This document shows, in pieces, positions 1 through 64,000 of a stretch of 64,000 nt of DNA. The stretch covers positions 124,001-188,000 of the forward strand of contig NZ_VIRS01000005.1 of NCBI RefSeq assembly GCF_006912135.1. Direction: 5' to 3'. Made by a program: the position numbers and the translations under genes. The notes under the pieces were generated by a model that made no database searches, was not told the DNA's origin, and saw nothing but the letters and a program-made list of their open reading frames with translations. Source of the DNA: Cryptosporangium phraense. Its GTDB lineage: Bacteria; Actinomycetota; Actinomycetes; Mycobacteriales; Cryptosporangiaceae. Within the stretch, counting starts at the first letter, position 1; each line of letters starts with the position of its first letter.

Positions 1-966
1 CTGACCGTCGGGCACCGGTACATCCCGATCGCCCGGGTCGGCGCGTACCTGCCTGCCGGCCGGTTCCCGTTGCTGGCCAGCGCGTTCATGACGGTCAACG
101 TGGCCAAGGTGGCCGGCGTCCCGACCGTCGTCGCCTGCACTCCGCCGCAGCCGGACGGCCGGCCGAACCCCGCGGTCCTCTACGCGGCGCAGATCTCGAA
201 GGCCGACCGGATCTTCTGCCTCGGCGGCGTCCAGGCGCTGGCCGCGATGGCGTTCGGGCTGCTCGGCGAGCTCCCCGTCGACATGCTCGTCGGCGCAGGC
301 AACGCCTACGTGGCGGAAGCGAAGCGTCAGCTGTTCGGGACGGTCGCGATCGACCTGCTGGCCGGCCCGTCCGAGGTCGCGGTGATCGCCGACGAGACCG
401 CCGACGTCGAACTGGTGGCGGCCGACCTGCTGGGCCAGGCCGAGCACGGACCGGACAGCCCGGCCGCGCTCGTCACGACGTCGGAGGAGCTGGCCACCGC
501 GGTCATCGCCGAGGTCGACCGGCAGCTGGAGACGCTGGCCACCAACGGCATCGCGGGCCCGGCCTGGCGCGACCACGGCAGCGTCGTCTGGGCCGAGGAC
601 CGGGAGACCGCGGTCGCGCTGATGGACGAGTTCGCGCCGGAGCACCTCGAGGTGCACACCGCCGACGACGACTGGTACTGGGGCGCGCTGCGCAACTACG
701 GCTCCCTGTTCCTGGGGCACGCGAGCACGGTTGCATACTCGGACAAAGGAATGGCGGGCACGAACCACGTATTACCGACCGCTGGCGGCGCCCGGCACAG
801 TGCCGGACTCTCGGTCTCCCGCTTCCTCAAGCCGCTGACGTACCAGCGGGTGACGCCCGGCGCCACCCCCGACCTCGCGGTCGCGGTCGACGAGATGTCG
901 GCCTACGAGGGCATGGCGGCCCACCGGGCGACGGCGACGCTCCGCCTCGACCGCTGGCCGGCCTGA
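1..966 (+). CDS. Histidinol-dehydrogenase-family protein (catabolic paralogue 1), 5' end outside window
   Basis: The reading frame is open from the first base, so the N-terminus (about 110 residues, judged against the paralogue at 5750-7066) lies outside the window. Visible HisD-family signatures are GNAYVAEAKRQLFG, the metal-ligand segment QAEHGPDSP, the catalytic Glu-His pair in PEHLEVH, and a late AHRATATLRLDR segment like the C-terminal metal-binding His region. True HisD oxidises L-histidinol to histidine. A copy beside a sugar importer, with a second copy in the same locus, instead suggests an NAD-dependent polyol or sugar-acid dehydrogenase such as the HpsN type. That role is inference. 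It probably heads or joins the importer operon, since the ABC gene follows after 27 bp. Confidence 0.85.
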   Translation: MTVGHRYIPIARVGAYLPAGRFPLLASAFMTVNVAKVAGVPTVVACTPPQPDGRPNPAVLYAAQISKADRIFCLGGVQALAAMAFGLLGELPVDMLVGAGNAYVAEAKRQLFGTVAIDLLAGPSEVAVIADETADVELVAADLLGQAEHGPDSPAALVTTSEELATAVIAEVDRQLETLATNGIAGPAWRDHGSVVWAEDRETAVALMDEFAPEHLEVHTADDDWYWGALRNYGSLFLGHASTVAYSDKGMAGTNHVLPTAGGARHSAGLSVSRFLKPLTYQRVTPGATPDLAVAVDEMSAYEGMAAHRATATLRLDRWPA

Positions 967-993
967 TCGAAGCACCTCCAGAGAGGACGGAAC

Positions 994-1749
994 ATGACGG
1001 TCTTGTTCGAGGCGCGCGGGATCACGAAACGGTACGGGCACGTCCAAGCCCTCAGCGGCGCCGATTTCAGCGTCGACGCCGGCGAGGTCGTCGCGCTGAT
1101 CGGTGACAACGGAGCAGGCAAGAGCACGCTGGTGAAGTGCCTCTCCGGCGTGCAGGCGCCGGACGAGGGCGAGATCCTGCTCCGCGGCGAGCCGGTGACC
1201 ATGCAGTCGCCGCTGCACGCCCGCAACCTGGGCATCGAGACCGTCTACCAGGACCTCGCGCTGGCGCCCGAACTCGGCCCGGCCGAGAACGCGTACATCG
1301 GGCGCGAGCTGCTCAAGCCCGGCTTCCTGGGCAAGCTCGGCGTCCTCGACCGCAAGACCATGCGCACGAAGGCGGCCGAGTCGTTCCGCTCTCTCGGCAC
1401 CGACGTGAAGGACCTGGACGCCCCGGTCGCCGCCCTCTCCGGCGGTCAGCGGCAGAGCGTCGCGATCTGCCGGGCGGTGATGTGGGCCAAGGGCATCATC
1501 TTCATGGACGAGCCGACCGCGGCGCTCGGCGTCCGGCAGACCCGCAACGTGCTCAAACTGGTCCGGCGGGTCGCCGACTCCGGCGTCGCGGTGGTGCTGA
1601 TCAGCCACAACATGACCGAGGTCCTCGAGGTCGCCGACCGGATCGAGGTGCTCCGGCTCGGCAAGCGGGTGGCTCAGCTCAAAGCCGAGGACTGCGACGT
1701 CGAACAGCTGGTCGGCGCGATGACCGGCGCTCTGGACGGGGTGGCGTGA
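994..1749 (+). CDS. Sugar-type ABC transporter ATP-binding protein
   Basis: A 251-residue single nucleotide-binding domain of the ribose/fructose importer class. Walker A GDNGAGKST is near residue 37, the signature LSGGQRQ near 148, Walker B IIFMDEP near 168 and the switch His in LISHNM near 204. Canonical RbsA carries two such domains; this is the half-length form seen in FrcA-like systems. An AGAGAGG-like ribosome site precedes the ATG. The stop codon overlaps the permease start (TGATG), so the two are translationally coupled. It should power cytoplasmic-side import of a carbohydrate-like substrate; the substrate cannot be read from the sequence. Confidence 0.92.
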   Translation: MTVLFEARGITKRYGHVQALSGADFSVDAGEVVALIGDNGAGKSTLVKCLSGVQAPDEGEILLRGEPVTMQSPLHARNLGIETVYQDLALAPELGPAENAYIGRELLKPGFLGKLGVLDRKTMRTKAAESFRSLGTDVKDLDAPVAALSGGQRQSVAICRAVMWAKGIIFMDEPTAALGVRQTRNVLKLVRRVADSGVAVVLISHNMTEVLEVADRIEVLRLGKRVAQLKAEDCDVEQLVGAMTGALDGVA

Positions 1750-2774
1750 TGAGCCTGGACACCGCACCCTCCCTGGACGCCGTCGGCGAGTCGGTCTCCC
1801 CGCGCAGGCGGGCGATGACCAAGCTGTTCTCCGCGACCCCGTTCTACCTGGCGGGCGTGCTGCTGCTGATGGCGATCGCGTTCTCGGTCCTGCGCCCGGA
1901 CGCGTTCCCGACACCGGCGAACTTCCGCAACATCCTCACCGACGTCAGCGTCCTGCTGGTGATGGCCGTCGGCATGACGTACGTGATGGTCGCCGGCGGG
2001 TTCGACCTGTCGATCGGCTCGGTGCTGGTCTTCTCCGGCGTGATGGCGGCCAAGACGATGGGCGCGGTCGGCGGCGAGGGCTGGTCGCCGGTGTTCGCCG
2101 GGCTGGTCGTCGCGCTGATCTCCGGCATCGTGTGGGGGCTCTTCAACGGCTTCTGCGTCACCCGGTTACGCGTCCCCGCGCTGATCACGACGCTCGGCAC
2201 GACCGGGGCCGCGCTCGGCATCGCCCGGTTGATCACCGACGGCAACGACGTCCGGACCGTGCCGCTCGCGCTGATCAAGTTCTCGGTCGACGAGTGGCTC
2301 GGGCTGCCCGCGCTGGTCTGGATCTCCGCGGTCGTCACGATCGCCGGCGGGCTGCACCTGGCCTACACCCGCTTCGGACGGCACACGTACATCGTCGGCT
2401 CGAACGCCGAGGCCGCCCGCCGGGCCGGTATCAACGTCGACCGGCACCTCGTCCGCCTCTACGCGCTCTCCGGCCTGCTCGCGGGTCTGGCCGGGATGAT
2501 GTCGCTGACCCGCTTCTCGACGACCACGATCGCCGGCCACGCCCAGGACTCGCTGCAGGTCATCACCGGCGTCGTGCTCGGTGGCGTCAGCCTGTTCGGC
2601 GGCGTCGGCACGATCGTCGGCACCACGGTCGGCATGTTCATCTCGTCCGTGCTGAACAACGGGCTGATCGTCGTCGACGTGAAGCCGTTCTGGCAGGAAG
2701 TGGCGATCGGCTTCATCTTGATCATCGCCGTCTACATCGACCAGCGCCGTCGGAACCGCCGCGACCGCGGCTGA
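1749..2774 (+). CDS. Sugar-type ABC transporter permease (RbsC-like)
   Basis: A 341-residue polytopic inner-membrane protein of the BPD_transp_2 family. After a roughly 25-residue cytoplasmic leader come about eight to ten hydrophobic segments. The RbsC hallmark GGFDLSIGSVL is near residue 80, and the conserved PALITTLGTTG and GGVSLFGGVGTIVG loops follow. The ATG at 1749 is chosen because it overlaps the ATPase stop codon; longer upstream extensions run through the ATPase in another frame. It forms the channel of the importer with the preceding ATPase and the lipoprotein encoded next. Confidence 0.92.
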   Translation: MSLDTAPSLDAVGESVSPRRRAMTKLFSATPFYLAGVLLLMAIAFSVLRPDAFPTPANFRNILTDVSVLLVMAVGMTYVMVAGGFDLSIGSVLVFSGVMAAKTMGAVGGEGWSPVFAGLVVALISGIVWGLFNGFCVTRLRVPALITTLGTTGAALGIARLITDGNDVRTVPLALIKFSVDEWLGLPALVWISAVVTIAGGLHLAYTRFGRHTYIVGSNAEAARRAGINVDRHLVRLYALSGLLAGLAGMMSLTRFSTTTIAGHAQDSLQVITGVVLGGVSLFGGVGTIVGTTVGMFISSVLNNGLIVVDVKPFWQEVAIGFILIIAVYIDQRRRNRRDRG

Positions 2775-2821
2775 CCCCTCACCCAGCTCCCAGCGTCAAA
2801 ACCCCCGAAAGAGGAACGTCG

Positions 2822-3784
2822 ATGCGCAAGGTATTCGTGCTGGCCGCCGCCTTACCCCTGCTCCTCACCGCCTGTAGCAGCTCGGACGACGGAGGGTCGT
2901 CAGGGTCCAAGAAAGTCGTCTACATCCAGGGCATGTCGGGCATCCCGTTCTACCAAACGGTCGCCTGCGGTGCGACCGAGCAGGCCAAGAAGGACGGGGT
3001 CAAGTTCTCGTACCAGGGCGCGTCGGAGTGGGACGTCGCCAAGCAGACGCAGATCGTCGACGCGGTCGTGGCCTCCAAGCCGGACGCGATCATGATCTCG
3101 GTGACCGACACCAAGGCGATGATCGCGCCGCTGACCAAGGCCAAGGCGGCCGGCATCCCGGTGATCGGGATCGACGACAACCTGCAGGACCCCAGCGTCA
3201 TGAACACCTACATCCAGTCCGACAGCATCGAGGGCGGCAAGCTCGCCGGCAAGAAGATGGGCGAGCTGCTGAACGGCCAGGGCGCGGTGATGGCGCTCAA
3301 CAACGAACCCGGCACCCCGATCGGTGACGCCCGGGTCGAGGGCTTCAAGCAGGGCATCGCCGAGTTCCCCGGCATCAAGTTCCTCGGCGTCCAGTACACC
3401 CAGAACGCGACCGCGAAGGCCGCGAACCTGGCGTCCACCACCGCGACGTCGAACAAGGCGCTGAACGGCATCTTCGGCGTCACCACGAACAACACGGAGG
3501 GCGCGGTCACCGGCATCCGCGAGGCCGGCCGGACCGGGCAGATCAAGGTCGTCGGCTACGACACGTCGGACCCGATCGTCGAGGCGCTGAAGAACGGCGC
3601 GGCCGACGCGCTCGTCGTCCAGTACCCGTTCGGCGAGGGCAAGCAGGGCATCCAGGCGGCCCAGAAGATCTGGAAGGGCGAGTCGGTGCCGAAGAAGCAG
3701 TCGTCGCCGTTCGTCGTCGCGACCAAGGACAACCTGAACACCGCTGAGGTGCAGGAGTACATCTACAAGATGACCTGCTCATGA
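2822..3784 (+). CDS. Sugar-binding lipoprotein of the ABC importer
   Basis: A 320-residue periplasmic-binding-protein-like protein of the Peripla_BP_4 (ribose/galactose) type. Residues 1-17 form a lipoprotein signal ending in the lipobox LLTAC, with Cys18 as the predicted lipid anchor and a Ser/Gly/Asp-rich linker after it. Two lobes follow, with segments typical of the family such as IMISVTDTKAM and VIGIDDN, and a C-terminal PFVVATKDN stretch. An AGAGGAACG ribosome site lies just before the ATG. Its stop overlaps the next ATG (ATGA). It captures the substrate outside the cell and delivers it to the permease. Confidence 0.92.
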   Translation: MRKVFVLAAALPLLLTACSSSDDGGSSGSKKVVYIQGMSGIPFYQTVACGATEQAKKDGVKFSYQGASEWDVAKQTQIVDAVVASKPDAIMISVTDTKAMIAPLTKAKAAGIPVIGIDDNLQDPSVMNTYIQSDSIEGGKLAGKKMGELLNGQGAVMALNNEPGTPIGDARVEGFKQGIAEFPGIKFLGVQYTQNATAKAANLASTTATSNKALNGIFGVTTNNTEGAVTGIREAGRTGQIKVVGYDTSDPIVEALKNGAADALVVQYPFGEGKQGIQAAQKIWKGESVPKKQSSPFVVATKDNLNTAEVQEYIYKMTCS

Positions 3785-4923
3785 CCCTGATCGGCCAGCA
3801 CCTCGGCGACGGACCCTCGGCTCGGACGATGCCGCCGGACTTCGCGATCGCGATCCGTCCGGGCACCGGCACCGACACCGCGAGGGCCGCCGCCGAGCGG
3901 GGCGAGCGGCGCCACTCGATGAAGGGCTTCGACGACACCTACGTCGACATCCTCGACTACATCGTCCGGATCACCCACCGGATCTGGGAGGACCAGGACG
4001 TCGGCTACATCTACGACACGTACGCGCCCGGCTGCTTCGTTCACGACGACCACGGTGCGCACTACGGCGTCGAGCGAGTCGTCGCCGGCACGATGCAGAG
4101 CATCCACGCCTTCCCCGACCTGCGGTCGTACGCCGACGACGTGATCTGGGCCGGCGACGACGTGCAGGGGTTCGTCACGTCGCACCGGTACATCACGACC
4201 GGCCACCACCTCGGCCCGTGGGAGCACGGGCCGGCGACCGGGCGCCGGATGAACATGTGGGGCATCGCCAACTGCGTGATCCGTGAGAACGAGATCTTCG
4301 AGGAGTGGGTGCTCTACAACATGGGCTCGAAGCTGGCCCAGCTCGGAATCGACGTCGCCGACGCGGCCCGCCGGTTCGGCAACGAGATCGCCGGCACCCC
4401 GGTGGCCGAGCGGTACGTCTCCGAGGTCGACCGGCTGACCGGCGGCCGCAAACCCGAGTACTACCCGGAGCACGACGGGCCCGGGTTCGACCCCGAGCAC
4501 TTCGTCCGGGCGCTGTTCCACAACGTCTACAACCGGCGGGACCTCAGCGCCGTCGACCGGTCCTACAGCAGCACGGTCCGCTGGAAGGGCACGTCGAACC
4601 GGGCCGGCTACGGCCGGGGTGACGTCAAGGGCATGGCCCGCAGCCTGCTGGCGACGTTCCCCGACCTGGGGATGCAGGTCGACGAGGTCTACTGGATGGG
4701 CAACGACACCGACGGCTACCGGATCTGCGTCCGGTGGACCGCGGCCGGCTCGCACCGCGGGTACGGGCTGTACGGGCCGCCGACCGGGCGGCGCGTCCAC
4801 CTCTGGGGCATCTCGCAGCTCTACGTCACCGACGGGCGCGTCACCGAGGAGTGGAACCTGTTCAACGAGTTCGACGTGATGGCCCAGATCCTCAGCGACG
4901 CCCCGGCCCCGATGGTGCCGTGA
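3781..4923 (+). CDS. Tandem SnoaL/NTF2-like protein
   Basis: A 380-residue protein with two SnoaL-like (NTF2-fold) domains, roughly residues 55-190 and 235-370. The internal repeat is clear: ATGRRMNMWGI followed by EEWVLYN in the first half, and PTGRRVHLWGI followed by EEWNLFN in the second. SnoaL-like proteins include polyketide cyclases, isomerases and hydratases; here a lyase or isomerase step on a sugar-acid-like intermediate is plausible but unproven. The ATG at 3781 overlaps the upstream stop. An internal ATG near 3919 would remove a poorly conserved leader and is an alternative start. The end overlaps the next gene by four bases. Confidence 0.8.
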   Translation: MTLIGQHLGDGPSARTMPPDFAIAIRPGTGTDTARAAAERGERRHSMKGFDDTYVDILDYIVRITHRIWEDQDVGYIYDTYAPGCFVHDDHGAHYGVERVVAGTMQSIHAFPDLRSYADDVIWAGDDVQGFVTSHRYITTGHHLGPWEHGPATGRRMNMWGIANCVIRENEIFEEWVLYNMGSKLAQLGIDVADAARRFGNEIAGTPVAERYVSEVDRLTGGRKPEYYPEHDGPGFDPEHFVRALFHNVYNRRDLSAVDRSYSSTVRWKGTSNRAGYGRGDVKGMARSLLATFPDLGMQVDEVYWMGNDTDGYRICVRWTAAGSHRGYGLYGPPTGRRVHLWGISQLYVTDGRVTEEWNLFNEFDVMAQILSDAPAPMVP

Positions 4924-5726
4924 CCAGGGTCGTCTGCGCCCAGCTCGCCCCGGTGATCGGGGACCTGTCGGCGAACGCCGGTACGTCCACGGCGGCGGTC
5001 GAGGCCGCCGCCGCGGACGGCGCCGACCTGATCGTGCTGCCGGAGCTCGTCACGTCCGGCTATGTGTTCTCGTCGGCCGCCGAGGCGCGGTCGCTGGCGA
5101 TCCCGCCTGGCTCCCCGCTGCTCGCGGACTGGGGCCGGGCGGCCGGGAACGCGACAGTCGTGGGCGGCTTCTGCGAAGCCGGCGACGACGGTCGCGTGTA
5201 CAACAGCGCCGCGGTCGTCGACCGGTCCGGCGTACTGGCCGTCTACCGCAAGACCCACCTCTGGGACGCCGAGGGCACGGCGTTCTCGCCCGGCACCGCC
5301 GCTCCCCCGGTCGTCGAGACGGCGGCGGGCCGGGTCGGCGTCCTGATCTGCTACGACATGGAGTTTCCGGAGATGACCCGGGGCCTGGCCCTGGCCGGCG
5401 CCGACGTCTTGGCCGTGCCGACGAACTGGCCGCTGATGCCCCGTCCGGACGGCGAACGCCCGGGCGAGGTGGTGACCGCGATGGCCGCCGCCCGGGCGAA
5501 CCGGGTCTACCTCGCCTGCTGCGACCGCACCGGCGTCGAGCGCGGCCAGTCCTGGACCGAGGGCACGTCGATCGTCGACCCGGACGGTTGGGTGCTCGCG
5601 ACGGCGGGACCCGGCGTGGCGTCCATAGCGGTGGACGTGGACCTCGGCGCTGCGCGTCGGAAGACGATCTCGGACGTCAACGACGTCCTGGCCGACCGCC
5701 GGACCGACGTCTACCGGCAGTTCTGA
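4920..5726 (+). CDS. Carbon-nitrogen hydrolase (nitrilase superfamily)
   Basis: A 268-residue cytoplasmic hydrolase with the family's Glu-Lys-Cys triad: Glu42 in LPELVTSGY, Lys111 in YRKTHLWD and Cys144 in LICYDMEFPE. Members cleave amide or carbamoyl C-N bonds (omega-amidase, N-carbamoyl amidase and related branches). Substrate is not assignable here. The GTG start at 4920 overlaps the previous stop (GTGA), which places the protein start at the family-typical VVCAQLAP strand. Its presence between importer and dehydrogenase genes suggests the imported compound or an intermediate carries an amide or carbamoyl group. Confidence 0.88.
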   Translation: MTRVVCAQLAPVIGDLSANAGTSTAAVEAAAADGADLIVLPELVTSGYVFSSAAEARSLAIPPGSPLLADWGRAAGNATVVGGFCEAGDDGRVYNSAAVVDRSGVLAVYRKTHLWDAEGTAFSPGTAAPPVVETAAGRVGVLICYDMEFPEMTRGLALAGADVLAVPTNWPLMPRPDGERPGEVVTAMAAARANRVYLACCDRTGVERGQSWTEGTSIVDPDGWVLATAGPGVASIAVDVDLGAARRKTISDVNDVLADRRTDVYRQF

Positions 5727-5749
5727 CCCCTCTCGTTGGGAGTTTCCGC

Positions 5750-7066
5750 ATGATCACCTACCTGAAGTCTGTCCCGAGCGCGCCCCGCGGCTCGTCCGTG
5801 ACCGATCCCGACGTCGCCGCGACCGTCGCCGCGATCCTGGACGACGTGCGTTCCCGGGGCGATGCCGCGGTGGCGGAGTACTCGGCGAAGTTCGACGGCT
5901 GGTCGCCGGCGTCGTTCCGGCTGAGCGCGGCGCAGATCGAGGAGCTGATCGGCAGCCTGCCCCGGCAGGTGATCGACGACATCGAGTTCGTGCAGGCCCA
6001 GGTGCGCCGGTTCGCCGAGCACCAGCGCGCGTCGCTGACCGACTTCGAGGTCGAGACGCTGCCGGGCGTCATTCTCGGGCAGAAGCAGGTGCCGGTGGCG
6101 GCCGTCGGCGCGTACGTGCCGGGCGGACGCTACCCGCTGACCGCGTCGGCGCACATGACGATCGTGACCGCGAAGGTCGCCGGGGTGGAGCGGGTCGTGG
6201 CGTGCACGCCGCCGATCCGGGGTTCGATTCCGGCCGCGACGGTGGCGGCGATGGCGATGGCCGGTGCCGACGAGATCTACCTGCTCGGCGGCGTGCAGGC
6301 AATGGCCGCGATGGCGCTGGGCACCGAGACGATCGACCGGGTCGACCTGATCGCCGGGCCCGGGAACGCCTACGTCGCCGAGGCCAAGCGGCGGCTGTTC
6401 GGCGAGGTCGGCATCGACCTGTTCGCCGGTCCGACCGAGATCCTCGTGATCGCCGACGACGACGCCGACCCGTTCGTCGTCGCGGTGGACCTGCTGAGCC
6501 AGGCCGAGCACGGGCCCGATTCCCCGGCGGTGCTGGTCACGACGTCATCGTCGGTGGCTTCGGCGGCTCTTGCGTTCATCGAGAAGCTGCTCGTGGACAT
6601 GCCGACCCGGGACCTGGCCGGGCCGGCCTGGCGGGACCACGGGCAGGTGCTGGTGGTCTCGTCCCTGGAGGAGGCGTTCACGGTGGCCGACTCGTTCGCG
6701 AGCGAGCACGTGGAGGTCCTCACGCGTTCGCCGCGCGAGGCTCTGACGGCTATGAAGCACTACGGGGCGCTGTTCCTCGGCGAGGGGACGTGCGTGTCCT
6801 ACGGCGACAAGGTGATCGGCACCAACCACGTGCTGCCGACCCGGGGCAACTCCCGGTTCACCGGCGGGCTGTGGGTCGGCAAGTACCTGCGGACGGTGAC
6901 GTACCAGGAGGTCACCGACCCGGCGTCGAGCGCGTACCTCGGCGAGGTGTGCGGGCGGGCGTCGCGGGTCGAGCTGTTCGAGGGGCACGCCCGGTCCGGC
7001 GACGTCCGGGCGGCGAAGTATGCCGGGGCGCCGCTGTCGTGGTCCAACCATTACGTCCATGCCTGA
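5750..7066 (+). CDS. Histidinol-dehydrogenase-family protein (catabolic paralogue 2)
   Basis: A complete 438-residue HisD-family protein. GPGNAYVAEAKRRLFG is near residue 204, the metal-ligand QAEHGPDSP near 250, the catalytic Glu-His pair in SEHVEV near 318, SYGDK near 350, and a C-terminal EGHARS near 410 in the place of the last metal-binding His. It is clearly paralogous to the partial copy at 1-966 but divergent along its whole length, so not a recent duplication. Context (importer, SDR, aldolase, LacI) argues for a catabolic alcohol/polyol dehydrogenase rather than histidine biosynthesis. The ATG start gives the usual family N-terminus. The 3' end overlaps the SDR start by eight bases. 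Confidence 0.88.
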   Translation: MITYLKSVPSAPRGSSVTDPDVAATVAAILDDVRSRGDAAVAEYSAKFDGWSPASFRLSAAQIEELIGSLPRQVIDDIEFVQAQVRRFAEHQRASLTDFEVETLPGVILGQKQVPVAAVGAYVPGGRYPLTASAHMTIVTAKVAGVERVVACTPPIRGSIPAATVAAMAMAGADEIYLLGGVQAMAAMALGTETIDRVDLIAGPGNAYVAEAKRRLFGEVGIDLFAGPTEILVIADDDADPFVVAVDLLSQAEHGPDSPAVLVTTSSSVASAALAFIEKLLVDMPTRDLAGPAWRDHGQVLVVSSLEEAFTVADSFASEHVEVLTRSPREALTAMKHYGALFLGEGTCVSYGDKVIGTNHVLPTRGNSRFTGGLWVGKYLRTVTYQEVTDPASSAYLGEVCGRASRVELFEGHARSGDVRAAKYAGAPLSWSNHYVHA

Positions 7067-7820
7067 TCGGCTGGTCGCGCGGACCGCGCTGATCACCGGG
7101 GCGGGCAACGGGCTGGGCCGGGCGTTCGCCACGGCGCTGGACGCCCGAGGCGTCCGAACGGTGCTGACCGGGCGTCGGCGCGAGCCGCTCGAGGAGACCC
7201 GGGCGCTGCTCGGCAACGCCCGGGTGGCGACGGTCGACGTGGCCTCGCCGGAGTCGGTGGCCGCGCTGGCCGACGAGCTGGCCGACGAGGAGATCTCGAT
7301 CCTGGTCAACAACGCCGGCGTGCCCGGCCCGGTGAAGCCGCTGACCGAGATCGAACCGGACGAGTGGGACGACGTCTTCGCGGTGAACGTCCGCGGGATC
7401 TACCTGGTGTGCCGGGCCTTCCTGCCGCCGATGGTGGCGCGCGGGGCCGGCGACGTCATCAACCTGTCGTCGGTCAGCGGGAAGCGTCCGCTGGCCAACC
7501 GGACGCCGTACACCGCGTCGAAAATGGCAGTGATCGGGTTGTCGAATACGCTCGGGGCCGAGGTCGGGACGGCCGGGGTGCGGGTCAACACGCTGTCGCC
7601 GGGGCCGGTGCGGGGGCCGCGGATGGAGCGGAACTACCGGCTGGAGGCGGAGCGCAGCGGGGTGAGCGTCGAGGAGGCCGAGCGGGCGTTCACGTCACGG
7701 GCGACGCTGGGGCGGATGGTGGAGGAGTCGGAGGTGGCCGATGCGCTGGTCGCGATGCTGACGATGACCGGCCTGCACTGCGCCGACATCGACCTGTCGG
7801 CCGGCATGGTGGGCCGGTGA
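7059..7820 (+). CDS. Short-chain dehydrogenase/reductase
   Basis: A 253-residue classical SDR with a Rossmann fold. The cofactor motif TGAGNGLG is near residue 12, NNAG near 87, a catalytic Ser in NLSSVSG, and the YxxxK pair Tyr151/Lys155 in PYTASK. The TGxxxGxG motif followed by an arginine-rich turn (TGRRR) suggests NADP(H) preference, as inference. The ATG at 7059 lies inside the end of the HisD-like gene, implying coupling. The stop overlaps the next gene (GTGA). It likely oxidises or reduces a hydroxyl/keto intermediate of the same pathway. Confidence 0.9.
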   Translation: MPDRLVARTALITGAGNGLGRAFATALDARGVRTVLTGRRREPLEETRALLGNARVATVDVASPESVAALADELADEEISILVNNAGVPGPVKPLTEIEPDEWDDVFAVNVRGIYLVCRAFLPPMVARGAGDVINLSSVSGKRPLANRTPYTASKMAVIGLSNTLGAEVGTAGVRVNTLSPGPVRGPRMERNYRLEAERSGVSVEEAERAFTSRATLGRMVEESEVADALVAMLTMTGLHCADIDLSAGMVGR

Positions 7821-8533
7821 CTCAGGAGCCGCCGTTCGAGCGGCGGCGCCGTCCCGAGCTGGTGCTGCTGCCGGGGATGCTCGGGGACGCCGACGCCTGG
7901 GATCCGGTGGCCGAGCGCCTGATGGACGTCGCCACGATCCGGGTCGGGCGCATCGACCTCGACGAGACGATCGCCGACGCGGCCGCCGGGGCGCTGGCCG
8001 ACGCGCCCCCGGAGTTCGCGCTGGCCGGGCACTCGCTCGGCGCGATCGTCGCGCTGGAGATGGTGCGTCAGGAGCCGCACCGGATCAAGCGCCTCGCGCT
8101 GCTCAACAGCAGCGGACGCGCCCCGACCGACGCCCAGCGGGAGGCCTGGCGCGGCTGGGACGAGCGGGTCGCGGCCGGGGAGTTCGACGCGGTCGCCGGC
8201 GAGCTGGCCGAGGCGACGCTCCCGGCCGGCCGCCGCGATCTCGTCCCGGTGAACGTGCGGATGGCGTCCTCGGTCGGCCCGGCCGGGTTCCGCCGCGAGC
8301 TGGCCGTGCAGCAGTCCCGCACCGACGCGCGTCCCGGTCTCGCCACGATCGCGGTGCCCACGCTGGTGATCCGCGGCGACCTGGACGAGGTGAGCCCGGC
8401 TGCGCTGCAGCAGGAGCTGGCCGACGGGATCCCGGGCGCCCGGCTGCACGTGCTGCCCGGTGTCGGCCACCTGTCGCCGCTGGAAGCCCCGGACGCCGTG
8501 GCGTCGCTACTCCGGCAGTGGCTGCACGGCTGA
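7817..8533 (+). CDS. Alpha/beta hydrolase
   Basis: A 238-residue alpha/beta-hydrolase-fold protein. The nucleophile elbow GHSLG places Ser73 as nucleophile, the acid is expected in the RGDLDEV segment near residue 190, and the His lies in VGHLSP near 216. The size fits the lactonase/esterase-like group, so a lactone- or ester-cleaving step in the pathway is possible. The GTG start overlaps the SDR stop. The last 27 bases overlap the end of the convergent LacI gene, marking the end of this transcription unit. Confidence 0.85.
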   Translation: MTQEPPFERRRRPELVLLPGMLGDADAWDPVAERLMDVATIRVGRIDLDETIADAAAGALADAPPEFALAGHSLGAIVALEMVRQEPHRIKRLALLNSSGRAPTDAQREAWRGWDERVAAGEFDAVAGELAEATLPAGRRDLVPVNVRMASSVGPAGFRRELAVQQSRTDARPGLATIAVPTLVIRGDLDEVSPAALQQELADGIPGARLHVLPGVGHLSPLEAPDAVASLLRQWLHG

Positions 8534-9595
8534 GCCGCCCGCGGCCGGCGCGGCGGAGCCGGGCGATGGCGGCGCGGCGGAGCCGGGCGATGGCGGCGCG
8601 GGGGCGCAGTGCGTGGATCGCAGGACCGGCGTGACCGGGTGGATCACCCGGCGGCCGCCGCCGGCGAAGCCCCCGATCCGCTCCAGCAGCAGCGTCACCG
8701 CGGAGCGGAGCATGTCGCCGAACGGCACGTGGATCGTGGTCAGCGACACGATCGGCCAGGCCGAGCTCTCCAGGTCGTCGAACCCGACCAGCGCCAGGTC
8801 GTCGGGCACGCGCAGCCCGGCCGCGGAGGCCGCGTTCAGCGCGCCGATCGCGATGATGTCGTTCGCGCAGAACAGCGCGGTGGGCCGGTGGCGTCCGCGC
8901 AGCACCGCGGCCAGCGACTCGGCCCCGTGGGCCTGGTCGAACGCCCCCTCCCGGACCCGGGTGTCGGGCAGGTCGACGCCGGCCTCGGCGAGCCGGGAAC
9001 GGAATCCGGCCGCCCGTTCCCGGCCGGTGCTGGTGTCGTCCGGGCCGAGCAGTGCGCCGATCCGGCGGTGACCGGCGTCCAGGAGGATCTGCGCGGCGGC
9101 CGCTCCGCCGGCCCGGTTGTCGGCCACCGAGGCGTCCAGATCGGAGCCTTCGACGTAGCGGTGGAGCAGCACGGCGGGCACCCCGCGCCGGCGGAGCGTG
9201 GCCGGGAGGGACGAGCCGAGCCGGGCCGTGCTGACGATCACCCCGTCGACGCCGCCGCCGAGCAGGTGTTCCTCGACGTCGTCGGGATCGCCGTGGCCGG
9301 CCAGCAGCGTGAGCCGGTAGCCGCGACCGGCGAGCTCGTCGTGGAGCCGGCCGACCAGCAGCGACCACAGCGGGTTGTCGAGGTCGACGACCATCGCGAT
9401 GCGCTGGGTGCTGCCGGTCGAGAGCGCGCGGGCCCGGGCGCTGGGCACGTAGTCGAGCGCCTGCGCGGCCTCCAGGACCCGGCGGACGGTCTCCGCGCCG
9501 ATGCTCGGGTCCCGCCGGAGCGCCCGCGAGACCGTCGCCTGCGAGACGCCGGCTCGCGCGGCGACGTCGAAGCTGGTGATCTTGCGAGCGGGCAC
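8507..9595 (-). CDS. LacI-family transcriptional repressor
   Basis: A 362-residue LacI/GalR regulator. The N-terminal helix-turn-helix (residues 5-25) contains AGVSQATVSRAL, followed by the hinge helix region YVPSARARAL and a periplasmic-binding-protein-like sensor domain to about residue 330. The C-terminus carries an unusual Pro/Ser/Gly/Ala tail built from an eight-residue repeat PPSPGSAA, encoded by a 24-bp DNA repeat. It starts with GTG one base after the aldolase stop, so the two are co-transcribed. It is the obvious candidate to bind the palindrome at 10448-10463 and to respond to the imported compound or a pathway intermediate. Confidence 0.92.
   Translation of the reverse strand: MPARKITSFDVAARAGVSQATVSRALRRDPSIGAETVRRVLEAAQALDYVPSARARALSTGSTQRIAMVVDLDNPLWSLLVGRLHDELAGRGYRLTLLAGHGDPDDVEEHLLGGGVDGVIVSTARLGSSLPATLRRRGVPAVLLHRYVEGSDLDASVADNRAGGAAAAQILLDAGHRRIGALLGPDDTSTGRERAAGFRSRLAEAGVDLPDTRVREGAFDQAHGAESLAAVLRGRHRPTALFCANDIIAIGALNAASAAGLRVPDDLALVGFDDLESSAWPIVSLTTIHVPFGDMLRSAVTLLLERIGGFAGGGRRVIHPVTPVLRSTHCAPAPPSPGSAAPPSPGSAAPAAGGSAVQPLPE
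8546..8600. repeat. 24-bp tandem repeat inside lacI-type gene
   Basis: Two perfect 24-bp units (8546-8569 and 8570-8593) followed by the first seven bases of a third. On the minus strand they encode a repeated octapeptide in the disordered C-terminal tail of the LacI-type regulator. Copy-number change here would keep frame and alter tail length only. Confidence 0.9.
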
Positions 9596-9596
9596 G

Positions 9597-10376
9597 TCAG
9601 TAGCCGGAACCGTCGGGGGCGGCCTGGGCGGCCCGGAGGGCCAGACGGGCGCCGGCCCGCAGCAGCGCGAGGTCGTTCCCGGGCGTGACGAAGTCGTAGC
9701 CGAGCGCCGCCAGGCGCGCCGCGATCTCGCCGTTGGCGCAGAACGTGCCGGCGTAGATCCCGGCCCGGTGGGCCGCCTCGAGGATCGTCACCCAGGCCTG
9801 TTCCACCTCGGTCGGCGGCGGCACCTGGCCGGCCCGCTGGCCGAGCGCGAGCGCCAGGTCGTTCGGGCCGACGAACAGCCCGTCGAGGCCGGGGGTGGCC
9901 GCGATCGCGTCGACCGCTTCCAGGGCCGGGGCCGACTCGATCATCGCCCAGGCCATCACGGTGCGGTCGGCCTCGTCGGTGTAGTCGGGACCGCCGTACA
10001 GGAGGGCCCGGGCCGGGCCGAAGCTGCGCCGGCCGGTGGGCGGGTAGCGGCAGGCCGAGACGAACGCCTCGGCCTGCGCCGGGGTGTCGATGCCGGGGCA
10101 GATGATCCCGTAGGCGCCCGCGTCTAGCAGTTTCCCGATGACCGCCGGGTCGTGGTCGGGGCAGCGCGCGAACGGCTCGGCCGGACCGGCGCTGATCGCC
10201 TGGAGCAGCGCGATCGCGCCGTCGACCCCGAACATGCCGTGCTGGAGGTCGACGGTCACCGAGTGGAACCCGGCGTGGGAGAGTGCCTCGGCGATGTACG
10301 GGCTGTCGCTCGACAGCCAGGCGTTCACCGCGGTCCCGCCGCCGCTCATCAACGTTCGTATCGCACTGGCGCGCAT
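9597..10376 (-). CDS. HpcH/HpaI-family aldolase
   Basis: A 259-residue class II aldolase of the HpcH/HpaI family, which cleave 2-keto-3-deoxy acids to pyruvate plus an aldehyde. Visible family segments are VTVDLQHG (metal/phosphate-binding loop region), CPGIDTPAQAEAFV, GRRSFGP, a metal-ligand Glu in AMIESAPALE and the second metal-ligand Asp in GLFVGPNDLALALG. An upstream GGAGAG ribosome site supports the ATG at 10376. It precedes lacI in the same operon and is divergent from the bicupin gene. It suggests the pathway ends in retro-aldol cleavage of a 2-keto-3-deoxy sugar acid. Confidence 0.9.
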   Translation of the reverse strand: MRASAIRTLMSGGGTAVNAWLSSDSPYIAEALSHAGFHSVTVDLQHGMFGVDGAIALLQAISAGPAEPFARCPDHDPAVIGKLLDAGAYGIICPGIDTPAQAEAFVSACRYPPTGRRSFGPARALLYGGPDYTDEADRTVMAWAMIESAPALEAVDAIAATPGLDGLFVGPNDLALALGQRAGQVPPPTEVEQAWVTILEAAHRAGIYAGTFCANGEIAARLAALGYDFVTPGNDLALLRAGARLALRAAQAAPDGSGY

Positions 10377-10390
10377 TCGTGGCTCTCCGT

Positions 10391-10406
10391 TCGGTTACGT
10401 ATGCGC
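10391..10406. promoter_or_regulatory. Degenerate LacI-type operator half-match
   Basis: This stretch contains TACGTATGC-like sequence (ttacgtatgc) sharing its right half with the perfect palindrome at 10448-10463. It sits 15-30 bp upstream of the aldolase start, where a repressor would block the aldolase-lacI transcript. Confidence 0.45.
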
Positions 10407-10447
10407 AGCCTAGAACATTGACAATGATCGCCCGGCTGGGTCTGATG

Positions 10448-10463
10448 GTGCATACGTATGCAC
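10448..10463. promoter_or_regulatory. Putative LacI-type operator (perfect 16-bp palindrome)
   Basis: GTGCATACGTATGCAC is a perfect inverted repeat with the central CG typical of LacI/GalR operators. It lies 18 bp before the bicupin ATG and 72 bp before the divergent aldolase ATG. The nearest regulator is the LacI-type gene in the aldolase operon, so autoregulation is likely. Confidence 0.75.
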
Positions 10464-10480
10464 GATCGACGGGAGCACCG

Positions 10481-11569
10481 ATGCGGATCACGGCGGCTGA
10501 GCTGGAAGCCCGGACCATCCTGCGGAAGGACCTGGTCCCCGACACCGCGGCCTTCCTCGACACGAAGATCCCGGGCAGCCGGTCGAAGGTGAACTACCCC
10601 CTGATCGGCCCGGGCGTCTCGGAGAACGGGCAGCAGGTCGTGCCGGTGACCGAGCCGCACGGGTTCAACCTCGGCGGCGCGGTGATGCCCGCGGGCACCG
10701 TCAACAACCTCCACCTGCACTTCACCGCCGAGGTGTTCTTCTGCTTCGCCGGCTCGTGGACGTTCCGCTGGGGCGTCGACGGCACCGACGGCCAGGCGAC
10801 GGTAGGCGACGGCGACGTGATCTCGATCCCGACCTGGATCTTCCGGGGCTTCACCAGCGAGAGCGACGACGCCTGGCTCTACACCGCGCTGGGCCGGGAC
10901 GAGAGCGGCGGCCTGATCTGGGCGCCGTCGGTGATCGCGGCCGCGGCCGAGACCGGCATGTTCCTCGGCCTCGACCACCGACTGATCGAGGTGGAGCCGG
11001 GCACGGTGCCATCGGTGGGCGTCGTCGGGCCGATGTCGGAGGACGACCTCGCCGGGCTCCGTTCCGTGTCGGTCGAGGAGATGCGGACCCGGCTCGCCCG
11101 CCCCGACGACCTGGTCTGGCGGTCGGACGCGTTCCTGGACGACGGCGGGGCGGAGCTCGCGCTGGTGATCGGGTACGGGCTGACCGAGAACCGGGACCAG
11201 GCCCCCCGCCTGGCCGATCCGCACGGTTTCTCGATCGCCTGGCTGCGGGCCGCGACCGGCCGGGGAGTGGCCAGGCACCGCATCGACGAGCCCCAGGTGC
11301 TGATCGCGAAGTCGGGCACCTGGCGGGTGACGCTGAACGACGAGGAGCCGGTCTCGGTCGAGCTCGGACCCTACGACACGCTCTCGGTGCCGGCCGGCGC
11401 CTGGCGGCGGTTCGAGAGCGTCGGCCCGGAGACCGGCCAGCTGGCGCTGCTGACCAGCGGCGACGGCCGGGTACGGATCGACTGGGACCCGGCCGTGGTC
11501 GCGGCCGCGCGCGAGCGGGACGTCGCCCTCGACGCGAACGGCTACCTGGCCCCGGCCCACTTGATCTGA
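10481..11569 (+). CDS. Bicupin protein
   Basis: A 362-residue protein with two cupin (beta-barrel) domains. The first contains a metal-binding-like HLHFTAEVFFCFAG near residue 77 and the closing segment DGDVISIPTWIFRGF. The second contains PQVLIAKSGTWRVTL and DTLSVPAGAWRRF near the C-terminus and lacks an obvious HxH, so only the N-terminal cupin may bind metal. Bicupins act as isomerases, dioxygenases or ketol-isomerase-like sugar enzymes. The ATG at 10481 was chosen because it follows the operator region. It is transcribed divergently from the aldolase under the same palindrome. Confidence 0.75.
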   Translation: MRITAAELEARTILRKDLVPDTAAFLDTKIPGSRSKVNYPLIGPGVSENGQQVVPVTEPHGFNLGGAVMPAGTVNNLHLHFTAEVFFCFAGSWTFRWGVDGTDGQATVGDGDVISIPTWIFRGFTSESDDAWLYTALGRDESGGLIWAPSVIAAAAETGMFLGLDHRLIEVEPGTVPSVGVVGPMSEDDLAGLRSVSVEEMRTRLARPDDLVWRSDAFLDDGGAELALVIGYGLTENRDQAPRLADPHGFSIAWLRAATGRGVARHRIDEPQVLIAKSGTWRVTLNDEEPVSVELGPYDTLSVPAGAWRRFESVGPETGQLALLTSGDGRVRIDWDPAVVAAARERDVALDANGYLAPAHLI

Positions 11570-11757
11570 CCGACCGCTGCAAGCGGGGCCACGGCCGCGC
11601 CGCTGACCGGCGGACGGCACTTCGGGGATCCGGTACCACCTGGCCGTCGACATTTGGCGGCAACGGAGACGGCGTCCGGAAGTGCTGATGACGGCTGAGC
11701 CGGCCGCCCAGCCCGACACCACCGACGCCGTCGACCTCCGGCACGCGCTCGTGCGCG

Positions 11758-11838
11758 ACGCACGTCCGGGCGATCTTTCAGAAGCTGCGGGTGAAGTCGC
11801 GGGTTCAGCTCTCGAACGCGGTCCGGGAGCACGTGTGA
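11758..11838 (+). pseudogene. 3' remnant of a LuxR-type HTH regulator
   Basis: Read in the frame ending at the TGA of 11836-11838, the sequence gives THVRAIFQKLRVKSRVQL followed by SNAVREHV. This is the recognition-helix and C-terminal helix pattern of LuxR/NarL DNA-binding domains. Upstream sequence in this frame shows no further LuxR homology and there is no start codon in context. Only about 26 codons remain, and they sit just before a strong terminator. Confidence 0.6.
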
Positions 11839-11843
11839 ACGGA

Positions 11844-11873
11844 CCCCTCCGAGAGGCTGGCCTCTCGGAGGGG
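11844..11873. terminator. Strong rho-independent-type hairpin
   Basis: Perfect 13-bp stem (CCCCTCCGAGAGG / CCTCTCGGAGGGG) with a four-base loop. It lies between the LuxR remnant and the convergent DUF2637 gene and could stop transcription from both sides. The T-tract is weak, as is usual in actinomycetes. Confidence 0.8.
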
Positions 11874-11880
11874 CGGTTCG

Positions 11881-13230
11881 TCAGGCGCCTGCGCGTTGCT
11901 TGTCGGCCTGATCGATCTCGTTCAGTTGCGACGACCACGCGGTGACGTAGTCGCGCCAGTTCTCGCCGCCGGCACCGGCCACCGACCGCACCTCGCGGGC
12001 CGTCCAGCGGTAGTCCGGGTCCGTCGTGTGGGCGAGCATGGCGGCGACCCGCTCCTCGCCGGTCCGCAGCGGAACGATCCGGTGCGTGCCGGTGTCCTCG
12101 GTGGCCGGCGGCTTGGCGCCTTCGGCGTCCCGCTGGTCGTTCCGGCCACCGCGTCGCGAGCCGCCCGACCGGTTGCCGGACAGGGCCGCGCTGGTGAGCC
12201 GCTCGGCCGTGCGCTCGGCCGATTCGCGGGCCGCGGCCAGGTCGTCCTCGAGCTGCTTGGACCGCAGCTGAGCCGCCTCGCGCAGGGCGGACTCCCTGGT
12301 CAGGATCGCGCGCAGCTGCTCGATCTCGGTCGTGAACTGGGCCCGGGCGTTCGCCGTCGCCGCGTTCAGCTCGGCCACGCCCCGCTCCAGCTCGGCCGTC
12401 AGGTCGGCGACCTGGGCCTCGGCGGCCTGGCGGGCGTCCCGCTCGGCCGCGACCCGGACGTCGGCCGCCTCGGTGGCCAGGCGCAGTGCCTCGGCGTGGG
12501 CGTCGTCGGCCTGGAGCCGTTCGCCACGGACCCGGAAGACCTCGGCCTCCCGGACGGCCAGCATGGTGGCGGCCTTCTTCCGGCTGATCATCACGCTCTT
12601 GCCGAGGCCCTGCTCGGTGCGGAGAGCGGCCACCGCCTGAGCCCGCTCCCAGGGCAGCGCGGTGTCGGGGTAGAGCTGCCGGGCCCGCTCCAGCGCGACC
12701 TCCGGCTTGTCGATGCCCTCGTAGGAGGCGACCAGCACGGCCCGCTTCACCAGGCTGCGGAACCGTCGCCGGAAGCGCATCGGGAAGCCGGGCTCCGGCG
12801 GGGCCAGCAGGCCCCGGGCGCGCAGCGCCTCGCGGCTGCCCTGGAAGATCTTCAGCTGCCAGAGCCCCACGGTGATCAGCGACGCGGGTCCGTAGACCAG
12901 CGCCGAGCCCGGGTGGTCGCTGTCGAGCGCGTGGCCGACCTGGGTGGCGACGCTGATGAAGGTCAGCGTCCAGATCGCGGCCCACAGCGCGGTCGTGGGG
13001 TCCCGGGCCAGGCGGGCCCGGTAGGCGTGCCGGACCAGGAACACGATGACGCATTCGAACAGTCCGAACAGCAGATAGCCCTCCGGCCCGGCGATGCCGA
13101 GCCAGTCGTGGGCCACCTTGACCCAGCCCTGGGCCACCCAGAACGAGGCGATCAAGGAGAGTCCGATGAGGACGAGCGAGCCGAAGCGGTCGGGGGGCGC
13201 GGACGATGATTGTGACGGGTGAGCATTCAC
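11881..13230 (-). CDS. DUF2637 membrane protein with long coiled coil
   Basis: A 449-residue protein. The N-terminal third matches the DUF2637 pattern with four predicted membrane segments near residues 16-36, 48-68, 79-102 and 108-130. A basic region and a long Ala/Glu/Arg-rich heptad stretch (about residues 220-350, such as RLATEAADVRVAAERDARQA) predict a coiled coil, and a basic C-terminal domain follows. DUF2637 proteins often occur on actinomycete plasmids and integrative elements, where they are annotated as spread or transfer-related; the exact function is unknown. It stands alone between the terminator hairpin and a long non-coding stretch. Confidence 0.75.
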   Translation of the reverse strand: MNAHPSQSSSAPPDRFGSLVLIGLSLIASFWVAQGWVKVAHDWLGIAGPEGYLLFGLFECVIVFLVRHAYRARLARDPTTALWAAIWTLTFISVATQVGHALDSDHPGSALVYGPASLITVGLWQLKIFQGSREALRARGLLAPPEPGFPMRFRRRFRSLVKRAVLVASYEGIDKPEVALERARQLYPDTALPWERAQAVAALRTEQGLGKSVMISRKKAATMLAVREAEVFRVRGERLQADDAHAEALRLATEAADVRVAAERDARQAAEAQVADLTAELERGVAELNAATANARAQFTTEIEQLRAILTRESALREAAQLRSKQLEDDLAAARESAERTAERLTSAALSGNRSGGSRRGGRNDQRDAEGAKPPATEDTGTHRIVPLRTGEERVAAMLAHTTDPDYRWTAREVRSVAGAGGENWRDYVTAWSSQLNEIDQADKQRAGA

Positions 13231-13906
13231 GATGCCGACGTCTCCGTCTGTGAGTGGTGTGATCAGGTCCCGATGGCGCAGCAGTGTAGGCCAATTTGGA
13301 CCGTCGCCGCCTAGGGGGTTCGGCGGATACCTAGGCTCGTCCTATAGTTCCAGGCCAGCACCCGCCCTCTCGCGATGGAACTGCGCATCGGGGCTCCGGA
13401 GTAGCCCTCGGCGAGAACGCGCCATTCGACGCGGCTAGCGGAAGGCCTGCGCATGCCGAGCAAGTAAGACCCCTAGACCGAGACGCTGCAGCCTGAGCTT
13501 CGACAAAATAGCCCGCATCGTCGGCCCCCTCCCAGCGTCAGTGTCGATCCGGCAGTGGTGGGCCAACCGCTGTGGACGCTCTGTGGTGAGGTTGGCCGGG
13601 GCGAAGGTGGTAGGCCGTGGACGGAGGGCAGCCTGTCCCGGGCGCAGGCCGGCCGGTCGCGGACGGCCTCACGGCCGGTTGGTCATCATCGGTGGCAATC
13701 CGGTACACGGACCCGGCCGGATGGTCCACTGGCACCGCCCCTGCGAAAACGGGCGCCATCCCCCCTTCGATGCCCGTCCGCAGCCCTGTCCCCCTCCGGG
13801 TTTCGCCGGCCGGATTCTCGCCTGACCGCGTCGCCGCGGGCGAGGCCTGTGGGCCCGGCCGGAACGGATTGTTCAGTGTTCGTGCCGGGACGCCGATCAG
13901 GGCGGA
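13231..13906. other. 676-bp stretch without a convincing gene
   Basis: Upstream of the DUF2637 gene on one side and of the GGDEF remnant on the other. All short reading frames here lack codon bias or recognisable protein features. Small G/C-rich inverted repeats occur around 13650-13690 (several ggccgg / ccggcc elements). The promoter of the DUF2637 gene must lie near 13240-13340. I see no tRNA, riboswitch or transposon ends. Confidence 0.5.
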
Positions 13907-15267
13907 GTGGGGGCGCGAGGCAGGGGTGGGCGGGTGCTGGGCTGGGCGGCCCTCGCCATGGTGGTCGCTGTCCTGGTCACCGGTGGCCTGGTGACGGTGG
14001 CGGCGTTCGGTCTGGTCGACCGGGGCGAGGACCGCTACGCCGTTCAGGTGATGGACCGCTACGCCGACGAGCTGACCGCCGGGCTGGACACCACCCGGCT
14101 GCCGGGCGCGGCCGCGGTCGACTTCGTGGTGCCCGCCACCACCGCGCAGATCCCCGGGATGCAGCGGGCGTGGCGCGCTGAGGGCACACCGGGCCTGACG
14201 CGACGACCGGCGGCCGGGGCGTCGTCACACGCGTTCGTCATATTCGAACACACCTTCGACCGGCCCGCCGGGATCGCCGGCCTGGACCTGGCCCCCAGCG
14301 TCGCGGCCGATCAGGCGCTGCGGGCCGCGCGGCAGAACGGGGGCCTGACGATCAGCCCCGCGTTCTTGCTGCTGCGCGACGAGCACCTGGCGTTGCCGCG
14401 GCGCCAGCAGTCGGTGGTGTTCACGGTGGCGGTCTACTCCGGGATCGGCTCAGGCGAACCGGACGTGTTCCGCGGCTGGATCGTGATGCCCGTCCGGGGG
14501 CAGAACTTCCTCTCCCGGATCCTGCTCGACCGCGGACAGGGCGCGGTCCGAGCTCAGGTCTCCGAAGACGCCCCGAGGGGATCTCCGACGGAACTGTCCT
14601 CGCGTCGACCGCGCCCGGGCGCCGGATCGCCGAGGCCACGCTGATCCGGCGCCGCACCCTGACCCTCGGGGAACGCTCCTGGCAGCTCACCGTCTGGCCC
14701 ACTACCCATCTGTTGGCGGTCACCGACCGCGGGATGAGCCGCTTCACCCTCGCCGCCGGGGCGGCCCTGACCGTGCTGCTCGCCACGCTGACCGGGGTCC
14801 TGGCCGGCAGCCGCAGCCGCGCCCTGCGCCAAGTCGCCGACGCCACCGCCGCGCTGCGCCACGACATCGCCACCCACGCTCGCGCCGACCGCCTGGCCGC
14901 CGTGCTCTCCATCGACCTCGACGGCTTCAAACAGATCAACGACCAGCGCGGGCACGCCGCTGGTGACGCCGTCCTGCGGACCGTGGCCGCACGAATGGAG
15001 AACAGTCTGCGGCTGGTCGACACCGTCGCCCGGCTCGGCGGCGACGAATTCGCGATCCTCCTCGAGGGCCTCACCACACCCGCCGACGCCCGGGTCTCGG
15101 CCAGCATCGGCATCGCCCTCAGCCGCCCCGGGACCGGAGCCGACGAGTTGCGGCGCGCGGCCGACACCGCCATGTACACGGCGAACAACACCGGCAAGAA
15201 CCGCTGCGTCGAAGCCACCGGACCGCCACCGGACCCGGCCGTCGCGCGACCGGCCGCTCACCGGTAG
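13907..15267 (+). pseudogene. CHASE-GGDEF diguanylate cyclase, frameshifted and internally deleted
   Basis: The first frame (from 13907) encodes a membrane helix near residues 10-33 and an extracellular CHASE-like sensor. Homology then continues in a second frame (ISDGTVLASTAPGRRI) through a second helix to a GGDEF domain ending at 15267. The switch lies near 14570-14580 in a CCCC/GGGG run; one inserted base restores DAPEGISDGTV. The GGDEF domain keeps LSIDLDGFKQIND, RLGGDEFAILL and an RxxD inhibitory site (RLVD) five residues before GGDEF. It lacks the usual D-LTGL-NR region and roughly 25 residues between PADAR and VSASIGIA. The start could be a nearby GTG. A sequencing error could explain the frameshift but not the deletions. 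Confidence 0.75.
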
Positions 15268-15324
15268 CGCCCGCTTCGCTGCAACCCCGACCTGATATGC
15301 ACGATAAGTACCTATCCGTCGACG

Positions 15325-16767
15325 GTGGGTGGTGGACCGGTGAGTGTGCTGGCTCGGCCTGCGGTTCGCGCGCCCGGCGGGCTGCTCCCGCCAATGCGGC
15401 GCTGGGGGCCGGCGAGCGTCGCTGGACTGGCGTTCGGGTTCGCGGCGCTGTGGGTCGGAGTCGGCCCGGACGACGGGAACTGGGTGTCGTTCCTCGCGCA
15501 GTTGGCCGGCGCCGAGGCAGTGCTGCTGATGGCGATCGCGATCGTGCTGATCTCGGTGCTCCCGGCCGTCGAGACCTGGTTCGACGGCATCGACCGGACC
15601 GCGATCTGGCATCGCCGGTTGTCGATGACCGGTGTGCTGCTGCTGATCCCGCACCTGCTGTTCGCCACCGGCCAGCACGACCACCTGACCCCGGGCAGCA
15701 CACCCCCGACCCCGGGAGATCAGGGCGGGGGGTCGGGGGGAACGCTCGCCCTGATCGGCGTCTGGGGCCTGGCCGCGCTCACGGTCTGGGCGATCGCGCC
15801 ACGCTGGCGGGACATGCTGCCCTGGCACCGCGTCCGGCCGATCACTCCCGCAGCCGGCCTGACGGCCGCCCGGTGGATCACCCGCGCCTGCCGGGTCGTG
15901 TTCGGCAACTATGAACGCTGGCGGTCCCTGCACCGCCTGACCGGCATGTTCCTCGCGGCGGGCTTCGTCCACGGACTGCTCGACGCCACCATGTTCGACT
16001 CCGGCCTGCTGCGCGGCAGCTACCTGCTAGCCGGCGGCACCGGACTGGTGTTCTACCTCTACCGCGAAACCCTCGCGCGGCACTTCCTGCCGCTGCACGA
16101 CTACCAGGTCACCGCCGCTCGCCCGGCCGGGCCGGGCATCCTCGAACTCGAACTCGCGCCGCTCGGACGTCCGATGCACTTCACCCCCGGACAGTTCGCG
16201 ATGCTGTTCCTGGAAACCACCGACGGCTGGCGACGTCACCCCTTCACCATGTCCGGCGCCCCCGCCGACGGCACACTGACCTTCGCGATCAAGGCCCTCG
16301 GCGACGACACCACCCGCATCCACCACACCGTCCAGCCCGGCATGCCCGCCGTCATCGGCGGCCCGCACGGACGTTTCGACCACGCCCGCGGCACCGACCG
16401 GCAGGTCTGGATCGCCGGCGGCATCGGCGTCACCCCGTTCCTCAGCTGGCTGCGGTCACTGGAACACCGGCCCTCGCACGCTCGCGTCGACTTCTTCTAC
16501 GCCACTACCGGACCCGCCCCGTTCGCCGACGAGATCACCCGCATCGCGGACGGGAACCCCGGTGTGCACGTCCACCTGCACGACACGACCGACCGCGGCT
16601 ACCTCACCGCCGCCGACGTTCTTGACGCCGTCCGCGACACCGACCCGCGGCAGCTCTCGGTGTTCCTCTGCGGACCGGCGCCCATGGTCGCCGCTTTCCT
16701 CCGCCAGTTCCGCCGAGCCGGAATTCCCGCCCGCCACCTCCACCGCGAACACTTCGACTGGCGCTGA
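15325..16767 (+). CDS. Ferric-reductase-like transmembrane flavoprotein oxidoreductase
   Basis: A 480-residue membrane electron-transfer protein. The N-terminal half has six or so hydrophobic segments, with paired His residues typical of the ferric reductase/NOX haem domain (WHRRLSM, LIPHLLF, LHRLTGM, FVHGLLD). The C-terminal half has the FAD-binding motif RHPFTMSG near residue 310, the NAD(P)-binding AGGIGVTPFLSWL near 365 and the closing FLCGPAPMV. It likely moves electrons from NAD(P)H across the membrane. The start is GTG; a second GTG at 15340 with a better spaced GGTGGA is an alternative. A hairpin overlaps its stop. Confidence 0.88.
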   Translation: MGGGPVSVLARPAVRAPGGLLPPMRRWGPASVAGLAFGFAALWVGVGPDDGNWVSFLAQLAGAEAVLLMAIAIVLISVLPAVETWFDGIDRTAIWHRRLSMTGVLLLIPHLLFATGQHDHLTPGSTPPTPGDQGGGSGGTLALIGVWGLAALTVWAIAPRWRDMLPWHRVRPITPAAGLTAARWITRACRVVFGNYERWRSLHRLTGMFLAAGFVHGLLDATMFDSGLLRGSYLLAGGTGLVFYLYRETLARHFLPLHDYQVTAARPAGPGILELELAPLGRPMHFTPGQFAMLFLETTDGWRRHPFTMSGAPADGTLTFAIKALGDDTTRIHHTVQPGMPAVIGGPHGRFDHARGTDRQVWIAGGIGVTPFLSWLRSLEHRPSHARVDFFYATTGPAPFADEITRIADGNPGVHVHLHDTTDRGYLTAADVLDAVRDTDPRQLSVFLCGPAPMVAAFLRQFRRAGIPARHLHREHFDWR

Positions 16768-16788
16768 CCGGTACCCCGCCGGTCAGCG
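16762..16788 (+). terminator. Hairpin overlapping the end of the oxidoreductase gene
   Basis: Perfect 10-bp stem CGCTGACCGG / CCGGTCAGCG with a seven-base loop; the stop codon of the flavoprotein gene lies in the left arm. Confidence 0.7.
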
Positions 16789-16818
16789 ACGGCGACCCGA
16801 CTCGCGAGCGACATGTCC

Positions 16819-16863
16819 AACCACGGCGTTCCCGACCACGACGCTCCCGACCACGGCGTTCCG
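16819..16863. repeat. Three 15-bp tandem repeats
   Basis: Units of the form (G/A)ACCACGRCGYTCCC at 16819-16833, 16834-16848 and 16849-16863, differing at a few bases. They lie in the non-coding gap after the flavoprotein gene. No function is evident. Confidence 0.7.
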
Positions 16864-16976
16864 ACTGCGGCGCGCGTTCCGCTCCAGAGACTCCGCGACA
16901 CCCCCGACCACCAACCGGAGCAGGCCCGGGCCTCCCTGGGCAAAACTCACGCCGCGCAGAGCCCCGGGCTGCCCGG

Positions 16977-17444
16977 TCAGGACGCGGACGGGACCGGTGA
17001 CGCCGGGGCCGTGGAGGGCGCTCCCGTGCTCGGGCTGCTCTGGCTGCTCGAGCTGGGCGCGGTGGTCGACGGGTCCGGGCCGGGCTCGTCCCGGTGCCCC
17101 TCGCGGCCACGCTCCCGGCCGTCCCTGTCGCCCAGGTTCTCGCCGCCGTTCCCGTGCCCGCGGCCGTCGACCTGACCGTGTTCGCGGTCGCCCCCGCCGC
17201 GGTGTCCTTCGTCGCCGAGGACAGCAGCCCCGGCGGCGACGACGGCGCCGCCGAACAGGCAGCCGATCACCAAGGCCGCGCCGGCGACCAGCAGCGATAC
17301 CCGTCGTTTCGGTGTCCACCGTCCGCCGGAGAAGCGGAAGCGTCTGCGCGCGGTGGGGGTGCTCGGCGCGGCCGTGGTCGCGGTGGTGTCAGGCGCGGGC
17401 GGGGTCGGCTCGGTGTCGCCCGGGCCCGGTGTCGTTTCACTCAT
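16977..17444 (-). CDS. Small membrane-anchored low-complexity protein, unknown function
   Basis: A 155-residue protein. A Pro/Thr/Ala-rich cytoplasmic N-terminus (about 1-45) is followed by a basic segment and one membrane helix (VSLLVAGAALVIGCLFGGAV, about residues 48-70). The external part is rich in Gly, Asp, Arg and His (GHRGGGDREHGQVDGRGHG), followed by a Ser/Pro/Thr tail. The layout resembles small surface-exposed actinomycete proteins with a possible metal- or polyanion-binding His/Asp stretch, which is speculative. The ATG at 17444 has no strong ribosome site. Nothing nearby indicates its job. Confidence 0.55.
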   Translation of the reverse strand: MSETTPGPGDTEPTPPAPDTTATTAAPSTPTARRRFRFSGGRWTPKRRVSLLVAGAALVIGCLFGGAVVAAGAAVLGDEGHRGGGDREHGQVDGRGHGNGGENLGDRDGRERGREGHRDEPGPDPSTTAPSSSSQSSPSTGAPSTAPASPVPSAS

Positions 17445-17522
17445 ACCGTCAGCGTCGGCGGCGGCTCTAAGAGGGTCTGACTCGTGTGAATAAGAAAGCG
17501 CTAAGAGCGGTGAGGACGCGAG

Positions 17523-18497
17523 CTAGGCGGCTAGTTGGACCCGGGGATTCCGCTGCGTCGTCCAGCAGACGAGCCCGACCGGCAGGACCATCCAGCAGGA
17601 CAGAAAGCGATAGATCAGTACGGCCGCGGTGGCGGGCGCCAACGGCGCACCGGCCGTGGTGAGCGCGAGAATCAGGCTGGCCTCGATGACGCCGACGCCT
17701 CCCGGCGTGATCGGGATCTGGCGGACGAGCTGCGCGGCGAGGTATCCGGCGACCACCGCGTGGGCCGGGACGGTGAGGTCGACCGCGTGCAGGGCGGCGA
17801 GCAGACACGCCAAATCGGTGAGCCAGTTGACGATCGCCAGCGCGAGCACTCCGAGCCAGCGGCGCGGGGGAACGGTCCGGGCCAGCGCGGTGGTCTCGCG
17901 CACCGCGCGGACGACGCGCCCGGCCCGGGACGAGGGCAGCGCCGTGCTCGGCCCGCCTGCCCGCTGCGGACGCCGGGAGTAGGCCCACCCGACCAGCAGC
18001 ACGAGCGCTCCGGCGAGTACACCGGCCAGCATCCGCGCTCCGAGGCTCAGCCAGCTCAGCGCGTCCCCGCCGTAGAGGACCAGCAATCCCGCGGTCGAGG
18101 CGACACCGGACAGGACCATGACCGCGGCGGCGACCGACTTGCTCGCTCCGCGGACACAGAACTGCTGGAAGGTATAGCCCGCCGAGACGACCGAGCCGGC
18201 CGGCAGCGCGGAGGACATCGCGGTGTGCGCGTAGGTCACCGCCAGTGAGACCAGCGCCGACATCCGCACCCCGAACCCGGCGAGCAGATGGCGCTGCTGT
18301 TCGGCGAACGCCGCCATCGAGAGCACCTGGAGCACCAGGGCGGCGGCGAGCCAGATCGGGCTGGCCTGCCGCAGCACCGCCCACGCCGAGGCCGCGTCCG
18401 GCAGGTGACCGCGCAGCTCCACGACCGCGAGCGCGACTCCGACGACCACCAGCATCAGCCGTAGCCAGCGACGGAACCGGTTCGGGACGCGGTGCAT
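17523..18497 (-). CDS. YbhN/AglD-type integral membrane protein (LPG synthase TM-domain family)
   Basis: A 324-residue polytopic protein of the lysylphosphatidylglycerol-synthase transmembrane (UPF0104) family. It has about eight membrane segments and the conserved C-terminal RQIPITPGGVGVIEASLI segment. Family members are flippase-like domains; the substrate of this stand-alone form is unknown. The ATG at 18497 gives the family-typical start RWLRLMLVVVGVALAVVELR. The frame runs further upstream into the histidine kinase gene but without homology. It lies just downstream of, and possibly co-transcribed with, the two-component pair. Confidence 0.85.
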   Translation of the reverse strand: MHRVPNRFRRWLRLMLVVVGVALAVVELRGHLPDAASAWAVLRQASPIWLAAALVLQVLSMAAFAEQQRHLLAGFGVRMSALVSLAVTYAHTAMSSALPAGSVVSAGYTFQQFCVRGASKSVAAAVMVLSGVASTAGLLVLYGGDALSWLSLGARMLAGVLAGALVLLVGWAYSRRPQRAGGPSTALPSSRAGRVVRAVRETTALARTVPPRRWLGVLALAIVNWLTDLACLLAALHAVDLTVPAHAVVAGYLAAQLVRQIPITPGGVGVIEASLILALTTAGAPLAPATAAVLIYRFLSCWMVLPVGLVCWTTQRNPRVQLAA

Positions 18498-18574
18498 GGA
18501 CGGATCCGATCCTGTGCGGGAGCTGGACGTTCCCCAGGTTCGGCACCGACCGTGAGAAGCGTGCGCGCGGCAGC

Positions 18575-20002
18575 CTAAGAAACGGATGAAGATCGCGCGC
18601 ACGGCAGCCGGATGGCTATCACGGTGCCGTGCGGCGGCACGGAATCGACCATGACCGTCCCACCGTGTTGCGCCGCGGTCTGTGCGACGATCGCCAGGCC
18701 CAGGCCCGATCCGGGTGTCCCGCGGGCGGCCGTGGCTCGGTAGAAGCGCTCGAAGACGTGCGGCTGGTCGACGGGGTCGATGCCTGGACCGTCGTCGGTC
18801 ACGGTGAGCAGGCACCCGTCGGCGTCGACGCGCAGTTCGGTGCGAACCGTCCCGCCCGGCGGGCTCCATTTGGCGGCGTTGTCCAACACGTTGACCGCCA
18901 TTCGCTCCAGCTCGCCCGGCCGGCCCGAGATCACGGCGGAGCCCAGCTCGGCGGTGAACGTGAGGCCAGGTGCCCGGATGCGCACGCGGTTCACCGCGGC
19001 CGCGACCACGTCGGCCAGGTCGACCGGCTCGATCTCCTCCCGGGTGGTGTCCTCGCGGGCCAGGTCGACGAGCTCGGTCGTGAGCGTGGCCAACTCGGCC
19101 ACCTGCGCGTCCAGATCACGCAGCAGGTTCGCCCGTTCCTCCGGTGGGAGCCGGTGGGCGCGCTCCGGGTGGCGTTCCACGGCCAGTAGGAGCTCGATGT
19201 TGGTGCGGATGCTGGTCAGCGGCGTCCGCAGTTCGTGTCCGGCGTCCTCGACGAGGCTGCGCTGCGCACGGCGGGAACTCTCGATCGCAGTGAGCATCGT
19301 GTTCACCGACCGGCCGAGCCTCGCTATCTCGTCGTCACCGGCGACCGGGACCGGACGGGTGAGGTCGGTCGTGGCCGCGACCTCCTCGACCGCCGTCGTC
19401 AATTCCTGGACCGGTCGGAGGCCGGCTCGGGCGACCACCCGACCGAGCCACACCGCGCCTCCGACGCCGAGCAGGGTCGCGACGGCCAGCGCGACCCCGA
19501 ACATCGTCAGCGTGTTGTTCCCCGGGTCTTCGTTGACCGCGACCTGCACCGCGCCTCCACCGGTCGCCGGCACGGTCAGCATCCGGTAGCTGTCGCCGTC
19601 GAGCGTCACGTCTTCCTGCACCGATCGACGCTGACCGGCGGCGACCCGGCGGGCGTCGGCGCTGATCGGCAACCCGACGCTGGAGTCGGTCAGGACGCCG
19701 CCGGCCGCGTCGAGGATCTGCCAGCGGGGACCGAGCTGGTGCCGTCCGCGGTGGCCGCCCTCCGGTCGGCCGTCTACCTCGGGCAGCGTCGCCGAACCAG
19801 CCAGCCACTGCTGCGGCTGCGCCGCGATCGCGTCCGCGTCGGTGGTCAGCTCGGACTGCACCTGGTGCTGCTGGATCTCCGCGACGGCCAGCCAGGAGGC
19901 CATCGCCAGACACACGACCGCCCCACCCACCGCAACGGTGATCAACAGCGACAGGCGCGTGTGCAGCGTCCGCGAGCGCCACCACCGCGCGAGTGCGGTC
20001 AC
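18575..20002 (-). CDS. Sensor histidine kinase (MprB/OmpR-partner type)
   Basis: A 475-residue kinase with a helix near residues 15-40, an extracellular sensor to about 160, a second helix, HAMP, then the phosphoacceptor motif [12 protein letters not shown] near residue 255. The ATPase domain shows N box [14 protein letters not shown]1 DDGPGID, F box ERFYRA and G2 GSGLGLAI. All catalytic boxes are intact. The GTG start overlaps the stop of the response regulator gene upstream (GTGA), so the pair is coupled. The TM-linked cell-envelope context suggests envelope sensing; the signal is unknown. Confidence 0.93.
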
Positions 20003-20736
20003 AGTGGCTCCTCCCGGAGTACGAACCCGACGCCGCGCACGGTGTGCAGCAGTCGGGGGGCGCCGTCCTCCTCCAGCTTCCGGCGCAGATAGCCCAGGTA
20101 GACATGCACGCTGTTGGACGTCTCACCGAAGTCGTAGCCCCAGACCCGCTCGAACAACACCGACCGGGTCAACACCTGCCGCGGGTTCCGCAGGAACACT
20201 TCGAGGATCGAGAACTCGGTGCGGGTCAGCCGTACCGGCCGCTCGCCTCGCCACACCTCGCGGGTACCAGGATTCAGCCGAAGGTCCGCGAACGTCAGCG
20301 CCCCTTCCCCCGCCACGGCCACGGCCGGCTCGGAGGCAAGAGCCGGTTCAGCAGCGGAACTCGGCCCGGAGGAGAGCAACGAGCGACGCAGCAGCGCCCG
20401 CAGCCGGGCCAGCAACTCCTGCAGCGCGAAAGGCTTGACCAGGTAGTCGTCGGCACCGGCATCGAGCCCCGCCACCCGGTCGCCGACGCTGTCCCGCGCG
20501 GTCAGCATCAGCACCGGCAACAGCACGCCCTCGGCTCGCAGCCGCCGACAAGTCTCCAACCCGTCGAGCTCGGGCATGCTGACGTCGAGAATCATGGCGT
20601 CGGGTTCGACCGAGGCGACCGCGGCCAGCGCGGCGAGCCCGTCCCGCGCCGTCTCGACCTCGTGGCCTTCGAACCGGAGCGTGCGGGCCAACGAGTTCCG
20701 CACGGCCTCGTCGTCGTCCACCACCAGAATCCGCAT
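19999..20736 (-). CDS. OmpR-family response regulator
   Basis: A 245-residue regulator. The receiver domain has the acidic pair DDD in [10 protein letters not shown], the phospho-Asp in [10 protein letters not shown] near residue 51 and Lys in [12 protein letters not shown] near 101. A linker of about 40 residues is followed by a winged-helix output domain ending in RGVGFVLRE. The start at 20736 is preferred because AAAGG lies six bases upstream and MRILVVDD is the usual N-terminus; a GTG/ATG further upstream adds nine residues. It partners the kinase encoded next. Confidence 0.93.
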
Positions 20737-20991
20737 GTCAACCTTTCGTCGCCACCTGCTCACGCTCCGGACCGGGAAGGCTGGGCTCAGCGTTGCACGC
20801 GCCTCGTGCCGAGTCCCGTAGGCGACGGCGCCGCGGTCCGGTCGGTCGTTGCTTCGTCACCATCGGTGCCGCCTATGAAGGCAGCAGGGCGCGCCGGCTA
20901 AGAAGATCGTGAGGATCGGATGGCTGCGCGGAGCCGGCGACCGGCGGACGAGGCCGGCCGCTCGAGCGACGCGCCGGAGTGGTCCGACTAC

Positions 20992-23640
20992 TCAGGCCAG
21001 GTCCCGGAGGGCGCCGACTCCGCGCCGGCCCGCTACCCGGATGGCTCCGGCCGTCACCACCGCGACGCAGGCCAGCACGATCGCCGCGAGGCCGCCCAGA
21101 TACGCCCAGGGCACGGTGATCACGGACGGCGGTGGGTCGAATACACCGGCGAGGATGCTCACCAGCAGCTGGGTGAGGAGGCCGCCGAGGAGCGCCCCGA
21201 ACCCGAGGCCTGCGATGGCGAGCACCCCGGATTCGCCGACCACCGCCGCGCTCACGTGCCGTCGCTGGGCCCCGACGGCGCTCATGATCGCCAGAGATCG
21301 GCGGCGTTCGTTCAGGCCCAGCGCGAGCACGAGGCCGGCGGAGGCGGCGGCCAGTATCAGCGCGTAGGCGAGTTCGATCCGGGTCAGGCCGCTGAGATCG
21401 ACGGACGTCAGGCTCGAACCGATGTGCCCGCGCACGGTCGCGATGTCGGTGACCGCCGCCAGGGGCCCGACCGCTTCTCGCACCCGCGAGGCGACGGCGG
21501 TCGATTCGCCGTTGCCGGCGTCGATCAAGAACGTCCCGACCGCGTCGCTGCCGGTTCGCTGCGCGACGTACGACGCGTTCGCGACGAGGAAGCTGTCCTT
21601 CGGCGCCGTCGGGAACTCGGCCACGATGCCGACGTAGTGGAACGGCACGGTCACCTGACCGTGCGTGCGCCCGTCGACCAGCCGGAGATTGATGCGGTCC
21701 CCGAGCCGCAGCTGATAGTCCTTGACGGTCTCCGAGCTGACGAGGACCGAGTCCGGTTCCGCAGCCAGCATCCGCATCAGCGACGCCGCGGTGCCGCCGG
21801 CCAGGAAGTAGGCGTCCTGGAGTGCGGTGACCGACCGGATCGTCGACGGCTGGACGCCGTAGAGGTCTTGCAGGTCGGTACCGACGTAGGCGTAGCGGTG
21901 CTGGACGGGCTCCACTGCCCGGACACCGTGAATCCGGGCGAGGCTCTGCGCGTACCCCGGGCCGACCGTGGTTCCGGGCGACTCGGCCACCGTGACGTCG
22001 GCACCATTCGTCAGCAGGGCGTCGGCTTCGGCCTGTGCCCGGTAGGTGGCGTTGAAGCCGGCCGTGGAAATCGCGAAGGCCAGCGACATCGCGAGCAGCA
22101 CCACGGCGGCGACCAACGGTCGTCGCTGCCGGCCGATGCCGGCCGCCAGCAACGGCGCGGCCCCCGCGGCGAGCGGCCGAAGTAGCCAGGCGACCAGCCG
22201 GCGGCCGCGGCCGAGGACGAGGTCGGCGAGCCGCCAGATCACCAGACCACCGCCGAGCCACAGCAGCGCCGGGGCGGCCAGCGCCCAGTACGACACGACG
22301 ATGGTCGGCACCCCCTCGGGGGCGAGCACCAGCTGGTAGTTGTTGTGCCCGGCCGCGGTGAACACGAGGACAGCTCCGAGCAGCGCGACGGCGTCGAGCC
22401 CGTAGCGCGCCCAGGGTGGCAGGCGGACCCCCACCGGGACAACCGTGTTCGCTTGGTGAACGGTGTGCCGGCCGACATCGCGCCGAGCCGGCCGGAGCAG
22501 CGTGCCCGCGGTGATCAGTACCCCGGTACCGACGGCCGCCGCGATCCACGGGAGATCGATCCCGACCGAGAACACGGTCGCTCCGGCGACCAGAGCGACC
22601 GCAGTCCCGACGCCGCAGCCGAACAGGCCGACGACCACCGACTCGAGCGTCACCAGTCGCAGCAGCTCCGGTTGGGACACGCCCCGGATTCGGAGGAGCG
22701 CCTGCTCTCGACGGCGCCGCCCGGCGCCGGCGTGGGCGACCGCAGCCGTCAAGAGGGTCGCGAGCACGGCTCCCGGCAAGCCGAGGAACACGAACAAGAT
22801 CTGCGCATACCCGGAGTCGCTGCGGGCCGCATCGAGTGCGGCGGCCAGGTTGTCGCCGACCAGCACCGACCCCGCACCGCGGACCTCCAGCCGACGGGCC
22901 GCGGCGGTCGACGCGGTATAGGCGGCCGCCGGATCGGCCGGCAGACGATGGGTACGGGCGGCATGGATCTGAACGGTGACGAGGTCGGGCCGCGTCCGCT
23001 GCACCGGCGCGGCGAACGTCCGGTACAACGCCGACGGTAGGACGACCACATTGTCCGGAGGCGCGGTCGGCTGCGCGCCCGCCGGTGCGCCGACGGTCTG
23101 GAAGAGCGAGTTGGCCTGGGGAAAATCGACGATTCCGGCGACGGTGACGAGCAGCGGCGCGGCTCCGTCGCGCGCGATCGCCACCCGGGAGCCCGGGCCG
23201 GCATGCAGGTTGGACGCGGTCTGCTGAGCGAGCAGTACCCCCTCGGACGCCCCGGTCAGTACGCGGAGCTGATCAGGGAAGGCCGTCCGGTAGGTCGACG
23301 GTAGCCCGAGCACGACGCCGCTTCCGGTGGTCTGCGTGCTGCCGTCGATCGTGGTGCTGAGCCCCGGCACCTGAGTGAAGCCGACAACCTCGGTGTGCCG
23401 GACGCCCGGCTCGCGGGCGACGAGGCCCGCGGCCGTCGAAGCGGAGGCGTCTCCGGTCACCTGGACCTGCCAGTCCACCGCGATCGACGAGACCGCGCGG
23501 CTGGTCATGGTGGCCTTGGCCGACGAGATGAAAGCGCCGAGGCTCGCCAGCAACGAGACCGCGAGGGCGACCCCGAGCGCCGGTCCGACCAGGCGCCACG
23601 GCTGCCGGCGTACCAGTCCGGCCAGCCACAAGCGGTTCAT
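20992..23640 (-). CDS. FtsX-type ABC transporter permease
   Basis: An 882-residue permease with two FtsX-like units: an N-terminal helix (residues 15-37), a large extracellular MacB-like loop, a central cluster of helices, a second extracellular domain and C-terminal helices. This is the long form used in lipoprotein-release or antimicrobial-peptide-type exporters. The ATG at 23640 overlaps the stop of the second ATPase gene (ATGA). It is the last gene of a five-gene overlapping operon that starts with a response regulator. The substrate may be a lipoprotein, peptide or envelope component; context does not decide. Confidence 0.88.
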   Translation of the reverse strand: MNRLWLAGLVRRQPWRLVGPALGVALAVSLLASLGAFISSAKATMTSRAVSSIAVDWQVQVTGDASASTAAGLVAREPGVRHTEVVGFTQVPGLSTTIDGSTQTTGSGVVLGLPSTYRTAFPDQLRVLTGASEGVLLAQQTASNLHAGPGSRVAIARDGAAPLLVTVAGIVDFPQANSLFQTVGAPAGAQPTAPPDNVVVLPSALYRTFAAPVQRTRPDLVTVQIHAARTHRLPADPAAAYTASTAAARRLEVRGAGSVLVGDNLAAALDAARSDSGYAQILFVFLGLPGAVLATLLTAAVAHAGAGRRRREQALLRIRGVSQPELLRLVTLESVVVGLFGCGVGTAVALVAGATVFSVGIDLPWIAAAVGTGVLITAGTLLRPARRDVGRHTVHQANTVVPVGVRLPPWARYGLDAVALLGAVLVFTAAGHNNYQLVLAPEGVPTIVVSYWALAAPALLWLGGGLVIWRLADLVLGRGRRLVAWLLRPLAAGAAPLLAAGIGRQRRPLVAAVVLLAMSLAFAISTAGFNATYRAQAEADALLTNGADVTVAESPGTTVGPGYAQSLARIHGVRAVEPVQHRYAYVGTDLQDLYGVQPSTIRSVTALQDAYFLAGGTAASLMRMLAAEPDSVLVSSETVKDYQLRLGDRINLRLVDGRTHGQVTVPFHYVGIVAEFPTAPKDSFLVANASYVAQRTGSDAVGTFLIDAGNGESTAVASRVREAVGPLAAVTDIATVRGHIGSSLTSVDLSGLTRIELAYALILAAASAGLVLALGLNERRRSLAIMSAVGAQRRHVSAAVVGESGVLAIAGLGFGALLGGLLTQLLVSILAGVFDPPPSVITVPWAYLGGLAAIVLACVAVVTAGAIRVAGRRGVGALRDLA

Positions 23641-24296
23641 AGCGTGATCGCCTGGGATCGCAGCCGGCCGTCCTCGACCTGCCAGCGAGCTTCCAGGCTG
23701 CCGCCCACCGCCGGGTCGTGGGTGGCGATCACCAGAGCGGCCCCGAGATCGTCGCTGACCCGGAGCAGGACGTCGATGATGCGACCGGCCGTCGCGCGAT
23801 CGAGCTTGCTGGTCGGCTCGTCGGCCAGGATCAGCCGCGGCCGGCAGGCCACGACGCGGGCGATGACGGCCCGCTGCGCCTGGCCGCCGGACACCTCCTG
23901 CGGCAGGGCGTCGCCCAGGTTGGCGACACCGACCAGATCCAGCGCGTCGCGGCCCCGCTCCGCTGCCTCCACGACGGGCATCCCGGCGAACGTCAGCGGT
24001 AAGGCCACGTTCTCGAGCACCGTCAGAGCCGGCACCAGGGCAGGCTCCTGGAAAATCAGGCCGACACGCTCGGGGTCGCGGGGTGAGCCCTCCAGGCCGT
24101 TCCAGCTGACGTCTCCCGACGTCACCCGCACGAGACCGGCGAACACGTGCAGCAGGCTCGATTTCCCCGAGCCCGACGGTCCCATCACCGCCACCTGATC
24201 GCCGGCCTCGACCAGGCAGTCGACCTCGGCCAGCGCCGTCACGCCGGCCCCGTAGGTCAGGCCAGCGCCCACGCACCGGACGAGCGGCGCGGTCAT
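23637..24296 (-). CDS. ABC transporter ATP-binding protein (LolD/MacB type), second of two
   Basis: A 219-residue ATPase. Walker A GPSGSGKSS is near residue 37, the Q-loop in IFQEPALVPALTVLENV, the signature VSGGQAQR near 133, Walker B LILADEPTSKLD near 152 and the H-loop IATHDPAV. In the signature the usual LSGGQ is VSGGQ. It overlaps the first ATPase gene and the permease gene by four bases each. Two separate ATPases for one FtsX-type permease suggest a heterodimeric nucleotide-binding pair. Confidence 0.92.
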   Translation of the reverse strand: MTAPLVRCVGAGLTYGAGVTALAEVDCLVEAGDQVAVMGPSGSGKSSLLHVFAGLVRVTSGDVSWNGLEGSPRDPERVGLIFQEPALVPALTVLENVALPLTFAGMPVVEAAERGRDALDLVGVANLGDALPQEVSGGQAQRAVIARVVACRPRLILADEPTSKLDRATAGRIIDVLLRVSDDLGAALVIATHDPAVGGSLEARWQVEDGRLRSQAITL

Positions 24297-24928
24297 CGGA
24301 GTTCCCCGTCCTCGAGGCTCAGTACCCGGTCGGCGGCATCCGCTACGGCGTTGCTGTGGCTGGCAATCAGCAGCGCCGTGCCGCTCTCCGCACGCCGGTG
24401 CAGCAGGTCGAGCACCTGCCGCTCGGTCGTCGCGTCGAGCTCGCCGGTCGGTTCGTCGGCGAGCAGGATCACCGGGTCGTTGGCCAGCGCGACAGCCAGA
24501 CCGGCCCGGACACTCTCCCCTCCGGACAGCGCTTCGGGAAACGCGTCGGCGCGGTGGCCGATGCCCAGGCCGGCGAGGTGGGACAGCGATCTGGTCCCGC
24601 GCTGCACCAGCCGGACGTTCTGCGCGACCGTGAGGTGCGGAAAGAGATTCCCGCTCTGGGCCAGTACCCCGACGCGGCCGGCCCGGAGCCGGGCTCGCTC
24701 CGCCTCCGGCCGACGGGAGAGCCTCTCCCCCGCCAGCCGCACGACTCCTCCGTCGGGCTCGTCGAGGCCGGCGAGGCACTGCAGCAGCGTGGACTTCCCC
24801 GAGCCGGACGGGCCGACGAGCGCCACGAATTCCCCCGCTTCCACACTGAGCGACACCCCGCGCAGCGCGTGGGTCTCGTCGTCTCCGGCGTGGAAGAAGC
24901 GGTACAGGTTCTCGGCCACGATCGTCAT
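24293..24928 (-). CDS. ABC transporter ATP-binding protein (LolD/MacB type), first of two
   Basis: A 211-residue ATPase. Walker A GPSGSGKST is near residue 37, the signature LSGGESVRAG near 131, Walker B VILLADEPTGELD near 150 and the H-loop IASHSNAV. It differs from its neighbour in the Q-loop region (LAQSGNLFPHLTV). The ATG at 24928 (MTIVAENLYRFF) overlaps the stop of the lipoprotein gene by four bases; the longer frame upstream is inside that gene. It is part of the overlapping exporter operon. Confidence 0.92.
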   Translation of the reverse strand: MTIVAENLYRFFHAGDDETHALRGVSLSVEAGEFVALVGPSGSGKSTLLQCLAGLDEPDGGVVRLAGERLSRRPEAERARLRAGRVGVLAQSGNLFPHLTVAQNVRLVQRGTRSLSHLAGLGIGHRADAFPEALSGGESVRAGLAVALANDPVILLADEPTGELDATTERQVLDLLHRRAESGTALLIASHSNAVADAADRVLSLEDGELR

Positions 24929-25554
24929 GTCCACGCGAAAGAGTCGGTGACGATGCGCCACGGGTCGACGTTGTCCGCGCCGACCGGCGCGGCCAGCGTC
25001 AGGATCACCTCGGTGCCGGAACGCCAGAATTCGTACCGCTCGACGTCCTGCTCGGCGACCTTGCCGGTGACGGCGTTCACCGCGGACCGAGCGCGGTAGG
25101 TGAGAAGCACGGCCGTCCCGCTGCGCCGCCGCACCGTGCGGACCGAGCCGGCGCGGTAGCCGTCCACCGACGTCTCGATCGCCGACAGCTCGTGGGCCCG
25201 CGCACCAGCCGGCGTCGGAGCGGTCGCGCTCGGAGCGGTGGTGATCGTGACGCTGTTGTACTTGTCGGCGAAGACGACCTCACCGGCGTTCGTGGTTCGC
25301 GCCCATCCCTCCGGCACCTTCACGGTGTAGCCGGAGCCTCGGTACGCGACGAAGGCTTGATCGTCCGGGATGTCGCCCGGCGGATTCACCTCCACCTGCG
25401 GCGAGGTTCCGGACGACGGCCCGGCCGCCGCCGATGACGAAGACGCCGTCGGCGCCGACGACGACTCGGCCGGCGAATCCGACGACGCACTGCAGCCGGC
25501 CAGCGCCAGGCCCACACCGAGCCCGGCCACCACCGTCCGCGTCACTATCCTCAC
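24925..25554 (-). CDS. Exporter-associated lipoprotein
   Basis: A 209-residue secreted lipoprotein. The signal (residues 1-20) ends in the lipobox LALAGC. A Ser/Ala-rich linker of about 35 residues is followed by a compact domain from GYTVKVPEGWARTT to VTDSFAWT, resembling PsbP/LpqN-like actinobacterial lipoproteins. The GTG at 25554 has AGGAGG eight bases upstream. It overlaps the response regulator stop (GTGA) and the first ATPase start (ATGA). It probably acts outside the membrane with the FtsX-type exporter, as a substrate-handling or sensing partner. Confidence 0.82.
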   Translation of the reverse strand: MRIVTRTVVAGLGVGLALAGCSASSDSPAESSSAPTASSSSAAAGPSSGTSPQVEVNPPGDIPDDQAFVAYRGSGYTVKVPEGWARTTNAGEVVFADKYNSVTITTAPSATAPTPAGARAHELSAIETSVDGYRAGSVRTVRRRSGTAVLLTYRARSAVNAVTGKVAEQDVERYEFWRSGTEVILTLAAPVGADNVDPWRIVTDSFAWT

Positions 25555-26378
25555 GACGACCGCCTCCTCGGCTCGCTTTCTGTCCTCGGATCGGACGCTA
25601 GGAGCCGACCGGCAATCGGACGCTCGGGCGGTGGTAACCGCCCGGCAAACTCTTCCCGTTCCAGGCGGTAACCGTGGCCTCGCAGCGTCGTCAGGATCGG
25701 CGCGCGAACACCGGCGATCTGCTCGGCGTCGCCCAGCCGGCGGCGGACCGCGGCGACGTGCACGTCGAGCGTTTTCGTCGACCCGAACCAGTTCTCGTCC
25801 CACACGTCCGCCATCAGCGTTTCCCGGCGGACGGCCTCACCGGCGGACGCGATCAGGCGCGTCAGGAGGTCGAATTCGCGCGCGCGGAGCGCGACCTCGG
25901 TCTCGCCGAGCGTGCACCGGCGGGCCGCGCGGTCGATGGTCAGGTGACCCACCTGATAGGCGTCCTGGCCGACGCGCTGGGCGGCCCCGCCGCGGCGGAT
26001 GTGCGCGCGCAGGCGCGCCAGGAGCTCGGCCAGCCGGAACGGCTTGGTCAGGTAGTCGTCGGCCCCGGCTTCGAGTCCGACGACGACGTCGATCTCGTCG
26101 GTGCGCGCGGAGAGGATGACGACGACGGCATTCGGTACCGTCGCGCGGAGCCTCCGGGTCACCTCGAGTCCGTCCAGGTCCGGCAGCCCGAGGTCGACCA
26201 GGACGAGGTCCGGCGGGGTCCGGACGGCGGCGGACAGCGCGCCGCGGCCGGTGGTCTCCCACGCGACGGTGTATCCCTGCGCGGCGAGCGCACGACGCAG
26301 GGTCGGGCCGATCACCGGATCGTCCTCCACGAGGAGGAGACCGGCGGTATCAGGCAATGAGCACCAGCCCGACGGCAC
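25551..26378 (-). CDS. OmpR-family response regulator heading the ABC exporter operon
   Basis: The receiver domain begins at LLLVEDDPVIG, with phospho-Asp in LVLVDLGLPDLDG and Lys in YLTKPFRLAELL. A winged-helix domain ends in LRGHGYRLER and is followed by a short Arg/Pro-rich tail. The start is uncertain: GTG at 26378 or TTG at 26357 would suit the family, while ATG codons up to 26480 add residues with no homology that overlap a UppP-like remnant in another frame. No partner kinase is intact; a kinase remnant lies immediately upstream. It overlaps the lipoprotein gene by four bases. Confidence 0.85.
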   Translation of the reverse strand: MPSGWCSLPDTAGLLLVEDDPVIGPTLRRALAAQGYTVAWETTGRGALSAAVRTPPDLVLVDLGLPDLDGLEVTRRLRATVPNAVVVILSARTDEIDVVVGLEAGADDYLTKPFRLAELLARLRAHIRRGGAAQRVGQDAYQVGHLTIDRAARRCTLGETEVALRAREFDLLTRLIASAGEAVRRETLMADVWDENWFGSTKTLDVHVAAVRRRLGDAEQIAGVRAPILTTLRGHGYRLEREEFAGRLPPPERPIAGRLLASDPRTESEPRRRSS

Positions 26379-26415
26379 CGGCCGCGATGCGGTAGAGACC
26401 GAACGGGTGACGCTC
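26350..26415 (-). pseudogene. C-terminal remnant of undecaprenyl-diphosphatase (UppP/BacA)
   Basis: In the frame ending at TGA 26350-26352 the sequence reads HPFGLYRIAAGAVGLVLIA. This matches the conserved C-terminal PFxxYRIxLG segment of UppP. Upstream in this frame the homology is lost in an Arg-rich run. It overlaps the possible N-terminus of the response regulator in another frame, which helps to place that start downstream. Confidence 0.45.
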
Positions 26416-26501
26416 TGGAGCTCGCCGACGACGACGGCCTCCGGATACGTGATCGACATGCGCGGCAGCCTGCCGGGCACGACCTGACGAGAACCTGATG
26501 C

Positions 26502-26914
26502 TCAGGTTGGCGGCAACAGCAGCGTGAACCCGGTCCGGCCGATCTCCTGAGCGAAGACGAGCCGGTCGGTAGCGGCCAGGTCGGTCGGCGGCCGCGTGAG
26601 ATGCGTTGCCTGCCGGTCAGCCAGCAGCGCCGCCCCGCCGGCGGCGACCGCGGCCAACCCGCCCATCAACGACCACGTCAGAAGAGTGCGCTGCCACACG
26701 TTCCCGGTGGTCGAGGAGGCCCGCACCGCCCCCACGACCTGCGCGGAGTCCCGGATCGGGAGAGAGACGATCAGCTCCCGCCCGCCGGTGCTCTCGGTGA
26801 GATGACCGGCCAGCGCGCCGGTCACAGCCGCGTCGGGACCCCGAGCGGGAGGCCGAAGACGCACAGCGCGAGCAATGCAGCCAGGAGCGCCAGCCGGCGA
26901 ACTCGTCGACGCAC
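26502..26914 (-). pseudogene. Histidine kinase remnant with kinase core deleted
   Basis: From GTG 26914 one frame gives the kinase-like N-terminus VRRRVRRLALLAALLALCVF, then stops. A second frame continues with a sensor part (ELIVSLPIRDSAQVVGAVRA), a membrane helix (TLLTWSLMGGLAAVAAGGAA) and the start of a HAMP (THLTRPPTDLAAT). It then jumps to a C-terminal ATPase-like end (GRTGFTLLLP). The His-box, N, G1 and G2 boxes are all missing. It lies directly before the orphan response regulator, whose partner it almost certainly was. Confidence 0.7.
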
Positions 26915-26978
26915 GAAAACCCCAGCGGTCAGGCCGACGTCGGGCCGGATGGCTAGTCCTTCGTCGGTGCGCTCGCCG

Positions 26979-27698
26979 TCAGCTCAGGCCATGGTCCCGG
27001 AGAGGACCGAGCGTCATACCGCGCGCCTGGGTGTCCTCGATCACGCGGGGAAGTGCGTCCACCGTCGTGCGCCAAGACCCCGCCGCGGACGTGCAGTCGG
27101 AGTCGTGCAGCAGAATCGTGCCGCCGGGCTCCAGCCGCCGCATCACGGTCGCCGCCACCGACGCGGATGTCGCGCGCTGCTCCCAGTCCCGGCCCCAGGT
27201 CGTCCACAGCACCGGTCGCAGCCGGAGCCGCCGGGCGGCTCGTAGCCCGGCGAGGCTGAGCACACCGTAGGGCGGCCGGTACCAGTTCGGCTCCTGCCCG
27301 GTGAGGTCGGCGATCAGGTCACGGGCCTGCGCGAGGTCGCGGTGCGTACCCGCGGGCGTCCGGGTCAGCAGACACCGGTGCTCGAACCCGTGCACCGCAA
27401 CCTCGTGACCGGCCGCGACCAGTTCACGGGTCAGGGTCGGCGCCCGCTGGATCTGGGTGCCGAGCAGGAAGAACGTTGCGGTGATCCGGTACCGGGCGAG
27501 CACGTCCAGGACCGGCGGCGTACCGGCGGCGTCCGGCCCGTCGTCGAAAGTCAGCGCGACCTGCCGGCCGTCCCCTCGTCCGGACAGCACCGGGAACAGC
27601 TCACGTCGCAGCGGCGTCACCGCGGTGAGCGCCGGCGCAGCCTGAGCGACCGCGAGAGCGCCGGCGACTCGGAATGCTCGGCTCACGCGCACTGACAT
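26979..27698 (-). CDS. NodB-type polysaccharide deacetylase
   Basis: A 239-residue carbohydrate esterase 4 protein. An N-terminal hydrophobic segment (residues 8-28) is a likely signal anchor or signal peptide. Family motifs are all present: TFDDGPD near residue 49 (catalytic Asp and metal Asp), HGFEH (the HxxxH metal pair), RPPYG and LLHDSD near the C-terminus. It is expected to deacetylate peptidoglycan, chitin-like or other acetylated surface polysaccharide outside the cell. A penicillin-binding-protein remnant lies next to it on the other strand, consistent with a former cell-wall locus. Confidence 0.92.
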   Translation of the reverse strand: MSVRVSRAFRVAGALAVAQAAPALTAVTPLRRELFPVLSGRGDGRQVALTFDDGPDAAGTPPVLDVLARYRITATFFLLGTQIQRAPTLTRELVAAGHEVAVHGFEHRCLLTRTPAGTHRDLAQARDLIADLTGQEPNWYRPPYGVLSLAGLRAARRLRLRPVLWTTWGRDWEQRATSASVAATVMRRLEPGGTILLHDSDCTSAAGSWRTTVDALPRVIEDTQARGMTLGPLRDHGLS

Positions 27699-27943
27699 AC
27701 CTGAAGCGTATTTTCCGACGGCTCAGCGCTCATCCAGCGACGGGTTAGCGGACGGCAAAATCCGGAGGCTCACCACTCGTCCGGCAACTACTGAGCCAGG
27801 GAGTCCGGGCAGCCGATTTTCACCTGTACCGAGGTAAGGATTGCGGTCGTCAGGTGCCGAGAACTCGATGAGTCCCGACCGCAAGGCGTTTTCCATGCCT
27901 ATGGACCAAGTCGGAACGAGGACGACCCGCCGGGCGTGTTCAT

Positions 27944-29317
27944 GTGTCACGTCGGGCCAAGGCCGCGGACCTGCCGCCGGCCGTCGGGACCGCCTCTGTC
28001 CCGGTCGACGCCGCTCACGGCGCGTACGGTCGTGCGCCGGTCACGCTGCCGCCGGACGAGCCAGCATCGCCGACTGCCCGATCGAGCCGGCGCCGACGAG
28101 TGCCGGCCGCCGTGGGTGTCGGGTCGGCGATCTGTCTGGTGCTCGCGCTGGTCAGCGGTGGGGTCACCTACGCAACCACGCCGCTTCCGAGGTTTCCGGC
28201 CCAGAGCCTGACCACGCAGATCCAGTACTCCGACGGCACGAGCTTCGCTACCTTCGCCACCGAGAACCGGGTCGAGGTTTCGCTCGACCGGGTGCCGAAG
28301 CACGTCCAGGACGCCGTCGTAGCGGCGGAGGACGCCGACTTCTGGACCAACGGCGGCGTCTCGCTCCGTGGCACCGGACGTGCCTTGTGCGGCCGCGAGA
28401 TCATCCTGGCTCAGAAACTCGGTCGCAGCGGGGGTAAAGCAGAGATTCTCCACGGCTATTTGAATACGATCTACTTCGGACGCGGCGCCTGGGGAGTTCA
28501 GTCGGCTTCGAAACCTATTCGGGAAGACCGTCGACAAACTGAGCGTCTCCGAGGGCGCGGTGCTCGCCGCGTCATCAAAGACCCGACGAATTTCGACGCC
28601 CACAACAAGCCGGCCAGCGCCAAGGGCCGGTGGGCTTACGTCCTCGCGAGCAACGACGCGTGGCGCCGCGGTGCGACCGGGGTGCTCGGGCGCCGGATCG
28701 AGCAGGAGCTGCTGGCCCTGGGCTTCACCGAGCAACAGGTGACCTGCGGATGGCCCCCGCAGTGGTGTCGATAGACCCGGGCAGCGGGGCGGTCAAGGCC
28801 TACCACGGCGGCAACTACGGCATCGACTCGCTCTGGGACGGCACGTCCGGCCAGACCTTCCCCGGACGCTCCACGCCGCTGCGCAACTCCGACGACAACT
28901 CGTGCGGCTCCCGGTGCTCGCTCACCGATGCCACCGTGAAGTCGCTGAACACCGTCTACTGGGCGCTCACCGACACGGTCGGCCCGGACGGCAAGACGGT
29001 GCTGTGGAACCACGCGTCCCACGCGGTCGCGCCGACCCGGGCGTTCAGCAGCGGACTTCCCGCTCCGCGACCGGGCCAACGGCAACATCCACGTCTACGG
29101 CAACGGCATTCCGGGGTCGATCTGGCGCGACTTCATGAAGGTCGCGCTGCGGAACCAGGACGTGCGGAACTTCGCCGACCCGGTATGGGACGGTTCGAAA
29201 CCCGGGAACGCCCCGGTCCCCTCCCCGTCGACCGACGCACCACAGCCCGACCTGGCGCAGCCCGTTCCGTCGACGACCGACCCCAACGCCGACCAGAACG
29301 CAGGTCAGCAGGGTTAG
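27944..29317 (+). pseudogene. Class A penicillin-binding protein remnant
   Basis: Starts (GTG) with a basic N-terminus, then a membrane helix (GVGSAICLVLALVSGGVTYA) and glycosyltransferase-51 pieces: AAEDADFW and YLNTIYFGRGAWGVQSAS. Frame changes near 28510 and 28575 lead to KDPTNFDAHNKPASAKGRWAYVL and TEQQV. Another frame carries transpeptidase pieces AVVSIDPGSGAVKAYHGG and SLTDATVKSLNTVYWALT. A last frame carries YGNGIPGSIWRDFMKVAL and a Pro/Ser/Asp tail. The SxxK segment, most of the middle and the KTG region are missing. Length is about 1.4 kb against more than 2 kb for intact homologues. Clearly non-functional. Confidence 0.85.
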
Positions 29318-30849
29318 CGCGTGGTGAAGTTCGCCATCATCGCCATGTCCTCGTGTTCGAGGTTGTGGCAGTGGAACACGTACTTCCCCGGGTAGCCGTC
29401 GAATTTGATCGCGATCGCGGCTTCCTCGGCCGGACGCAGATCGATCGTGTCCTTCCACCCGGCGTCCGACGGCAGGGGCGAGCCGAGCCCGCGGGAGAGG
29501 ACCTGGAAGGGGTTGAGATGCAGGTGTACCGGGTGGTGGAAGTCGGCGGTGAGCCGCCAAATTTCGGTGGTGCCGAGCCGGCACGCCGCCGCGACGACGT
29601 CCGGGCCGAACGGCTGTCCGTCGATCACCCAGCCGGTGGTGTGGCCGACGTTGCCGCGCCGGAACCGAAAGGTCCGCGTGACCGCCGCGTCGGCGGTCCG
29701 GAGATCCTCGACCGTGCTCAGCCGCTCGGGCAGCACGAAGTCGTCCGAGACCGGCGACCCGACCCGGAAGCATAGGATCCGATCCATCCCGGGTTCGCCG
29801 AACTCGTTGCGCAGCGTGACGAGAGTGCCCGGCCGGTAGCCGCTGAAATCGACGACCGCGTCCAGGCGCTGCGCCGGGGCGAGTTCGAAATGCTGGTGTC
29901 GCACGGGCGCGGCGAGTAGGCCGCCGTCGCTGCCGATCTGGGTCAGACCGCCATCGGGTGACGGATCCAGCCGTAGATCGAGGCGGCGCGCGTTGCACGC
30001 GTTGAGCAGCCGCAGCCGGTAGCTCGCGCCGACGACCGTGGCGACCGGCCAGGGCACGCCGTTGACGAGCATCACGTCACCGAGAACACCGGCCTCGTAG
30101 GGGCTGCGGACGCCCGGCTCGCCGGTGAGCGTCGGATCGAGGCTCGGGTAGCGGAGCGAACCGTCGGCGTCGAAACTGCGGTCGGTGATCATCAGCGGGA
30201 GCTCACGCGGCCCGCTCGGCAGCCGCAACCGGTCCTCTTCGGAATCCCGGACCAGATGGAAGCCGGCCAGACCCCGCCAGACGCTCGGCCCGGTGAAGTC
30301 CATCCGGTGATCGTGGTACCAGAGCGTCGCCGCCCGTTGCTCGAGCGGATAGGTGTAGGTGCGCTGCCCGAACCGGACGTCACCGCCCATGTGCCGGTGG
30401 TCGTGGACCGGCATTCGACCGGCCGGGTGGACGAAGTCCAGCGGGTAGCCGTCGCTGGCCGGCGGTGTGCGACCTCCGTGCAGGTGGACGACCGTCGGCA
30501 CCGGGAGCCGGTTGACGTGGGTGACCGAACACGGACGACCACGCCGGCTGACGATCGTCGGGCCCGGGAACGTGCCGTTGTAGGCCCAGACCGTGGTGCG
30601 GACGCCGGGAAGGATCTCCGCCGAGGCCGCCCGCTGGACGATCCGATAGTGGTCACCGGAAGCGTCGCGACGGTACGGCGTCAGCACCGGTGGAACCGTC
30701 AGGGGACGAACGAACGGTCTCGGCCGGGGACGACGGCTCGGCAGGACTCGGCCGGTGGAGGCCGACCCCTCGCCGCCGAGGACGAACGGCACTCCCACAC
30801 CGAGGCTGACCCCGGCCGCGAGGAAACCCCGGCGGGTGATCGGCTTCAT
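29314..30849 (-). CDS. Multicopper oxidase (Tat-exported)
   Basis: A 511-residue three-cupredoxin oxidase. The N-terminus TRRGFLAAG with a hydrophobic stretch is a twin-arginine signal. Copper ligands are visible in the four classic motifs: HLHGG, WYHDHR, HPVHLH near residue 443 and HCHNLEHEDM at 493-502, giving type 1 and trinuclear sites. It resembles the CotA/bilirubin-oxidase-like group and may oxidise metal ions or phenolics. The ATG at 30849 overlaps the end of the membrane-protein gene upstream (ATGA). The MarR double operator upstream of that gene probably controls both. Confidence 0.92.
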   Translation of the reverse strand: MKPITRRGFLAAGVSLGVGVPFVLGGEGSASTGRVLPSRRPRPRPFVRPLTVPPVLTPYRRDASGDHYRIVQRAASAEILPGVRTTVWAYNGTFPGPTIVSRRGRPCSVTHVNRLPVPTVVHLHGGRTPPASDGYPLDFVHPAGRMPVHDHRHMGGDVRFGQRTYTYPLEQRAATLWYHDHRMDFTGPSVWRGLAGFHLVRDSEEDRLRLPSGPRELPLMITDRSFDADGSLRYPSLDPTLTGEPGVRSPYEAGVLGDVMLVNGVPWPVATVVGASYRLRLLNACNARRLDLRLDPSPDGGLTQIGSDGGLLAAPVRHQHFELAPAQRLDAVVDFSGYRPGTLVTLRNEFGEPGMDRILCFRVGSPVSDDFVLPERLSTVEDLRTADAAVTRTFRFRRGNVGHTTGWVIDGQPFGPDVVAAACRLGTTEIWRLTADFHHPVHLHLNPFQVLSRGLGSPLPSDAGWKDTIDLRPAEEAAIAIKFDGYPGKYVFHCHNLEHEDMAMMANFTTR

Positions 30850-31223
30850 CGGCGCGTCCAAGCCCAGAGCGCCGGTAACACGCTCAGCACGATGATGCCG
30901 ACGCCCAGCGGCACGTGTAGCGCGATGGCCCGGGCGAAGCCCAGCGCGATCTGCGCCGCGATCAAGCCGAAGAGGCCGAGGCAGGCGAGGAGCGGCCACC
31001 ACGGTCCACCTCCCGGCCGCCAGAGGAGCCCGGCTGCGACCGCCGAGACTAGTACGGCGACACCGGCGTAGGTGGCGTTCTCCCGGTGGGTGTGCAGCGA
31101 ACCGTACGTGCCCGACAAGAACTGGCCGGCGAACACAGCCTGATCGAACAGCATCACGGCCGCCACCGTGCTGGTGGCTCGGAACACCCCGAGGGGCCAG
31201 CGCGGACGTGCGGATGAGGACAC
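30846..31223 (-). CDS. Small four-helix membrane protein coupled to multicopper oxidase
   Basis: About 125 residues from the GTG at 31223, which has GGAG five bases upstream. An ATG at 31259 would add 12 residues but lies inside the MarR operator, so it is less likely. Four hydrophobic segments are visible, including VAAVMLFDQAVFAGQFL and LGVGIIVLSVLPALWAW. His residues in HTHRENATYAG could bind metal or haem. No family recognised with certainty. It overlaps the oxidase gene by four bases and may deliver electrons, copper or a partner function to it; this is inference. Confidence 0.75.
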   Translation of the reverse strand: MSSSARPRWPLGVFRATSTVAAVMLFDQAVFAGQFLSGTYGSLHTHRENATYAGVAVLVSAVAAGLLWRPGGGPWWPLLACLGLFGLIAAQIALGFARAIALHVPLGVGIIVLSVLPALWAWTRR

Positions 31224-31236
31224 ACCGTCTCCAAAT

Positions 31237-31267
31237 AGATTCAGATGAATCGGATTCATTTGAATCT
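31237..31267. promoter_or_regulatory. Double MarR-type operator
   Basis: Two tandem copies of GATTCA-NN-TGAATC (31238-31251 and 31253-31266) form a larger 15+1+15 palindrome with one mismatch. It lies between the divergent marR gene (start 31284) and the membrane-protein/multicopper oxidase operon (start 31223), where bound MarR would block both promoters. Confidence 0.85.
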
Positions 31268-31283
31268 AACATAGGATGGAGCG

Positions 31284-31724
31284 GTGCCCGATCCGCCCGG
31301 CGTGACGATGAGGCTGGGGCTGCTGCTGCGCCAGTCGCATCGGCGAGCCGCCGGCGCCCTCGCCGACGTGCTGTCCGAGCTCGACCTCACCAATCGCCAT
31401 TTCGGCGTGCTGCTGATCCTCGACCGCGACGGAGTCTCGACCCAGCGCGATCTGATCCGCGAGACCGGCAGCGACAAGGCCGGGATGGTCCGCACCGTGG
31501 AAGAACTGGAGAAGCGCGGTTACCTGACCCGGTCGACGTCAGCGTTCGACCGCCGGGTGGCCGACCTCACCCTGACCGAGCCGGGACAGGCGGTGTTCGA
31601 CCAGGCGCGCCGGGGCGCGGCCAAGACCGCGGAGGCGCTGTTCAACACGTTCGACCAGGAGGAATTGGCGGCGCTGGAAGATCTCCTGACCCGCTTCCTG
31701 GCCGCGACCGGGCCGGACGAGTAA
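31284..31724 (+). CDS. MarR-family transcriptional regulator
   Basis: A 146-residue winged-helix dimer-forming regulator. The HTH lies near residues 50-75 (STQRDLIRETGSDKAGMVRT) and the wing region at DRRVADLTLTEPG, which contains the signature DxR(A/V) of the family. Helices at both ends form the dimer interface. It starts with GTG 17 bp after the double operator; a later ATG at 31305 is possible. Divergent from the multicopper oxidase operon, it likely represses it and itself and is released by a ligand such as a phenolic compound or metal/oxidative stress. Confidence 0.9.
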   Translation: MPDPPGVTMRLGLLLRQSHRRAAGALADVLSELDLTNRHFGVLLILDRDGVSTQRDLIRETGSDKAGMVRTVEELEKRGYLTRSTSAFDRRVADLTLTEPGQAVFDQARRGAAKTAEALFNTFDQEELAALEDLLTRFLAATGPDE

Positions 31725-31755
31725 GCGGATCGCGACCGTCCGGCGTGTAGGGAAC

Positions 31756-32253
31756 GTGACGGACGTGGATTTCCAGGAGTTCTACCGAGCGAACCGGGAT
31801 CCGTGCTTGCGCGCGGTCCTGGTCGGCGTCGGCGACCGGCAGTTGGCTGAGGATCTGGTCGCCGAGGCGTTCGCCCGAGCGTGGGCGGCATGGCCGAAGG
31901 TCAGTCGTCATCCGGCGCCACGGGCGTGGGTCGTACGGACGGCGAACAACACCCGGATCTCGTGGTGGCGCCGGAGACGACGGGAAACCGCGCTCGACGA
32001 CGCAGCAGACGTCGCCGCGGCCCCCCAGAGTGACCGTGGGGTGGATCCCGCCCTCCTGGGCCTGCTGCGCCAACTTCCCCAGCGGCAGCGCGAAGTGATC
32101 GCGTACCGGGTCTTCCTGGACCTCGACACCGATGCCACCGCGCAGGCGCTCGGTATCGCGCCGGGAACCGTCAAGGCCCACCTCTCGCGCGCGGTCGCGA
32201 CCCTGCGCGCCAACCACATTCTCGTCGGCAACTCATCGGAGGCACGACCATGA
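31756..32253 (+). CDS. SigE-family ECF RNA polymerase sigma factor
   Basis: A 165-residue sigma-70 factor of the actinobacterial SigE family (TIGR02983 type). Region 2 is near residues 5-70 (FYRANRDPCLRAVLVGVG, DLVAEAFARAWAAW), region 4 near 100-155 with LPQRQREVIAYRVFLDLD and the HTH AQALGIAPGTVKAHLSRA. Unlike most ECFs there is no obvious zinc-type anti-sigma partner. The next gene, overlapping by four bases, encodes a membrane-anchored protein that may regulate it. Starts with GTG. Confidence 0.9.
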   Translation: MTDVDFQEFYRANRDPCLRAVLVGVGDRQLAEDLVAEAFARAWAAWPKVSRHPAPRAWVVRTANNTRISWWRRRRRETALDDAADVAAAPQSDRGVDPALLGLLRQLPQRQREVIAYRVFLDLDTDATAQALGIAPGTVKAHLSRAVATLRANHILVGNSSEARP

Positions 32254-32891
32254 GCGACTACGACTCGGACGTCTTCACCGCACTGAAGACGTCGTTCGAC
32301 GGCGTCACGATGGAGACCCCGGCCGCGCGGATCGAGTTGGCCGGCCGAACCCTGCAGCGCCGGCGGAGGCATCGGCTGGCGGGAATGACCGCGGCCGGGA
32401 TGGCGGTCGCGGCCGTCGCCGTCGGCATCCCGCTCTACAGCAGTTCATCGACCGCTCCCAGGGTCCAGGTGCGTCCCGCGGCCTATACGGTCGAGACCCA
32501 GACCGACGGCACGGTGCGGGCGTCCTGGGACAAGAAACGATACTTCGAGGACCACGAAGGTCTGCAGGCCGCGCTGCGCAAGGCGGGCTTCCCGGTCCTG
32601 ATCAAAGAGGGAAAGTTCTGCCGGGGGCCGCAGGACGACGCGACGCTCGACCCGAGCGGTGTCGGCCCCGGCGTGCCGAGCGTCATGAGGGGCGTACGCG
32701 GTGACGACGGCAGGGTCACCTTCATCTTCACCCCGTCGGCCGTGCCGCCCGGGAAGCAGCTGTTCATCGGCTTCCTGAACCGGTCACAACTGGCCGCGGT
32801 CCACGGGAACCCGGGATCGGTCGAGCGCCTGGTGCCGACCGGCACCTCGCTGGTCTGCACAACCGACGCGCCGCCGGCCCACGAGCGGTGA
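32250..32891 (+). CDS. Membrane-anchored protein coupled to SigE-family sigma factor
   Basis: A 213-residue protein. The cytoplasmic N-terminus (residues 1-45) includes the conserved-looking TPAARIELAGRTLQRRRRHR, followed by one helix (MTAAGMAVAAVAVGIPLY, about 48-66) and an external domain of about 140 residues. Two Cys residues in the external part (KFCRGPQ and LVCTT) could pair. The arrangement resembles an anti-sigma-like regulator without a zinc motif; this is by context only. ATG overlaps the sigma factor stop (ATGA). Confidence 0.75.
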   Translation: MSDYDSDVFTALKTSFDGVTMETPAARIELAGRTLQRRRRHRLAGMTAAGMAVAAVAVGIPLYSSSSTAPRVQVRPAAYTVETQTDGTVRASWDKKRYFEDHEGLQAALRKAGFPVLIKEGKFCRGPQDDATLDPSGVGPGVPSVMRGVRGDDGRVTFIFTPSAVPPGKQLFIGFLNRSQLAAVHGNPGSVERLVPTGTSLVCTTDAPPAHER

Positions 32892-32918
32892 GCGCGCGGG
32901 TGGGCGATGACCCCGCGG

Positions 32919-33215
32919 TCATCGCCCACCGGTCAGACGAGCTGCGGGCCGTACCCGCCGCCACCCCCGGGCAGCGGCGATCAGCTCCTTCGGCGGAAGG
33001 CTCTCGAGCAGGAGCCCGCTCGCGCCGGCGGCCAGCGCCCGGTGCACGTATTCGTCGGAGTCGAACGGGGTGAGGAGCAGAACGCGCACCGCCGGTCCGG
33101 ACGACAGGATCGCCTCGGTCGCGGCCGGCCCGTCCGGCTTCAGCATCCGGATGTCGAGGATGGCCAGGTCGGACGGAGAAGCGCGGTCGTCGGCGAGCAG
33201 GATGCGAAGCGTCAC
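32919..33215 (-). pseudogene. NarL-type response regulator remnant
   Basis: Begins VTLRILLADD (acidic pair) but jumps at once to DLAILDIRMLKPDGPAATE, the phospho-Asp region. About 35 receiver residues are thus missing. It then continues with VRVLLLTPFDSDEYVHRALAAG and SGLLLESLPPKELIAA. The usual Lys in FLLK is replaced in GLLLES. The frame ends without the LuxR-type HTH domain. It is an internally deleted, 3'-truncated copy. No kinase is adjacent. Confidence 0.75.
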
Positions 33216-33315
33216 TCGGGCTCTCCGATCGGGCGGAGCCGGGCAAGTCCGGCGACGTCTTTGCCGCGCTGTGCTCGTCAGGTTCGTGTCAGGTGCCGCC
33301 GCCCAGACTCCACCC

Positions 33316-33372
33316 GTGAACCCCGCGCTCTCTCGCCTGCTCAACGATCACACCGAACGCGTGACCGCGTGA
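33316..33372 (+). CDS. Possible 18-residue leader ORF
   Basis: GTG-started ORF VNPALSRLLNDHTERVTA whose TGA overlaps the GTG of the DedA gene (GTGA), the same coupling used between the next three genes. It may be a short translated leader for the operon or the 3' end of a lost gene. No ribosome site is clear. Confidence 0.35.
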   Translation: MNPALSRLLNDHTERVTA

Positions 33373-34004
33373 CCCACTACCTGGACCCCGAGTTCCTTAT
33401 CTCGACGTTCGGCCTGATCGGCATCCTCACCGTGGTGTTCGCCGAATCGGGCCTGCTGATCGGGTTCTTCCTCCCCGGCGACTCGCTGCTGTTCACCACC
33501 GGACTGCTCGTGGCCGACGGCACATACCTCCACCAGCCGCTCTGGCTGATCTGCCTACTCGTGTCGGCCGCGGCCGTCGCCGGAGACCAGGTCGGCTACC
33601 TGTTCGGCCGACGGATCGGGCCCGCCCTGTTCCGGCGCGAAGACTCCCGGCTGTTCAAACGACACAACCTCGACCGCGCCCGCGAGTTCTTCGACAAATA
33701 CGGCGCCCGGTCCATCGTCCTGGCCCGCTTCGTCCCGGTCGTCCGCACATTCACCCCGATCGTGGCCGGCGCCACCCGAATGCACTACCGCACGTTCGTC
33801 GTCTACAACGTCATCGGCGGGGTGCTCTGGTCGATCGGCGTCACCGTGCTCGGCTACTTCCTCGGCCAGATCGCGGTCGTCCGCGACCACATCGAACTGA
33901 TCCTGATCGGGATCGTCGTCATCTCGGTAATACCCATCGGCGTCGAACTGCTCCGCGGCCGGGCCCGCAGCCGCCGCGCCGCCACGAAACACGACGCGTC
34001 GTGA
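33369..34004 (+). CDS. DedA-family membrane protein
   Basis: A 211-residue DedA (VTT-domain) protein. Conserved family segments are E-SGLLIGFFLPGDSLLF near residue 30 and RFVPVVRTFTPIVAGATRM near 120, with four to five membrane segments and a basic C-terminal tail. DedA proteins are linked to lipid-carrier recycling (for example undecaprenyl phosphate) and membrane homeostasis. It is the first main gene of an overlapping three-gene unit with a GT28-type glycosyltransferase and a phosphoesterase, suggesting a role in lipid or glycolipid handling. The GTG start at 33369 overlaps the short upstream ORF. Confidence 0.93.
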   Translation: MTHYLDPEFLISTFGLIGILTVVFAESGLLIGFFLPGDSLLFTTGLLVADGTYLHQPLWLICLLVSAAAVAGDQVGYLFGRRIGPALFRREDSRLFKRHNLDRAREFFDKYGARSIVLARFVPVVRTFTPIVAGATRMHYRTFVVYNVIGGVLWSIGVTVLGYFLGQIAVVRDHIELILIGIVVISVIPIGVELLRGRARSRRAATKHDAS

Positions 34005-35077
34005 GCCTGCCGGGCAAGATCGCGGTGGTCTCGGCGAGCTTCGGCGCCGGACACGACGGTGCGGCGCGGGAAATCGCCCGGCAACTCGCCCAGGCCGGGT
34101 ACGCCGTCGACCGGCACGACTTCCTCGACGTGCTCCCGGGCGGCCTCGGTCGGTACGCGCGCCGGGCTTATCGGCGTGGACTGAAGATGCTGCCGTCGAG
34201 CTGGGACTGGATCCTGCGCGCCAGCGGCGGGAGCGACACGCCGCGCCGCGTCGCGGCGGCCCTCGACAGGGTCGCCGGCGAGCGATTGTCAGCGGCCCTC
34301 GGACCCGACCCGGCGGCGGTAATATCCACGTATCCGCTGGCCAGCCAGCTGCTAGGGCAGCTGCGGACTCGCGGCGCGCTACGCGCACCGGCCATCACGT
34401 TCCTCACCGACATGTCCGTGCACCCGCTCTGGGTCGCCGACGGGGTGGACGCGCACCTGGCGCTGCACCCGATCCCCGCCGGTCAGGCCGACGCGCTGGG
34501 CGCGGCGCGCACCTGCATCACCGGTGCCGCGGTGGATCCCGCGTTCCGCCCCGCTCGCGATCCGGTGGAGCGCCGTGCGGCCCGCGCTGCGTTCGGACTT
34601 CCGGACGGCCCACCGCTCGCGCTGATCGTCGCCGGCTCCTGGGGGGTCGGCGCGGTGGACCGCTCCGCCTGGGACGTGACGGCCACCGGGCTCGCCCTCC
34701 CGGTCGTCGTCTGCGGGGAGAACACGGCGCTGCGAAACCGGCTGCGACGCGACGGCACGGGCATCGCGCTGGGCTGGGTCGAGGACATGCCGACGCTGCT
34801 GCGGGCGTGCGACGTCGTGGTCCAGAACGCCGGCGGCCTGACGTCGCTGGAGGCCCTGGCGTCCGGCGTACCGGTCGTGACCTACCGGGCGCTGCCCGGC
34901 CACGGGCGCACCAACGCCGCGGCCCTCGCCGACGCCGGATGGGCCGCGTGGGCCCACGATGCCGGTGAACTGCCCCGGGTACTCGCGACCGCACTCACCG
35001 CACCGGCCTCGCCGCTCTTCCGGCGCGCGTCGGCGGCCGACGTCTTCGCCTTGCTCAGCGCCGGAGTCGCGGCATGA
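34001..35077 (+). CDS. MGDG-synthase-like glycosyltransferase (GT28 type)
   Basis: A 358-residue GT-B fold protein. The N-terminal domain has VVSASFGAGHDGAAREIA, typical of the monogalactosyldiacylglycerol-synthase N-domain, and the acceptor-side segment FLTDMSVHPLWV. The C-terminal UDP-sugar domain has NAGGLTSLEALASGVPVV and PGHGRTNAAAL near residues 275-320. It is predicted to be membrane-associated and to transfer a sugar to a lipid acceptor (diacylglycerol or polyprenol); the donor is not readable. GTG start overlaps the DedA stop; its own stop overlaps the phosphoesterase ATG. Confidence 0.88.
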   Translation: MSLPGKIAVVSASFGAGHDGAAREIARQLAQAGYAVDRHDFLDVLPGGLGRYARRAYRRGLKMLPSSWDWILRASGGSDTPRRVAAALDRVAGERLSAALGPDPAAVISTYPLASQLLGQLRTRGALRAPAITFLTDMSVHPLWVADGVDAHLALHPIPAGQADALGAARTCITGAAVDPAFRPARDPVERRAARAAFGLPDGPPLALIVAGSWGVGAVDRSAWDVTATGLALPVVVCGENTALRNRLRRDGTGIALGWVEDMPTLLRACDVVVQNAGGLTSLEALASGVPVVTYRALPGHGRTNAAALADAGWAAWAHDAGELPRVLATALTAPASPLFRRASAADVFALLSAGVAA

Positions 35078-35970
35078 GACGCCACCCCGCTATGGCCGGG
35101 CACACCGTTCGCTGGCAACACCACGTCGTCGCGCTGGTTGCGACGGGTCTGGTCGCGAGCGGCTGCACGGCCGCGTCGCCCGCGGCGACTCCGCCGGCCC
35201 CAGTTCCGGCCGGCGCGGGCCGGCTTCCGCACCCCGATCACGTGATCGTCGTCGTCTTCGAGAACAAAGCTCGGCAGCAGATCACCCGGCACGCGCCGTA
35301 CCTCACCGGCCTGGCCCGCCGTTCGGCGAACCTCACCGGCTCGTACGCGCTGACTCATCCGAGTCAGCCGAACTACTTCGCGTTGTTCTCCGGATCCACC
35401 CAGGGTGTCACCGACGACCGTTGCGTCCCGCTCCTCCACGACCGCGCCAACCTCGCCCAGCAGTTGCACGCCACCGGCCTCCGGTTCACCGCTTACTCCG
35501 AAGGCCTGCCGCGCGCCGGTTTCCGCGGCTGCCACCACGGCCGGTACGCCGCCAAGCACAACCCGTGGGTCGCCTTCGCCGACGTTCCGGACACCGCGAA
35601 CCAGCCGTACACCGCCTGGCCGACCGCCTTCCGTCAGCTGCCGACCGTCGGCTTCGTCATCCCGGATCTCTGCCACGACATGCATGACTGCCCGGTCGCC
35701 GACGGCGACCGATGGGCACGCACCCACCTCGACGCCTACGCCCGCTGGGCATCGGCCCACAACAGCCTGCTGATCGTGACATTCGACGAGAACGACGGGC
35801 GCCCGGGGAACCAGATCTTCACCCTCATCGCGGGCGCCCACATCCGGCCCGGCCAGTACCGTGCACCGGTCAGCCAGTACCGGCTGCTCAGGACGATCGA
35901 AGCGTTCTACGGGCTCCCGGCGCTCGGTCACGCGACCGAGACACCACCGATCACCGGCGTGTGGGCCTGA
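35074..35970 (+). CDS. Secreted phosphoesterase (phospholipase C/acid phosphatase family)
   Basis: A 298-residue protein with a signal sequence and lipobox-like VASGC near residue 30 (possible lipoprotein), followed by a Pro/Ala linker. The catalytic domain of the phosphoesterase family (PF04185) shows VIVVVFENKARQQI, THPSQPNYFALFSGST and FDENDG. The family includes phospholipases C and acid phosphatases that act outside the cell on phosphate esters. It is coupled to the glycosyltransferase gene by ATGA, so the three products likely act on related membrane lipids. Confidence 0.88.
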   Translation: MRRHPAMAGHTVRWQHHVVALVATGLVASGCTAASPAATPPAPVPAGAGRLPHPDHVIVVVFENKARQQITRHAPYLTGLARRSANLTGSYALTHPSQPNYFALFSGSTQGVTDDRCVPLLHDRANLAQQLHATGLRFTAYSEGLPRAGFRGCHHGRYAAKHNPWVAFADVPDTANQPYTAWPTAFRQLPTVGFVIPDLCHDMHDCPVADGDRWARTHLDAYARWASAHNSLLIVTFDENDGRPGNQIFTLIAGAHIRPGQYRAPVSQYRLLRTIEAFYGLPALGHATETPPITGVWA

Positions 35971-36060
35971 TCGCCTGGCCAGCAAAGCCTCGCTGGCTCC
36001 CAGCAGCCGCCGCCGCGAGAACTCCGCCCCAGCTCCCGGGTGTCCGCCGCGTCCGGACGG

Positions 36061-37206
36061 TCATTTCCGGGCGACCACCGCGGCGACCTTGCTCAGCGGC
36101 TCGCTCAGCGCGTCGACCGCGGTCGCGAAGGTCTTGATCTCGGCCGGGGTCAGCTCGGTGTAGAGCGTGAAGCCGTCGTCGGTTGCTTGCGCGTCGAGTA
36201 GCTTCTGCACCGCGGCGAACTGGGTGTCGAGCTCGGTCACCAGCGCCGGGTCACGAGTCTCCAGCGCGGGGCGCAGGGCCGCGATCGCCGCCTTCGAGCC
36301 CTCGACGTTGCCTTGGAAGTCCCACAGGTCGGTGTGCGAGTAGCGGTCTTCCTCGCCGGTGATCTTGCCGGTCGCGACCTCGTCCATCAGGCCCTTCGCG
36401 CCGTTGGCCAGCTGCACCGGGGAGAGGGCGACGGAGTTGGACTCGGTGACGACTTCCTGGACGTCCCTGAGCAGGGTGTCGGCGAGTGCGCCGTCCTGGG
36501 ACACGTCCCTGGTCACCCAGAGGTCCTTCTCGATCCGGTGGAACCCGGTCCACTCGGTGCCCGGCTCGACGTCGTTCTCCCGCGCGTCGATCCGCGGGTC
36601 GAGGTCACCGAAGCTCTCGGCGACCGGCTCGATCCGCTCCCAGTAGGTGCGCGCGATCGGGAACAGCGCCTTGGCCTTCGGCACGTCGTTCGCCTTCACG
36701 GCGTTCACGAATTCGGTGGTCTTCGTGATGAACGCACCTGTCTGGCTCCTCACGTACCGCTGGTAGTTGGCGGTGGCCTCGGCGAGCTGAGCGTCGGTCG
36801 ACACCGACTCGGTGGCGCCGGTGACCGTCAGCGCGGTCCTGATGCCGTCACCTTTCAGGCCGGGCTTACAGGTGCCCTCATAGGACCCCGACGGCAGTTC
36901 GACGATCAGCTTCCGGGTCAGGCCGGGGCCGATGTTCTCGACCTCACCCATGATCCGGTCGCCCTCGGCGTACACGTAGAACTCGGTGACCTTGCTGCCG
37001 ATGTTCTTGATCTCGAACGTGCTGGTCCCGGCGTCGAGCTGGGTCTTTTCGACCGTGCACGACGTGTCGGAGGCGGCCACCGGGATCGGACCACTCGCGG
37101 TGTCTCCGGGCTTCTCCTGGCCCGAGGAACCGCACCCGGCTGCTGCGAGTAGAGCGACACCCATCACGCCGAATGCGGCGCGACGGGGAGAGCGAGACCT
37201 GGACAT
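36061..37206 (-). CDS. efeO: Iron-uptake lipoprotein EfeO (cupredoxin + M75 domain)
   Basis: A 381-residue lipoprotein. The signal peptide ends in the lipobox AAAGC. A cupredoxin-like N-domain spans about residues 40-130 (VEKTQLDAGTSTFEIKN), then an imelysin/peptidase M75 domain with the diagnostic HRIEK at 223-227 (HxxEK), which binds metal. EfeO receives ferric/ferrous iron outside the membrane for the EfeU permease. The ATG at 37206 gives a proper signal peptide. It follows efeU by 31 bp. No efeB (Dyp peroxidase) gene follows here. Confidence 0.94.
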   Translation of the reverse strand: MSRSRSPRRAAFGVMGVALLAAAGCGSSGQEKPGDTASGPIPVAASDTSCTVEKTQLDAGTSTFEIKNIGSKVTEFYVYAEGDRIMGEVENIGPGLTRKLIVELPSGSYEGTCKPGLKGDGIRTALTVTGATESVSTDAQLAEATANYQRYVRSQTGAFITKTTEFVNAVKANDVPKAKALFPIARTYWERIEPVAESFGDLDPRIDARENDVEPGTEWTGFHRIEKDLWVTRDVSQDGALADTLLRDVQEVVTESNSVALSPVQLANGAKGLMDEVATGKITGEEDRYSHTDLWDFQGNVEGSKAAIAALRPALETRDPALVTELDTQFAAVQKLLDAQATDDGFTLYTELTPAEIKTFATAVDALSEPLSKVAAVVARK

Positions 37207-37237
37207 GACGCGGTGTTCTCCTCGAACGGTGTAGAGA

Positions 37238-38086
37238 TCAGGCCCGCGTCGAGGCGGGCTCCGGGGCAACGGCGGGCCGGCTCGGCCAGAGAAAAAAAGC
37301 GAGCACGGGCACCAGATAGGTCACCCACGCGACGGCCTGGAGCACCGTCGTCTGCGGCTGGAAGTTGAAGACCCCGCGTAGCAGCGTCCCGTACCAGGAG
37401 TCCGGCGGAATCTGCGCGCTCACGTCGAACGCCAGTGTGCTCAGCCCGGGCAGGAGTTCGGCTTCCTGCAGGTCGTGGAAGCCGTAGGCGAAGATGCCTG
37501 CGGCTACGACGACCAGGAGGACGCCGGTCCAGGTGAAGAACGTGCTCAGGTTGATCCGCAGCGCGCCTCGGTACAGCGCGAACGCCAGCACCACGGCGAT
37601 CGCGATCCCGAGCAGGAACCCGAGCAGCGGCCCGAGTTCGCTGTCGGCCTGCTGCGCCGCGCTGAAGAAGAACAGCGCGGTCTCGAGCCCTTCGCGGGCT
37701 ACCGACAGGAACGCCATCACGGTCACGGCACCGGCGCCGAGCGCGACCGCGGCCTCGAGCTTGCCGGTCAGCTCGGCCTTCAGGTGGCGGGCGGTGCGCC
37801 GCATCCAGAAGATCATCCAGGTGACCAGACCCACCGCGACGATCGAGAGGAAGCCACCGGCGATCTCCTGCTGCTTGAAGGTGTCCAGGCCGGTGACGGC
37901 GAACGTGAGCAGCGCGCCGAAGGCGACCGACACCGCGACGGCACCGGCCACGCCGGTCCACACCAGCCGTAGCTGGCCGCGCCGATCGGTCTTGACCAGA
38001 TAGGCGACCAGGATGCTCACCACGAGCGCAGCCTCGAGACCCTCACGCAGCCCGATCAGTAGATTCGGGGCGAAATAGTCGAGCAC
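37238..38086 (-). CDS. efeU: Iron permease EfeU (FTR1 family)
   Basis: A 282-residue seven-helix permease with the two iron-binding REGLE motifs: REGLEAAL near residue 14 and REGLETAL near 131. These conduct iron across the membrane in the OfeT/FTR1 family. The GTG start at 38086 has GGAGG a few bases upstream. An IdeR/DtxR-like box lies just upstream. It forms an operon with efeO. Confidence 0.95.
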   Translation of the reverse strand: MLDYFAPNLLIGLREGLEAALVVSILVAYLVKTDRRGQLRLVWTGVAGAVAVSVAFGALLTFAVTGLDTFKQQEIAGGFLSIVAVGLVTWMIFWMRRTARHLKAELTGKLEAAVALGAGAVTVMAFLSVAREGLETALFFFSAAQQADSELGPLLGFLLGIAIAVVLAFALYRGALRINLSTFFTWTGVLLVVVAAGIFAYGFHDLQEAELLPGLSTLAFDVSAQIPPDSWYGTLLRGVFNFQPQTTVLQAVAWVTYLVPVLAFFLWPSRPAVAPEPASTRA

Positions 38087-38104
38087 TTCACTCCTCCCTC
38101 GTTC

Positions 38105-38123
38105 TCAGGGAAGGCTAACCTCG
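38105..38123. promoter_or_regulatory. Putative IdeR/DtxR iron box upstream of efeU
   Basis: On the minus strand the 19-mer CGAGGTTAGCCTTCCCTGA matches the IdeR consensus TWAGGTTAGSCTWACCTWA at about 15 of 19 positions. It lies 19-37 bp before the efeU start, suited to iron-dependent repression. Confidence 0.65.
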
Positions 38124-38156
38124 CTATTCGGTGCCCGGTCTCCCTAGAATTCGGGG

Positions 38157-38777
38157 GTGACGCCGGCCCGCGTATTACTCATCGATGACCATCGCGTCTT
38201 CGCCGAGTCGTTGGCACTGAGCCTCGAAACCCATGCCGACCTGCGGTGCGTCCGCCTGGCTCATACCGTCGCCGACGGGCTCCGCGCCGCGGAAGCGACC
38301 GCGTTCGACGTCGCGCTGCTCGACCTGCGGTTGCCGGGCGCGGATGGGTTCGCCGCGATCGACGGACTGCTGTCTCGACGTCCGGACGCGAAGATCGTCG
38401 TGCTCACCGCCCATCCGCGGCCCGGCCTCGCGCACCGGGCGCTGGCGGCGGGAGCTAGCGGTTTCCTCAGCAAGAGCGCCGGGCTGACCGAGATCGTGGA
38501 GGCCATCCACGCGGCGATCGACGGGCGTCAAATCCTCGGTGCGGGTCTGGAGAGCTCGCCGGCCGGGATCCGATTCACCCCGCGCGAGCACGAGGTCCTC
38601 CGTGCGCTCAGCCGAGGCCTCGACGCCAACCGGATCGCCTCCACGCTCGGCATCTCCCTCTACACCGCCCGCGATCACATCCGCGCAGTCATGTCGAAAC
38701 TCGACGTTCGCACCCAGCTCGACGCCGTGATCACCGCAGACCGTCTCGGTCTGATCACCCTCGGCACCGGATTCTGA
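38157..38777 (+). CDS. NarL-family response regulator
   Basis: A 206-residue regulator. The receiver has IDDHRVFAE, phospho-Asp in VALLDLRLPGADG near residue 56 and Lys in FLSKSAG near 105. The LuxR-type HTH is near residues 140-195 (FTPREHEVLRALSRGL and TARDHIRAVMSKL). GTG start. It is followed after three bases by its kinase gene. It diverges from efeUO, but nothing besides location ties it to iron. Confidence 0.93.
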   Translation: MTPARVLLIDDHRVFAESLALSLETHADLRCVRLAHTVADGLRAAEATAFDVALLDLRLPGADGFAAIDGLLSRRPDAKIVVLTAHPRPGLAHRALAAGASGFLSKSAGLTEIVEAIHAAIDGRQILGAGLESSPAGIRFTPREHEVLRALSRGLDANRIASTLGISLYTARDHIRAVMSKLDVRTQLDAVITADRLGLITLGTGF

Positions 38778-38780
38778 CCG

Positions 38781-40094
38781 GTGCGATCACGCGGTTCAAC
38801 GACCCTGTGGCGACAACTGCTGCTCACGGCTCTGATCAGTGTGCTCGCGACTGGATCCGTGGCCGCCGGTCTGTGGCACGTCGCGGGAACACGGGCCGAC
38901 CGCAGTGCCGAGCAGGTCTCCAGTCGGATAGCCAGCCACGTTTTGACCTCGCTGGGTGCCTACGATTTGGATCGCCTCGACGCGACCGCGGTCAACAGCC
39001 TGCGCACCCATCTCGACCCATATCTGGATTCCGGCGTCGTCCATCGCGTGAAGCTCTGGACGGTCCGCAGCGGCACCGCCGAGATCGTCTACTCCGACGA
39101 GGCCCGGGTCATCGGCGCGCAAGAGCCGTACCGCACCGAACTGGCCCGGCAGCTCTCCGGCGGCCACGCGGTCGCGATGCCCGTTCCCGACGACCGCGAG
39201 CACCAGTTCGAAAGCGCGGACGCCGACCGCCTGCTGGAGGTGTTCATCGCCTTCCCCGACGCCGCCGGGAACAGCTCTCTGCTCGAGTTCTATGTCCCGG
39301 TGGAGGCCGCGGAATCCGGCCGCGCTTCGATGGCCGTCGTGGTGCCGGTGACGCTCGCCGGCATTCTGCTGCTCGCACTGGCGCTCATCCCGATCGGCGT
39401 CGCCCAGGCCCGGGAAGTCGACCGCGGCCGGCGCGAACGGCGCGAAGCCCTGCGGTACGGGCTCGCCGCAGCCGAGCTCACCCGCCGCGAAATGGCCCAG
39501 GACCTCCACGACGAGGTGCTACCCCGGCTGGCGAGCGCCCGCCTACTACTGGACGCCGCAGACAGGGACCGCGCGCGCACTCGTGAGCTGGTCGCCGAGG
39601 CGCGTCAGCTGATCGCCCACGACGTGGACCGGATCCGTGGCCTGCTGGTCGGTCTGGCGCCTTCCCAGCTCCGGACCGACGATCCGGAAGGCCTCTTCAC
39701 CGACCTGGGCGAGGGTTTTCGGGGTCGACACGATCTCACCGTGACGATCGCACCGGGCGTCGCGGCCGGCCCCGACGCGTTCGAGCTCCTGCACCGGGTC
39801 GCCACCGAGCTGCTGCGCAACGCGACGCGACACAGTCAGGGCCAGCGGATCGACGTCCAGCTCGCGTCCGTCGGCCACGACCGCATCAGCCTGCGGGTCA
39901 CCGACGACGGGCTCGGCTTCGACGTCCGGCAGCGCCCGGATCCGGAGCATCTGGGGCTTCTTCTCGTCCGCCGGACGGTTGAGGACGTGGGCGGAGAGCT
40001 GACCGTGACAAGCACGGTCGGCGTCGGCACGACGGTGACGGCCGTCGTACCCGCGGGCTTGGTTCTTCCTCGCAGCGTCAGCCGAGAGCACTAG
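38781..40094 (+). CDS. NarL-partner sensor histidine kinase
   Basis: A 437-residue kinase. The first helix is near residues 12-32, an extracellular sensor to about 175, and a second helix is VVVPVTLAGILLLALALIPI. The dimerisation helix carries the phosphoacceptor in AQDLHDEVLPRL, where the usual HisKA_3 pattern is ER-RIAREHD. The ATPase part shows N box TELLRNATRHS, G1 DDGLGFD and a G2-like HLGLLLV. GTG start three bases after the response regulator. It overlaps the convergent membrane glycosyltransferase gene by four bases. Confidence 0.92.
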   Translation: MRSRGSTTLWRQLLLTALISVLATGSVAAGLWHVAGTRADRSAEQVSSRIASHVLTSLGAYDLDRLDATAVNSLRTHLDPYLDSGVVHRVKLWTVRSGTAEIVYSDEARVIGAQEPYRTELARQLSGGHAVAMPVPDDREHQFESADADRLLEVFIAFPDAAGNSSLLEFYVPVEAAESGRASMAVVVPVTLAGILLLALALIPIGVAQAREVDRGRRERREALRYGLAAAELTRREMAQDLHDEVLPRLASARLLLDAADRDRARTRELVAEARQLIAHDVDRIRGLLVGLAPSQLRTDDPEGLFTDLGEGFRGRHDLTVTIAPGVAAGPDAFELLHRVATELLRNATRHSQGQRIDVQLASVGHDRISLRVTDDGLGFDVRQRPDPEHLGLLLVRRTVEDVGGELTVTSTVGVGTTVTAVVPAGLVLPRSVSREH

Positions 40095-41185
40095 GTCCGT
40101 TCTCCGGGCCGAGCGATCAGCAGACAACAAGCTCCGAGGTACGCGATCAGCGACCAGCCGTGGACCCACGGGGGTAGCGGGAGCCAGCGCGCGGCGAACA
40201 GCCCGAGATACGCCGACAGCGTCCACCACGGGACCCGACGGCGAGAGCCGACCACGTCCCAAATCGCCGCGCCGACCACGAGTCCGGCGACGTAGTACCG
40301 ATTGGTGCCGGGATCGAGCACGAGCCTGGCCGCAACGGCGATCATCAGCGCCGCCGCCCAACGGCGCCGAAGGACCGCGATCGCGCACACCGTCATCCCG
40401 AGCAGCGCCTGGACCGGCCGATCCCAGTGCGGGGTACGAGGATCGTCGATGCCGAGTGCCCGGAGCGCCGAGAACCGCGTGTTGACGATCGTGAAGTGCG
40501 CCGCGTTCATCGTCGCCGGGTCGGCGAGGTAGAAGGGTAACCACGCCACCGCGATCGCCGCCCCCATCGCCACCGCGCCGCGCAGCACGGCGCTCCGGGA
40601 GCCGAGCATGAGCAGGATCCCGGCGAAGATGACCGCCCAGGGCTTCGCGTCCACCGCCGCGCCGAGCAGGACACCGCTCGACACCGGCCGGTGCTCGCGC
40701 GCGAAACGCAGCGCCAGCACCGCGCAGAGCATCGCCAGCACGTCGTCGACGTGCACGGATCCCACGGCCAGGTACATCCAGGCGGGCAGGAACGCGATCC
40801 CGGTGATCGTCACCCGCAGGGTGACGATGCGGCGGTCGAGGTGGGGGCAGGCGTCTACGGCGATCCGGTGGATCTGCCACAGGATGACCAGCCCGACCGC
40901 CGCCCCGAGAAGTTGCCCGGCGAACAGCGCGAGCGTGGGCCCGGCCGGAAGCAAGATCAGCGTCGCCAGAAAGGCCAGTGGCCCGATCTGCAAAATCGGC
41001 GCGGCCGCGTAGAGGTGCAGCCCCCCGGCCTTGTCGTCGAGGTCCGCCAGCGCGGTAGCGCCCTGGACGAAGAAGTGCCACGATCCTCCGCCGTGCACCG
41101 CCATCACGACGAACCAGTACAGGGCGTACAACCCCAGGGCATTCGTCATGAGGTGGGTGCGGACCAGAACCGCCGATCGATACAT
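40091..41185 (-). CDS. Polytopic glycosyltransferase-like membrane protein (GT87/GT-C type)
   Basis: About 364 residues with ten or so hydrophobic segments. A conserved-looking extracellular loop with Asp pairs (SVHVDDVLAML), DAKPWAVIFAG and a late GTNRYYVAGLV resemble polyprenyl-phosphate-dependent mannosyltransferases of the GT-C fold. Substrate unknown. The start MYRSAVLVRTH at 41185 is preferred; a GTG/ATG at 41233 adds 16 residues and would overlap the recombinase remnant. It ends convergent with the NarL-type kinase gene. Confidence 0.75.
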   Translation of the reverse strand: MYRSAVLVRTHLMTNALGLYALYWFVVMAVHGGGSWHFFVQGATALADLDDKAGGLHLYAAAPILQIGPLAFLATLILLPAGPTLALFAGQLLGAAVGLVILWQIHRIAVDACPHLDRRIVTLRVTITGIAFLPAWMYLAVGSVHVDDVLAMLCAVLALRFAREHRPVSSGVLLGAAVDAKPWAVIFAGILLMLGSRSAVLRGAVAMGAAIAVAWLPFYLADPATMNAAHFTIVNTRFSALRALGIDDPRTPHWDRPVQALLGMTVCAIAVLRRRWAAALMIAVAARLVLDPGTNRYYVAGLVVGAAIWDVVGSRRRVPWWTLSAYLGLFAARWLPLPPWVHGWSLIAYLGACCLLIARPGERT

Positions 41186-41223
41186 GGGCAGGAACGTAGA
41201 AACGCCGAGCTGACGAAGACCTG

Positions 41224-41904
41224 ATGGCCGCACTCACCGGCGGTCTCCGGCAAGCGCGGCCCGGTCCCCTGATGCTCGGTGTCTTCGCCGAGTTCGAACG
41301 CGGAACCATCATCGACCGGGTCATCAGCGGAATGAAGCGCAAAGCCGCCAAGGGCCTCTGGACCGGCGGTGGACGGCCCTTCGGCTACCGCGTCGACCGC
41401 GACGCCGACCGCCTCACCCCGGTCCCGGCCGAGGCTGCCCTCGTCCAACGAATCTTCGACCTCTACACACGCGAACGACTCGGCACCAAAGCCATCGCCA
41501 CCCGGCTCAACAACGACGGCCTGCGCACCCGAGCCGGCAAAGCCTGGTCCGCGCACACCATCGAACTCCTCCTCACCAACCGCATCTACCTCGGCGAGAA
41601 GAACTTTCGCGACATCACCGTCCCCGGCGCCCACCCGCTCACCGGACTCCTCCGCTGCCGCCAATGCGGACGCGGCTACATCGGCACCTCAGCCCGCGGC
41701 CGCAGCGCCACCTACCGCTACTACACCTGCTGGAGCCGCGCCCGCTACGGCACCCACGCCGGATGCGACGTCCACCGCTACTACGCCGACGAACTCGACA
41801 CCGCCGTCATGAACGCCCTGGGACCGTCCGAGTCAAGCACCGCGCAGAAAGTTCGACAAAGCCAAGGCACTCCGAAACCGCAGTCTTCAACCGACCGCAG
41901 TTGA
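41224..41904 (+). pseudogene. Serine recombinase fragment (large-resolvase family), 5' truncated
   Basis: Homology starts abruptly at LMLGVFAEFERGTIIDRV, the end of the resolvase catalytic domain. It then shows the recombinase domain (KAAKGLWTGGGRPFGYRVD, LGTKAIATRLNNDGL) and a zinc-ribbon part with CRQC and later Cys residues. The N-terminal catalytic domain with the active Ser is absent, and so is the long C-terminal coiled coil; the last 25 residues look unrelated. Likely a remnant of an integrative element or phage integrase. Confidence 0.85.
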
Positions 41905-41912
41905 AACGCCAG

Positions 41913-42392
41913 CTAGCCGACCGACTCGGGCTGCGCTGCATCGAGCCCGGTCGAATCGATGGCGCCGAGTTGCCTGAGCAGGTTGCGGTTGTCGTATTGC
42001 ACCCACTCCTCGACGAGGCGGCCGTACTCGTCGAACTGGAAGATGTTGATGATCGCCCAGACCAGCCGCGCACCTGTCGGCGCCAGCGGCCGCCCGGCGG
42101 GTGAGTCCCGGTACTCGCGGGCGAACGTCCCCTCGATCCATGTCTGGCACGCCATCAGATTGCCCTCGGCCAGCAGGATCCCGCGGCGGATCGAACGGTC
42201 GTCGAAAGCTTCCCGGAAACCGGCGAACAGCTCCGCGAGGCCGTCGTAGTCGGCCATCGCGCCGTCGGGCCCGTGCCAGCGGAACTTCTCGGTGTCGAAG
42301 TAGGAGGCCTGCTCGACCGGGTCGGCCCCGGACACCTCCAGCTCGCCGGCCCGGTTGAGACGGGTGATCAGTTCGTCACGGGTGAAACTCAT
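41913..42392 (-). CDS. SnoaL-like (NTF2-fold) protein
   Basis: A 159-residue single SnoaL-like domain. FDTEKFRWHGPDG and the C-terminal INIFQFDEYGRLVEEWVQYDN are typical of the fold. The start at 42392 has GAGGA five bases upstream; longer frames upstream lack support. It is divergent from an AraC-type gene that may control it. Catalytic role unknown; unlike the tandem SnoaL protein at 3781 it has one domain only. Confidence 0.82.
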   Translation of the reverse strand: MSFTRDELITRLNRAGELEVSGADPVEQASYFDTEKFRWHGPDGAMADYDGLAELFAGFREAFDDRSIRRGILLAEGNLMACQTWIEGTFAREYRDSPAGRPLAPTGARLVWAIINIFQFDEYGRLVEEWVQYDNRNLLRQLGAIDSTGLDAAQPESVG

Positions 42393-42625
42393 CGGTCCTC
42401 CATCGGCTCGAGCCGGCACCTCGGTTCGGAACTCACCGTAGGAAGCACGTGCTCCGGGAGACTTGAACGACGACGACACCCGAGGCGGATATCCGCGACA
42501 GCGGCCAGTGCGGCTCGCCTCCAGGTGTCGAGAAGCCCAGCGGCGGGAAGAGAACCGGCAACCCGCCTGGCTAGCGCCGATGCTGGACAGGAGTAATGCC
42601 GGCGCCGTACAGGTGGAGTTGCCGA

Positions 42626-43618
42626 ATGCTGAGCAATCCCGGAACGACGACGTACTCGCTGGACACCCGCGCTATCGGCGCCGCGGACCTGCCGGCGTTC
42701 CTGTCCGAATGGCAAGACCGCATGGGGCCCGCCTTCCGGTTGCCGTCCTACGAACCCGCGACGATGGCCGATTTCCGGGTTCGGTTCCGGACCGTAGCCA
42801 TGCCCGACGTGCTGGTCCACCGCCAGGAAAGCTACTCACGCCTGCGCACCGCCGACGGACCGGACGCCGCCGGCGCGATCGTGCTGTACATCCTGCACAA
42901 CGGTGAGATGGTGTTCGACGCCCCGCACGCCCGCGATCGACACACCGTGCCGAGCAACGGATTCCTGCTTCGCCGCCTGATGCGTTCCTCGGGGGTGACG
43001 TCCGGCCCCCAGGTACTCGGCACGGCCATTACGCTGCCTGAATCCGACCTCGGGCCGCTCCTCGGCGACCGGAAGATCAGCGGCTCCCTCGACACCGCTG
43101 AGATGCTCCTGCTCAACGCCCACGCCGACATGATCTGGCGGCACGGAGCGGAGTTGAGCCCCGTCGGCGCTCAGGCCGCCCGCGACGCGCTCGTCGAACT
43201 GGCGAAAGCGGTCGTGCGCGGCGCCGTCGACCACACCGAGACGCAGCTCGCCCCGGCGCTCGTCCGGACCGCGAAGTCCCTCGCCGACCGCCGGCTGACC
43301 GACCCCCGGCTCAGCGCCACGACGCTCGCCCACGCGCTCAACGTCTCCGTCCGCACGCTGCAACGCGCGTTCGCCGCCGACGACGAATCGGTCGCCGCCT
43401 ACATCCGCACCCGACGCCTCGAAGAGGCCCGCCGTGACCTCACCAACCCCGCCGGACGGCTGACGATCACCGAGATCGCCGCCCGCTGGCAGTTCGCCGA
43501 CAGCGGCCACCTCAGCCGGGCCTTCAGACAGCACTACGGGCAGACGCCCACTGAGTACATCCGCGCGTCGCGGATCTCCGAACCACCTGTCGCCGAGGTT
43601 CAAGTCCCGGTGCGCTGA
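42626..43618 (+). CDS. AraC-family transcriptional regulator
   Basis: A 330-residue regulator with an N-terminal AraC-binding-like sensor (about 1-200) and a C-terminal double HTH domain: LAHALNVSVRTLQRAFAADD near residue 245 and the second helix pair with FADSGHLSRAFRQHYGQTPTEYI near 290-310. The ATG at 42626 (GGAG nine bases upstream) is preferred over 42596. It is divergent from the SnoaL-like gene and followed by the hemerythrin gene. Confidence 0.92.
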   Translation: MLSNPGTTTYSLDTRAIGAADLPAFLSEWQDRMGPAFRLPSYEPATMADFRVRFRTVAMPDVLVHRQESYSRLRTADGPDAAGAIVLYILHNGEMVFDAPHARDRHTVPSNGFLLRRLMRSSGVTSGPQVLGTAITLPESDLGPLLGDRKISGSLDTAEMLLLNAHADMIWRHGAELSPVGAQAARDALVELAKAVVRGAVDHTETQLAPALVRTAKSLADRRLTDPRLSATTLAHALNVSVRTLQRAFAADDESVAAYIRTRRLEEARRDLTNPAGRLTITEIAARWQFADSGHLSRAFRQHYGQTPTEYIRASRISEPPVAEVQVPVR

Positions 43619-43667
43619 CGCTGCCTACCGTCCGGTCGAGGCAACTCGATCGGAAGGAGTTCTCGCA

Positions 43668-44312
43668 GTGACCATGGCCGACAGCCGCGACATGGTCGGG
43701 GCACACGACATGTTCCGACTGCACTTCGGCGCCTTACCCGGCCTCGTCCGGGGAGTCGCCCCGGGCGACACGGAACGCGCTGCGATCGTGAGCGAACACG
43801 CGCAGTTGCTGACCGTACTGATCGACGGGCATCACGGCGCCGAAGACGACCACGTCTGGCCCAAGCTGCACGCACGCTGCCCCGACCAAGTCCAGACACT
43901 GGTCAGCACGATGGAAGCCCAGCACACTCAGATCCACGGTGCGCTGGAGGAGTTGGCCGCCGGCGCCCAGCGCTGGGCGGCCTCCGCCGATCAGGCCGAG
44001 CGTGAATCGCTGGCCGCGGTGGCCGAACGCCTGGATGCGGCGCTGATCGAGCATTTCGCGCTCGAAGAGGCCCGTGTCCTGACGCTGATCGACGCCTACC
44101 TCACCGACGAGGAATGGAAGGCGTCGGTGGCCTCCTCGGCCGTCAAGCTCACCCCGGACCAGAGCGTCCTGGCCGTGGGCATGCTGATCGACCGGGCCGA
44201 CGAATCGATGCGGGAGATCCTGCGCGAGGGCGCGCCGCCGGAGTTCTGGGAGGAAGCCCGACCGGCAGCTCTGCGCGCCTATCGCTCCTACGCCGAGAGG
44301 GTCTACCGATGA
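43668..44312 (+). CDS. Hemerythrin-domain protein
   Basis: A 214-residue mostly helical protein. His/Glu-containing helices typical of a di-iron hemerythrin-like bundle are visible: DMFRLHFG, DGHHGAEDDHVWPKL, EAQHTQIH and IEHFALEEARVL. A C-terminal helical part of about 65 residues follows. It may bind O2, NO or sense redox/iron. The GTG start has AAGGAG upstream. The next ATG overlaps its stop (ATGA at 44309) but leads only to a short degenerate ORF. Confidence 0.85.
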   Translation: MTMADSRDMVGAHDMFRLHFGALPGLVRGVAPGDTERAAIVSEHAQLLTVLIDGHHGAEDDHVWPKLHARCPDQVQTLVSTMEAQHTQIHGALEELAAGAQRWAASADQAERESLAAVAERLDAALIEHFALEEARVLTLIDAYLTDEEWKASVASSAVKLTPDQSVLAVGMLIDRADESMREILREGAPPEFWEEARPAALRAYRSYAERVYR

Positions 44313-44348
44313 CGCCGCTCACCGAAGGCCCCGAGTACGAGGCCGCCC

Positions 44349-44849
44349 GCACTGGCCTACCGCAATACCGCCGACTCGCTGCACCGCGAACGCCGCGAAT
44401 TCGCCTTGACTTCCCTCGCGCACCCTGACCTTCGGCTCGACGACGTTGATGAGGCCGGCGCCGTGGCGCTGCTACTGCGGCGATACCTCTCCGCGTTCGG
44501 GCCTGCCAGCATCGTCGACTTCCGATGGTGGTCCGGACTCACGCACCGCCGAGCCGCTGCCGGCCGACCACGTTGCCCTGCTGGCTTACGAAGACCCGGC
44601 TCTGAAGGGCTACTTCGGCACCCGCAGCCGCTACGTCGACGACCGATACCGCACCGCCTTGTTCAACACCATCGGCGAAGCCAGAGCGAGGATCACCGCC
44701 GCCGGCCGATGCGTAGGAGTTTGGCGATTCGATCGCCTCTCGCGCCCACCTTCGTCGACACGTTCGCGCCACTTCCCCCCGCTCAGCAGCGCGCACTCGT
44801 CGAGCAGGCCGACCGAATGACGGAATTTCTCCGTTCCGAACCCAGCTGA
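44349..44849 (+). pseudogene. Winged-helix DNA-binding protein (HTH_42 type) remnant
   Basis: One frame gives LLLRRYLSAFGPASIVDFRWWSGL, typical of the family's second winged helix. A frame change then gives VALLAYEDPALKGYF, RSRYVDDRYRTALFN and GRCVGVWRFDR, the conserved C-terminal barrel part. A return to the first frame gives the last helix. The N-terminal domain and the middle are missing. Frameshifts lie near 44550 and 44730. Confidence 0.7.
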
Positions 44850-44918
44850 ACAGCCGCTTCTCGCAACATCAGGCGCATCCTGCCCCCATCGCCACAGCAG
44901 GCACCGATAGTCTCGGCG

Positions 44919-45398
44919 GTGCCCCACAGAACGATCGTGGACGTCCAAGTCCTGCTCGTCCGAGACGGCCAGGTGCTGCTCTCCCAGCGCCGCGGCGGAT
45001 ACGCCGCCGGACAATGGCATATGCCCTCCGGAAAGCTCGAGCCCGACGAATCGATCGAGCACGCCGCGATCCGCGAGGCGCGCGAAGAAGTCGGCGTCGA
45101 CCTCGACCCCGCCGCGCTTCGATGCGTCCACGCCTCGCACGTGCTACCGCCCGGCGAGGATCCTCGGGTCGGGTTCTTCTTCGAAGCGACTGCTTGGACC
45201 GGCGAGCCCGCGAACCGGGAGCCGGAGAAATGCTCCGCCATCGGCTGGTTCGACCTGGATCACCTCCCGGACGGCATGGTTCCGTACCCGGCCGCCGGCC
45301 TCCTGGCCTACCGCGACGGTGTCCCGTTCGCAGTCGACGGATGGAGCGAATCGGACGATCGGCCCGCCGACGCGACCCGCTACAGCGTCCTCACCTGA
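44919..45398 (+). CDS. NUDIX hydrolase
   Basis: A 159-residue protein with a complete Nudix box GX5EX7REUXEEXGU: GKLEPDESIEHAAI then REAREEVGV near residues 38-60. It hydrolyses a nucleoside diphosphate linked to another moiety; the substrate is not predictable. GTG start. It lies between two gene remnants in the putative degraded island. Confidence 0.92.
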   Translation: MPHRTIVDVQVLLVRDGQVLLSQRRGGYAAGQWHMPSGKLEPDESIEHAAIREAREEVGVDLDPAALRCVHASHVLPPGEDPRVGFFFEATAWTGEPANREPEKCSAIGWFDLDHLPDGMVPYPAAGLLAYRDGVPFAVDGWSESDDRPADATRYSVLT

Positions 45399-45597
45399 GT
45401 CGAGCCTGCAATCTGAAGACTGCGATCGATACCAGTACCAGGGTATTCAGGTCAGTCTCTTAGGCGAGCGCCGCGACGATGGCCTCGGCTCGGCCTGCTC
45501 CAGCTCCACCCGCCGCCGATCCCATCGCTCAATCAACGCTGCGTTCCGCCCACGTACTGCTGGCCACACCTCAGCCATCGGCAAGGAACGACCCGTG

Positions 45598-45852
45598 AGC
45601 CCCTCCCTGCACGACATCCGGCGCGTCGAGCCCTACAGCGCCCGCAAGTCGGTGCTCTCGTTCCTCGCGAACAAGGTCGGCGTCAAAGACACGATCCTGC
45701 AAGCGTGGGCCCGTCACTCCGACGGGTCGGTTACTGAGCGTTTCTACATTCATACGACGGTCGACGATCTGACGGTCGCCTCGGACGCGTCGCAACAGCG
45801 AGAGCAAGAGAGGCACTCCCCGGCAAACCGGAAAGTGCCTCTGACCTGCTAG
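45598..45852 (+). pseudogene. Tyrosine integrase C-terminal remnant next to tRNA-Val
   Basis: The frame reads VSPSLHDIRRVEPYSARKS (like the box with catalytic Arg), then SFLANKVGVKDTILQAWARH and VTERFYIHTTVDDLTVAS. The latter resembles the box-II HxxR/His-His-Tyr region of phage-type integrases (His in ARHSDG, Tyr in ERFYIH). There is no N-terminal domain. The frame ends nine bases from the 3' end of tRNA-Val(CAC), a typical integrase position. Confidence 0.55.
45809..45842 (-). terminator. Hairpin downstream of tRNA-Val(CAC)
   Basis: Stem AGAGGCACT / AGTGCCTCT with an inner CCGG pairing, overlapping the end of the integrase remnant. Lies 19 bp past the tRNA 3' end. Its CAGGTCAGAGGC arm recurs after the second tRNA-Val at 47791-47802. 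Confidence 0.7.
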
Positions 45853-45860
45853 AACATCGG

Positions 45861-45932
45861 TGGGCGATACTGGGATCGAACCAGTGACCTCTTCGGTGTG
45901 AACGAAGCGCTCTCCCCCTGAGCTAATCGCCC
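45861..45932 (-). tRNA. tRNA-Val (anticodon CAC)
   Basis: 72 nt without CCA. Acceptor GGGCGAT pairs with ATCGCCC, the anticodon arm is CTTCG-TTCACAC-CGAAG giving anticodon CAC (codon GTG), and the T-arm is CTGG-TTCGATC-CCAG. Encoded opposite to the tRNA cluster at 47.5 kb. The next gene on its 3' side is an integrase remnant, so it is the likely attachment site. Confidence 0.95.
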
Positions 45933-45962
45933 TCAGGGACGCTCACACCATACTAGATCCCC

Positions 45963-46422
45963 TCAGCTGAAGGGGAATCCGGTCCAACCACTGAGCCGCA
46001 GCGACGTCAACAGCGTCGCCACCAACAGCAAGAACCCCAACACCCCGAACCCCATCCGAACCGCTAGCGGTTGCCTCAGGACCCACCGCGTCCAGGCCGC
46101 CACCGCGTCGCGCGTGAAGTGCAGCAATCGGCGCGCCCAGGTGAACTCCGTCGACAGGATCCCCAGACCGGCGATCACCACGAGCCACCCCGGCCCGGGC
46201 GCCGGCACCATGATCAGCCCGACGATCACGACGAGCACCCCCGACGATCGTCACGAACACCCGGTACGGGAAGCCGAACACCGGGTGCGACCGGGCCGGC
46301 TCGTGCAGTCGATCGCGGAAGAAAACGCCGAACGCCACGGCCCGAACGGTGACCGGGTGCGCGCGGACCCGGTCGACAAACGTCGGCGAGGCCTCCGGCG
46401 GCCGCTCCGGACTCTCGATCAC
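45963..46422 (-). pseudogene. TIGR02611-type membrane protein with one frameshift
   Basis: The first frame (from 46422) gives a cytoplasmic N-terminus and FGFPYRVFVTIVG. The second gives LVVIVGLIMVPAPGPGWLVV, AGLGILSTEFTWARRLLHF and a last helix pair. Together they make a complete TIGR02611 protein. The frames meet in a run of five C/G at about 46230-46234, and removing one base restores one reading frame. This could be a real frameshift or a sequencing error; the rest of the gene looks conserved. Confidence 0.75.
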
Positions 46423-46714
46423 GTCCTACTCCCAGGCTCGATTCCGCCCTCACGGTAGTCCAGGACCACCATCGGCAGCCCGGCCGTCGTCCTGAATCCA
46501 ACACGGGTGGCATGACCAGCGGGTTCACCGGGAAAGACACTCGATGGACGCCAGCCGAACGATCCTCGGCCGGCGCCCGCATCTCTCCGCAACCTCACTC
46601 GTTGTGGTCTTTGAGCCACGGAGCGCTGAGTTTGCGTAGTGGTCAGACCGGGAAGAACGGGTATGGGTTCGCGCCCGCGTTCGACGCGTGCGGACGTGCA
46701 GAAAGGTGCCGACG

Positions 46715-47164
46715 ATGGGGATCGCACAGCCGACTCGGGTCCAGGTGGATGTGTCTTTGCGCCTGGTTGTGCCGGAGGGGTCGTCGCTGCCGGTTAAGGC
46801 CAGCCTCCGATACGAGCCTGAGGATCCCTATGCGGTTCACGTGATATTTCATGCCGGCAGTACCGAGGCGAGCGGTGAGGTCTCCTGGTCGTTCGCCCGC
46901 CAGCTGCTCGCAGACGGCATGACCGAGCCCACCGGCATCGGCGACGTCCGCGTCTGGCCCTGGCAGGCGGCCAACGGGCCGTCGGTCGCGCTCGCTCTCT
47001 CCTCTCCTGACGGCCACGCACTGTTCGAGGTGCCGAGACTGGCGCTCGGCGACTTCCTGGGCCGTACCTACCGGCAGGTCCCCGAGGGCGCGGAGAGCGT
47101 CCATCTCGACATCGACGGTGCGCTCGCCGCGCTCCTCGGCTCGTACGGCAGCGAACCTCGCTGA
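46715..47164 (+). CDS. ssgB: SsgB-type sporulation/cell-division regulator
   Basis: A 149-residue SsgA-like protein. It begins VQVDVSLRLVVPEGSSLPVKA and shows SLRYEPEDPYAVHVIFH, VSWSFARQLLADG, GIGDVRVWPW and the C-terminal LGDFLGRTYRQVPEG, the SsgB pattern. In sporulating actinomycetes SsgB recruits FtsZ to sporulation septa. The ATG at 46715 follows an AAAGG site; a GTG/ATG nine codons earlier is less likely. Followed by a strong terminator and the tRNA cluster. Its presence suggests a morphologically complex host. Confidence 0.92.
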   Translation: MGIAQPTRVQVDVSLRLVVPEGSSLPVKASLRYEPEDPYAVHVIFHAGSTEASGEVSWSFARQLLADGMTEPTGIGDVRVWPWQAANGPSVALALSSPDGHALFEVPRLALGDFLGRTYRQVPEGAESVHLDIDGALAALLGSYGSEPR

Positions 47165-47178
47165 CCTGAGCTCACCAC

Positions 47179-47209
47179 AGGGCTGCCGCGCTTCACGCGC
47201 GGCAGCCCT
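47179..47209 (+). terminator. ssgB terminator
   Basis: Perfect 13-bp stem AGGGCTGCCGCGC / GCGCGGCAGCCCT with a five-base loop, 14 bp after the ssgB stop, followed by a T-containing tract. Confidence 0.88.
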
Positions 47210-47506
47210 TACGTTTTGCGACTTCATTGTTGCCCATCGTAAGCAACATGCGCCGTTGTTCGCCCGCCTCTGCGCAACCTTGGCGTGTTGCAATTCTCTT
47301 GCGGACGCGGCGCGCAGCGCGCCGCCGGCCAGGCTGACAACGGCTCGTAACCTGCGCTTTACCGCAGTTGCGGGCAGTGCTCATCGACGTGCCGTGGCGG
47401 TGGGTGGTCGGCGACACGTCCCCCGGGTTTGAACCTCGCCCGGGGACTCAGCTACAGTTCTCCCTGCCAGCAACGAACGGGGCAGCCCGGTCGGAGCGAA
47501 GCACAT
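47210..47506. other. Gap between ssgB terminator and tRNA cluster
   Basis: No convincing gene. A small inverted repeat GTTGC...GCAAC lies near 47229-47247. The tRNA promoter is expected near 47440-47490 (a CTCAGCTACAGTTCT region). Short frames on both strands lack features. Confidence 0.5.
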
Positions 47507-47579
47507 GCGGACGTGGCTCAGTTGGTAGAGCATCACCTTGCCAAGGTGAGGGTCGCGGGTTCGAATCCCGTCGTCCGCT
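47507..47579 (+). tRNA. tRNA-Gly (anticodon GCC)
   Basis: 73 nt without CCA. Acceptor GCGGACG pairs with CGTCCGC, anticodon arm TCACC-TTGCCAA-GGTGA gives GCC, and the T-arm GCGGG-TTCGAAT-CCCGT follows. First of three co-oriented tRNAs. Confidence 0.96.
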
Positions 47580-47634
47580 CGACAGGCGCCCTCGGGCGTA
47601 ACTGCCGGGCCGCTAGCGGCACAGTAGTGACACC

Positions 47635-47706
47635 GGCGGCGTGGCCGAGTGGCTTAGGCAAGGGCCTGCAAAGCCCTGTACGCGGGTTCGATTCCCGCCG
47701 CCGCCT
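47635..47706 (+). tRNA. tRNA-Cys (anticodon GCA)
   Basis: 72 nt without CCA. Acceptor GGCGGCG pairs with CGCCGCC, anticodon arm AGGGC-CTGCAAA-GCCCT gives GCA, T-arm GCGGG-TTCGATT-CCCGC. Confidence 0.96.
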
Positions 47707-47707
47707 C

Positions 47708-47779
47708 GGGCGATTAGCTCAGTGGGAGAGCGCTTCCTTGACACGGAAGAGGCCACTGGTTCAATCCCAGTATCGCCCA
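47708..47779 (+). tRNA. tRNA-Val (anticodon GAC)
   Basis: 72 nt without CCA, starting one base after tRNA-Cys. Acceptor GGGCGAT pairs with ATCGCCC, anticodon arm CTTCC-TTGACAC-GGAAG gives GAC. Nearly identical body to tRNA-Val(CAC) at 45861-45932. Confidence 0.96.
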
Positions 47780-47787
47780 CCACGTTC

Positions 47788-47822
47788 AACCAGGTCAGAG
47801 GCTTACAGCCTCTGACCTGGTT
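47788..47822 (+). terminator. tRNA cluster terminator
   Basis: Perfect 15-bp stem AACCAGGTCAGAGGC / GCCTCTGACCTGGTT with a five-base loop, eight bases after tRNA-Val(GAC). Confidence 0.9.
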
Positions 47823-48138
47823 CCGCTTTACGGGGCCGATGTGTCGCTGGGCCACGCTCGTCTTGATCGCGGCGACGCTGGTCGCCGCGACTTCACCGAC
47901 GTCGGCTCGCTAGAGATCTGAACCCTGTCACCCCAGGGCGATGCCGTCGTCGCGGCCGGGGCGCCATCGGGGTCGTCGCCGCGATCAGTGGCGTCCCGGC
48001 GGCCGACCCCTCTGCCGATCGAGCTCGTCGCGTTGGGCCGCTGCAGCCGCGACAGCACTGATCCACGCCGCTTCGTCCTCGTCACGCCCGTCGGCTCGGT
48101 AGTCGGAACAACGCCCGGCCAGGGCGCCGGCGCAACGT
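47823..48138. other. Gap between tRNA cluster and arsR-type gene
   Basis: No convincing gene. A frame spanning 47828-48211 on the minus strand runs into the ArsR gene in another register and has a low-complexity composition, so it is taken as noise. Confidence 0.5.
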
Positions 48139-48492
48139 TCAGATGGCGACCGGCGTGAGGGCGCGAGCCGTGGCCGCGAGCGCCTCGGGAACGATGCGGT
48201 AGTACGCCCACTTGCCGCGCTGCTCCCGGGTGACCAGTCCCGCGTCAGCCAGCAGCTTCATGTGGTGCGAAACCGTCGGCTGGGCCAGACCGACCGGCTC
48301 GGTCAGGTCGCAGATGCACGCCTCACCGTCCACCGACGCGGCGATCAGCGACACCAGACGGACGCGGGTCGGATCGGCGAGCGCCTTGAAGACCCGGGCC
48401 AGTGCGGTCGCCGCGTCCTCGCTCAGCGCGCCGCCGGTGACCGGCGAGCAGCAGGCGTCGACGGCGAGGGGCAACGGCGTCCGGGCGGTCAC
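48139..48492 (-). CDS. ArsR-family metalloregulator
   Basis: About 117 residues from the GTG at 48492. The winged helix has ALADPTRVRLVSLIAASVDGEACICDLTE (split here as ALADPTRVRLVSLI and ACICDL), with the Cys-x-Cys arsenic-binding motif CIC, then QPTVSHHMKLLADAGLV. An N-terminal CCSP adds another Cys pair. It would repress the divergent flavoprotein-MFS genes until arsenite or antimonite binds. A longer frame to 48552 overlaps the likely operator. Confidence 0.9.
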   Translation of the reverse strand: MTARTPLPLAVDACCSPVTGGALSEDAATALARVFKALADPTRVRLVSLIAASVDGEACICDLTEPVGLAQPTVSHHMKLLADAGLVTREQRGKWAYYRIVPEALAATARALTPVAI

Positions 48493-48513
48493 GGAAGTCA
48501 GTCTGCCACTCGC

Positions 48514-48531
48514 ATTGACACACGTCGATAT
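48514..48531. promoter_or_regulatory. Putative ArsR operator
   Basis: ATTGACACACGTCGATAT lies between arsR and the divergent flavoprotein gene and has partial dyad symmetry (TTGACA / TCGATA halves), like actinobacterial ArsR/SmtB sites. Assigned by position and resemblance only. Confidence 0.45.
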
Positions 48532-48582
48532 GAGAACCAGGCTTGGACGCATTCAAGTTCATCGATGCGAAGGGGGTGTGTG

Positions 48583-49890
48583 GTGCTCGATCTTCCGGTC
48601 GTCGTCATCGGCGCCGGCCCGCAGGGGCTGGCTGCGGCGGCACAGCTGCGTGAGCGCGGGCTCACGCCGCTGGTTCTCGAAGCGGGGCCAGTAGCAGCCC
48701 ACGCGGTGAGCCAGTGGGCGCACGTCCGCCTGTTCTCGGGCTGGAACGAGTTGGTGGACCCGGGCGCCGCCCGGCTCCTCGAACCGACCGGTTGGACCGC
48801 TCCGGCTGGGGGCTGTCCGACGGGCGGCGAGTGGATCTCGTCGTACCTGGCTCCGCTGGCCGCCGCACTCGGCGACGTGGTCCGGCTCGGCGCACGCGTC
48901 ACCGGGGTGTCCCGCAAGGGCCGTGACCGCCTGGTCGACGCCGGCCGCGACGAGCAGCCATTCACCGTCCACGTGACCTACGCCGACGGTGCCGAAGAGA
49001 AGATCGACGCGCGCGCGGTCATCGACGCGTCCGGCACGTGGGCCTCGCCGAACCCCGCCGGAGCCGACGGGCTGCCCGCGCTGGGCGAGCAGGCCGCCGC
49101 CACCGCCGGCCTCGTCACCTATCTGCCGCCCGGGCAGGTCGAGCACTTCGCCGGCCAGCACGTGGCCGTCGTCGGCGCCGGGCACTCGGCGATGACCGCG
49201 ATCATCCAGCTCGGCGCACTCGCTGAAGCACACCCGGAGACTCGTGTGTCGTGGGTCGTTCGGCGCGGCAGCACTGGCATCTCGTTCGGCGGTGGCACCG
49301 CGGACGAGCTCCCCCAGCGCGGCGCGCTCGGGCTCGGCGCCAAGGCTGCTGTCGACAAGGGCTACGTCGAACTCGTCGACGGATTCCGTACCGACCGGAT
49401 CGTCGTCACCGACGGACGCGCGGTGCTGATCAGCGAGACCGGGACCGAGCTCGCTCCGGCCGACCACGTGGTCGTCCTCACCGGTTTCCGACCGGATCTC
49501 TCGTTCCTGAGCGAAATGCGCCTCGACCTCGACACCACGCTTCAGGCACCGGTGCGCATCGCGGCCGAGGTCGATCCGAACCTCCACAGCTGTGGAGACG
49601 TCCGCGCGACCGGAGCCGCCGACCTCGCGCACCCGGAGAAAGACCTGTATCTGGTCGGCATGAAGTCGTACGGCCGTGCGCCGACGTTCCTGGCCATGAC
49701 CGGCTACGAGCAGGTCCGCTCGGTGGCGGCTGAGCTGGCCGGCGATCACGAGGCCGCCGCGCGCGTCGAGCTGGTCCTGCCCGAAACCGGCGTCTGTGGC
49801 GGAAGTGGCGCGTTCGATGACCCCGAGGCCGCCACCGGTGGCTGCTGCGGCGCTCCCGAGTTGCTGACGCTGACCGTCGCTCCCCGGTGA
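48583..49890 (+). CDS. FAD/NAD(P)-dependent oxidoreductase of an arsenic-type cluster (ArsO-like)
   Basis: About 435 residues. The FAD-binding motif VVVIGAGPQGLAAA is near residue 6, a second dinucleotide motif HVAVVGAGHSAM near 195, and late HSCGDVRATG and KSYGRAPTFLAMTGYEQVRSV-type flavin contacts (here given in part). The C-terminus is Cys-rich (VCGGSG and GGCCGAPE), which could bind arsenic. Such flavoproteins occur in many actinobacterial ars operons; the reaction is not settled. GTG start after an AAGGGGG site. Divergent from arsR. Confidence 0.85.
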   Translation: MLDLPVVVIGAGPQGLAAAAQLRERGLTPLVLEAGPVAAHAVSQWAHVRLFSGWNELVDPGAARLLEPTGWTAPAGGCPTGGEWISSYLAPLAAALGDVVRLGARVTGVSRKGRDRLVDAGRDEQPFTVHVTYADGAEEKIDARAVIDASGTWASPNPAGADGLPALGEQAAATAGLVTYLPPGQVEHFAGQHVAVVGAGHSAMTAIIQLGALAEAHPETRVSWVVRRGSTGISFGGGTADELPQRGALGLGAKAAVDKGYVELVDGFRTDRIVVTDGRAVLISETGTELAPADHVVVLTGFRPDLSFLSEMRLDLDTTLQAPVRIAAEVDPNLHSCGDVRATGAADLAHPEKDLYLVGMKSYGRAPTFLAMTGYEQVRSVAAELAGDHEAAARVELVLPETGVCGGSGAFDDPEAATGGCCGAPELLTLTVAPR

Positions 49891-49924
49891 GGGTGCCGCG
49901 TGGTTCCGGTCAGGATCTGGCCCG

Positions 49925-51151
49925 GTGACCGACCGGCTCACCCGTGCGCGGCTGCCCACCCCGAGTTCCGAGGACGTGGCGTCTCGGCGACGGGAGCTGG
50001 GGTGGGCGCTGCGGGCGCTCTGCATGACCGAGACCGTTTCCTACGGAGTGCTGTACTACGCGTTTCCGGTGCTGGCCGGGTCGATCACCGCCGACACCGG
50101 CTGGTCGGTCACGGCGATCACCGCGGACTTCTCGGCCGCGCTGGTCGTCGCGGGGCTGGCCGGTGTGTTCGTCGGCCGGCTGCTGGATCGGCACGGTCCG
50201 CGCTGGGTGATGACCGGAGCCTCGATCCTCGGGGTCGTCTCGGTGGTCGTGATCGCGACCGCCCCGACGTTCTGGGTCTTCACGGTCGGGTGGTTGCTGG
50301 CCGGCGTCGCGATGTCCGGGGTGTTCTATCCCCCCGCGTTCACCGCCGTCACGGTCTGGTTCGGCCCCGATCGGCTGCGCGCGCTCACCGCGATCACGCT
50401 GCTGGCCGGTCTGGCCAGCACGATCTTCGCGCCGCTGACCGCCGCGCTGAACGCGCACCTGTCCTGGCGGGCGACGTATCTGGTGCTCGCGGTGGTGCTG
50501 GCCGTGCTGACCGTCCCCGCCCATCTCATCGCGTTGCGTCCCGCGTGGCGCCACCCGGAGCCCTCCCGGGCCGAGCCCGACGCGCCGGACCCGGAGTCGC
50601 AGTCGGTCGACCGTGGGGTGTTCGTGCTGCTGGCGGCCGCGTTCACCATCGTCGACCTGTGCGTCTACGCCACGATCGTGGGCACGGTCCCGCTGATCGA
50701 GGAGCGGGGGTTCTCCACGGCGGCGGCTTCGTGGGCGCTCGGGATAGCCGGGCTCGGCCAGGTCCTCGGCCGGCTCGGGTATGCGCGCCTGGCTCGCCAC
50801 GTCGCACTGCGGACGCGGACCGTCGCGATCTTCGGGGTCAGCGTGATCACCACCGCGTTGTTCGCCGTGCTACCCGGCCCGTATGCGCTGCTGGTGGTCG
50901 TCTCGCTAGTGGCGGGCAACGCGCGGGGATTGACGACGCTGCTCTCGGCCACGGCGATCTCCGACCGGTGGGGCACCCTGCGCTACGCCCGGCTCAACGG
51001 CGTGTTCAACGCTCCGCTGACGATCGCGTCGGCGGTGGCGCCGTTCATCGGTGCGGGTGTCGCCGCGGTGTTCGGCGGCTATCCGGCCGCGTTCGGCGCG
51101 TTCGCCGCGCTCGGGCTGGTGGCGGTGCTCCTGGTGATTCGCCGCAGGTGA
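49925..51151 (+). CDS. MFS transporter of the arsenic-type cluster
   Basis: A 408-residue, 12-helix major facilitator. The loop 2-3 motif is present as VGRLLDRHGPRWVM near residue 80, and a central cytoplasmic loop is rich in Pro/Asp/Glu (about 205-235). GTG start 34 bp after the flavoprotein gene. No ArsB or Acr3 arsenite pump is visible in the cluster, so this MFS is the candidate efflux pump, perhaps for a product made by the flavoprotein. Ligand is inferred from context only. Confidence 0.85.
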   Translation: MTDRLTRARLPTPSSEDVASRRRELGWALRALCMTETVSYGVLYYAFPVLAGSITADTGWSVTAITADFSAALVVAGLAGVFVGRLLDRHGPRWVMTGASILGVVSVVVIATAPTFWVFTVGWLLAGVAMSGVFYPPAFTAVTVWFGPDRLRALTAITLLAGLASTIFAPLTAALNAHLSWRATYLVLAVVLAVLTVPAHLIALRPAWRHPEPSRAEPDAPDPESQSVDRGVFVLLAAAFTIVDLCVYATIVGTVPLIEERGFSTAAASWALGIAGLGQVLGRLGYARLARHVALRTRTVAIFGVSVITTALFAVLPGPYALLVVVSLVAGNARGLTTLLSATAISDRWGTLRYARLNGVFNAPLTIASAVAPFIGAGVAAVFGGYPAAFGAFAALGLVAVLLVIRRR

Positions 51152-51175
51152 GCAGGCCGGCGTCGGGCCGGACGG

Positions 51176-51592
51176 TCAGTTCGATGCTGGTGCGCGGTCC
51201 GGTTGCCGGGGGTCGTTGATCGTCGGCACGACCGCGTCGGAGGCATCCGCTGCGGTAAGGGTCGGGTAGAGCAGCCAGACCAGTCCGACGCCGACGATCA
51301 GGCCACCGACGACTTGAGCCACCACGAACGGCAGCACCGAGCCCGGAGCGATCCCAGCGAAGGTGTCGGACAAGGTCCGGCCGATCGTGATCGCGGGATG
51401 GTCGAACATCAGGATCAGCGCGAACAACCCGGCCGCCGTCGCGGCCGCGTTCTCCGACAACTGCATGCCGACGTCGGTCGACAGCTGGGTGGCCGCGATG
51501 CCCGACCCGACGACCACCGCGGCCAACACCGCGCTTCCGACGAACTCCGCCGCGACGGGTCGCACTGACGCCGACGTCTTGACTCCGGACAT
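51176..51592 (-). CDS. Aquaporin-type protein with large internal deletion
   Basis: 138 residues. The first 50 match the MIP/aquaporin start (AAEFVGSAVLAAVVVGSGIA, ATAAGLFALILMF). The sequence then joins in frame to the family's last third (DHPAITIGRTLSDTFAGIAP and a final helix). About 100 residues are missing, including the first NPA half-helix. The second NPA appears as HPA. Intact relatives near arsC genes are about 240 residues long. The ORF is open but cannot form a normal channel; probably a relic. Divergent from the ArsR-phosphatase fusion. Confidence 0.75.
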   Translation of the reverse strand: MSGVKTSASVRPVAAEFVGSAVLAAVVVGSGIAATQLSTDVGMQLSENAAATAAGLFALILMFDHPAITIGRTLSDTFAGIAPGSVLPFVVAQVVGGLIVGVGLVWLLYPTLTAADASDAVVPTINDPRQPDRAPASN

Positions 51593-51605
51593 TGCTCAAC
51601 GATAC

Positions 51606-51629
51606 TTGACTCAACAGTTCCTGAGGCAA
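51606..51629. promoter_or_regulatory. Putative ArsR-fusion operator
   Basis: Inverted repeat TTGACTCA-N8-TGAGGCAA (one mismatch) between the divergent aquaporin-like gene and the ArsR-phosphatase gene, 18 bp before the latter's GTG. Confidence 0.65.
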
Positions 51630-51647
51630 TAGTGGACGGGGCGAACA

Positions 51648-52343
51648 GTGGACGAGGACCTGCGTCGGCGGGCCGCGATGCACGCGGCGCTGGGAGAGCC
51701 GGTGCGGCTCGCGCTGGTCGACCGGCTGTCTCTCGGCGATGCCTCACCCGGGGAGCTCGCTCGCGAGGCGGCCCTCGCGACCAACCTGCTGGCGCATCAT
51801 CTGCGCGTACTGGAGGACGCGGGGGTCATCCGTCGGCGGCGTTCGGACGGCGACCGGCGCCGCAGCTACGTCCAGCTCGTCGACGACCCGCTGGTCGCCG
51901 TAGTGGCCACCGCTGCGCCCATCGACGAGGAGGTCGGCCGGGTGGTGTTCGTCTGCACGCAGAACACTGCCCGCTCGCAGCTCGCCGCCGCGGTCTGGGC
52001 TCGGCGCAGCCCGATCCCGGTCGCCTCGGCCGGGACTCATCCGGCCGACCGGGTCCACCCTCGTGCGGTCCGTACCGCACACCGGCACGACCTCGACCTG
52101 GACACCGCCGGTACCCGGCACCTGTCCCAGGTCACCCGGCCGGGCGACCTACTCGTGGCCGTCTGCGACAACGCGTACGAAGAACTCACCGTCCGACCGG
52201 CCGACCCGCCCGCGGGCGAACGGATCCGGCTGCACTGGTCGGTCCCCGACCCGGCCGCCCACGACAGCGACGACGCGTTCGAGGACGCCTACCAGCAGAT
52301 CAGCGGCCGCGTCGACCGGCTCGCCCACGCGCTGAGCGCCTGA
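51648..52343 (+). CDS. ArsR regulator fused to low-molecular-weight phosphatase/ArsC domain
   Basis: A 231-residue fusion. The N-terminal winged helix (about 1-90) shows ALGEPVRLALVDRLSLGD and ATNLLAHHLRVLEDAGVI. The C-terminal LMW protein-tyrosine-phosphatase/arsenate-reductase domain has the P-loop CTQNTARS with Cys103 and Arg109 and a late Asp (WSVPDPA). The ArsR part lacks a CxC metal motif. Such ArsR-ArsC fusions are known in actinobacteria. GTG start; divergent from the aquaporin-like gene and upstream of arsC. Confidence 0.88.
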   Translation: MDEDLRRRAAMHAALGEPVRLALVDRLSLGDASPGELAREAALATNLLAHHLRVLEDAGVIRRRRSDGDRRRSYVQLVDDPLVAVVATAAPIDEEVGRVVFVCTQNTARSQLAAAVWARRSPIPVASAGTHPADRVHPRAVRTAHRHDLDLDTAGTRHLSQVTRPGDLLVAVCDNAYEELTVRPADPPAGERIRLHWSVPDPAAHDSDDAFEDAYQQISGRVDRLAHALSA

Positions 52344-52394
52344 CCGTCCAGAACTCCCGGCGGCCAGGGAGCCGCCGAAAGGAGAGACCACCGA

Positions 52395-52835
52395 ATGACC
52401 GCGAAGCCCAGTGTTCTGTTCGTCTGCGTCCACAATGCCGGCCGGTCCCAGATGGCGGCCGGATGGGTTGCGCATCTGGCCGGGGACACGGTCGAGGTGC
52501 GTTCGGCCGGGTCGGCGCCGGCGGAGTCGATCAACCCGGTCGCGGTTGAGGTCATGCGCGAGGTCGGCATCGACATCACCGATCAAAACCCGAAGCTCCT
52601 CACGGTCGACGCCGTGCAGGCGTCCGACGCCGTGGTCACCATGGGGTGCGGCGATGCCTGCCCGGTCTTCCCGGGTAAACGCTATGAGGACTGGGCCTTG
52701 ACCGACCCGGCCGGTCAGGGCATCGAGGTCGTCCGGCAGGTTCGTGACGAGATCCGCCTCCGCGTCGAGAAGCTTCTCGCCGAACTGCGAGCGGTGACGC
52801 CGACCAACTGGCCGGGGCGGTCCCCGGCGTGGTGA
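52395..52835 (+). CDS. arsC: Arsenate reductase ArsC (LMW phosphatase type)
   Basis: A 146-residue arsenate reductase. The P-loop CVHNAGRS (Cys11, Arg17) and MGCGDACPVFPGKRYEDW then LTDPAGQ match the actinobacterial mycothiol/mycoredoxin-type ArsC class. It reduces arsenate to arsenite (or forms a mycothiol adduct). AGGAGA ribosome site before the ATG. It follows the ArsR fusion by 51 bp. Confidence 0.92.
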   Translation: MTAKPSVLFVCVHNAGRSQMAAGWVAHLAGDTVEVRSAGSAPAESINPVAVEVMREVGIDITDQNPKLLTVDAVQASDAVVTMGCGDACPVFPGKRYEDWALTDPAGQGIEVVRQVRDEIRLRVEKLLAELRAVTPTNWPGRSPAW

Positions 52836-52891
52836 TCGGCGCGGTCGTGCGGGCGTCCCTGCTGCCCGGGGTTTGACCTGACTCCCCGGGC

Positions 52892-53455
52892 TCAACGGAC
52901 CATGGCCAGCACATCGCGCACCAGCCGCTGGGCGTCCCCCTCGTCCGTCGGGAGGGCGAACACCACTCGGTAGTACAGCGGCGCGACCACGTGGTCGAGG
53001 ATCTGCGAGACCGTCGGGGCGGTCTCGCCCCTCGCCTCAGCGCGGCGCACCATCTCGGCCGCCTGCTCGCGCCGCGCCTGGGTCACCAGGCACGCCGCCA
53101 CGATCTCGACGCGCGCCGCCACCATCGCCCGCAGGAAGCGCACCCGCTCCGGGCGGGTGATGTCGCGGGCGATCGCGCCGGCCCACTCGGTCAGGTCTCC
53201 GGCCAGCGATCCGGTGTCGGGCACCGACTCGCCGACGCGGGTCAGCGCGGCCACGCTGACCTCCTCGAGCAGCGCGTTCACATCGCTCCAGCGGCGGTAC
53301 AGCGTCGTCGGGTTGACGCCGGCCCGCTCGGCGATGGCCGGGAAGCTGATCTTCTCGGCGCCCTCGCCCACCAGCTCGCCGACCGCCGTGTAGATCGCGG
53401 CCAGCACCCGGCTGCTCCGTCCGCCGGGGCGGCTCGCCGCTTCTCGGGTGGCCAT
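52892..53455 (-). CDS. TetR-family regulator
   Basis: A 187-residue TetR/AcrR regulator. The HTH lies near residues 38-58 (AIAERAGVNPTTLYRRWSD) and is followed by a helical ligand domain of the TetR_C type. Divergent from the MFS-hydrolase fusion gene, with a palindrome between them; it is the likely repressor of that gene and may sense its substrate. Confidence 0.93.
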   Translation of the reverse strand: MATREAASRPGGRSSRVLAAIYTAVGELVGEGAEKISFPAIAERAGVNPTTLYRRWSDVNALLEEVSVAALTRVGESVPDTGSLAGDLTEWAGAIARDITRPERVRFLRAMVAARVEIVAACLVTQARREQAAEMVRRAEARGETAPTVSQILDHVVAPLYYRVVFALPTDEGDAQRLVRDVLAMVR

Positions 53456-53515
53456 CCACTCAGTTTACGCAAAGTTCTTGGCTTTAACGCTGTTGCGGCC
53501 TACCGTCGCAAAAGC

Positions 53516-53530
53516 AAAGCAAATTGCTTT
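53516..53530. promoter_or_regulatory. Putative TetR operator
   Basis: AAAGCAA-A-TTGCTTT is a perfect 7+1+7 inverted repeat lying 15-29 bp before the ATG of the MFS-hydrolase gene. A looser AAAG...CTTT pair is present near 53471-53485. Confidence 0.7.
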
Positions 53531-53544
53531 AAGAAGGGAGGGTC

Positions 53545-55755
53545 ATGTTCAACCGCTCCGCCTCGTTCTTCGTGGCGGCCGCCGCGGGCTCGGCGACGTT
53601 GACGGCCGCCTCCGCGCCGTCCCCGCTCTACCCCGTCTACCAGCGCCTGTGGGGCTTCTCCGCGTTCACGCTGACGGTCGTCTTCGCGGTCTACGTCTTC
53701 GCGTTGCTGGCCGCGCTGCTGACCGTCGGCTCGCTCTCCGATCGGGTCGGGCGCCGGCCGGTCGCCTGCGGAGGGCTGATCCTGCTCGCAGTGGGGATGG
53801 TGCTCTTCGCGACCGCCGGAGGCGTCGGCGGCCTGGTGGCGGCGCGGATCGTGCAGGGGCTCGCGGTCGGCGTGACGGCCGGCACAACCACGGCCCTGAT
53901 CACGGATTCGGCGCCGAACCTGCGCGTCGGCTCGATCGTCAGCAGCGCGGTCCCGGCCCTGGGCATCGCGATCGGGTCGGTGCTCGCCGGCGCGCTCGTG
54001 GAGTTCGCCCCGCTGCCTCGCCAGCTCGTCTTCTGGATCCTCGCCGTCGTCTATCTGGTGCTGGCGGGGATGGTCTGGTTCATTCCCGAGGCGGCCCGGC
54101 CCCGGCCGGAGACCCCGCTCTGGCGGTCGCTGCTGCCCAGCGCCGGGCTCCCACCGGTCGTGCGGCTGGTCTTCCTGGCGCTGGTTCCCTCGATCGCCGC
54201 GACCTGGGCGCTCGCCGGGCTGTACCTGTCGCTCGGGTCGTCCGTCGTCAGCACGCTTCTCGACGTGCGCAGCCACTTCGTCGTCGGCATCGTGCTCGGG
54301 GTGTTCTTCGTCGCGGGCGTGTCCGGCACGGTCGTGCCGTCTCACCTGCGCGATCGGCTCGGCTATGGAACGCTCGCGGTGGGCGTGCTGGTCACGATCG
54401 TCGCGACGCTGACCGGTTCGTTGCCGCTCTACGCGGTCGGCTCGGTGGTCGCGGGATTCGGCTTCGGCGCGTCGTTCCGGTCGGCCGTCCACGCGCTCGG
54501 CGAGGCGGCGCCGGCCGCCCGGCGGGGCGAGGTGTTCGCCACTATGTACATCGTCAGCTACCTGGCCTTCAGCGTGCCCGCGCTGGCGGCCGGGCTCGCC
54601 GTCGAGCGGTTCAGGCTCGAACCGACCGTGGTCACCTACGGGGTGTTCGAGGTTCTGCTGGTGGCGGCGGCCGCGCTCGTCCACCGCCGGCCGACCGGCG
54701 GGAACGAGCCCGCGGCTCACCCGCTGGTCTCCCGTCAGTTCGGCCCGACGCATTACCTCGACTGTGGACCGGCCGACGGTCCGCTGATGATCTTCCTCCA
54801 CGGCTGGCCGGCCATCGGTCTGTTCTGGCGCGCCCAACTGGAGGCGTTCGCGGCCGACGGCTGGCGCTGCGTCGCCCCCGACCTCCGCGGCTACGGCGGG
54901 TCGTCCGCTCCGGCCGGCCGGGACGCCTACGCGATCCGGGAGGTCGTGGCCGACCTGGCCGAGCTTCACGACCACCTCGGCGGCGAGCCGGCCATCTGGG
55001 TCGGCCACGACTGGGGCAGCATCGCGGCCGGTGCGGTGGCCGCTCACGAACCCGAGCGGTGCCGTGGTCTCGTGCTGACCTCGTGGGCGTACTTCCCCCG
55101 CGCCAACAGCCTGGCCACCCTCGTGCCGCTCGTCGACCGGACGATCTACCCGGCCGACCGGTACCCGGACGGGCAGTGGGACTACTACCGCTACTACACG
55201 ACGCACTTCGAGACCGCGGTCAGCGACCTCGACGCCGACCCCGCGGCCTCGCTGGCCTCGATCTATCGATCGGGCCGCCCCGAGGCGGTCGGCGACGTCT
55301 CGCCGTTGGCGACGGTCACCCGCACCGGCGGCCGCTTCGGCGCCGCCCACCACGCTCCGCCGACCGACCCCGACGAGAACCTCTGGCCCCCGGCCGACTT
55401 CGACGCGCTGGTCCGGGCCTTCGAGGCCCAGGGCTTCGGTCCGGCCTGCGCCTGGTACACGAACGACGACGCCAACGTCGCCTACGCTCGCGAAGCCGCC
55501 CACGGCGGACGCCTGTCGCAGCCCGTGCTGTTCATCAACGGCGAATGGGACGCGATCTGCGACATCACCGGAAACCGCCAGGGCGACCCGATGCGGGCCG
55601 CCTGCGCGGATCTCACGGTGATCTCGCTGCCCGCCGGACACTGGCTGCCCCTGGAACGCAAGGCCGAGCACATCCGAGCCGTCCGCTCCTGGCTGGCGAG
55701 CAAGGACCTGACCGGTCCCCCAGGGCGGCGAGCTGCCCAGCCGCACCCTGCGTAG
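53545..55755 (+). CDS. MFS transporter fused to epoxide-hydrolase-like alpha/beta hydrolase
   Basis: A single 736-residue frame. Residues 1 to about 392 form a 12-helix MFS transporter with motif A-like SDRVGRRPVACGG. A short linker (HRRPTGGNEPAAHPLVSRQ) leads to an alpha/beta hydrolase, about 400-725. Its features are those of soluble epoxide hydrolases: oxyanion motif HGWP at 419-422, nucleophile Asp489 in GHDWGS, lid Tyr candidates in the DYYRYY segment at 546-551, acid Asp669 in NGEWDAICD and His699 in AGHWLPLE. No stop codon, start codon or ribosome site occurs in the linker. GGGAGGG ribosome site before the ATG. A TetR gene is divergent. Confidence 0.9.
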   Translation: MFNRSASFFVAAAAGSATLTAASAPSPLYPVYQRLWGFSAFTLTVVFAVYVFALLAALLTVGSLSDRVGRRPVACGGLILLAVGMVLFATAGGVGGLVAARIVQGLAVGVTAGTTTALITDSAPNLRVGSIVSSAVPALGIAIGSVLAGALVEFAPLPRQLVFWILAVVYLVLAGMVWFIPEAARPRPETPLWRSLLPSAGLPPVVRLVFLALVPSIAATWALAGLYLSLGSSVVSTLLDVRSHFVVGIVLGVFFVAGVSGTVVPSHLRDRLGYGTLAVGVLVTIVATLTGSLPLYAVGSVVAGFGFGASFRSAVHALGEAAPAARRGEVFATMYIVSYLAFSVPALAAGLAVERFRLEPTVVTYGVFEVLLVAAAALVHRRPTGGNEPAAHPLVSRQFGPTHYLDCGPADGPLMIFLHGWPAIGLFWRAQLEAFAADGWRCVAPDLRGYGGSSAPAGRDAYAIREVVADLAELHDHLGGEPAIWVGHDWGSIAAGAVAAHEPERCRGLVLTSWAYFPRANSLATLVPLVDRTIYPADRYPDGQWDYYRYYTTHFETAVSDLDADPAASLASIYRSGRPEAVGDVSPLATVTRTGGRFGAAHHAPPTDPDENLWPPADFDALVRAFEAQGFGPACAWYTNDDANVAYAREAAHGGRLSQPVLFINGEWDAICDITGNRQGDPMRAACADLTVISLPAGHWLPLERKAEHIRAVRSWLASKDLTGPPGRRAAQPHPA

Positions 55756-55765
55756 CTGAGCCGCC

Positions 55766-56105
55766 CTAACAGTCGACCGGCGGCGTCCGGGGATCCGGCC
55801 GGTCGGCGACGGAGGTGATCACCTCTCGGGCGACGTCGTCGATCGAGTGCCCGGTCCACAGGCCACGCAGACGGAGCCGGCCCAACGCCTGGTCGGCGGC
55901 CGCCGTCGTCGAGAACGATCGCGACCCCGTCGGCCGTGTCGAGCTGACGGAGGGCGGCGGCGCAGGTCGCGTCCGCCCACCCGTTCCAGCGCGCGGCGTC
56001 GACGCGCGCGGTGACGGCCCGCCACAGCTGACCGCGCTGGGGGTACCCACCCGGCCGGCGCTGGTGTCGCACGCGGCCGCTGCGCCGCGCGTCGGTGCGA
56101 CGCAC
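55766..56105 (-). pseudogene. GAF-ANTAR-type regulator remnant
   Basis: One minus-strand frame ends QALGRLRLRGLWTGHSIDDV then AREVITSVAD, resembling the last helix of ANTAR RNA-binding domains. A second frame upstream shows ATCAAALRQLDTADGVAIVL, GAF-like. The two meet near 55915. The rest is low-complexity. A weak, fragmentary match; it may be only coincidental. Confidence 0.35.
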
Positions 56106-56218
56106 GTTACTCCGCCGCCGACGGACATCGGGGCCGACGCCGACGACCTTGACTGTGTTCCCAGGACATGGCGTGCAATGGTCCCCATCCGTCGCGAGAA
56201 TGTGGAGGTGGACATCCG

Positions 56219-57136
56219 ATGAGGCGGCAACTCACGATTCCCCGGGGTCCGATCGAGCTGGCCGGCGATCTGTACCTGCCCGACGGCCCCGGCGGGACCG
56301 CCGACCCGCTTCGCGCCGTCGTGGTCTCGATACCGGGCAGCAGCGTCAAGGAGCAGATCGGCGCGAACTACGCGTCCCGTCTGGCCGCCGGGGGCATCGC
56401 CGCGCTCACGTTCGACCCCGGCCACCAGGGCCAGAGCAGCGGTGAGCCGCGTGATCTCGAGGACCCGTACCGGCGCAGCGAAGACATCTCGTACGCGATC
56501 GACGCGCTCAGCACGGTCCCGGCAATCGACCCGCAGCGCATCGGCGTCCTCGGCATCTGCGCCGGCGGCGGTTACGCGATCCACGTGGCCCGCACCGACC
56601 ACCGCATCCGGGCGGTCGGCGCGGTCGACCCCGGCGAGATCGGCGCGTCGTTCCGCGGCTTCCAGCCGGACGGGCCGGTGGCCGCGCTCGACGCCCTGGC
56701 CGCCGCGCGCATCGAGGAGACCCGTACCGGCCGGCTGACCCGGGAGAACTGGCTCCCCGACACGATGGCCGACGCCGAGGCGGCCGGCGTCACCGACGTC
56801 GATCTCCTCCAGGCGGTCCGGTACTACCGCACCGGACGCGGCCACGACGAGCACTCGACGAACCGCCGGCTGTCCCGGGGCGACTCGCTGCTGCTCGGCT
56901 TCGACGCCTTCCACCTGGTCGACCAGCTGATGACCCAGCCGCTGCTGCTCGTCCTGGCCGAGCACCTCGACGGGACCGGCTTCGACGAGTCCGGCGAGCG
57001 GCTCTGGTCGCTGGCCCCCAACCGGGTCGACCGCCTGGTGATCAAGGGTGCCCGCCACTACGAGATGTACGACGTCCCCGACTACGTCGACGGGGCGGTC
57101 GAGCGGCTCGTCGGCTTCTACACCGACCACCTCTGA
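56219..57136 (+). CDS. Alpha/beta hydrolase with Cys nucleophile elbow
   Basis: A 305-residue alpha/beta hydrolase. The oxyanion region is IPGSSVKEQIG and the nucleophile elbow GICAGGGYA has Cys in the place of Ser, as in the dienelactone-hydrolase group and the YcjY-like relatives. The His is near the C-terminus in GARHYEMYD. GGAGG upstream of the ATG. Substrate unknown. It overlaps the end of the convergent MerR gene by 19 bp. Confidence 0.85.
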   Translation: MRRQLTIPRGPIELAGDLYLPDGPGGTADPLRAVVVSIPGSSVKEQIGANYASRLAAGGIAALTFDPGHQGQSSGEPRDLEDPYRRSEDISYAIDALSTVPAIDPQRIGVLGICAGGGYAIHVARTDHRIRAVGAVDPGEIGASFRGFQPDGPVAALDALAAARIEETRTGRLTRENWLPDTMADAEAAGVTDVDLLQAVRYYRTGRGHDEHSTNRRLSRGDSLLLGFDAFHLVDQLMTQPLLLVLAEHLDGTGFDESGERLWSLAPNRVDRLVIKGARHYEMYDVPDYVDGAVERLVGFYTDHL

Positions 57137-57891
57137 CCGAGGGACCGCTCACCCCGAGGTTCGGTCGCCCTCGCGAGACGGTGAGCGAGCCGGTTGGCCC
57201 GGGTGAGCACGTCGCGCTGGGCCGGGTTGTAGAGCGCCTCCACCGCGTCCAGGAACGCGCTCTTCGCCGCGCTCTCGCCCTGCGTCAGGTGCCCGGACGG
57301 GCCGGTCAGCCACGGGTAGTCGATCAGGTCCTGGGCGATGATCTTGCCGAGCCTTTCGGCGATGTTCTGCCGGGTGGGCTCGTCCGCGTCCGGAGGCAGG
57401 GCGTCGAATTCCGCGTTGACCGGGTCGGATCTGCTCTCCGCGATCCGACGGAGGTCTTTCATGGCGTCCTCGTCGTACAGACGGCTGTAGAGGTGCAGGA
57501 GCGACGTGTCGGTCGCGGGCAGGCGTCGGGCGACGGACGCGAAACCAGAGGGGGCGTCGGCCGGCGCGCCGTCGCGCAGGACGGCGGCGATGTCGGAGCG
57601 AGCCTTGCGCAGGCGTTCGATCTCGGCCGCGAGCTCGGCGTCGACCCGGCGCAGCACCTCCGGCGGGACCTCGCCGTCCAGCAGACGGGCCGCGCCGATG
57701 TCGGACAGCGGCACCCCGAGCTCGACGAGCCGCCGGATGCGCAGCAGGCAGACGAGGTGCGGTACGCCGTACTGCTTGTACCCGTTGGAGCGGCGTTCCG
57801 GCTCGTCGAGCAGCCCGAGCCGGTGGTAGTGCCGGATGGTGTTCACGGTGGTGCCGGCGAGATCGGCGAGCTCCCGAGTGCTCCAGGCCAC
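57118..57891 (-). CDS. MerR-family regulator
   Basis: A 257-residue MerR regulator. The winged HTH at residues 1-70 is STRELADLAGTTVNTIRHYH and GLLDEPERRSNGYKQYG. A long helical C-terminal domain (about 180 residues) is an unusual, larger effector part. GTG start. It is divergent from the DUF5996 gene with only 39 bp between, and convergent with the hydrolase gene. Confidence 0.92.
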   Translation of the reverse strand: MAWSTRELADLAGTTVNTIRHYHRLGLLDEPERRSNGYKQYGVPHLVCLLRIRRLVELGVPLSDIGAARLLDGEVPPEVLRRVDAELAAEIERLRKARSDIAAVLRDGAPADAPSGFASVARRLPATDTSLLHLYSRLYDEDAMKDLRRIAESRSDPVNAEFDALPPDADEPTRQNIAERLGKIIAQDLIDYPWLTGPSGHLTQGESAAKSAFLDAVEALYNPAQRDVLTRANRLAHRLARATEPRGERSLGQRWSV

Positions 57892-57930
57892 CCGCGGACG
57901 CTAACAGGTCGAAACTGAAGGAGGCGCGTC

Positions 57931-58857
57931 ATGAACTGGCCGAGTCTGCAGGTCTCGGAGTGGACCCCCACCCGCGACACCCTGCACATGTGGACGCAGA
58001 TCGTCGGCAAGATCCGGATGGCGCACGCGCCCCTGGTGAACCACTGGTGGCAGGTGACCCTGTACGTCAGCCCGCGCGGCCTGACGACGTCGACCATCCC
58101 GCACCGCGGCGGCGCGTTCGAGATCGAGTTCGACTTCCTCGGCCACCGGCTGGAGATCCGCAGCAGCGACGGCGGCACGCGGAGCCTCCCGCTGCGGCCG
58201 ATGCCGGTCGCCGAGTTCTACGCCCGTCTCCTCGACCTGCTCGACCAGCTCGGGATCGAGGCACCGATCCGGCCGTACCCGAACGAGGTCGATCCGGCGA
58301 TCCCGTTCGCCGAGGACCACGAGCACGCGTCCTACGACGGTGACGCGGTCGTGCTGTTCTGGCGGCAGCTCCTGCAGGCGAACCGGGTGCTGGGCGAGTT
58401 CCGGTCGCACTTCGTCGGCAAGGTCAGCCCGGTGCACTTCTTCTGGGGAGCGATGGACCTCGCCTGTACCCGGTTCTCCGGACGGCCGGCTCCGCAGCAC
58501 CCCGGCGGAGCCCCGAACTGCGGTGACTGGGTGATGGTCGAGGGTTACTCGCGGGAACTGTCGAGTTGCGGATTCTGGCCCGGCGGTGGGGACGAAGGCG
58601 CGTTCTACTCGTATGCCTACCCCGCGCCCGACGGGTTCGCCGATCAGCCGGTCGGCCCCGAGGGCGCCTACTACAGCTCCGAGTTCCAGCAGTTCCTGTT
58701 CCCGTACGAGGCCGCGCGGGCCGCCGCCGACCCCGACCGCGCGGTCGCCGAGTTCCTCCGGACGACCTACGACGCGGCCGCGGACCTCGGGCGGTGGGAC
58801 CGGCCCGCGCTGGAGGACGACCCGTTCCGGCTGCAGCGCGCGTCCGACGGTCGCTAG
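57931..58857 (+). CDS. DUF5996 family protein
   Basis: A 308-residue protein with the family's typical start WPSLQVSEWTPTRDTLHMW, LVNHWWQVTLYV, FGKVSPVHFFWGAMDLA-like segment (here VGKVSPVHFFWGAMDLA), CTRFSGRPAP and EGYSRELSSCGFWPGG. Function unknown; several conserved His, Trp and Cys residues hint at an enzyme. AGGAGG lies upstream of the ATG. Divergent from the MerR gene, which may regulate it. Confidence 0.9.
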   Translation: MNWPSLQVSEWTPTRDTLHMWTQIVGKIRMAHAPLVNHWWQVTLYVSPRGLTTSTIPHRGGAFEIEFDFLGHRLEIRSSDGGTRSLPLRPMPVAEFYARLLDLLDQLGIEAPIRPYPNEVDPAIPFAEDHEHASYDGDAVVLFWRQLLQANRVLGEFRSHFVGKVSPVHFFWGAMDLACTRFSGRPAPQHPGGAPNCGDWVMVEGYSRELSSCGFWPGGGDEGAFYSYAYPAPDGFADQPVGPEGAYYSSEFQQFLFPYEAARAAADPDRAVAEFLRTTYDAAADLGRWDRPALEDDPFRLQRASDGR

Positions 58858-58859
58858 CG

Positions 58860-59468
58860 TCAGACGGGTGGCCAGTTGCGCAGGGCCGCGTCGGCGATGA
58901 GCTGGAGGTCGTCGCGGCCGGCGCCGCCGGCGGCCTGCACCGCGATGCCGTTGCCGATCGTCATCAGGTACTTGGCCAGGAGCGCCGGATCGGTTCCCGC
59001 GGGCAGGTCACCCTCGTCGACGGCCCGCCGGAACCGTTCGGTCAGCCGGGTGCTGGTCTCGTCGCGCCACGCGGCCAGCAGGTTCCGGATCACCCGGCCG
59101 TCCTCACCCCCGACCAGGGAGGCCCGCAGGCTGAGGCATCCGGTCGGGTAACCCGGCAGCGTGCTGCTCCGCACCGCGCCGTCGAGGTAGACGGTGGCCA
59201 CCCGGTGCGCGGTCGGCTCGGCCAGCGACTCGGCACCGTAGGACGCCGGGCCCTCGCTGTAGCGCGCCAGCGCCTTCCGGAACAGGTCTTCCTTGTTGCC
59301 GAAGGCCGCGTACAGGCTCGTACGGCTGATCCCCATGGCCTCGGTCAGGTCGGGGAGGCTCGCACCCTCGTATCCGTTCTCCCAGAACACCCGCATTGCC
59401 CTCTCGAGGGCTTCGTCGGCGTCGAAGCCCCGCGGCCGACCGATCGGCGCTCGCTGTCGGGTACCCAC
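58860..59468 (-). CDS. TetR-family regulator
   Basis: A 202-residue TetR regulator. The N-terminus GRPRGFDADEALERAMRVFW, HTH near residues 32-52 (PDLTEAMGISRTSLYAAFGN) and a TetR_C-type ligand domain with a Cys in PTGCLSLRAS. GTG start. It follows an SDR gene on the same strand; related palindromes lie before both genes, so it probably represses itself and the SDR. Confidence 0.93.
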   Translation of the reverse strand: MGTRQRAPIGRPRGFDADEALERAMRVFWENGYEGASLPDLTEAMGISRTSLYAAFGNKEDLFRKALARYSEGPASYGAESLAEPTAHRVATVYLDGAVRSSTLPGYPTGCLSLRASLVGGEDGRVIRNLLAAWRDETSTRLTERFRRAVDEGDLPAGTDPALLAKYLMTIGNGIAVQAAGGAGRDDLQLIADAALRNWPPV

Positions 59469-59489
59469 GTGACCAGCCTACCCATTAAG

Positions 59490-59504
59490 TACCGACCGGT
59501 TCGG
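59490..59504. promoter_or_regulatory. Putative TetR operator upstream of tetR
   Basis: TACCGACCGGTTCGG resembles the core TACCGACCGATCGGTA found in the SDR promoter; it lies 22-36 bp before the tetR start. Confidence 0.55.
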
Positions 59505-59527
59505 ATGTGCGCGACCGGGGTCTCGGT

Positions 59528-60280
59528 TCAGCGGGCCGCCACGGGCTGCTTCGGCGGCTCGACCGCGGTGAGGCCGCCGTCGACGGGGATCGTCGCACCG
59601 TTCACATAGGATCCGCCGGGCCCGGCGAGGAAGGCGATCACCTCGCTGACGTCCTCCGGCTGAGCGACCCGGCGGAGCGGGATCAGCGGAATGTACCGGT
59701 CGAGCCACTCGATCGGGACGCCCGTGGAGACCGGGCCGGGAGCGACCGCGTTGACGCGTACGCCGGCCGGACCGTACTCGGCCGCCCAGGCCCGGGTGAG
59801 AGCGTCGACCGCGCCCTTGGTAGCGGCATAGACCGCGTTGTTGTCGTCCCCGATCTTGGCCGCTCCGCTGCTGACGTTGATCACGCTGCCGCCGCCGCGC
59901 TCGGCCATCTTCGGGGCCAGGGTCGCGGTCAGCAGGTAGACCGCGCGCAGGTTGCCCTCCAGCATCGCGTCGTACTGCTCGACGGTGATCGTGTGGCTGG
60001 GCCCGAAGCTGGCCACTGCGGCATTGTTCACCAGCACGTCCACGTCCCCGGCCTCCCGGGCCAGCCGGAGGACGTCCTCCTGGTTGGTCAGGTCGGCGGC
60101 GACGAAGCGGGCCGTCCCTCCGCCGGCCCGGATCTTCTCGACCACGTCGACGCCCCGGGAGGCGTTGCGGCCGGTCACCACGACGCTCGCTCCCCGCGCG
60201 GCCAGCGCGAGGGCCGTCGCTCGACCGATGCCGGTGGTGGACCCGGTGACCAGGGCGCTCTTGCCGGTCAGCTCACTCAT
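59528..60280 (-). CDS. SDR oxidoreductase controlled by adjacent TetR
   Basis: A 250-residue classical SDR. TGSTTGIG near residue 12, NNAA near 86, Ser in VINVSSGAAKIG and YxxxK in VYAATKGAVD near 150, then the C-terminal VDGG. It would act on an alcohol or ketone with NAD(P). ATG at 60280. A long palindrome and a second short one lie upstream. The pair SDR-TetR is a common quinone- or aldehyde-stress arrangement. Confidence 0.93.
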   Translation of the reverse strand: MSELTGKSALVTGSTTGIGRATALALAARGASVVVTGRNASRGVDVVEKIRAGGGTARFVAADLTNQEDVLRLAREAGDVDVLVNNAAVASFGPSHTITVEQYDAMLEGNLRAVYLLTATLAPKMAERGGGSVINVSSGAAKIGDDNNAVYAATKGAVDALTRAWAAEYGPAGVRVNAVAPGPVSTGVPIEWLDRYIPLIPLRRVAQPEDVSEVIAFLAGPGGSYVNGATIPVDGGLTAVEPPKQPVAAR

Positions 60281-60313
60281 GACGAATTCTCTCCATGGCT
60301 CTTCAGCAGGCAA

Positions 60314-60345
60314 TACTTCGGTACCGACCGATCGGTACCGAAGTA
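60314..60345. promoter_or_regulatory. Long palindromic operator (14-bp arms)
   Basis: TACTTCGGTACCGA-CCGA-TCGGTACCGAAGTA is a perfect 14-bp inverted repeat, 34 bp before the SDR start. It holds the core TACCGACCGATCGGTA that recurs in part before tetR, so the TetR regulator is its probable ligand. Confidence 0.8.
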
Positions 60346-60360
60346 CGATAACACTTCTGA

Positions 60361-60370
60361 ACCGATCGGT
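60361..60370. promoter_or_regulatory. Short palindrome ACCGATCGGT
   Basis: A 10-bp perfect palindrome equal to the centre of the operator at 60314-60345, 16 bp beyond it; possibly a second TetR half-site. Confidence 0.45.
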
Positions 60371-60417
60371 GCAGAACTCGTCCGGTGATCCTGGTCTCGC
60401 GTCTCCCGAGCGAAGCG

Positions 60418-61032
60418 TCAGGCCGCCGCGCGGCCCGGAGCCAGCACGGCCAGCAGCGCGGTCCGCACCGCCGGGGCCTCGGGCAGCCGCCACCGGGTCA
60501 TCGCCGGCGGCCGGACCCACACGACCTTGCCCGCGCTGACCACCGACGGCGGCAGGTTCACCCACGCCCCGGCGCCGTGCAGCGTCACCCCACCGACCGC
60601 GGCAGCCAGCCACAGCTCGTCGTCGACCGGGATCGGCGCGCTGAACAGCTGACGCTCGCCGGTCGGCAGCGCCGACACCGGCGGCGGGGAACCGACGGCG
60701 GTCAGGTGGGCGTCGAGATCGTCGATCAGGCCGGCCGGCCCCTCGATCACGGTGGCCGACGCCCCCGTCGGCATCATCAGGTTGTAGCCGCGGTTGCTCC
60801 ACCACCCCTCGACCTGCTCCAGTCCGATGGTGGGGGGCTGGGTCCGCTGCCGGCAGCGACCGTCGGCGATGGTGTCGACCGCGTGCGGGCTCCCGTTGTC
60901 GCAGGCCGGTCGGCCGCATCGGTAGGTGCAGGTCTGCGGGGACCAGTACGCCCCCGGCACGATCGGCCAGCCGGCCGTCAGGTACTCCCGCGCCGCTTCC
61001 GCGAGCGACGCCAGCGTCCGACGGCGGTTCAT
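60418..61032 (-). CDS. Prim-Pol-type DNA primase/polymerase N-terminal domain protein
   Basis: A 204-residue protein with the stand-alone prim-pol-like domain. It begins LASLAEAAREYLTAGWPIVP, has a Cys cluster (CTYRCGRPACDNG) that may bind zinc, GYNLMMPTGASATVIEGPAG and a C-terminal VWVRPPAMTRW. Full bifunctional primase-polymerases are longer; this short form is common in actinomycetes with unknown role. The ATG at 61032 is chosen because upstream sequence has no homology. Confidence 0.75.
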   Translation of the reverse strand: MNRRRTLASLAEAAREYLTAGWPIVPGAYWSPQTCTYRCGRPACDNGSPHAVDTIADGRCRQRTQPPTIGLEQVEGWWSNRGYNLMMPTGASATVIEGPAGLIDDLDAHLTAVGSPPPVSALPTGERQLFSAPIPVDDELWLAAAVGGVTLHGAGAWVNLPPSVVSAGKVVWVRPPAMTRWRLPEAPAVRTALLAVLAPGRAAA

Positions 61033-61270
61033 GCCGTCACCCCGAGGCCGACGTTCACTCGGACCCTGCTGACGACGCACACGGTGCCTCCGCAACTCAA
61101 CATTCGAACACTGTTGGTTGCCGGCCCACCGCCCATGGTTACAGCAGTTCACTGTCGATCGTGGCGTTCCGCCCAGATTGACATCGTCCAGAAATATCTC
61201 TCGGAGGTGTCGATCGGACCGGTCGCCGTTCGACGCGTAGGCAAAAGGCACCCGAGACGAGGAGAGACCG

Positions 61271-61720
61271 ATGCGGTTCCTGGTGATCATGAAGGCCACG
61301 GCCGAGAGCGAAGCGGGGGTGCTGCCCGCCACCGAGGACTTCGACACGATGGGGTCGTTCATCGAAGAGCTGGTCGACGACGGCGTGCTGCTCTCCACCG
61401 AGGGCCTCACGCCCAGCGCGGGCGGCGCCCGGATCTACTTCGACGGTGGCAAGACCAGCGTGGTCGACGGGCCCTTCACCGAGGCCAAGGAGCTCATCGC
61501 GGGCTTCTGGCTGGTCGAGATGAAGTCGCTCGAGGAGGTCGTGGAGCGTTTCAAGCGCTGCCCGATCCAGCGCCCCGCGAACGGCGAGCAGACCAACCTG
61601 GAGATCCGCCGGGTCTGGGTGCCCGAGGACTTCGGCGAGAACTTCACCGCCGAGCAGCAGGAAACCGTGGAGCAGCGGCGCGCGCGGGCCGGTGGAATAG
61701 TCGGAGGCCGTGGCCACTGA
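61271..61720 (+). CDS. DGPF/YCII-family protein partnered with ECF42 sigma factor
   Basis: A 149-residue YCII-related protein. MRFLVIMKATAESEAG start, and the namesake DGPFTEAKELIAGFWL near residue 67. DGPF proteins are typically encoded beside ECF42 sigma factors, as here. GGAG ribosome site. Role unknown; may act as a cofactor or target of the sigma factor. It overlaps the sigma gene by 11 bp. Confidence 0.93.
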   Translation: MRFLVIMKATAESEAGVLPATEDFDTMGSFIEELVDDGVLLSTEGLTPSAGGARIYFDGGKTSVVDGPFTEAKELIAGFWLVEMKSLEEVVERFKRCPIQRPANGEQTNLEIRRVWVPEDFGENFTAEQQETVEQRRARAGGIVGGRGH

Positions 61721-62963
61721 TACCAACCGCGCGATCGAGACCGTCTGGCGCATCGAGGCGCCCCGGCTCGTCGCCGGGCTGACCCGGCTCGTCCGCGACG
61801 TCGGCCTGGCCGAGGAACTGGCGCAGGACGCGCTGGTCGCCGCGTTGGAGCAATGGCCGGCCGACGGCGTGCCGGCCAACCCCGGCGCCTGGCTGATGAC
61901 GACGGCCAAACGCCGGGCGATCGACCAGATCCGTCGCCACGAGACCTACAAGCGGAAGGTCGAGGAGGTCGGCCGGCAGCTCGAGGAGTCGACTCCGGAC
62001 GTCGGCGCGCTGGTCGCCGAGGACGACGGCATCGGCGACGACCTGCTGCGCCTGCTGTTCGTGGCCTGTCACCCGGTGCTGTCCACCGAGGCCCGCACCG
62101 CGCTGACGCTGCGCCTGCTCGGCGGCCTGACCACCGACGAGATCGCCCGGGCCTTCCTGGTGCCGGAGCCGACGGTGGCGCAGCGGATCGTGCGGGCCAA
62201 GAAGACGCTGGCCAAGGCCAACGTGCCGTTCGAGGTGCCGCAGGGCGACGAACTGGCCGCGCGGCTCTCGTCGGTGCTCGAGGTCGTCTACCTGATCTTC
62301 AACGAGGGCTACTCGGCCACCGCGGGCGACGACCTGATGCGGGTCGAGCTGTGCGAGGACGCGCTGCGGCTGGGCCGGATCCTGGCCCGGCTCGCCCCGC
62401 GCGAGCCCGAGGTGCACGGCCTGGTCGCGCTGATGGAGATCCAGGCCTCCCGGGCGGGCGTCCGCACCGGCCCGGGCGGCGAGCCGATCCTGCTGGCCGA
62501 CCAGAACCGGGCCCGCTGGGACCAGCTGCTGATCCGTCGCGGGCTGGCCGCTCTCGAACGGGCCGAGGCCGTGCTCGACGGCCGGCCCGGCCCCTACCTG
62601 CTGCAGGCGGCGATCACCGCCTGCCACGCTCGGGCCCGCCGGTTCGAGGACACCGACTGGGAGCGCATCGCCGGGCTCTACGAGCAGCTGGCCGAGGCGG
62701 CGCCGTCCCCGGTGGTGGAGCTGAACCGCGCGGTGGCGCTGTCGATGGCCTACGGACCGGCGGCCGGGCTCGCGCTGCTCGACCAGCTGCTGGCGTTCCC
62801 GGCGCTGCGCAACTACCACCTGCTGCCGAGCACGCGCGGCGATTTCCTGGCCAAGCTGGGCCGGCCCGACGAGGCCCGGGCGGAGTTCGAGCGGGCCGCA
62901 TCCCTGACCCGCAACGAACGGGAACGCACGCTCCTCCGGGAGCGGGCCGCCGCCTGCGGCTAA
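61710..62963 (+). CDS. ECF42-type RNA polymerase sigma factor
   Basis: A 417-residue sigma factor. Sigma region 2 is near residues 8-75 (LAEELAQDALVAALEQWP, GAWLMTTAKRRAIDQIRR), region 4 near 115-160 (TTDEIARAFLVPEPTVAQRI) and a large C-terminal extension follows (YLIFNEGYSAT, LNRAVALSMAYGPAAGLALL), typical of ECF42. These factors need the C-terminal domain instead of an anti-sigma factor. GTG start. It ends four bases into the convergent dehydrogenase gene. Confidence 0.95.
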   Translation: MATDTNRAIETVWRIEAPRLVAGLTRLVRDVGLAEELAQDALVAALEQWPADGVPANPGAWLMTTAKRRAIDQIRRHETYKRKVEEVGRQLEESTPDVGALVAEDDGIGDDLLRLLFVACHPVLSTEARTALTLRLLGGLTTDEIARAFLVPEPTVAQRIVRAKKTLAKANVPFEVPQGDELAARLSSVLEVVYLIFNEGYSATAGDDLMRVELCEDALRLGRILARLAPREPEVHGLVALMEIQASRAGVRTGPGGEPILLADQNRARWDQLLIRRGLAALERAEAVLDGRPGPYLLQAAITACHARARRFEDTDWERIAGLYEQLAEAAPSPVVELNRAVALSMAYGPAAGLALLDQLLAFPALRNYHLLPSTRGDFLAKLGRPDEARAEFERAASLTRNERERTLLRERAAACG

Positions 62964-63913
62964 CTTCCCAGTACGCGGACCGGGCTTCCGGCCGCCCAGG
63001 CCTCGATGTTCTCGACGATCTGGGTGAACCAGGCCGCGTACGTCTGGCGGGTCACGTAGCCCAGGTGCGGGGTGAGGACGGTCCGCGGTGCGGTCCGGAG
63101 CGGGCTGTCGGCCGGCAGCGGCTCGCGGTCGTACACGTCCAGGCCGGCGCCGGCGAGCGCGCCCGCGTGCAGGGCGGCGGCCAGGGCCGCCTCGTCGACG
63201 ATCGGTCCGCGGGACGTGTTGATCAGGATGGCCGTCGGCTTCAGGCGCGCGAGGTCGGCCCGGCCGAACAGTCCCCGCGTGCGGTCGCTGAGCTTGAGAT
63301 GCACGGTCAGGACGTCCGACCGCGCGAGCAGTTCGTCCTTGCCGACGGCCGTCACGCCGACGTCGGCGGCCCGGTCCGCGGTCAGGTTCGCACTCCAGGC
63401 GATGACGTCCATACCGAAGGCCTGGCCGATGCGGGCGACCTGGGAGCCGAGCCGTCCCAGCCCGGCGACGCCGAGCGTCAGACCGCCGAGCTCGGTGCCG
63501 ACCGTGGTCTGCCAGCGACCGGCCCGCAGCGCCGCGTCCTCGGCCGGGACGTGCCGGAGCAGCGCGAAGATCAGCGCCCAGGTCAGCTCGGCGGTGGCCG
63601 ACGACTTCGGCGAACCGCCGGTGGGACCGCCGGTGCCGCAGACGACGACGCCGTGCGCCTCGGCCGCGGCCAGGTCGATGGCCGCGTTGGCCATTCCGGT
63701 GGTCACGAGCAGCCGGAGGTCGGGCAGGCGGGCGAACTCGGCCGCCCCGAACGGCGTCCGCTCGCGCATCGCGACGACGACGTCCGCACCCCGGAGCGCG
63801 TCGACCGGGTCGTCGAGGTGCTCGTGGATCACCTCCACCGTGGCGTCGAGCCGGTCGAACGGCCCGAACGACCGGGCCACGTCCTGGTAGTCGTCCAAAA
63901 CCACGATGTGCAC
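62960..63913 (-). CDS. D-2-hydroxyacid dehydrogenase (NAD-dependent)
   Basis: A 317-residue protein of the D-isomer-specific 2-hydroxyacid dehydrogenase family. The NAD-binding GLGRLGSQVARIG, catalytic Arg in LINTSRGPIVDE, Glu in LDVYDREPLP and His in LTPHLGYVT are all present. Substrate unknown (glycerate-, lactate- or phosphonate-like). GTG start directly after the stop of the ABC exporter gene (TGA-GTG), so the two are probably one operon. Confidence 0.93.
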   Translation of the reverse strand: MHIVVLDDYQDVARSFGPFDRLDATVEVIHEHLDDPVDALRGADVVVAMRERTPFGAAEFARLPDLRLLVTTGMANAAIDLAAAEAHGVVVCGTGGPTGGSPKSSATAELTWALIFALLRHVPAEDAALRAGRWQTTVGTELGGLTLGVAGLGRLGSQVARIGQAFGMDVIAWSANLTADRAADVGVTAVGKDELLARSDVLTVHLKLSDRTRGLFGRADLARLKPTAILINTSRGPIVDEAALAAALHAGALAGAGLDVYDREPLPADSPLRTAPRTVLTPHLGYVTRQTYAAWFTQIVENIEAWAAGSPVRVLGS

Positions 63914-64000
63914 TCACCCGTGATACCCGGACGCCTGCAGGGTGAACAACTCGGCGTACCGGCCGGCCGCGGCCAGGAGCTCGTCGTGGGTGCCCGACTC
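63914..64000 (-). CDS. ABC exporter C-terminus (5' part outside window)
   Basis: Minus-strand reading frame open to the window edge. The visible end ESGTHDELLAAAGRYAELFT then LQASGYHG matches the last residues after the H-loop of fused permease-ATPase ABC exporters. Only 28 residues are seen, so the substrate and full architecture are unknown. Confidence 0.8.
   Translation of the reverse strand, partial: ESGTHDELLAAAGRYAELFTLQASGYHG

Follow-up and report, generated by a model that had tools for sequence, protein, structure and literature searches.

A transporter and a hydrolase in one frame

The window analysed here is a stretch of 64,000 nucleotides from Cryptosporangium phraense (contig NZ_VIRS01000005.1, positions 124,001 to 188,000), to which all coordinates below refer. 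It carries a gene in which an MFS transporter is continued into an epoxide-hydrolase-type alpha/beta hydrolase, and a TetR-family regulator is encoded divergently in front of it. The features of the locus are as follows.

52892 to 53455, minus strand: divergent TetR-family regulator with TetR_N and TetR_C_11 (Pfam, orthologues)
53466 to 53485, no strand: putative operator 1, adjoining tetR, TACGCAAAGTTCTTGGCTTT (pattern match, conserved)
53511 to 53530, no strand: putative operator 2, immediately ahead of the fusion gene's ribosome site, AAAGCAAAGCAAATTGCTTT (pattern match, conserved)
53536 to 53542, plus strand: purine-rich, ribosome-site-like stretch GGGAGGG before the fusion gene (by inspection)
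53545 to 55755, plus strand: fused gene for an MFS transporter and an epoxide-hydrolase-type alpha/beta hydrolase, 736 aa (translation, Pfam, model)
53554 to 54687, plus strand: MFS half, residues 4-381, modelled with twelve transmembrane helices (Pfam, structure model, fold match)
54688 to 54726, plus strand: linker, residues 382-394 (pLDDT below 50 at 383-389; most variable part among the fusions)
54727 to 55701, plus strand: hydrolase half, residues 395-719, a full alpha/beta hydrolase including the helical lid (Pfam, model, fold match)
55009 to 55011, plus strand: codon of Asp489, nucleophile candidate in GHDWGS (D in all 62 close hydrolase rows)

The first-pass annotation had read the stop-free frame of 736 residues as a single chain, and our analyses confirm this. 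Pfam placed MFS_1 at residues 15-343 (E 1.9e-30, 106.4 bits against a cut-off of 33.4) and Abhydrolase_1 at residues 413-704 (E 1.1e-29, far above the cut-off). The length of the frame was dropped as proof of a fusion, since two further frames across this G+C-rich DNA also run open, for 773 and 748 codons; the case is made by homology, by selection and by the structure model. The linker had also been described as lacking a stop, a start codon and a ribosome site, and was found to be so. Residues 374 to 414 contain no in-frame ATG, GTG or TTG, and a single GGAG, GAGG or AGGA word occurs in 54601 to 54800, at 54649 within the TM12 region. A complete free hydrolase can therefore not initiate inside the linker. 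Prediction of the full chain with AlphaFold2, using an alignment of 75 sequences (the window and the fetched loci), yielded twelve transmembrane helices followed by a complete hydrolase with a mean pLDDT of 90.8 and a pTM of 0.73, as had been anticipated on first pass.

Comparison of the model with solved structures identified VMAT1 and VAChT as the best folds for the MFS half (Z 39.5-39.2, 16-20% identity), vesicular antiporters which we take to be DHA1-type. With such transporters (VMAT and VAChT by fold, Bcr/CflA by NCBIfam) the MFS half has in common the twelve helices, MFS_1 and the residues D66, R70 and R71 in SDRxGRR, which form part of a motif-A-like SLSDRVGRR and were present in 15 of 15 family rows. 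It differs from them in scoring far below the curated NCBIfam cut-offs of the transporter families listed, and in carrying an enzyme at its C-terminus. DHA1 drug:H+ antiporters possess motif A together with the antiporter motif C; inspection by eye revealed no GP in TM5 and no obvious motif C. A stand-alone paralogue of the MFS half with 46% identity is encoded elsewhere in the genome of the window (L002, G000:C27:12411-13583), and genome G001 has one too.

The epoxide-hydrolase-type active site claimed on first pass was located at the expected residues, with HGWP at 419-422, Asp489 in GHDWGS, Asp669 and His699. Among the close hydrolase rows, window included, D489, H699 and Y638 were conserved in 62 of 62, and D669 and HGWP in 61 of 62 each. 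The triad, Y638, Y547 and Y548 are present in all nine intact fusions described below. Y548, which aligns with the other lid tyrosine of EphA, is a Tyr in 54 of the 62 rows, and its neighbours Y547 and Y551 are invariant; the identity of one lid tyrosine is uncertain here, and which of the two in EphA is catalytic is our presumption. Solved epoxide hydrolases were the top matches by sequence as well as by fold. The soluble epoxide hydrolase structure 6fr2 superimposed on the model with Z 38.4 and an rmsd of 2.1 over 299 residues, identity to the human enzyme being 24%, and 1s8o was matched by Foldseek with E 8.4e-16. By predicted fold and by its Asp, HGxP and Asp-His residues, the hydrolase half is an epoxide-hydrolase-type enzyme of the alpha/beta-hydrolase fold.

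On either side of the two divergent genes, further genes were recognised in the window. An arsenic-type cluster adjoins at 51176 to 52835, comprising a short MIP channel gene (138 aa, approximately half of the profile), a gene that combines a helix-turn-helix with a low-molecular-weight phosphatase/arsenate-reductase domain, and a further reductase of that type. A second alpha/beta hydrolase is encoded downstream of the fusion on the same strand (56168 to 57136) and is weakly related to UilS-type lactonases (51 bits, cut-off 400).

The divergent regulator and its putative operators

Orthologues of the TetR regulator, 67-80% identical to that of the window, were found opposite fused, two-gene, MFS-only and hydrolase-only targets at 30 loci, corresponding to 25 after removal of repeats of one genome. 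A palindromic operator next to the divergent TetR had been noted before; the conserved pattern resolves it into the two putative sites listed above, both within the 89-bp spacer. The consensus AAAGCAAAGATCWTTGCTTT was derived from the very spacers that were then scored with it, and the better site showed at most 4 mismatches to it in 25 of 25 loci, in each case a lower number than any of 200 shuffles of that spacer reached (4-7). The second site was present with at most 4 mismatches in 23 of the 25, the exceptions being L009 (10 mismatches) and the Leifsonia locus L051 (6), and at L016 it merely equals its shuffles. Within the window, four pattern matches (two sites, both strands) were obtained compared to 0.02 expected. 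In the TetR-MFS spacer of Microlunatus flavus (L074) the operator reads AAAGCCACGATCGTGGCTTT, in which both half-sites are changed together and the palindrome is preserved.

A wider regulon in the genome of the window was considered and rejected. One further match with 3 mismatches was detected, and as the reversed control pattern also gave one, this corresponds to chance level. The regulator's family and the putative sites point to release of TetR by a small molecule. As an orthologous TetR stands before whichever activity a genome has, the arrangement provides Rosetta-stone evidence that both activities serve one task.

Recurrence, splitting and decay of the fused gene

Relatives were collected by searching 84,980 species genomes with a pattern; of 112 encoding stretches the best 80 were kept, and genome searches added more. 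The search for the same fusion in other genomes, suggested on first pass, revealed eight further distinct intact fusions besides that of the window, spread over at least four genera and with an internal stop in none. They are found in the genus of the window (L009, 76% identical), in Actinoplanes (L012), Streptomyces (L013, L014, L015 and L017) and Mycobacterium (L016), and in a Streptomyces-like genome (L105), which groups with L013 and L014. L092 was counted as the same locus as L016 on account of equal identities and spacer; the TGA inside its match is the terminal stop, as the frame of its twin ends in TGA directly after residue 722. In Actinoplanes sp. NBRC 103695 (L012, 4001-6970), the fusion frame stays open for ~250 codons beyond the hydrolase into TetR-like sequence with its own Met, so that a single frame of ~1000 codons takes in the MFS, the hydrolase and another regulator. 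The regulator is probably a gene of its own, but might be the third member of a triple fusion.

Over seven pairs of fusions, dN/dS (NG86) ranged from 0.22 to 0.49 in the MFS half and from 0.16 to 0.44 in the hydrolase half; few changes underlie the three closest Streptomyces pairs, and the values are rough for distant ones. For the linker, values from 0 to 1.06 were obtained by the same method, with one of the seven pairs undefined. At E <=1e-100, the fused chain matched 1 of 396 genomes in a phylum sample (the window's own only) and 5 of 397 in an order sample, two belonging to the genus of the window and three matching with the hydrolase half only. In the window's genus itself 2 of 4 genomes matched, its own included, and in the Streptomyces-like genus 1 of 246. 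The Mycobacterium-like genus yielded 11 of 297, one fused, one two-gene and nine matching the hydrolase half only. In the larger surveys 2-4 candidates were scored per genome. With the hydrolase alone as query, 1 of 150 genomes related to the Streptomyces-like one gave a match, at the fused locus. Of 72,556 plasmid records, 23 were hit at E 1e-60, none covering 80% of the chain. Judged from these sequences, the fusion is rare, recurrent and maintained in both halves.

Under the same regulator the two activities also occur apart. In Mycolicibacterium iranicum (L024) they are encoded by two genes overlapping as ATGCTGA, as deduced from both frames, and in Paractinoplanes (L019) by two genes with a short gap between them. 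At three loci the MFS is kept and the hydrolase has decayed. Streptomyces seoulensis (L018) has an in-frame hydrolase gap from ~474 to 616, by which the nucleophile and the first lid helix are lost and the chain is retained. In Actinoallomurus (L036) the hydrolase is reduced to a terminal stub with its trace going on in another frame, and in Leifsonia one frame after the MFS reads GNRQGDPLRAAC and another AVRAWLR, remnants of the lost hydrolase. Four loci (L043, L061, L073 and L074) carry the MFS alone, with no trace of the hydrolase at E 0.01, and seven distinct mycobacterial loci carry the hydrolase alone under an orthologous TetR. The decayed, MFS-only and hydrolase-only loci imply that whatever is under selection does not depend on fusion.

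Phylogenetic analyses resolved few deep branches in the MFS tree and in the joint tree of TetR, MFS and hydrolase. In the joint tree, a mycobacterial side made up of the M. iranicum pair and the seven loci with the hydrolase alone is set apart (98/94) from a side with L019, the MFS-only loci and every fusion. The hydrolase tree requires 3 changes for the fused state, and it places mycobacterial hydrolase-only loci without a TetR hit (L020, L028, L098 and copies) among the fusions. Owing to the poor deep resolution, the trees neither establish nor rule out that the fusion arose once.

The hydrolase itself belongs to a widespread family with members 60-82% identical, Actinomycetota included, and no close solved relative; in Pseudomonadota, Acidobacteriota, Bacteroidota and the cyanobacterium Brasilonema the identity is 60-76%. 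Neighbours were taken as the nearest long open frames at 42 of 81 hydrolase-only loci, 67 of 83 being scanned, which covered 38 loci; most of the 16 unscanned frames were short, but they also included long ones from L023, L085 and L089. A LysR substrate domain was found in 9 of the 67, EamA in 5 and MFS_1 in 2, and a conserved MFS neighbour outside the TetR group was accordingly rejected. EamA, which is unrelated to the MFS half, adjoins the hydrolase in 5 of the 38 scanned loci and was not found next to it in the other 33. It lies directly behind the hydrolase in L048, L052, L069 and L108 and ahead of it in L049, and on the Agrobacterium plasmid (L108) it is followed by an RND adaptor and pump. 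At the mycobacterial locus L098 an ABC-transporter-like gene precedes the hydrolase. Eleven loci (L076, L077, L078, L079, L082, L084, L085, L088, L089, L090 and L091) possess a second epoxide-hydrolase-like gene nearby with ~27-31% identity; these are tandem paralogues in Acidobacteriota, Burkholderiaceae, Acidocellaceae and Bacteroidota.

Proposed function and relation to known fusions

The recurrence of fused, split and halved forms with the same switch suggests that pumping out and destroying one toxic chemical belong together. We propose, with a probability of roughly 0.55, that the locus is a chemical-defence module controlled by TetR, whose exporter and cytosolic epoxide hydrolase both work on the same lipophilic compound, a reading built on sequence comparison and structure models. 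A lipophilic toxic compound, probably bearing or yielding an epoxide, would enter the cell and cause the TetR repressor to leave the two putative operators, whereupon the fused single chain would be produced. Its 12-helix DHA1-like half in the cytoplasmic membrane would export the compound, its product or both. Since 12-helix MFS proteins have both termini in the cytosol, the hydrolase half should lie on the cytosolic side, where it would open the epoxide to a diol. Asp489 would form the ester, water activated by His699 in an Asp669-His699 relay would resolve it, and the lid tyrosines would assist. The fusion would provide equal amounts of both activities, held at the membrane where the compound enters. 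In this proposal we infer the epoxide chemistry, the direction of efflux, the common substrate, repression and induction, and physical coupling. Speaking against it are the loci that do without one half or have let the hydrolase decay, the short linker modelled at low confidence, the 33 scanned hydrolase-only loci at which EamA was not found, the poorly resolved deep branches, the scoring of the operator consensus on its own source spacers, and the MFS half's missing motif C, as judged by eye. A more intimate coupling, in which the hydrolase docks under the transporter and hands over the diol or takes the incoming epoxide directly, is unlikely on present evidence. If true, it would mean that a lipophilic alkylating toxin is neutralised during membrane crossing and never equilibrates with the cytosol.

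That the fused frame is an assembly or sequencing artefact joining two genes can be dismissed with near certainty. The first-pass annotation had asked whether homologues are two separate genes and whether the linker hides a frameshift or a missing stop. The former proved correct, as the two-gene loci L019 and L024 and the single halves show, and the latter is excluded by the nine distinct fusions from different assemblies, open in at least four genera. The same two-gene loci bear on a tentative alternative, somewhat doubtful in our opinion, that both halves act on one toxin class uncoupled and that fusion is a neutral by-product of an overlapping stop and start in a tetR-MFS-hydrolase operon. 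The ATGCTGA overlap in M. iranicum, the two genes of L019, the dispensability of either half and the linker, the most divergent part among the fusions, are in favour of such an origin, whereas the persistence of the open frame in nine distinct loci of at least four genera, with dN/dS below 0.5 in both halves, argues against it.

Two other readings concern what the halves do, and both appear improbable. The hydrolase half might be another Asp-nucleophile enzyme, for example a haloalkane or other dehalogenase, as haloalkane dehalogenases lead the NCBIfam matches by E-value and the lid helix YYRYYTTHF is unlike the FQEPG stretch of EphA. However, these profiles score far below their curated cut-offs (69.9/265, 69.6/466 and 62.8/241 bits), for which reason the assignment was rejected; Tyr638 of the lid is invariant in the 62 rows, solved epoxide hydrolases are closest by sequence and fold, and the fusion has HGWP where dehalogenases carry HGNP. 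The MFS half, for its part, might import a compound which the hydrolase opens as the first step towards a carbon source, TetR sensing the substrate. The direction of an MFS is not readable from its sequence, and the aromatic-acid importer family TIGR00895 matches weakly (42.2 bits against a cut-off of 418.55). Nevertheless, no catabolic operon was recognised among the scanned neighbours in the window, which consist of the arsenic-type cluster, MFS, hydrolase, MerR, DUF5996 and another TetR, and the best structural matches are vesicular antiporters presumably of DHA1 type. EamA accompanies some of the hydrolase homologues, and RND efflux genes accompany one; this pairing with transporters of unrelated families favours export and hydrolysis over import for growth, but at most loci no such neighbour is seen.

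For the defence module that we prefer, the occurrence of the two activities fused, split or with one half lost under a single conserved repressor represents a natural experiment on whether export and enzymatic detoxification of the same compound reinforce or replace each other. The shared putative operator offers a handle on the inducing compound of a widespread hydrolase family, which may possibly include a self-resistance or xenobiotic route.

A transporter fused to its partner enzyme is a known kind of protein, and the pairing of MFS with an epoxide hydrolase appears to be undescribed. In agreement with the earlier remark that no family of this architecture was known, no such fusion was described among the matches listed in open-licence full texts (as distinct from subscription papers and protein databases), including those on epoxide hydrolases with efflux or self-resistance and on LplT; this is weak evidence of absence, the search terms being limited by Greek-letter and slash spellings. 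Compared to the soluble epoxide hydrolases EphA of Mycobacterium thermoresistibile (5cw2), the Streptomyces enzyme (6unw) and human EPHX2, the hydrolase half has the fold, the Asp nucleophile motif, HGxP, the Asp-His relay and a lid tyrosine in common, but identity is only ~22-32%, the lid helix sequence is unlike and the partner is a membrane transporter. Human EPHX2 is likewise a fusion, with a phosphatase domain.

Among carrier-enzyme fusions, PMC3924187 names SulP-carbonic anhydrase, ABC-2-peptidase M1 and sensor-kinase-MFS, which also unite transporter and enzyme in one chain and belong to unrelated families. Nearest in logic is the lysophospholipid repair system LplT-Aas, an MFS transporter with a cytosolic enzyme, encoded according to PMC11416262 by two genes in many bacteria and apparently by one frame in some. 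The functions of the fused proteins are given there as uncharacterised; a two-hybrid interaction was shown for the separate proteins, and expression of LplT was disrupted when a C-terminal fusion was engineered (PMC11416262). The enzyme there is an acyltransferase/acyl-ACP synthetase with a lipid substrate, whereas the partner in the window is, by its sequence, a hydrolase. As with LplT and Aas, the two partners described here occur both as adjacent genes (L019, L024) and, at nine loci, as one chain.
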